Shown here: positions 1 to 15,142 of the stretch, piece by piece
How positions within the stretch are numbered: the first letter of the stretch is position 1
Layout of the letters: every line of letters starts with the position of its first letter
Assembly (NCBI GenBank): GCA_900551605.1
Contig: URWS01000004.1
Location: 1 to 15,142 of the forward strand
Direction of reading: 5' to 3'
Source of the DNA: an uncultured Collinsella sp.
GTDB taxonomy: Bacteria > Actinomycetota > Coriobacteriia > Coriobacteriales > Coriobacteriaceae
Length of the DNA: 15,142 bases
Notes under the pieces: model-generated
What the model was told of the DNA's origin: nothing
The model's database searches: none
Seen by the model: the letters and a program-made list of their open reading frames with translations, nothing else
Made by a program: the position numbers and the translations under genes

Positions 1-60
1 CGCGAAGTCTCCCGCGGCGAACGCCGCCGCGGCCAGCGCGGCCGCCGCCTGCCACCTCAT
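1..60 (-). CDS. Start of a membrane protein (partial, runs off left edge)
   Basis: Only the first 20 codons lie in the window. They read MRWQAAAALAAAAFAAG and then GDFA, a short basic start followed by an Ala-rich hydrophobic stretch typical of a membrane segment or signal anchor. The ATG (58-60) overlaps the TGA of the upstream gene (57-59) as ATGA, the classic arrangement for translational coupling. In elements of the Tn1549/pCF10 type the gene after the PcfB-like protein is usually the VirD4/TraG coupling ATPase, which begins with N-terminal membrane segments. That identity is inferred from position only; 20 residues cannot prove it, and a small PrgI-like membrane protein is equally possible. 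Confidence 0.55.
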   Translation of the reverse strand, partial: MRWQAAAALAAAAFAAGDFA

Positions 61-608
61 CTCTCGGGCCCCTCGATCTGGCGCGGGCCGCGGTCCCGGC
101 CGATGCCCTGGCTGTGGGCCCTCGACGCCTCGCGCGCCCGCTCGGCGCGCTCCGCCAGCCGCTCGGGCGCCTGGCGCCTCTCGGCTATCTCGGAGAGCCG
201 CTCCCTTGCGCGATCGGCGGCCTTGCCCGTCTCTTGCTCCAGCTGGCGGAAGGCCTCGTCGACCTCGGGGGCGTCCTCCACCTTGAAGAGCAGCCAGTCG
301 CGGCCCTCGCCGGGGATGATGTGGTGCTCGACCGACGCGGCGCGCAGCTTGTCGGAGACGACCTCCTTGATCGTCGCGTACTCGGGAAGCCCAGAGAGCT
401 CCTCGAGGCTGAGCTTCGCGTAGGTCGGCGCGCCGTCGGCCGCGATGGCCTCGGCGCGCCCGCCGGCGATGGTCCCGCGGATTCCCGCGAGGCGCTCGGA
501 GAGCTCCCTCGCGCTGCGCGCCATTGCCTCGGCGCCGGCCTCCTGGCCGATTCTCAGCATCCAGTCGAGCAGCTTGCCGCCCGCCTCGTCCCCGTAGTCG
601 CTCGCCAT
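57..608 (-). CDS. PcfB/DUF3801-like conjugation protein (tentative)
   Basis: 183 aa, soluble, highly charged. The start at 608 is chosen because GGGAGG sits 6-7 nt upstream and recognisable protein begins there; the same frame is open much further upstream, but that stretch is the antisense shadow of other genes. Residues 10-45 form an amphipathic Ala/Glu/Arg helix. Residues 64-125 (YAKLSLEELSGL, then DKLRAASVEHHII, then WLLFKVEDAPEVDEAF) have the alternating pattern of DUF3801, the family of PcfB, an accessory factor that works with the coupling ATPase PcfC in pCF10 transfer. From about residue 125 to the end the chain is Arg/Glu/Ala-rich, probably coiled coil or disordered, and contains AREASRAH at 158-165, also present in the tail of the preceding protein. 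It is translationally coupled to the next gene and sits just below an intrinsic terminator (635-656). The family call is from memory of the pattern and is moderate. Confidence 0.55.
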   Translation of the reverse strand: MASDYGDEAGGKLLDWMLRIGQEAGAEAMARSARELSERLAGIRGTIAGGRAEAIAADGAPTYAKLSLEELSGLPEYATIKEVVSDKLRAASVEHHIIPGEGRDWLLFKVEDAPEVDEAFRQLEQETGKAADRARERLSEIAERRQAPERLAERAERAREASRAHSQGIGRDRGPRQIEGPER

Positions 609-634
609 CCCGCGCCTCCCTTCCAGTCGAGATG

Positions 635-656
635 AAAAAGGGCGCCTTCGCGCCCC
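635..656 (-). terminator. Intrinsic terminator in front of the transfer genes
   Basis: On the minus strand GGGCGC, a GAAG loop and GCGCCC are followed at once by TTTTT, a textbook Rho-independent terminator. It lies 9 nt after the stop of the gene at 665-1198 and ends about 26 nt before the ATG at 608, leaving no room for a promoter between it and the PcfB-like gene. Transcription of that gene must therefore read through or start upstream. Confidence 0.85.
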
Positions 657-664
657 GGTCGTCC

Positions 665-1198
665 CTATTCGGCCCCGACGGCCCTCTCGCGCGCCATTGG
701 GGCGCGGGCTTCCTGCCCGGCGTGCGCGCGGCTCGCCTCGCGGGCGGACGCGGCGCGCTGCGCCAGCGGCTCGGGAGCCTTCTCGTGCAGATGGGCCCAC
801 TCGCCGCTGCGGCACTGCTCCGGCGTCGCCTCGCACATGTCGCGCATGGCGCGCTCGAACCGCTCGGGCTCCTGGGCGATGGCGCCGAAGCTCCAGCTCT
901 CGAAGCCGGTCCACGCGTCGCCGTCGCGCTTGAGCGTCCACCACTCGTCGCCGCCGTTCACCTGCTGGATGAACGCGAGGTCGCGGTAGCAGAACCCCTG
1001 GCGTATGGCCCAGTTGCCCGAGCCGAGCGCCTCGCGGAGCCTGTCGACGCTGTCCGTGCGGGAGAACTCGTAGGGGTACTCCTCGAGGAACGGGTCGTCC
1101 TGCCAGTCGAAGCCGCCGACCTTGAGCCAGCCGTTCTCCTGGCACTTCTCCACGAGCCCGTCGTGCTCGCGGCCGGTTATCCTCTCGAAGCCGTCCAT
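665..1198 (-). CDS. Unrecognised Trp-rich accessory protein of the element
   Basis: 177 aa; I do not recognise the family. The ATG at 1198 has GGAGG 4-5 nt upstream, and the frame above it is non-coding leader. Residues 1-145 look globular and rich in aromatics (ENGWLKVGGFDWQDDPFLEE, then GNWAIRQGFCYRD, then DEWWTLKRDGDAWTGFESW). This is a compact alpha/beta pattern without signal peptide or membrane segment and without obvious catalytic motifs. Residues 146-177 are a low-complexity Ala/Glu/Arg tail containing AREASRAH (152-159), which recurs in the neighbouring PcfB-like protein. It is preceded by a 200-nt leader carrying a 38-bp repeat shared with the excisionase leader, and followed by an intrinsic terminator. 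By position it is probably a small accessory or immunity-type protein of the conjugative element, but no function is claimed. Confidence 0.75.
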   Translation of the reverse strand: MDGFERITGREHDGLVEKCQENGWLKVGGFDWQDDPFLEEYPYEFSRTDSVDRLREALGSGNWAIRQGFCYRDLAFIQQVNGGDEWWTLKRDGDAWTGFESWSFGAIAQEPERFERAMRDMCEATPEQCRSGEWAHLHEKAPEPLAQRAASAREASRAHAGQEARAPMARERAVGAE

Positions 1199-1348
1199 GG
1201 GCCCTCCGCCTTTCGTTTGTTGCTTGGCGGGCGGCGTCCTCGCGATGGGGGCACGGTGCGAGTCGGAGCAGGCGTGCGTGCCGGCGCGTCGGCGCCGCCC
1301 AAGACGTGTATAGCGATTTCGATTGCGGCGGCGACCGGGGCCGCCCGC

Positions 1349-1386
1349 GATGGGTCGAGCTGGGTCGAGCCGTCCGCGCCTCCACG
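1349..1386 (-). repeat. 38-bp leader repeat, copy A
   Basis: This 38-bp segment matches 3387-3424 at 32 of 38 positions without gaps and in the same orientation. On the plus strand it holds a tandem TGGGTCGAGC pair (1351-1370) and ends in GCCTCCACG. It lies just below the stop of the helicase-loader gene and about 150 nt above the start of the gene at 665-1198, so it is part of that gene's leader. Confidence 0.8.
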
Positions 1387-1399
1387 GGAAGCGCACAAG

Positions 1400-2188
1400 C
1401 TAGCCGAGCCGGCGCCTGTCCCTTCCGCCCAGGTAGACGGGCCTGCAGGTCTGGGAGATCCTGCTCGCGATCGCCTCTGCCGTTACGCGCTCGCCGCGCC
1501 TCGCGAGCCTGTCCGCCAGCGCGCCCGGCGCGTAGTTCGACGTGACGATGGTCGGGCGCATGTCCTCGTAGCGCGCGTCGAGCACGCTGAACACGGTGCC
1601 GACGGACCATTCCGTCGCGTCCTCCTTGCCGAGGTCGTCGAGCACGAGGACGTCGCACTTGGCGTACCGCGCGACGGCCGCCTCGGTGCCGCCCTCGTCG
1701 AACGTGGCCTTCACGCGCTCGAGCATGCCCTTGGCCGTCGTGAAGGCGACGTCGTAGCCGGCCTCGGCGAACAGCCTGGCCATGGCGGAGGCGGCGTGCG
1801 TCTTTCCGGCGCCGACGCCCCCGTGTATGTAGAGCCCGGCGCCCCCGTTGCCGGCGAACGAGGCGATGTACTCGGCGAACTCGGGGCGGTCGGCCTCGGC
1901 GGCCCAGTAGCGCCTGGGGATGCCCGCGCGCGCGAGCGCCTTCTCCCGGCGGGCGGCCTCCTCCTTGGCGGCGAGGGCCGCGCGCCTTCGCGCCTCGGCC
2001 TCCCGCTCGCTGGTTGCGCCCTCGCACGGGCAGGGGGCGCTGGAGACCCAGGCGACCCTGCCCGCCAGCGCTGCGCCGAGCGGTTCGAGGGCGGCGCCGC
2101 AGTGCGGGCACGCCCTCGGCTCCGGCTCGTCGAAGGAGAGCCCGGCGGCCCGGGCCTGCTCCAGGGTGATGAGTCCCGCTCGGTCCAT
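1400..2188 (-). CDS. DnaC/IstB-type AAA+ helicase loader
   Basis: 262 aa. The ATG at 2188 has GGAAGGGG about 7 nt upstream; the open frame continues above it, but that part overlaps the preceding gene. Residues 27-55 carry CPHC and CPC, a likely small zinc-binding motif before the ATPase core. The core has Walker A GGVGAGKT (123-130), Walker B LVLDDLG (181-187), sensor-like TIVTSN (213-218) and ASRI (241-244), in the usual DnaC/DnaI order. Such proteins load the replicative helicase onto origin DNA in the cytoplasm; in mobile elements they partner an initiator that binds the element's own origin. The initiator gene ends 14 nt upstream (2203), so the two are almost certainly co-transcribed. 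IstB proteins of IS21 share the fold, but no transposase is adjacent and the N-terminal Cys motif favours a replication role. Confidence 0.85.
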   Translation of the reverse strand: MDRAGLITLEQARAAGLSFDEPEPRACPHCGAALEPLGAALAGRVAWVSSAPCPCEGATSEREAEARRRAALAAKEEAARREKALARAGIPRRYWAAEADRPEFAEYIASFAGNGGAGLYIHGGVGAGKTHAASAMARLFAEAGYDVAFTTAKGMLERVKATFDEGGTEAAVARYAKCDVLVLDDLGKEDATEWSVGTVFSVLDARYEDMRPTIVTSNYAPGALADRLARRGERVTAEAIASRISQTCRPVYLGGRDRRRLG

Positions 2189-2202
2189 CGGGCGCCCCTT
2201 CC

Positions 2203-2718
2203 TTATCTTCTGAAGTCCTTGTTGTCCCTTTTGCTTATTGGGTGGCATATCGTCAGGGGTTTCCCTGTCATTTCGTCAGGGGTTCGGGCTGCGAGCCCTG
2301 ACGGTTCGTCACCCTTGTTCGCGGCGAACCCTGTCATTTCGTCACCCTTTCGCGCCGGGAACCCTGACGAATCGTCAGGGGTTGCCAACGCTCCGGGCGG
2401 CAGCCTCTCGCGCACGATGCGGTATCGCTTGGTGGCATGCCCGCGCGCCGGGGCGTGCACGCCGCACTCCTCGATGAGGCCCTGGTCGAGCAGGTTGCGG
2501 ATGGCGCGGTGGACGCTGCGCTCCTGCACGTTGAGGAATCGGGCCAGGCCGCCCTTGCTCTCGAAGTAGCCGCACCCGGCGTCGCAGAAGCCGAAGATGC
2601 GCGCGTAGACGAGCAGGGGAAGGCCTGAGAGGCCGAGGTCCGCCATCATGAAGTGCCGTACCGTCGCGAACTCGCGCGGGGAGGGGCCGTCGCGCCCCCT
2701 CGGGCCTGCGGCCGCCAT
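2203..2718 (-). CDS. HTH replication initiator with 11-residue tandem repeats
   Basis: 171 aa. The ATG at 2718 has AAGAAGGGG about 9 nt upstream and lies 4 nt from the stop of the previous gene. Residues 15-105 form a winged helix-turn-helix (FATVRHFMMADLGLSGLPLL, then GGLARFLNVQERSVHRAIRN), of the HTH_36/DnaD-like sort used by phage and element initiators. Residues 113-156 are four consecutive 11-residue repeats: TPDDSSGFPAR, KGDEMTGFAAN, KGDEPSGLAAR and TPDEMTGKPLT. The DNA encoding them forms 33-bp iterons with a dyad core (2263-2380). The basic end KRDNKDFRR could contact DNA or the loader. Placement directly before a DnaC-type loader supports a role in starting replication of the excised element. 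Function is inferred from domain and context. Confidence 0.75.
   Translation of the reverse strand: MAAAGPRGRDGPSPREFATVRHFMMADLGLSGLPLLVYARIFGFCDAGCGYFESKGGLARFLNVQERSVHRAIRNLLDQGLIEECGVHAPARGHATKRYRIVRERLPPGALATPDDSSGFPARKGDEMTGFAANKGDEPSGLAARTPDEMTGKPLTICHPISKRDNKDFRR
2263..2380. repeat. Four 33-bp iterons with dyad cores (candidate origin)
   Basis: Four 19-bp cores start at 2263, 2296, 2329 and 2362, exactly 33 bp apart. They are CCCTGTCATTTCGTCAGGG, CCCTGACGGTTCGTCACCC, CCCTGTCATTTCGTCACCC and CCCTGACGAATCGTCAGGG. The last is a perfect palindrome with 9-bp arms around one base; the others are imperfect versions. A half-site ATCGTCAGGG follows at 2249-2258, off the 33-bp period. The array sits inside the initiator gene, as in lambda-type origins within O. 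Confidence 0.8.
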
Positions 2719-2722
2719 GGCG

Positions 2723-2971
2723 CTAGCCCCTTCTTGGCGAGCCGACGACGCTGTTGCGCTCGACCCATGCGACGAGCTCGTCGTGCAGCACGATGCCGTC
2801 GCGCGTCTTGCCGCCGATGTAGCGGATCGGGAACGGGTCGTCGCGGTCCTTGGCGAGCCGGTACATGGCGTCGCGGCTGATGCGCAGCATCGCGCACGCC
2901 TCGTCGGCGCCGAATATCGCGTTTGTCGATGCGATGAGCCTCACCTGGCTCCTGCTAGTGCTCTTGGTCAT
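2723..2971 (-). CDS. Small excisionase/AlpA-type HTH DNA-binding protein
   Basis: 82 aa. A MerR-like helix-turn-helix lies at about residues 19-70 (ADEACAMLRISRDAMYRLAK, then DPFPIRYIGGKTRDGIVLHD, then ELVAWVERN), the layout of excisionase-family HTH_17/AlpA proteins: a recognition helix, then a short wing with a basic strand, then a closing helix. Such proteins bend DNA at attachment sites to favour excision, or act as small transcriptional regulators. It ends 4 nt before the initiator gene, so it belongs to the same transcript and may control it. A second protein of the same kind lies 78 nt upstream. The start at 2971 has a weak GAGG-like site about 7 nt upstream and a stronger AAAGGAG somewhat further away. 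Confidence 0.75.
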   Translation of the reverse strand: MTKSTSRSQVRLIASTNAIFGADEACAMLRISRDAMYRLAKDRDDPFPIRYIGGKTRDGIVLHDELVAWVERNSVVGSPRRG

Positions 2972-3049
2972 GGTCGTCCTCGAGCTCCTTTCGTATCGAG
3001 GCTCCCTCGCGTGCCCGGCCGCGGGCGGCTCCCGGGGCGGTCGCCGCCG

Positions 3050-3268
3050 TCATTTCCTGCCGCTCCTCGACTCGATGTAGGCGTCCACTGACGCCCTCGA
3101 AACCAGGAGCTTCCTGCCGAGCCTGTACGAGTCGATCTCTCCCGACCAGATGAGGTCGTACGCCTTGTTTCGGCTCGCCCTCATGTACTGCTGCATCTCG
3201 ATCGCCGTCATCCATTCGTCGCGGCCCTGGTTGTTCTCGGGCGCGGCGCATTCGGCTGTGCGTGCCAT
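3050..3268 (-). CDS. Excisionase-family HTH protein
   Basis: 72 aa. The start at 3268 is fixed by GGAGG five nt upstream; nine more codons are open above but without a site. Residues 18-70 match the excisionase HTH_17 pattern: MTAIEMQQYMRASRNKAYDL, then SGEIDSYRLGRKLLVSRASV, then DAYIES. The first helix pair, the G-R-K-L-x-V-S wing and the terminal DAYI helix are all visible. The likely role is accessory factor for excision of the element or a regulator of its leftward operon. It is the first gene of that operon, and its roughly 120-nt leader contains the second copy of the 38-bp repeat. No integrase is in view, so the link to excision is from family knowledge. Confidence 0.8.
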   Translation of the reverse strand: MARTAECAAPENNQGRDEWMTAIEMQQYMRASRNKAYDLIWSGEIDSYRLGRKLLVSRASVDAYIESRSGRK

Positions 3269-3386
3269 GGTTCCTCCAATCTTCCCGTGCGGCACCGTGC
3301 GGGCACACCGCGCGGCACAGTGTCCCTTTTCGTCTGCGCGACGATTGAACCGCCTGCTGGCGCATCGCGCGCATGACGGGAACGGA

Positions 3387-3424
3387 GACGGGTCGAGGTG
3401 GGTCGAGCTGGTCGGGCCTCCACG
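3387..3424 (-). repeat. 38-bp leader repeat, copy B
   Basis: This matches copy A (1349-1386) at 32 of 38 positions. On the plus strand it has two GGGTCGAG units and the same GCCTCCACG end. It lies about 120 nt above the excisionase start (3268). In both copies the minus strand reads in one frame as W-R-x-x-x-L-D-P-x-R-P a few codons after an ATG (3434) or GTG (1396). Confidence 0.8.
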
Positions 3425-3444
3425 AAACGGCCATGAGCCGCGTG

Positions 3445-3463
3445 GCTTAGCTCTCAGCTAAGT
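3445..3463. other. Short perfect hairpin
   Basis: CTTAGCT, CTC, AGCTAAG on the plus strand forms a perfect 7-bp stem with a 3-nt loop, about 16 nt below the terminator at 3466-3496 in the leftward direction. It may be a stabilising stem or an alternative partner in an attenuator. No T-run follows it. Confidence 0.5.
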
Positions 3464-3465
3464 CC

Positions 3466-3496
3466 CTGAAAAGTAAAAGGCGCCCATGCGGGCGCC
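3466..3496 (-). terminator. Leftward intrinsic terminator
   Basis: On the minus strand GGCGCCC, GCAT loop and GGGCGCC (3496-3479) are followed by TTTTACTTTT. It would end transcripts coming from about 3900-4400, or act as an attenuator before the element operon that begins at 3268. Confidence 0.8.
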
Positions 3497-3912
3497 TGCC
3501 TAGGAGCGATGTTCGTTCGGTTGTGGTTGGAATGCTTCTCTTCCGCGGTGCTGTCGTCCGGGGTCCGGCATCTGTCGTTCGCCTCTTCTGTCGTGTTTGA
3601 TGTTGTGTGTTATGCGAGCGACCTTGCGCGGGCCTGCCGGCCCGTTGCCCCAGGTGCACCCGGGTAAATGGTACCCATCCGTTGGAACATGGACATCGCG
3701 GGAGGGCTGTTTGGGCAAGCTAGGATGGATGAGCGGCGGGGTTCTAAATGCAATAATTCGAGCTAAAGGGCCTTGTACTCTCTTTTGTAAAACGCGAGGG
3801 TGCAATAAACTCGACGATCCCCCTGAACCTTTTCTGAACGAATCAGCTCTTAGGCGGTATGACGCGACACGCATCGGTAGTGCTCGGACTGGGTTAGTCA
3901 TCGAGTGGGTAT

Positions 3913-3939
3913 AGAACATACGTTCTGTATAACGTTATA
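3913..3939. promoter_or_regulatory. LexA-box-like site plus adjacent 12-bp palindrome
   Basis: AGAACATACGTTCT (3913-3926) fits the core of the Gram-positive LexA/DinR box, GAAC-N4-GTTC, with the favoured ATAC centre. One base later TATAACGTTATA (3928-3939) is a perfect 12-bp palindrome. Together they look like an operator region; which gene they serve is not clear, since the flanking gene-free stretch separates them from both neighbours. Confidence 0.5.
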
Positions 3940-3949
3940 GCACCAGGTG

Positions 3950-3981
3950 GCAGGCGTAGTTTCAATCGAAGCTACGCCTGC
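3950..3981 (-). terminator. Hairpin after yjdF, possible terminator
   Basis: GCAGGCGTAG (3950-3959) and CTACGCCTGC (3972-3981) form a perfect 10-bp stem with a 12-nt loop, 25 nt beyond the yjdF stop. The position suits a terminator, but no T-run follows on the minus strand, so the call is weak. Confidence 0.4.
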
Positions 3982-4006
3982 TGCTATATATGGGTCGATG
4001 GCGGTA

Positions 4007-4426
4007 TCAATGACCGCGATGCTTCTGTTTGCGCTTCAGTTTTCGCTGCTCGAAGCGCGCCTCCGCCTCATCCGCTCGACGCTGGCTTCTTGCTTGAGCC
4101 GATTCCCGCTTCATCGTCTCCCGCTGATTCGCGAGCGCCTGCTGCGCCTTGGTGCTCATCGCCGGCTGCTTGAGGGCTTTCGCCGCCTCGCGGGCGCGTC
4201 TCTTGGGGTTCTTCGCGGGCTCGCTCGCCTCGGACGGATCGTCACCGAAGAACGCGAGCTTCGCCCATTTGCTTGTAACGAATCGCAGGATCTCCTCATC
4301 GGACGGTTCTGCGCCGAAGACGATGCGGGCGACGCCGTACCCTCCGTCCTCGACATGCTCCGCCAGCCCGACCCAGAATTGGCCGTCGTGATATACGGTC
4401 AGGGTGGACGACACGCTGATCTGCAT
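4007..4426 (-). CDS. yjdF: YjdF family protein (DUF2992)
   Basis: 139 aa. The ATG at 4426 has a strong AAAGGAGG about 8 nt upstream. The chain matches the YjdF/DUF2992 pattern I know from Bacillus and Clostridia: a beta-rich start (LTVYHDGQFWVGLAEH, residues 9-24), ARIVFGAEPSDEEILRFV (33-50), the conserved NPKRRAREAAKA and STKAQQALAN segments (73-100), and a very basic C-terminal helix ending KRKQKHRGH. The molecular role is unknown. The gene is usually controlled by the yjdF RNA, which responds to azaaromatic compounds, so it is thought to help with toxic heteroaromatics. It diverges from a flavodoxin-fold oxidoreductase gene, which fits a detoxification pair. A structured leader with an anti-Shine-Dalgarno segment lies directly upstream. 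Confidence 0.9.
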   Translation of the reverse strand: MQISVSSTLTVYHDGQFWVGLAEHVEDGGYGVARIVFGAEPSDEEILRFVTSKWAKLAFFGDDPSEASEPAKNPKRRAREAAKALKQPAMSTKAQQALANQRETMKRESAQARSQRRADEAEARFEQRKLKRKQKHRGH

Positions 4427-4530
4427 GGCTGGTTCCTCCTTTATGTAGATGACCATGCAGAGAAGGGACAACCAAGGAGGCAGGTTACTGATGCGGACAT
4501 CCGCACGCCCACGACTACCCGACGGGGACT
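4427..4530 (-). promoter_or_regulatory. Probable yjdF riboswitch leader with SD sequestration
   Basis: The roughly 100-nt leader of yjdF is rich in complementary segments. On the minus strand CCTCCTT (4480-4474) is the exact complement of AAGGAGG in the ribosome binding site (4441-4435), so pairing would hide the start of yjdF. The same CCTCCTT lies in the loop of a small AACC/GGTT hairpin, and GCGGATGTCCGC upstream can form another stem. yjdF genes are typically preceded by the azaaromatic-binding yjdF RNA; the assignment here rests on gene identity and this architecture, not on matching the full consensus. Confidence 0.6.
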
Positions 4531-4533
4531 GTG

Positions 4534-4562
4534 TTTATATCTCTGATGGTTGGATTGTTGCA
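4534..4562 (-). promoter_or_regulatory. Candidate yjdF promoter
   Basis: On the minus strand TATAAA (4539-4534) is a good -10 box, with a poor -35 candidate TGCAAC 17 nt upstream (4562-4557). A start near 4527 would give a leader of about 100 nt, matching the riboswitch length. Confidence 0.4.
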
Positions 4563-4640
4563 TGAGCGAATGCACGTCGACCTCGCTGCTGGCATGGTGC
4601 GATCGGGGGTTCACTCCTCGACGCATACTTTTTCATATTG

Positions 4641-4691
4641 CCTTCCCGGTTTCGAATCTTTAATTAAATTCGAGTTTCGAAACCAGGAAGG
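4641..4691. repeat. 16-bp inverted repeat, candidate operator
   Basis: CCTTCCCGGTTTCGAA (4641-4656) and TTCGAAACCAGGAAGG (4676-4691) are inverted repeats with one mismatch in 16, around an AT-rich 19-nt centre containing TTTAATTAAATT. No T-run follows either arm, so it is not a terminator; it looks like a regulator binding site or a recombination end in the yjdF/oxidoreductase intergenic region. Confidence 0.6.
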
Positions 4692-4798
4692 GGAACACGA
4701 ACGAAAGACGTGATCTGCAGGCGATTGAATAACTCCATCCGTTTTGGTTACAACAAAAAACGTGCCGCGCGCCTGCGGCATGAAGGAGGGAGATTTCT

Positions 4799-5329
4799 AT
4801 GAATATCGTTGTGTTGAGCGGCAGTCCACGTAAGGGCGCCAATACCGACACCATGGTCGAGGCGTTTGCCGAGACCGCGCGTGAGGCCGGCCATACGGTC
4901 GAGGTCGTCCGCGTTGCCAGCAAGAAGATCGCTGGTTGCCTGGGATGCCAGTACTGCTTTGCTCACGAGGGCGCCTGTGTGCAGAAGGACGACATGGCCG
5001 GCGTGATCGAGTCGCTGAAAGACGCCGACATGGTCGTTTTCGCTTCGCCTATCTACTGGTTCGATATTACCGCGCAGGAGAAAGCCGCCATCGACCGCCT
5101 GTACGCCTTCGGTGCTACGGGATTCCCGTTCACCAAGACGGCCCTTTTGCTCGATAGCCACAGCGAGGGCGTCTATGATGCTGCGATCGCCATGTACAAG
5201 TCCACATGCGCATACTGCAAGTGGGAGGACCAAGGCATTGTCACCATCAGCGGTATGAGCGAGCGCGACAGCATGGCCTCCTCGCCCAAGTTGGAAGAGG
5301 TGCGAGAGCTCGCTCGCAAGCTGGCCTAA
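4799..5329 (+). CDS. Flavodoxin-fold NAD(P)H oxidoreductase, iron-sulfur flavoprotein-like
   Basis: 176 aa. The ATG at 4799 follows AAGGAGGGAG closely; a small GC hairpin (4763-4780) lies just before that site. The N-terminus MNIVVLSGSPRKGANTDTM (residues 1-19) is the FMN-phosphate loop of the flavodoxin_2/FMN_red family. Cysteines at 47, 50, 53 and 60 (CLGCQYCFAHEGAC) give CX2CX2CX6C followed by DDM, the compact motif of iron-sulfur flavoproteins that can hold a 4Fe-4S cluster. SPIYWFDITAQEKAAIDR (83-100) is the conserved second flavin-site segment. A further CAYC pair lies near the C-terminal third. It probably moves electrons from NAD(P)H or ferredoxin to a small oxidised substrate such as a quinone or nitroaromatic in the cytoplasm. 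Whether a cluster is bound cannot be told from sequence. It is monocistronic and divergent from yjdF. Confidence 0.85.
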   Translation: MNIVVLSGSPRKGANTDTMVEAFAETAREAGHTVEVVRVASKKIAGCLGCQYCFAHEGACVQKDDMAGVIESLKDADMVVFASPIYWFDITAQEKAAIDRLYAFGATGFPFTKTALLLDSHSEGVYDAAIAMYKSTCAYCKWEDQGIVTISGMSERDSMASSPKLEEVRELARKLA

Positions 5330-5382
5330 GGACAAGAAGAGCGCATGGCAATCGGCACGAGCGGAAATGCTTGCTGTCCTTA

Positions 5383-5409
5383 CCAAGAGGATTGCTGATT
5401 GCCAAGCGT
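5383..5409 (+). repeat. Direct repeat bounding the ATPase cassette, left copy
   Basis: A 22-bp segment starting CCAAGAGG and ending GATTGCCA (5383-5404) recurs exactly at 6957-6978. With one mismatch the match extends four more bases (GCGT), and weaker similarity continues to TGCT. The repeats enclose about 1.55 kb with one gene remnant and one intact ATPase gene. Confidence 0.85.
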
Positions 5410-5437
5410 TGATGCTCTCGCGGGCAATTCCGGCGAG

Positions 5438-5640
5438 CTAAAACGCCTTCTCGCTCAAGAACTCCCTGAATGCGGGGATGTCAAAGCCCACGAGGCCACG
5501 TCCGCGCTCCCCGATAACGCCGTCTTCGAGGAGGCGGCGTTTGTACTGACTTGCGTAGTTTCTAGCGACGCCCATGCGCTTGGCTATCTCCGAGACCCTG
5601 CTGGGGCCAGAATCGAACAGAAGACTGAGGGTGAAAATCG
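5438..5640 (-). pseudogene. 3' remnant of an archaeal-type ATPase gene
   Basis: The minus strand encodes about 65 residues that read as the C-terminal winged helix of an ATP-binding protein: LLFDSGPSRVSEIAKRMGVA, then RNYASQYKRRLLEDGVIGER, then DIPAFREFLSEKAF and a stop (TAG at 5440-5438). This is the wing found at the end of PF01637-type ATPases in Coriobacteria and other gut bacteria. No ATPase core, start codon or ribosome binding site precedes it; coding similarity stops near the hairpin at 5634-5660. I read it as the stump of a gene cut by whatever brought in the rightward ATPase. Family identity is from memory of the pattern. Confidence 0.6.
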
Positions 5641-5660
5641 GGAGTTCTATTCCCGATTTT
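5634..5660. other. Perfect 10-bp hairpin overlapping the ATPase promoter
   Basis: AAAATCGGGA (5634-5643) and TCCCGATTTT (5651-5660) pair perfectly around a 7-nt loop. With A/T runs on both sides it could end transcription in either direction, but its right arm overlaps the -35 box TTGACC, so it could also be an operator. Confidence 0.65.
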
Positions 5661-5687
5661 GACCGATTTAGGTTTGTGCGAGATAAT
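5659..5687 (+). promoter_or_regulatory. Near-consensus sigma-70-type promoter
   Basis: TTGACC (5659-5664), exactly 17 nt, then GATAAT (5682-5687): each box has five of six consensus bases. It lies 24 nt before the ATPase start codon, giving a very short leader. Confidence 0.8.
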
Positions 5688-5711
5688 GAACTCCGAACAG
5701 GAGGCGATTCT

Positions 5712-6920
5712 ATGTACATCGAGCGCGAAATTGAACAGACGATAGATTCGATGCTGGGGCAGGGAAAAGTTGTCCTGGTGACCGGGGCGCGCCAAGTTGG
5801 GAAGACGACGGTTCTCAAGCAACATCTGGGCGACCGATTCGACTATGTTTCGATGGAGAACCCGCGGGATTATCTCCTTGCAAAAGAGGATGCCGCCCTG
5901 TTTTTCGAGTCTCATGATCTGCCGATTATCATCGATGAGATTCAGCGCGTGCCTGAGCTTTTTTCTCCGGTGAAGTGGGTTGTTGATCAATCAGGGGAGA
6001 AGGGCCGAATCGTCCTCACAGGATCCCAGACATATCACCTCATGAAGGGGGTGAGCGAATCTTTGGCGGGGAGGATCAGAATCTTGGAGATGCCCTCTCT
6101 AAGCTTGCGAGAGCTCATCGGCGGTTCCCAGAGTCCTCGTCCGTATATCCCCGAAAAGATTTCCTTAGCATCTAAGATGTCTTCGGGAAATATTTGGAAC
6201 ATCATCCATAGGGGTTCGATGCCCGAACTGCAAGACCAGAATATCGATTGGGACTCCTATTATTCCGACTACGTTGCCGCATATCTCGAACGCGATGTTC
6301 GCGATCTTGTAAACGTGAAGGATGAGGCGAAGTTCTACAGCTTTATGGTCGCGTGCGCAGCGAGAACGGGGCAACTGTTGAATGCCACCGATATTGGAAA
6401 CACCGTTGATGTCGACCGTAAGACGGTAAAGGCTTGGCTCTCGGTTTTGCAGGCGTCGAACATCGTTCGGATTGTCGAGCCCTTTTGGCCTAATGTCGAT
6501 AAGCGTCTGACCAAGACCCCTAAGATATTCTTCATGGATACAGGTCTTGTTTGTCATCTAACGAGATGGATAACGCCGGAGCAATTGCGCAACGGGGCTG
6601 CGGCGGGGCATATATTTGAGACGTTCGTTGTCTCAGAAATTTTGAAGAGCTTTATGAATGCGGGGAAGAGCCTTCGTGATGTATGGTTCTACCGGGATCA
6701 AAAGAAGCGCGAAATTGATTTGCTCATCCAAGAGGGTCATATCTTACATCCCGTCGAGGTGAAGATGTCTGCTACGGTGAGTAGAGACGCGGTGAAGAAC
6801 TTTACCTGTCTTGACGGCCTATCTGGCTATGAGATCGGGTTTGGGCACGTTGTCTGTCAAACTCCGGAACCATACCTCATTACCAAGGATGTCCAGGCGG
6901 TCCCGGTGTGGAGCATATGA
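5712..6920 (+). CDS. AAA_14/DUF4143 ATP-binding protein
   Basis: 402 aa. The ATG at 5712 has AGGAGG 7 nt upstream and a promoter ending at 5687; the frame is open earlier but that part is promoter and gene remnant. Residues 5-135 are the AAA_14 ATPase: Walker A GARQVGKTT (25-33), Walker B IIIDE (72-76), then IVLTGSQ and SLAGRI. Residues 185-350 are DUF4143: YLERDVRDL (191-199), a winged helix around 221-252, and a restriction-endonuclease-like end with E303, D336 in REIDLLI, and E349/K351 in PVEVK, which resembles a PD-(D/E)XK site. Such proteins are common, often single-copy accessory genes in gut bacteria and archaea, of unproven function. Nucleic-acid or toxin-antitoxin-like roles have been guessed. 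It stands alone in a cassette bounded by 22-bp direct repeats, with codon and base use more AT-rich than the left element, suggesting separate acquisition. Confidence 0.9.
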   Translation: MYIEREIEQTIDSMLGQGKVVLVTGARQVGKTTVLKQHLGDRFDYVSMENPRDYLLAKEDAALFFESHDLPIIIDEIQRVPELFSPVKWVVDQSGEKGRIVLTGSQTYHLMKGVSESLAGRIRILEMPSLSLRELIGGSQSPRPYIPEKISLASKMSSGNIWNIIHRGSMPELQDQNIDWDSYYSDYVAAYLERDVRDLVNVKDEAKFYSFMVACAARTGQLLNATDIGNTVDVDRKTVKAWLSVLQASNIVRIVEPFWPNVDKRLTKTPKIFFMDTGLVCHLTRWITPEQLRNGAAAGHIFETFVVSEILKSFMNAGKSLRDVWFYRDQKKREIDLLIQEGHILHPVEVKMSATVSRDAVKNFTCLDGLSGYEIGFGHVVCQTPEPYLITKDVQAVPVWSI

Positions 6921-6956
6921 TTTACGTGGCAGTGGCGCGGTCTTGATTGATGGTTG

Positions 6957-6983
6957 CCAAGAGGATTGCTGATTGCCATGCGT
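6957..6983 (+). repeat. Direct repeat bounding the ATPase cassette, right copy
   Basis: Exact 22-bp copy (6957-6978) of the left repeat at 5383-5404, with GCGT conserved after one mismatch. It lies 36 nt after the ATPase stop and before the terminator at 7024. Confidence 0.85.
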
Positions 6984-7023
6984 AGTTGCTGACATTGTCG
7001 TCTTTGCCTTGCATGTCTAATGG

Positions 7024-7075
7024 CGGGGCCCGGAGCTCAGTATTTACTGCGCTCCGGGCCCCGTTGGTTTGTGGC
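7024..7075 (+). terminator. Strong 13-bp terminator hairpin between converging genes
   Basis: CGGGGCCCGGAGC (7024-7036) and GCTCCGGGCCCCG (7051-7063) pair perfectly, and the loop itself can extend the stem through CAGTA/TACTG. TTGGTTTGTGG follows on the plus strand. It separates the converging ATPase and topoisomerase A genes and may serve both directions, though the minus strand has no T-run. Confidence 0.75.
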
Positions 7076-7100
7076 TTGGACCAGCTCGACTGCCGTCGTC

Positions 7101-9338
7101 CTAGTCAAACAGGCTCGGCATGTCGTTTTCCTTCATGAGGGCACCGGCGGAGGGTAGGCTCTGCGCGGTGAACTTCTCGGCCGAGACGCCGGCGCCGAGG
7201 ATGTCCTCGGTCGTACCGACCGTGGTGACCGAGCGGCCCTTCTTGGCCGTGAAAGCCTGGACGCCCTGCGTGTTGGTGGTCGTCTTGGTCTTGAGCAGCG
7301 ACGTGTTGAAGTTCATCAAACGATAGTCGCTCGAGACCAGCGCGATGTCGCGATCTTCCTTGAGCACCTGGGCATACAGCAGCTTGCTGCCGCCGTAGAT
7401 GGCGTTCTTGAGGCGCTTGCGGTTGGTCTTGGTGACGTATCCGGAAAGCGCAACGCGCACCACGCGGCCATTCTCAAAGACGAACAGCACGTCGGCCTTG
7501 TAGTCCTCGGGGTCGATGACCCAGATGACGCTCTCGTCGGGTTCCATCTCAAGATCGGTCGGCAGGTACGAGCCCAGCTGGGCCGACTTGGTGTCCTCAA
7601 ACTGCGCGACCTTGCACTTGTACACCTGGCTCTTGTTGGTAAAGACCAGCAGCTCGTGCGTATTGGAGGACGGGAACTCGATAAAGGGTTTATCGCCGTC
7701 CTTGTACTTGAGCGTAGCGGCCTTCTTGAGCACGCGGTCGGTCATCTTCTTGAGGTAGCCATCGCGCGAGAGCATGATGGTCACCGGGTACTCCTCGACC
7801 TCGGGCTTCAGGCTCACTTCGATAACCTCATGGGGCTCGATCCTGCCCGTGCGGCGCGGCATCACGTACTTCTTGTTGACGGCGGCGAGCTCGTCGCTGA
7901 TGACCTTCTTGATGTTCTCCTCGCTGGAGAGAATCTCCTCAAGCTCGGCGATCTCGCCTTCGAGCTTGGCGATGTCCTTGGTGCGGTTGAGAATGTACTC
8001 CTCATTGATGTTGCGGAGCTTAAGCTCGGCGACAAACTCTGCCTGGGTCTCATCGATGTCGAAACCCTTCATAAGGTTGGGCACGACCTCGGCCTCGAGC
8101 TTGGTGCCGCGAATGATGGCGATGGCCTTGTCGATGTCGAGCAGAATCGCCTCGAGGCCGTGCAGCAGGTGCAGACGCTCGGACTTTTTGCCCAGGTCAA
8201 AGTTGATGCGGCGGCGCGTGGACTGAATGCGCCACGCAACCCACTCGTGCAGGATCTGGCGCACGCCCATAACGCGGGGATAGCCGTCGACCAGCACGTT
8301 GAAGTTGCACGAGAACGAGTCCTGCAGCGTGGTCGAGCGATAGAGCTTCGCCATGAGCTTGTCGGGGTCGACGCCACGCTTGAGGTCGATGGCGATGCGC
8401 AGGCCCGAAAGGTCGGTCTCGTCACGGATGTCGGCGATCTCCTTGACCTTGCCCTCCTTGGAGAGCTTGACGATGCGTTCGATGATGACATCGGTCTTGG
8501 TGGTGTAGGGGATCTCGTAGACCTCGATGATGCGCTCTTCGGGAATCCAGCGCCAGCGGGAGCGAATCTGGAAGCTGCCAAGGCCGGTCTCGACGATCTT
8601 TTCCATCTCCTCGCGGCGGTAGATGATCTCGCCGCCGGTCGAGAAGTCGGGCATGGGCATGTATTCGAGCAGGTCGCAGTCGGGGTCCTTGAGGTAGTGC
8701 ATCGTGGCGGTGCAGACCTCGTTGAGGTTGAAACCGCAGATGTCGGACGCCATGGCGACGCCGATGCCCTTGTTGGCCGAGACGAGGATGTTGGGGAACG
8801 TGGTGGGCAGCAGGCGCGGCTCCTTCACGGCGCCGTCGTAGCTGTCAACGAAGTCGACCGGGTCCTTGTCGATGTCCTTGAAGATCTCGGCACTGATGGG
8901 GGAGAGCTTGGCCTCGGTATAACGCGAGGCGGCGTAGCTCAGATCGCCCGAATAGTACTTGCCAAAGTTGCCCTTCGACTCCACGAAAGGGGCGAGCAGT
9001 GCCTCGTTGCCGGTGGCCAGACGCACCATCGTCTCGTAGATCGCGGCATCGCCGTGCGGGTTGAGCTTCATGGTCTGGCCTACGATGTTGGCGCTCTTCT
9101 GGCGCTCGCCCTTGAGCAGGCCCATCTTGTACATGGTGTAGAGCAGCTTGCGGTGCGAGGGTTTAAAGCCGTCGATCTCGGGGAACGCACGCGAGACGTT
9201 GACGCTCATGGCGTAGGGCATGTAGTTGACCTCGAGCGTCTGCGTGATCGGCTGGTCGGTGACCTCGGAGTGCAGGCCGATGACGTTCTCGGCGTTGACC
9301 TGCTTTTTCTTTGGCTGGTTCGTCTTCTTCTTTGCCAC
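7101..9338 (-). CDS. parC: Type IIA topoisomerase, A subunit (topo IV-like, clostridial type)
   Basis: 745 aa. The start is GTG at 9338, with GAGGA five nt upstream. This is the breakage-reunion subunit that cuts and rejoins duplex DNA to decatenate or relax it. Visible landmarks are NYMPYAMSVNVSRAFPEIDG (39-58), FKPSHRKLLYTMYKMGLL (58-75), the quinolone-region segment PHGDAAIYETMVRLA (94-108) and the catalytic R139-Y140 in YAASRYTEAKLS. GIGVAMAS (191-198) corresponds to the DNA-intercalating isoleucine region. The second half holds the tower, coiled coil and a beta-pinwheel-like C-terminus. It lacks a canonical GyrA box, which argues against gyrase. The sequence is closest in my memory to the extra topoisomerase pair of Clostridia and Coriobacteria, not to E. 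coli ParC, so the symbol is functional rather than orthologous. Its B subunit lies 45 nt upstream in the same operon. At the Ser83 position of GyrA it has Ala98, and at Asp87 it has Glu102. Confidence 0.93.
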   Translation of the reverse strand: MAKKKTNQPKKKQVNAENVIGLHSEVTDQPITQTLEVNYMPYAMSVNVSRAFPEIDGFKPSHRKLLYTMYKMGLLKGERQKSANIVGQTMKLNPHGDAAIYETMVRLATGNEALLAPFVESKGNFGKYYSGDLSYAASRYTEAKLSPISAEIFKDIDKDPVDFVDSYDGAVKEPRLLPTTFPNILVSANKGIGVAMASDICGFNLNEVCTATMHYLKDPDCDLLEYMPMPDFSTGGEIIYRREEMEKIVETGLGSFQIRSRWRWIPEERIIEVYEIPYTTKTDVIIERIVKLSKEGKVKEIADIRDETDLSGLRIAIDLKRGVDPDKLMAKLYRSTTLQDSFSCNFNVLVDGYPRVMGVRQILHEWVAWRIQSTRRRINFDLGKKSERLHLLHGLEAILLDIDKAIAIIRGTKLEAEVVPNLMKGFDIDETQAEFVAELKLRNINEEYILNRTKDIAKLEGEIAELEEILSSEENIKKVISDELAAVNKKYVMPRRTGRIEPHEVIEVSLKPEVEEYPVTIMLSRDGYLKKMTDRVLKKAATLKYKDGDKPFIEFPSSNTHELLVFTNKSQVYKCKVAQFEDTKSAQLGSYLPTDLEMEPDESVIWVIDPEDYKADVLFVFENGRVVRVALSGYVTKTNRKRLKNAIYGGSKLLYAQVLKEDRDIALVSSDYRLMNFNTSLLKTKTTTNTQGVQAFTAKKGRSVTTVGTTEDILGAGVSAEKFTAQSLPSAGALMKENDMPSLFD

Positions 9339-9383
9339 GATTTCCTCTTGAACTTCTTATGGGCCGTCGTTATCGATTTGCTG

Positions 9384-11381
9384 CTACTGCAGGTCCAGCT
9401 GGTCCAGGTATTCCTTGCCGTGCTCGGAGATGTGGCGCTTGCGCCCCGCCTCGTCGTTGCCCAGCAGTAGGTTGAACATGGTTTCCATCTTGGTGACGTC
9501 CTCGGGCTCCACCTTGATCAGGCGGCGCGTCTCGGGGTTCATGGTGGTGAGCCACATCATGTCCGGATCGTTCTCACCAAGACCCTTAGAGCGGTTGATC
9601 GAGCACTTCTGGTCGCCGATCTCCTTAAGGATGCCGTTCTTCTCGAGCTCGGTGTAGGCAAAGTAGGTCTTCTCTTTGCAGTTGATCTCGTAGAGCGGCG
9701 ACTCGGCGATATACACGTAGCCCTCGTCGATAAGCGTGGGCACCAGGCGATAGAGCATGGTGAGTACGAGCGTGCGGATGTGATAACCGTCGACGTCGGC
9801 GTCCGTACAGATGATGACCTTGTTCCAGTTGAGGTTGTCCAGGTCGAAGGCGCCAAGGTTCTTGATGCGCTTGTCCTTGATTTCCACGCCGCAGCCCAGC
9901 ACGCGCATGAGGTCCATGATGATGTCGGACTTAAAGATGCGCGGGTAGTCCTCCTTCAGGCAGTTGAGGATCTTACCGCGGACGGGCATGACGCCTTGGA
10001 ATTCGGCATCGCGCGAGGTGCGAATGGCGCCTGCTGCCGAGTCGCCCTCTACGATGTAGATCTCGCGTCGGCTCTTGTCCTTGGAGCGACAGTCGATGAA
10101 CTTCTGCACGCGGTTGGCCATGTCGGTCTTCTGCTGCAGGTTGGTCTTGATGCTCTGGCGCGTCTTCTCGGCGTTCTCGCGCGAGCGCTTGTTGATGAGC
10201 ACCTGCTCCATGATCTTATTGGCGGCGTCCTTGTTCTCGATCAGGTAGGTCGAGAGGCGCTCCTTAAAGAAGGCGGTCATGGCCTGCTGAATAAAGCGGT
10301 TGTTGATAGCCTTTTTGGTCTGGTTCTCGTAGGACGTCTGGGTGGAGAAGCAGTTGGTCACCAGTACCAGGCAGTCCTGGACGTCTTGCCACTTAATGCC
10401 GCTCTCGTTTTTGTTGTACTTGCCCTGCTGCTTAATATAGGCATCGATGGCGCTGGTCAGAGCGCTGCGAGCCGCCTTCTCGGGCGAGCCGCCGTTCTCG
10501 AGCCACGACGAGTTGTGGTAGTACTCCTGCATCATGAAGGTGCGCGAGAAGCACATGCAAGCGGTGATCTTTACGTTGTAGTCGGGCAGGTCCTCGCGAT
10601 CGCGGCCGCGACGGTCGGCCTCGATAAAGAAGGGCTCGGTGAGGTAGTCGGCACCGACCTTCTCGAGCACGTAGTCCTCAATGCCCTTGGGATAGCAAAA
10701 ATCCTCTTCGGTAAACTCGCCATCGTCGCCCTCAATGCGCAGGCGGAAGGTCACGTTGGCGTTGACCACGGCCTGACGGCGCATGGTCTCGCGATACCAA
10801 TCGTGGGGAATGCTGATGGAGGTAAAGACCTCGAGGTCGGGACGCCACTTGATGGTAGTGCCGGTGCGGTTCTCGTCGCTGGGCTCAATCTCGAGCGCCT
10901 TCTTTTTGGCGCCGACGACTTTGCCCTTCTTAAAGTGCAGGGAGTACTTGTTGCCGTCGCGCCAGACGGTGACGTCCATGTACTCGGATGCGTACTGGGT
11001 TGCACACGAACCCAGGCCGTTGGTGCCGAGCGAGAAGTCGTAGTCGCCGCCCTGGTTGTTGTTGTACTTGCCGCCGGCGTAGAGCTCACAAAAGACGAGT
11101 TCCCAGTTAAAGCGCTTCTCGGAGGGGTTCCAGTCGAGCGGGCAACCACGGCCGTTGTCCTCTACCTGAATGGAGCCATCGCGAAAGGCGGTAAGGGTGA
11201 TGAGCTTGCCGTAGCCCTGGCGCGCCTCGTCAACGGCGTTGGACAAGATCTCAAAGGCGGCGTGCGCACAGCCATCGAGTCCGTCCGAGCCAAAGATGAC
11301 GGCGGGACGCAGACGTACGCGCTCCTCGTCTTTGAGCTGACGAATACTGTCGTTACCATAGTTTGCGGTGTTTTTTGCCAT
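9384..11381 (-). CDS. parE: Type IIA topoisomerase, B subunit (ATPase)
   Basis: 665 aa. The ATG at 11381 opens the conserved start MAKNTANYGNDSIRQLKDEE; the ribosome site upstream is weak. It is the ATP-driven gate of the topoisomerase. The GHKL ATPase shows E44 and N48 in EILSNAVDEA, DNGRG (75-79), and GTNGLGS (119-125) where gyrases have GxHGVG. QTKK (354-357) carries the transducer lysine. The TOPRIM domain shows VEGDSAAG (444-451), PVRGKILN (466-473) and DADVDG (527-532), the metal-binding acidic triad, then KGLGENDPDMMW near the end. It pairs with the A subunit gene just downstream. The order B then A and the close homology of both to the extra clostridial pair indicate a dedicated second enzyme beside gyrase. 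The Arg in PVRGKILN replaces the usual Lys of PLKGKILN. Confidence 0.93.
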   Translation of the reverse strand: MAKNTANYGNDSIRQLKDEERVRLRPAVIFGSDGLDGCAHAAFEILSNAVDEARQGYGKLITLTAFRDGSIQVEDNGRGCPLDWNPSEKRFNWELVFCELYAGGKYNNNQGGDYDFSLGTNGLGSCATQYASEYMDVTVWRDGNKYSLHFKKGKVVGAKKKALEIEPSDENRTGTTIKWRPDLEVFTSISIPHDWYRETMRRQAVVNANVTFRLRIEGDDGEFTEEDFCYPKGIEDYVLEKVGADYLTEPFFIEADRRGRDREDLPDYNVKITACMCFSRTFMMQEYYHNSSWLENGGSPEKAARSALTSAIDAYIKQQGKYNKNESGIKWQDVQDCLVLVTNCFSTQTSYENQTKKAINNRFIQQAMTAFFKERLSTYLIENKDAANKIMEQVLINKRSRENAEKTRQSIKTNLQQKTDMANRVQKFIDCRSKDKSRREIYIVEGDSAAGAIRTSRDAEFQGVMPVRGKILNCLKEDYPRIFKSDIIMDLMRVLGCGVEIKDKRIKNLGAFDLDNLNWNKVIICTDADVDGYHIRTLVLTMLYRLVPTLIDEGYVYIAESPLYEINCKEKTYFAYTELEKNGILKEIGDQKCSINRSKGLGENDPDMMWLTTMNPETRRLIKVEPEDVTKMETMFNLLLGNDEAGRKRHISEHGKEYLDQLDLQ

Positions 11382-11481
11382 GCTCGCTCTCTTGGTGCTT
11401 CCTCTTGTGCATTTAAGTCGTATAGATAGTCAAGGTAGCATAGCCCAGCCCGTAGGCGATTCCACCCAACACGAAATCCAT

Positions 11482-11495
11482 CGAACAATCGTTCG
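11482..11495. promoter_or_regulatory. LexA-box-like palindrome upstream of topoisomerase
   Basis: CGAACAATCGTTCG is a CGAAC-N4-GTTCG dyad, the outer pattern of the Gram-positive SOS box, about 100 nt above the topoisomerase B start. The centre AATC departs from the strict consensus. Confidence 0.5.
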
Positions 11496-11512
11496 GAATT
11501 TGATGGAACGAA

Positions 11513-11553
11513 GCTTACTCGGACAGGACCGAGTCGGTTCTGTCCGAGTAAGC
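11513..11553. repeat. 41-nt extended hairpin upstream of the topoisomerase operon
   Basis: GCTTACTCGGACAG (11513-11526) and CTGTCCGAGTAAGC (11540-11553) are perfect 14-bp arms. The centre continues the stem through one G-T wobble and four more pairs to a 3-nt loop, so the whole 41 nt folds. It lies between the terminator at 11566-11594 and the LexA-like site. No T-run follows on either side, so a regulatory dyad is more likely than a terminator. Confidence 0.75.
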
Positions 11554-11594
11554 GATAAAGAGCAAGCCCCGCGCTCCTCCGTAGGGCGCGGGGC
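11552..11594 (-). terminator. Terminator after the DUF3825 gene
   Basis: GCCCCGCGC (11566-11574) and GCGCGGGGC (11586-11594) form a 9-bp GC stem 16 nt after the stop at 11611; on the minus strand TTGCTCTTTATCGCT follows, a modest T-rich tail. Confidence 0.75.
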
Positions 11595-11610
11595 AAGAGA
11601 ATCGGGTGGT

Positions 11611-13431
11611 TTAACAGCTCGGGACCTGCAGTGAGGTATTGAGCCAGTCGCTGTCCGGGCGGCTGATCAGGCGCGCGTTGTTGTAGGCCATCTTCATCGT
11701 TAGAATCGTCTGGCCGATATAAGCGCCGGACTCCATGAGCTCAACCACCAAGGCAACGTCGGGCCGGTCGTTTTCGGTCAGATCGAGCGGCAGCAGCAGG
11801 CTCATGGTGTTCTTGGTGGGGTAGAACGCCGGCACAGCGGTTTTGAAGTTCCACTCAACGCGCTTCTGGGCGAGCTCGATGGCATCGTCGAGTCTGTTGA
11901 TCAGACGGCGCTTTACCTTGGCGTTATCCTCAACGGCTTCGCGCAGCTCGTCGTAGGCGGCCTTTTTAGCCGCGTCGTCATCCGCATTGGCCGCCCTCGA
12001 CAGTGCTTCGAGCGCATCGCTGCTTCCGCGCAGCTCCTCGGCAAGAAACGCCTCGGGCAGGCGGTCGATGTTGTCGAGCAGGATATGGTCGACGTCGCGT
12101 TGGAGCGTTCTGTTGCCGTCAAAGAGCAGGTCTTCCTTCTTTTCGAAGTAGGATGCACGCTGCGGAAGCGGGTCGAACGACGCAACGAGTTTCTTGCCCC
12201 ACTGCTTTGAACCTGCTTTGCAAAAGGCCTCGAATCGCCATGGACATCCGCTGCTTGATGGCGAGAAGCAGGCATAAATAGCCTCGTAGGTGGGGTCGAC
12301 GAGGCCGGTGTTAAATGCCGCGATTCCCTTGTCGCTGTCCTCGAGAACCTTGTTTTCGGACTGAAGGCGATAGAAGGTGTACATGAGGTAGCTGCGCAGA
12401 ATCGAATAGTCCTTGGAGTCCTCGTCCTGCTCAAACCCCCATTTCTCATCCAGTGCGTAATCTGCCAGGCTTTCGATCATGCTGTCGATGTTGCCCAGAT
12501 ACGCCCAGTCGGTGAGTGCGCGACCGGCGCGTACTTTTTGGAAAGCGAAGTTATCGACATAGCAGACGCGCCAAGGCAGCGCGCCCGGGCGATCCATTTT
12601 ACGATCGCGTGTAATCGATACCTCGACCGGAGTCTCCCCGTCGTTTCGAAGAACACTGATCGGGAAGATGACTTTACCCTCGTAGAAGCGGATGATTCGA
12701 TTGGAGAAGGCGAATTTCCAATCGCGATCCAAAAGGGCCGTGACGTCAATGTCGCGCTTTGCGTACTCGATGATTGTGTCGGTCCACCGCTGCGAGGTCC
12801 ATGCAAATGACGAGAGCTCATTGCCAAAGGATGCGAATTCCTCGACGAGTTCCTGTGGGACGGGGCCGTCAAGATAGTCCTCGGTCTCCTGCATGTGCTC
12901 AAGGTTGCGTTCTAGGAGCGGGGGCAGCGGGGCTGTGACCGGATGGGTATCGGTGTCCGTGCTCGTGCTTGCAGCAGGTTGGGTATGGGTTTCGACGCCT
13001 GGGACCTTGGTCTCAAAATCTCGGCGCAGCTTCATGCGATCGGCAATGGGGACATATGAGAGAAACCAGGGGAGGCCGTCCTGCGCATTTTCGGCTATCG
13101 ACAGCTCAACTGCCGATCCGCTTACCGTCTCCAAGTGTGTGGCAAAGCTGACCGTTTTGGCATCGCGCATATAAAGTGCACCCTGGGCATATGCTTCTTT
13201 CCAGTCGGCGCAAAGCAGCGCCATAACATCGAGCCCCGGTCCATAGAGGCTTGAGAGCCTAGATTTAGAGGTATATGGAATCGATACAAAGCTGGCCAGG
13301 TCATCGTTAAACGAATCTAAGAGCTCGGGGGAGACGGGCGACGCTTTAAATTTGGGCGAATCGACCGCTCTTGCGATAACCGAGCGGTCCTCTTCGCCCA
13401 GGATGGCCTGTCCACATTTTGCCTCTTCCAT
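11611..13431 (-). CDS. DUF3825 protein with an internal duplication
   Basis: 606 aa, soluble, no signal peptide. The ATG at 13431 has GGAGGAG about 8 nt upstream; the 62 extra open codons above have no site. Two related segments lie at residues 37-127 and 195-292. Both contain a SF-x-(D/E)LxSF start, an (L/I)DVxALLxxDWKxA(Y/F) core, a V-E-(L/V)SI strand and an LPWxxxYV end. They are joined by a Ser/Thr/Pro-rich linker (143-172). Residues about 300-600 fit the DUF3825 pattern: DYSILRSYLMYTFYRLQSEN (341-360), AAFNTGLVDPTYEAIYACF (371-389), then WRFEAFCKAGSKQWGKKL, and a helical stretch 460-525. Biochemical function is unknown to me. It stands alone, with its own terminator, divergent from a lipoprotein gene. 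The duplicated N-terminal unit may be an independent binding module. Confidence 0.75.
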   Translation of the reverse strand: MEEAKCGQAILGEEDRSVIARAVDSPKFKASPVSPELLDSFNDDLASFVSIPYTSKSRLSSLYGPGLDVMALLCADWKEAYAQGALYMRDAKTVSFATHLETVSGSAVELSIAENAQDGLPWFLSYVPIADRMKLRRDFETKVPGVETHTQPAASTSTDTDTHPVTAPLPPLLERNLEHMQETEDYLDGPVPQELVEEFASFGNELSSFAWTSQRWTDTIIEYAKRDIDVTALLDRDWKFAFSNRIIRFYEGKVIFPISVLRNDGETPVEVSITRDRKMDRPGALPWRVCYVDNFAFQKVRAGRALTDWAYLGNIDSMIESLADYALDEKWGFEQDEDSKDYSILRSYLMYTFYRLQSENKVLEDSDKGIAAFNTGLVDPTYEAIYACFSPSSSGCPWRFEAFCKAGSKQWGKKLVASFDPLPQRASYFEKKEDLLFDGNRTLQRDVDHILLDNIDRLPEAFLAEELRGSSDALEALSRAANADDDAAKKAAYDELREAVEDNAKVKRRLINRLDDAIELAQKRVEWNFKTAVPAFYPTKNTMSLLLPLDLTENDRPDVALVVELMESGAYIGQTILTMKMAYNNARLISRPDSDWLNTSLQVPSC

Positions 13432-13780
13432 ACTTTGTCTCCTCCAAAATATTTGTTCGGTTTGGGCGAGCGGCCTGGACGCCGGCGACGATCCATTCCC
13501 GTTGCCCAAAATCGTTGAAGACATCATACGCTCTGATTGACGCCGCCGGCACTTCGGTTTTGCGCCCGGATGCTGGGACATGTGTCTCGTTTTATGGGCC
13601 GAGGGTATGCGAACCACGGCTCTTTTGGCCTGAAAGGGGGTCTAACGGGGCGTGATTTGGGCCGCGGGGCACTTCGTCGGTGCCGTATTTCGTCGTACGC
13701 TCATAGTGGAAGCCGATGCCACGGGGGACAACGAATGCCTCGGGCAACGGATGAGCTACAAGTCGAAAGGAGCGGTGAGG
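13432..13780. other. Divergent intergenic region, nothing further recognised
   Basis: About 350 nt between the leftward DUF3825 gene and the rightward lipoprotein gene. It must hold both promoters, but I see no convincing -35/-10 pair, dyad or small gene. The rightward open frame from 13652 has no ribosome binding site at its start and reads as non-coding leader. Confidence 0.4.
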
Positions 13781-14800
13781 ATGATGAAGCCCATAACGAA
13801 AAAGCTGCTGTTAGGAATTCCCACCGTGACGCTTTCGGCCGTGCTGGCGTGTACGGTGGCAGGCTGCGGCGGTAGTGCTCCGAGCGGCTCGAGCGGGAGC
13901 TCGGGCGGCAGTGCTCCCGTAGAGAAGAAGGCCAAGGCCTATGAGTCGCAGACGGTCGAGGTGGCTGGCATAACCTATGAGTCGGTAGCCCACGGTACGT
14001 TCTATCGCGGTGACGCTAAGCTGCAGGACGGCTTTTACCTGCACGTCAAGATCACCAACAACAATGCAAAGAACAGGACGTTTAACTCCTTTAACGTGCA
14101 TGCTGCCCAGGGCGATCTTGAGGCAGGCGACCCGCTGTTTACTTCCGGCAAGGCGGCCGTGCTCGACTACGTTGCAAGCGAGGCCCCCGATGAGCTTTAC
14201 GAGGGCATCGACCTTTCCAAGAGGCGAGATATCGGTCCGGGCGAGACCGTTGAGTATGTCTACTTCTGGGCACCCAAGACGGCGTACTACGGGCCCATCA
14301 CTGTCGAGTTCGTAGACGCTTACGCCCCCGCCAAGAATCATGAGGTCATGCACTTCGACACCACGGGATGCGAGACCAAGGAGTTCAAGGCGGCCGGCGG
14401 CGTGGCCGATTCTGGTGACGCGGCCAATATGACCGGCATCGATTGCGCATCGTACAGCATCGAGGCCGCCGATGGCTACACGCTGGATTCGTCCAACGAA
14501 GAGCACGAAAAGGCAGACTTCTTCCATGACGAGACCGGAGGACGTCTGCACATCAGCATCTTCCCGCGCTCGCCGGAGGAAGAGGTTGCAAGCCTAGAGC
14601 AGGTCTTCGAAGGCAAGGAAACAACAACCGACCAGGTCGAGTACAACGGCATAACGTGGCTGCGTTTTACCGGTCCCGACAACGGCCATACGCTGTTTGC
14701 GACGGCTCCCGCAACGGGTGAAACCGTCCGCGTGTCGATCGGTTGGAAGATCGATTGGGATGCCGCTGTGCCCATGATGGAGGCACTGAAGCTCAAGTAG
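13781..14800 (+). CDS. Secreted lipoprotein with two domains
   Basis: 339 aa. The ATG at 13781 is chosen because AAAGGAG lies 8 nt upstream and a typical signal peptide follows: MMKPITKKLLLGIPTVTLSA, then VLACTVAGC with the lipobox ending at C29. A Gly/Ser/Pro linker (30-46) tethers the folded part to the outer face of the membrane. Residues about 55-220 form a beta-rich domain (VEVAGITYESVAHGTFYRGD, then DGFYLHVKITNNNAKNRTFN, then GPGETVEYVYFWAP) like DUF4352/DUF5067 immunoglobulin-type lipoprotein domains. Residues about 240-339 are a second alpha/beta domain (SYSIEAADGYTL, then GGRLHISIFPRSPEEEVASL, then TGETVRVSIGWKIDWDAAVP). Ligand and role are unknown. A clean terminator follows, so the gene is monocistronic. 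Confidence 0.88.
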   Translation: MMKPITKKLLLGIPTVTLSAVLACTVAGCGGSAPSGSSGSSGGSAPVEKKAKAYESQTVEVAGITYESVAHGTFYRGDAKLQDGFYLHVKITNNNAKNRTFNSFNVHAAQGDLEAGDPLFTSGKAAVLDYVASEAPDELYEGIDLSKRRDIGPGETVEYVYFWAPKTAYYGPITVEFVDAYAPAKNHEVMHFDTTGCETKEFKAAGGVADSGDAANMTGIDCASYSIEAADGYTLDSSNEEHEKADFFHDETGGRLHISIFPRSPEEEVASLEQVFEGKETTTDQVEYNGITWLRFTGPDNGHTLFATAPATGETVRVSIGWKIDWDAAVPMMEALKLK

Positions 14801-14830
14801 CGAACTACGATTCCCACGTCAGGCGACTCA

Positions 14831-14866
14831 GGGCTGGCTTCGATTTATCGGGGCCAGCCCTTTTGG
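14831..14866 (+). terminator. Terminator of the lipoprotein gene
   Basis: GGGCTGGC (14831-14838) and GCCAGCCC (14853-14860) form a perfect 8-bp stem followed directly by TTTT, 31 nt after the lipoprotein stop. Confidence 0.9.
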
Positions 14867-14911
14867 TGTTCGATGAGCCGAGTTGGCGTCTCTCGCAAAG
14901 GTAACTGAGAG

Positions 14912-15095
14912 CTAGTGAGGCTTATCAGAATTGACCTCATCGGCGGTGTCGTTTTCGAGCGCCGTGCGGCGGGCGCTGTAGGCGACGAGGCCGGCTCCGG
15001 CTGCGGCGAGTGCTGCTGCGGCTGCCGTCAGGGGGATGTTGCTGTCACCCGTTCCAGCGAGAGCGCCCGTTTTTCCGGAGCGTTTGTTATTGCCC
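14912..15095 (-). CDS. C-terminal end of a sortase-anchored surface protein (partial)
   Basis: The last 61 or so residues of a protein whose upstream part is cut off by the contig end. They show a sorting signal: KTGALAGTGD, an LAxTG-type motif of the kind used by some actinobacterial sortases, then the hydrophobic segment IPLTAAAAALAAAGAGLVAY and the charge stop SARR. After that comes an unusually long, mostly acidic tail of about 17 residues (TALENDTADEVNSDKPH) before TAG. The protein would be secreted and linked to the cell wall. The true reading frame ends at 15095, because bases 15096-15142 are adapter; the apparent ATG further right is not real. Confidence 0.8.
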
Positions 15096-15142
15096 CTGTC
15101 TCTTATACACATCTGACGCTGCCGACGATCGCATAAGTGTAG
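15096..15142 (+). other. Illumina Nextera adapter and index (artefact)
   Basis: CTGTCTCTTATACACATCT (15096-15114) is the Nextera transposase mosaic end, followed by GACGCTGCCGACGA (15115-15128), an 8-base index TCGCATAA (15129-15136) and GTGTAG, the start of the P5-side primer. TCGCATAA is the reverse complement of TTATGCGA, which I recall as index S522. These 47 bases are not genomic. Confidence 0.97.

What the first reader, a model, noticed from the sequence alone, without database searches (positions are those of the whole stretch)
2263..2380. In-gene 33-bp iterons encode an 11-residue protein repeat and probably form the element's origin
Four 19-bp dyad cores lie exactly 33 bp apart, one a perfect 9-1-9 palindrome. 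Because 33 is a multiple of three, the array is also a four-fold 11-residue repeat in the initiator protein. An HTH initiator with repeats in its own gene, followed by a helicase loader, is the logic of lambda O/P-type origins. The DNA constraint (palindromes) seems stronger than the protein one, since DDSSG, DEMTG and DEPSG vary. I have seen similar repeats in replication proteins of gut elements, so the pattern may be widespread and under-described.
Basis: partly seen in the sequence, partly recalled or inferred. Interest (0 to 1): 0.7.

Follow-up and report, generated by a model that had tools for sequence, protein, structure and literature searches.

The report
Replication origin inside its initiator gene
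A gut-bacterial mobile element appears to carry its replication start site inside the gene of the protein that recognises it, and comparison with many phages suggests that a single amino acid of that protein predicts one letter of the DNA site.

Summary
The array is real. The most AT-rich 50 bp of the 3.3-kb element segment adjoins the fifth. Only one site is a perfect 19-bp dyad.

DNA, not the protein repeat, is what is kept: in 7 of 36 non-redundant relatives with a called array the gene stops at or before it and the iterons are non-coding, mostly with the same 32-34 and final 22-23 bp spacings. In one relative the same palindrome is read in all three frames.

Recognition-helix residue 71 tracks the iteron. 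A rule seen in Coriobacteriia (Arg71 with C at half-site position 4) was tested on viral contigs: Arg in 83 of 92 C4 initiators against 1 of 68 others; 26 of 29 close pairs switch residue and iteron together. So the protein very probably binds its own gene.

Related copies lie on integrative conjugative elements; a DnaC-like loader follows. It works like lambda O/P and pSK41 Rep but is not a sequence member of either. Binding and origin function are inferred, not shown.

The parts
2203..2718 (-). Initiator gene, 171 aa: wHTH domain (about residues 15-105) followed by an array-encoded tail
   Evidence: ORF; AlphaFold2 wHTH with mean pLDDT 87, recognition helix 66-78; best PHROG 'replication initiation protein' E 2.4e-5; HTH_36 only 16.2 bits, below its cut-off of 25
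2506..2511 (-). Codons 70-71 (His-Arg) in the recognition helix; Arg71 is the residue that covaries with the 4th half-site base
2365..2377 (-). Iteron 1, TGACGATTCGTCA (centre of the perfect 19-bp dyad 2362-2380)
2332..2344 (-). Iteron 2, TGACGAAATGACA (one mismatch)
2299..2311 (-). Iteron 3, TGACGAACCGTCA
2266..2278 (-). Iteron 4, TGACGAAATGACA (one mismatch)
2243..2255 (-).
2227..2244 (-). CACCCAATAAGCAAAAGG, a motif that follows the last iteron in coding and non-coding relatives
   Evidence: 22 loci printed; seen, with variation, in 20, not in L061 or L063
2199..2253 (.). Most AT-rich 50-bp stretch of positions 1-3300 (lowest window 42% GC against a mean of 71%); candidate unwinding element beside the array, overlapping iteron 5
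   Evidence: function inferred
1400..2248 (-). DnaC/DnaI-like helicase loader, overlapping the initiator gene by 46 bp
   Evidence: PHROG DnaC-like helicase loader E 4.9e-49; IstB_IS21 E 4e-20
2723..2971 (-). Small HTH_17 protein upstream of the initiator
3050..3295 (-). Excisionase-type HTH_17 protein
   Evidence: TIGR01764, 40.5 bits

Best explanation
The five sites are binding sites (iterons) for the wHTH protein encoded by the same gene, and the array with the adjoining AT-rich stretch is the vegetative replication origin of an integrative conjugative element. Proposed order of events: dimers of the initiator bind the TGAC-N5-GTCA palindromes through their recognition helices (Arg71 reading the base pair at half-site position 4); spacing of about three turns (33 bp) and two turns (23 bp) puts them on roughly one face of the DNA; the complex strains the AT-rich stretch at 2199-2253; the DnaC-like loader made from the overlapping next gene delivers the host replicative helicase. 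The protein tail over the array is a linker that merely tolerates the DNA. Shown here by computation: the array, its conservation as DNA, the residue-base covariation, the predicted fold, the gene order. Inferred: actual binding, dimers, unwinding, loader recruitment and origin activity.
For: (1) Array and fifth site; 0 of 20,000 synonymous recodings reach the observed fit. (2) Non-coding arrays in 7 of 36 non-redundant loci with a called array, spacings 32-34 then 22-23 in six and 13, 19, 33, 23 in L064. (3) One palindrome read in three frames in L083; iterons use two or three frames in 20 of 24 genes of the Coriobacteriia-centred set and in 77 of 102 viral genes. (4) Coriobacteriia-centred set: Arg71 in 20 of 20 xGAC against 3 of 17 other initiators, the best of all domain columns. 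(5) Test on viral loci chosen by DNA pattern alone: Arg in 58 of 63 xGAC against 0 of 42 TGAA; with further classes 83 of 92 against 1 of 68. (6) 26 of 29 disjoint close pairs switch residue and iteron together, for example L431 and L327, 93% alike outside the helix. (7) An HTH hit at 214 of 360 viral arrays against 3 of 331 control positions. (8) Arg71 lies in the modelled recognition helix. (9) Lowest GC beside the last iteron. (10) Loader next door; of 20 viral neighbours sampled, 7 are DnaB, lambda P, DnaC-like or G39P.
Against: No experiment. 17 of 54 non-redundant loci of the first set have no significant array call at p<0.1, among them L043, L055 and L067. 9 of 92 C4 initiators lack Arg71 and 1 of 68 others has it. 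146 of 360 viral arrays of the first three patterns had no HTH hit with the final model, and 159 of 195 of the later three had none. Phylogenetic independence is not formally shown: only 1 and 4 independent pairs rest on well-supported branches, so the Fisher p-values are too small. Codon choice in the cores is not rarer than in the rest of the tail (-1.39 against -1.43 mean log frequency). Synonymous sites in half-sites vary less than in the HTH part (1 of 14 against 25 of 116) but not significantly (p 0.30). Two protein records, P0030 and P0032, have lost most of the array. 13 of 20 sampled viral neighbours were not recognised as replication genes.
Confidence: 0.85

Rival explanations
1. The iterons are operators: the wHTH protein binds them to repress its own operon or to set the level of the downstream loader gene, without being an origin.
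For: The covariation speaks for binding, not for replication. The array lies just before the loader start, and non-coding arrays lie between the two genes, a possible operator place. The two roles do not exclude each other.
Against: The array is downstream of the initiator's start and inside its gene in 101 of 105 viral cases, an unusual place for an autorepressor; several regularly spaced sites next to the AT-rich minimum and a loader fit an origin better.
Confidence: 0.08
2. The protein repeat is what selection keeps (an 11-residue spacer or interaction repeat), and the palindromes follow from the codons.
For: In the 171-aa family four units are in frame and alike; multiples of three are somewhat over-represented among viral spacings (121 of 290).
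Against: Non-coding arrays; several frames per gene; reversed segment in P0006 and P0009; 0 of 20,000 recodings.
Confidence: 0.03
3. The array belongs to another process of the element, such as oriT, a single-strand origin or a recombination or partition site, and a protein other than the wHTH binds it.
For: The element is probably conjugative; the apparently inverted alleles suggest that the sites recombine.
Against: The residue-base covariation ties the wHTH itself to the sites; the relaxase gene lies 16-22 kb away in the five genomes searched; the same architecture occurs in viral contigs.
Confidence: 0.04

Closest known systems
Phage lambda O/P and ori-lambda
   Same: Initiator with its iterons inside its own gene (four annotated iterons in O, 20-24 bp apart, read in phases 0, 2, 2 and 1), followed by gene P, a helicase-loader gene (its role is recalled).
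   Different: Lambda O is not recognised by the family model (1.1 bits); lambda P is replaced by a DnaC/DnaI-like loader; different iteron sequence; the setting is a conjugative element.
RepA_N plasmid initiators (pSK41 Rep)
   Same: From passages of PMC5703833: pSK41 ori lies centrally within rep, the N-terminal domain binds four Rep boxes there, and the protein part encoded there is dispensable. Passages of PMC7145576: semi-palindromic iterons and a DnaD-like fold. Weak fold match here (4pt7, E 4e-3, TM 0.51).
   Different: No RepA_N hit among Pfam matches up to E 1; the protein ends soon after the array; a dedicated loader gene follows.
HTH_36 (PF13730) phage replication initiators or replisome organizers
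   Same: 10 of 10 sampled viral initiators hit HTH_36 (9 over the cut-off); palindromic arrays in the gene in 101 of 105; L083 joins HTH_36 to Phg_2220_C.
   Different: The window protein scores only 16.2 bits against a cut-off of 25; it is short and ends just after the array; its units are 33 bp apart, where 21-24 is commonest in the viral set.
DnaD N-terminal domain
   Same: Weak sequence (2vn2, E 0.017) and fold (2v79, TM 0.54) similarity.
   Different: DnaD is a chromosomal primosome protein (recalled); no iterons in its gene are claimed here.

Membership tests
Lambda O/P-type origin | Iteron-like array inside the initiator gene | tested here: met
Lambda O/P-type origin | Helicase loader encoded directly downstream | tested here: met
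   DnaC-like loader 1400-2248; not lambda P
Lambda O/P-type origin | Sequence homology of the initiator to lambda O | tested here: not met
   1.1 bits with the family model; O-like PHROGs only E 0.0075-0.063
Lambda O/P-type origin | Initiator-loader contact and melting at the array | not testable with these tools
   Only the AT-rich position is seen
RepA_N initiators | RepA_N domain (PF06970) | tested here: not met
   Not among Pfam hits up to E 1
RepA_N initiators | DnaD-like wHTH fold | tested here: inconclusive
   Foldseek E 4e-3 to 1.9e-2, TM about 0.5; many other wHTH proteins score alike
RepA_N initiators | Origin within the rep gene | tested here: inconclusive
   Array within the gene is shown; that it is the origin is inferred
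HTH_36 initiators with own-gene iterons | HTH_36 domain over the Pfam cut-off | tested here: inconclusive
   Window 16.2 bits against 25; its distant relative L083 37.6 bits
HTH_36 initiators with own-gene iterons | 4-N5-4 palindromes just after the wHTH-coding part | tested here: met
HTH_36 initiators with own-gene iterons | Residue 71 agrees with the iteron class | tested here: met
   Window has Arg71 and TGAC
Integrative conjugative element | Relaxase, coupling protein and integrase on the same element | tested here: inconclusive
   Not in the window. In related genomes: relaxase 16-22 kb and a tyrosine integrase (387-aa frame) 21-49 kb from the initiator in 5 of 5 genomes searched; coupling protein in G143. 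That they form one element is inferred from distance

The most novel reading that the evidence does not exclude
A large class of wHTH (HTH_36-like) initiators of phages and conjugative elements carry their origins in their own genes and obey a simple recognition code. Arginine at recognition-helix position 71 specifies C at half-site position 4; Lys, Asn, Thr, Asp or Ser go with A. Positions 67 and 70 help set position 1: Lys67 in 19 of 41 GGAC against 0 of 46 TGAC, and Ile, Leu, Met, Val, Phe or Tyr at 70 in 1 of 41 against 30 of 46. Origins and the cross-talk between coexisting elements could then be read from sequence, and specificity has switched many times because protein and site sit in one DNA segment and are inherited together.
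Probability: 0.75. Interest if true: 0.75.

Novelty: new variant of a known kind. Interest (0 to 1): 0.62.

Why it matters
In-gene origins are known from lambda O and pSK41. What I did not find described in ten searches of an open-access library (most subscription journals are missing there) is that the same layout runs through a broad class of phage and conjugative-element initiators, that the array is conserved as DNA whatever the protein does with it, and that one recognition-helix residue predicts an iteron base. That would make origin place and origin specificity predictable from sequence, explain odd repeats in many 'hypothetical' HTH proteins, and give natural matched pairs for testing how initiator specificity changes. 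For Coriobacteriia it supplies a concrete origin candidate for a widespread conjugative element.

Tried and rejected
Protein-led scans of IMG/VR found no relative, and plasmids gave none by tblastn; the viral relatives were reached by DNA-pattern scans. The phylum search matched 5 of 396 genomes, all of the order Coriobacteriales by the kinship shown and already seen in earlier searches. Lambda O as a homologue: rejected. Codon rarity as a sign of DNA constraint: no difference. Conservation of synonymous sites among 15 close alleles: right direction, not significant; a first version wrongly mixed in unrelated genes of the same length and is discarded. Tree tests: the two traits agree (5 and 5 changes, 31 rows; 29 and 28, 105 rows) but branch support is too weak for a sign test. 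A regex for the reversed alleles failed by its own design; that statement rests, and the DNA of P0006 and P0009 was not seen. Rows dropped: before the tree, loci without an array call at p<0.1 and seven distant ones (L086, L117-L120, L136, L137); before the counts, rows 80% or more alike or too short. L082 is not among the 7 non-coding arrays because its top-scoring palindrome was another one, though its TGAC sites also follow the stop.

Full report
What is there. The minus-strand gene 2203-2718 encodes 171 residues; the loader gene 1400-2248 overlaps its end. On the coding strand the tail holds TGAC-N5-GTCA sites at 2365-2377, 2332-2344, 2299-2311 and 2266-2278 (33 bp apart) and a fifth at 2243-2255 (23 bp on, other frame). 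Two are exact and three have one mismatch. Only the first sits in a perfect 19-bp dyad; the others score 3, 5 and 6 of 9. The lowest-GC 50 bp of positions 1-3300 starts at 2199-2204, 42% against a mean of 71%, beside and partly over the fifth site.

DNA or protein constraint. Random synonymous recoding of the tail with the element's codon usage never reaches the observed half-site fit (0 of 20,000). In the close family a 160-residue form lacks exactly one 33-bp unit (L014, L015). Two protein records (P0006, P0009) read, in the middle of the tail, nearly the peptide that the window's opposite strand would give, as if the segment between two palindromes had been flipped; their DNA was not seen. 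Class-wide, 57 of 396 Coriobacteriia genomes have a match, and 76 of 395 in the order by profile. Of 54 domains under 90% alike, from these and a few phages, 36 have xGAC, TGAA or TGCA as top palindrome; in 7 of these the gene ends at or before the array, six times with its TGA stop inside the first site, and the array lies after the gene with spacings such as 33-33-22, 34-33-23 and 32-33-22. So 33 bp is more likely about three turns of DNA than eleven codons. In L083 one palindrome GGACAAAATGTCC is read as GQNVQ, TKCP and DKMS in one gene. Against this: codons in the cores are no rarer than elsewhere in the tail, and the excess conservation of synonymous half-site positions among 15 alleles is not significant.

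Who binds it. AlphaFold2 gives a wHTH (pLDDT 87) with recognition helix 66-78. Palindromes were called without a preset motif, with dinucleotide shuffles as control: 33 of 54 loci at p<0.05 and 37 at p<0.1. Among those 37, Arg at position 71 occurs in 20 of 20 xGAC loci and 3 of 17 others (the distant L086, L136 and L137); no other column does better. This gave the prediction: Arg71 goes with C at half-site position 4.

Independent test. An HTH of this family was found at 214 of 360 arrays and at 3 of 331 control positions (135 of 360 and 0 of 331 with the starting model). After removing rows 80% or more alike, 105 remain: Arg in 58 of 63 xGAC and 0 of 42 TGAA, the strongest of all column-residue tests. 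Together, 160 non-redundant rows: 83 of 92 with C at position 4 have Arg71, 1 of 68 others. Of 29 disjoint pairs at least 50% alike outside the helix but with different class, 26 differ as predicted; L431 and L327 are 93% alike there, and their printed half-sites change along with Arg to Lys. The Fisher p-values treat rows as independent, which they are not; trees of this short domain support few independent switches, so the close pairs are the better argument.

General layout. In 101 of 105 viral cases the array lies in the HTH gene; sites use more than one frame in 77 of 102 genes; the commonest spacings are 21-24 bp. Ten random initiators all hit HTH_36, nine over its cut-off. Of 20 sampled neighbouring ORFs (the longest starting within about 1.2 kb downstream) 7 are replication genes (three DnaB, two lambda P, one DnaC-like, one G39P), 5 have other domains and 8 none. 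Bacteroides and Flavobacterium phages show other palindromes at the same in-gene place, by eye; the residue-71 rule was not tested on them as a class.

The element. The window shows only its replication end, with an excisionase-type HTH gene upstream. In five related genomes a relaxase lies 16-22 kb and a tyrosine integrase 21-49 kb from the initiator, and in G143 a TraG/VirD4-type coupling protein lies a few kb downstream. An integrative conjugative element is therefore the likely carrier.

Known precedents. In lambda the four annotated iterons lie in O and start in three different phases. For pSK41, passages of PMC5703833 say that ori lies within rep and that the protein part it encodes is dispensable; passages of PMC7145576 describe RepA_N iterons and the DnaD-like fold. 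Passages of PMC3218068 report no AICEs in Coriobacteridae under that survey's criteria. Other papers were seen only in search listings. I found no description of the residue-base rule; the library lacks most subscription journals.

Verdict. The finding stands with corrections. The window's array is very probably the initiator's own binding array and probably the element's origin; the protein repeat is a by-product. Shown by computation: array, DNA conservation, covariation, predicted fold, gene order. Inferred: binding, unwinding, loader recruitment, origin activity.

Noticed in passing
window 15096-15114: Exact 19-bp Nextera transposon end, read as the 'MCIRDR' peptide in the last ORF: the end of the window looks like an adapter artefact.
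   Followed up: yes
window 4448-4550 (-): azaaromatic (yjdF) riboswitch, 62.9 bits, at the start of a DUF2992 gene at 4007-4471 (-).
   Followed up: no
P0006, P0009 (protein records): Tails whose middle reads as the reverse strand of the array: apparent inversions between palindromic sites.
   Followed up: partly
P0030, P0032 (protein records): Family members whose array-encoded tail is nearly gone; possibly defective copies.
   Followed up: no
L002, L005, P0031: Nearly the same element under record titles Arcanobacterium haemolyticum and Varibaculum vaginae, and one protein labelled Chlamydia trachomatis: wide transfer, mixed samples or mislabelling.
   Followed up: no
L086: A distant HTH initiator with GGGGGTAC-type palindromes in its gene, another site type outside the 4-N5-4 scheme.
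   Followed up: no
L140 (after the HTH): Thirteen TGAA-type sites (3 exact, 10 with one mismatch) 15 or 18 bp apart in one gene, an unusually long and dense array.
   Followed up: no
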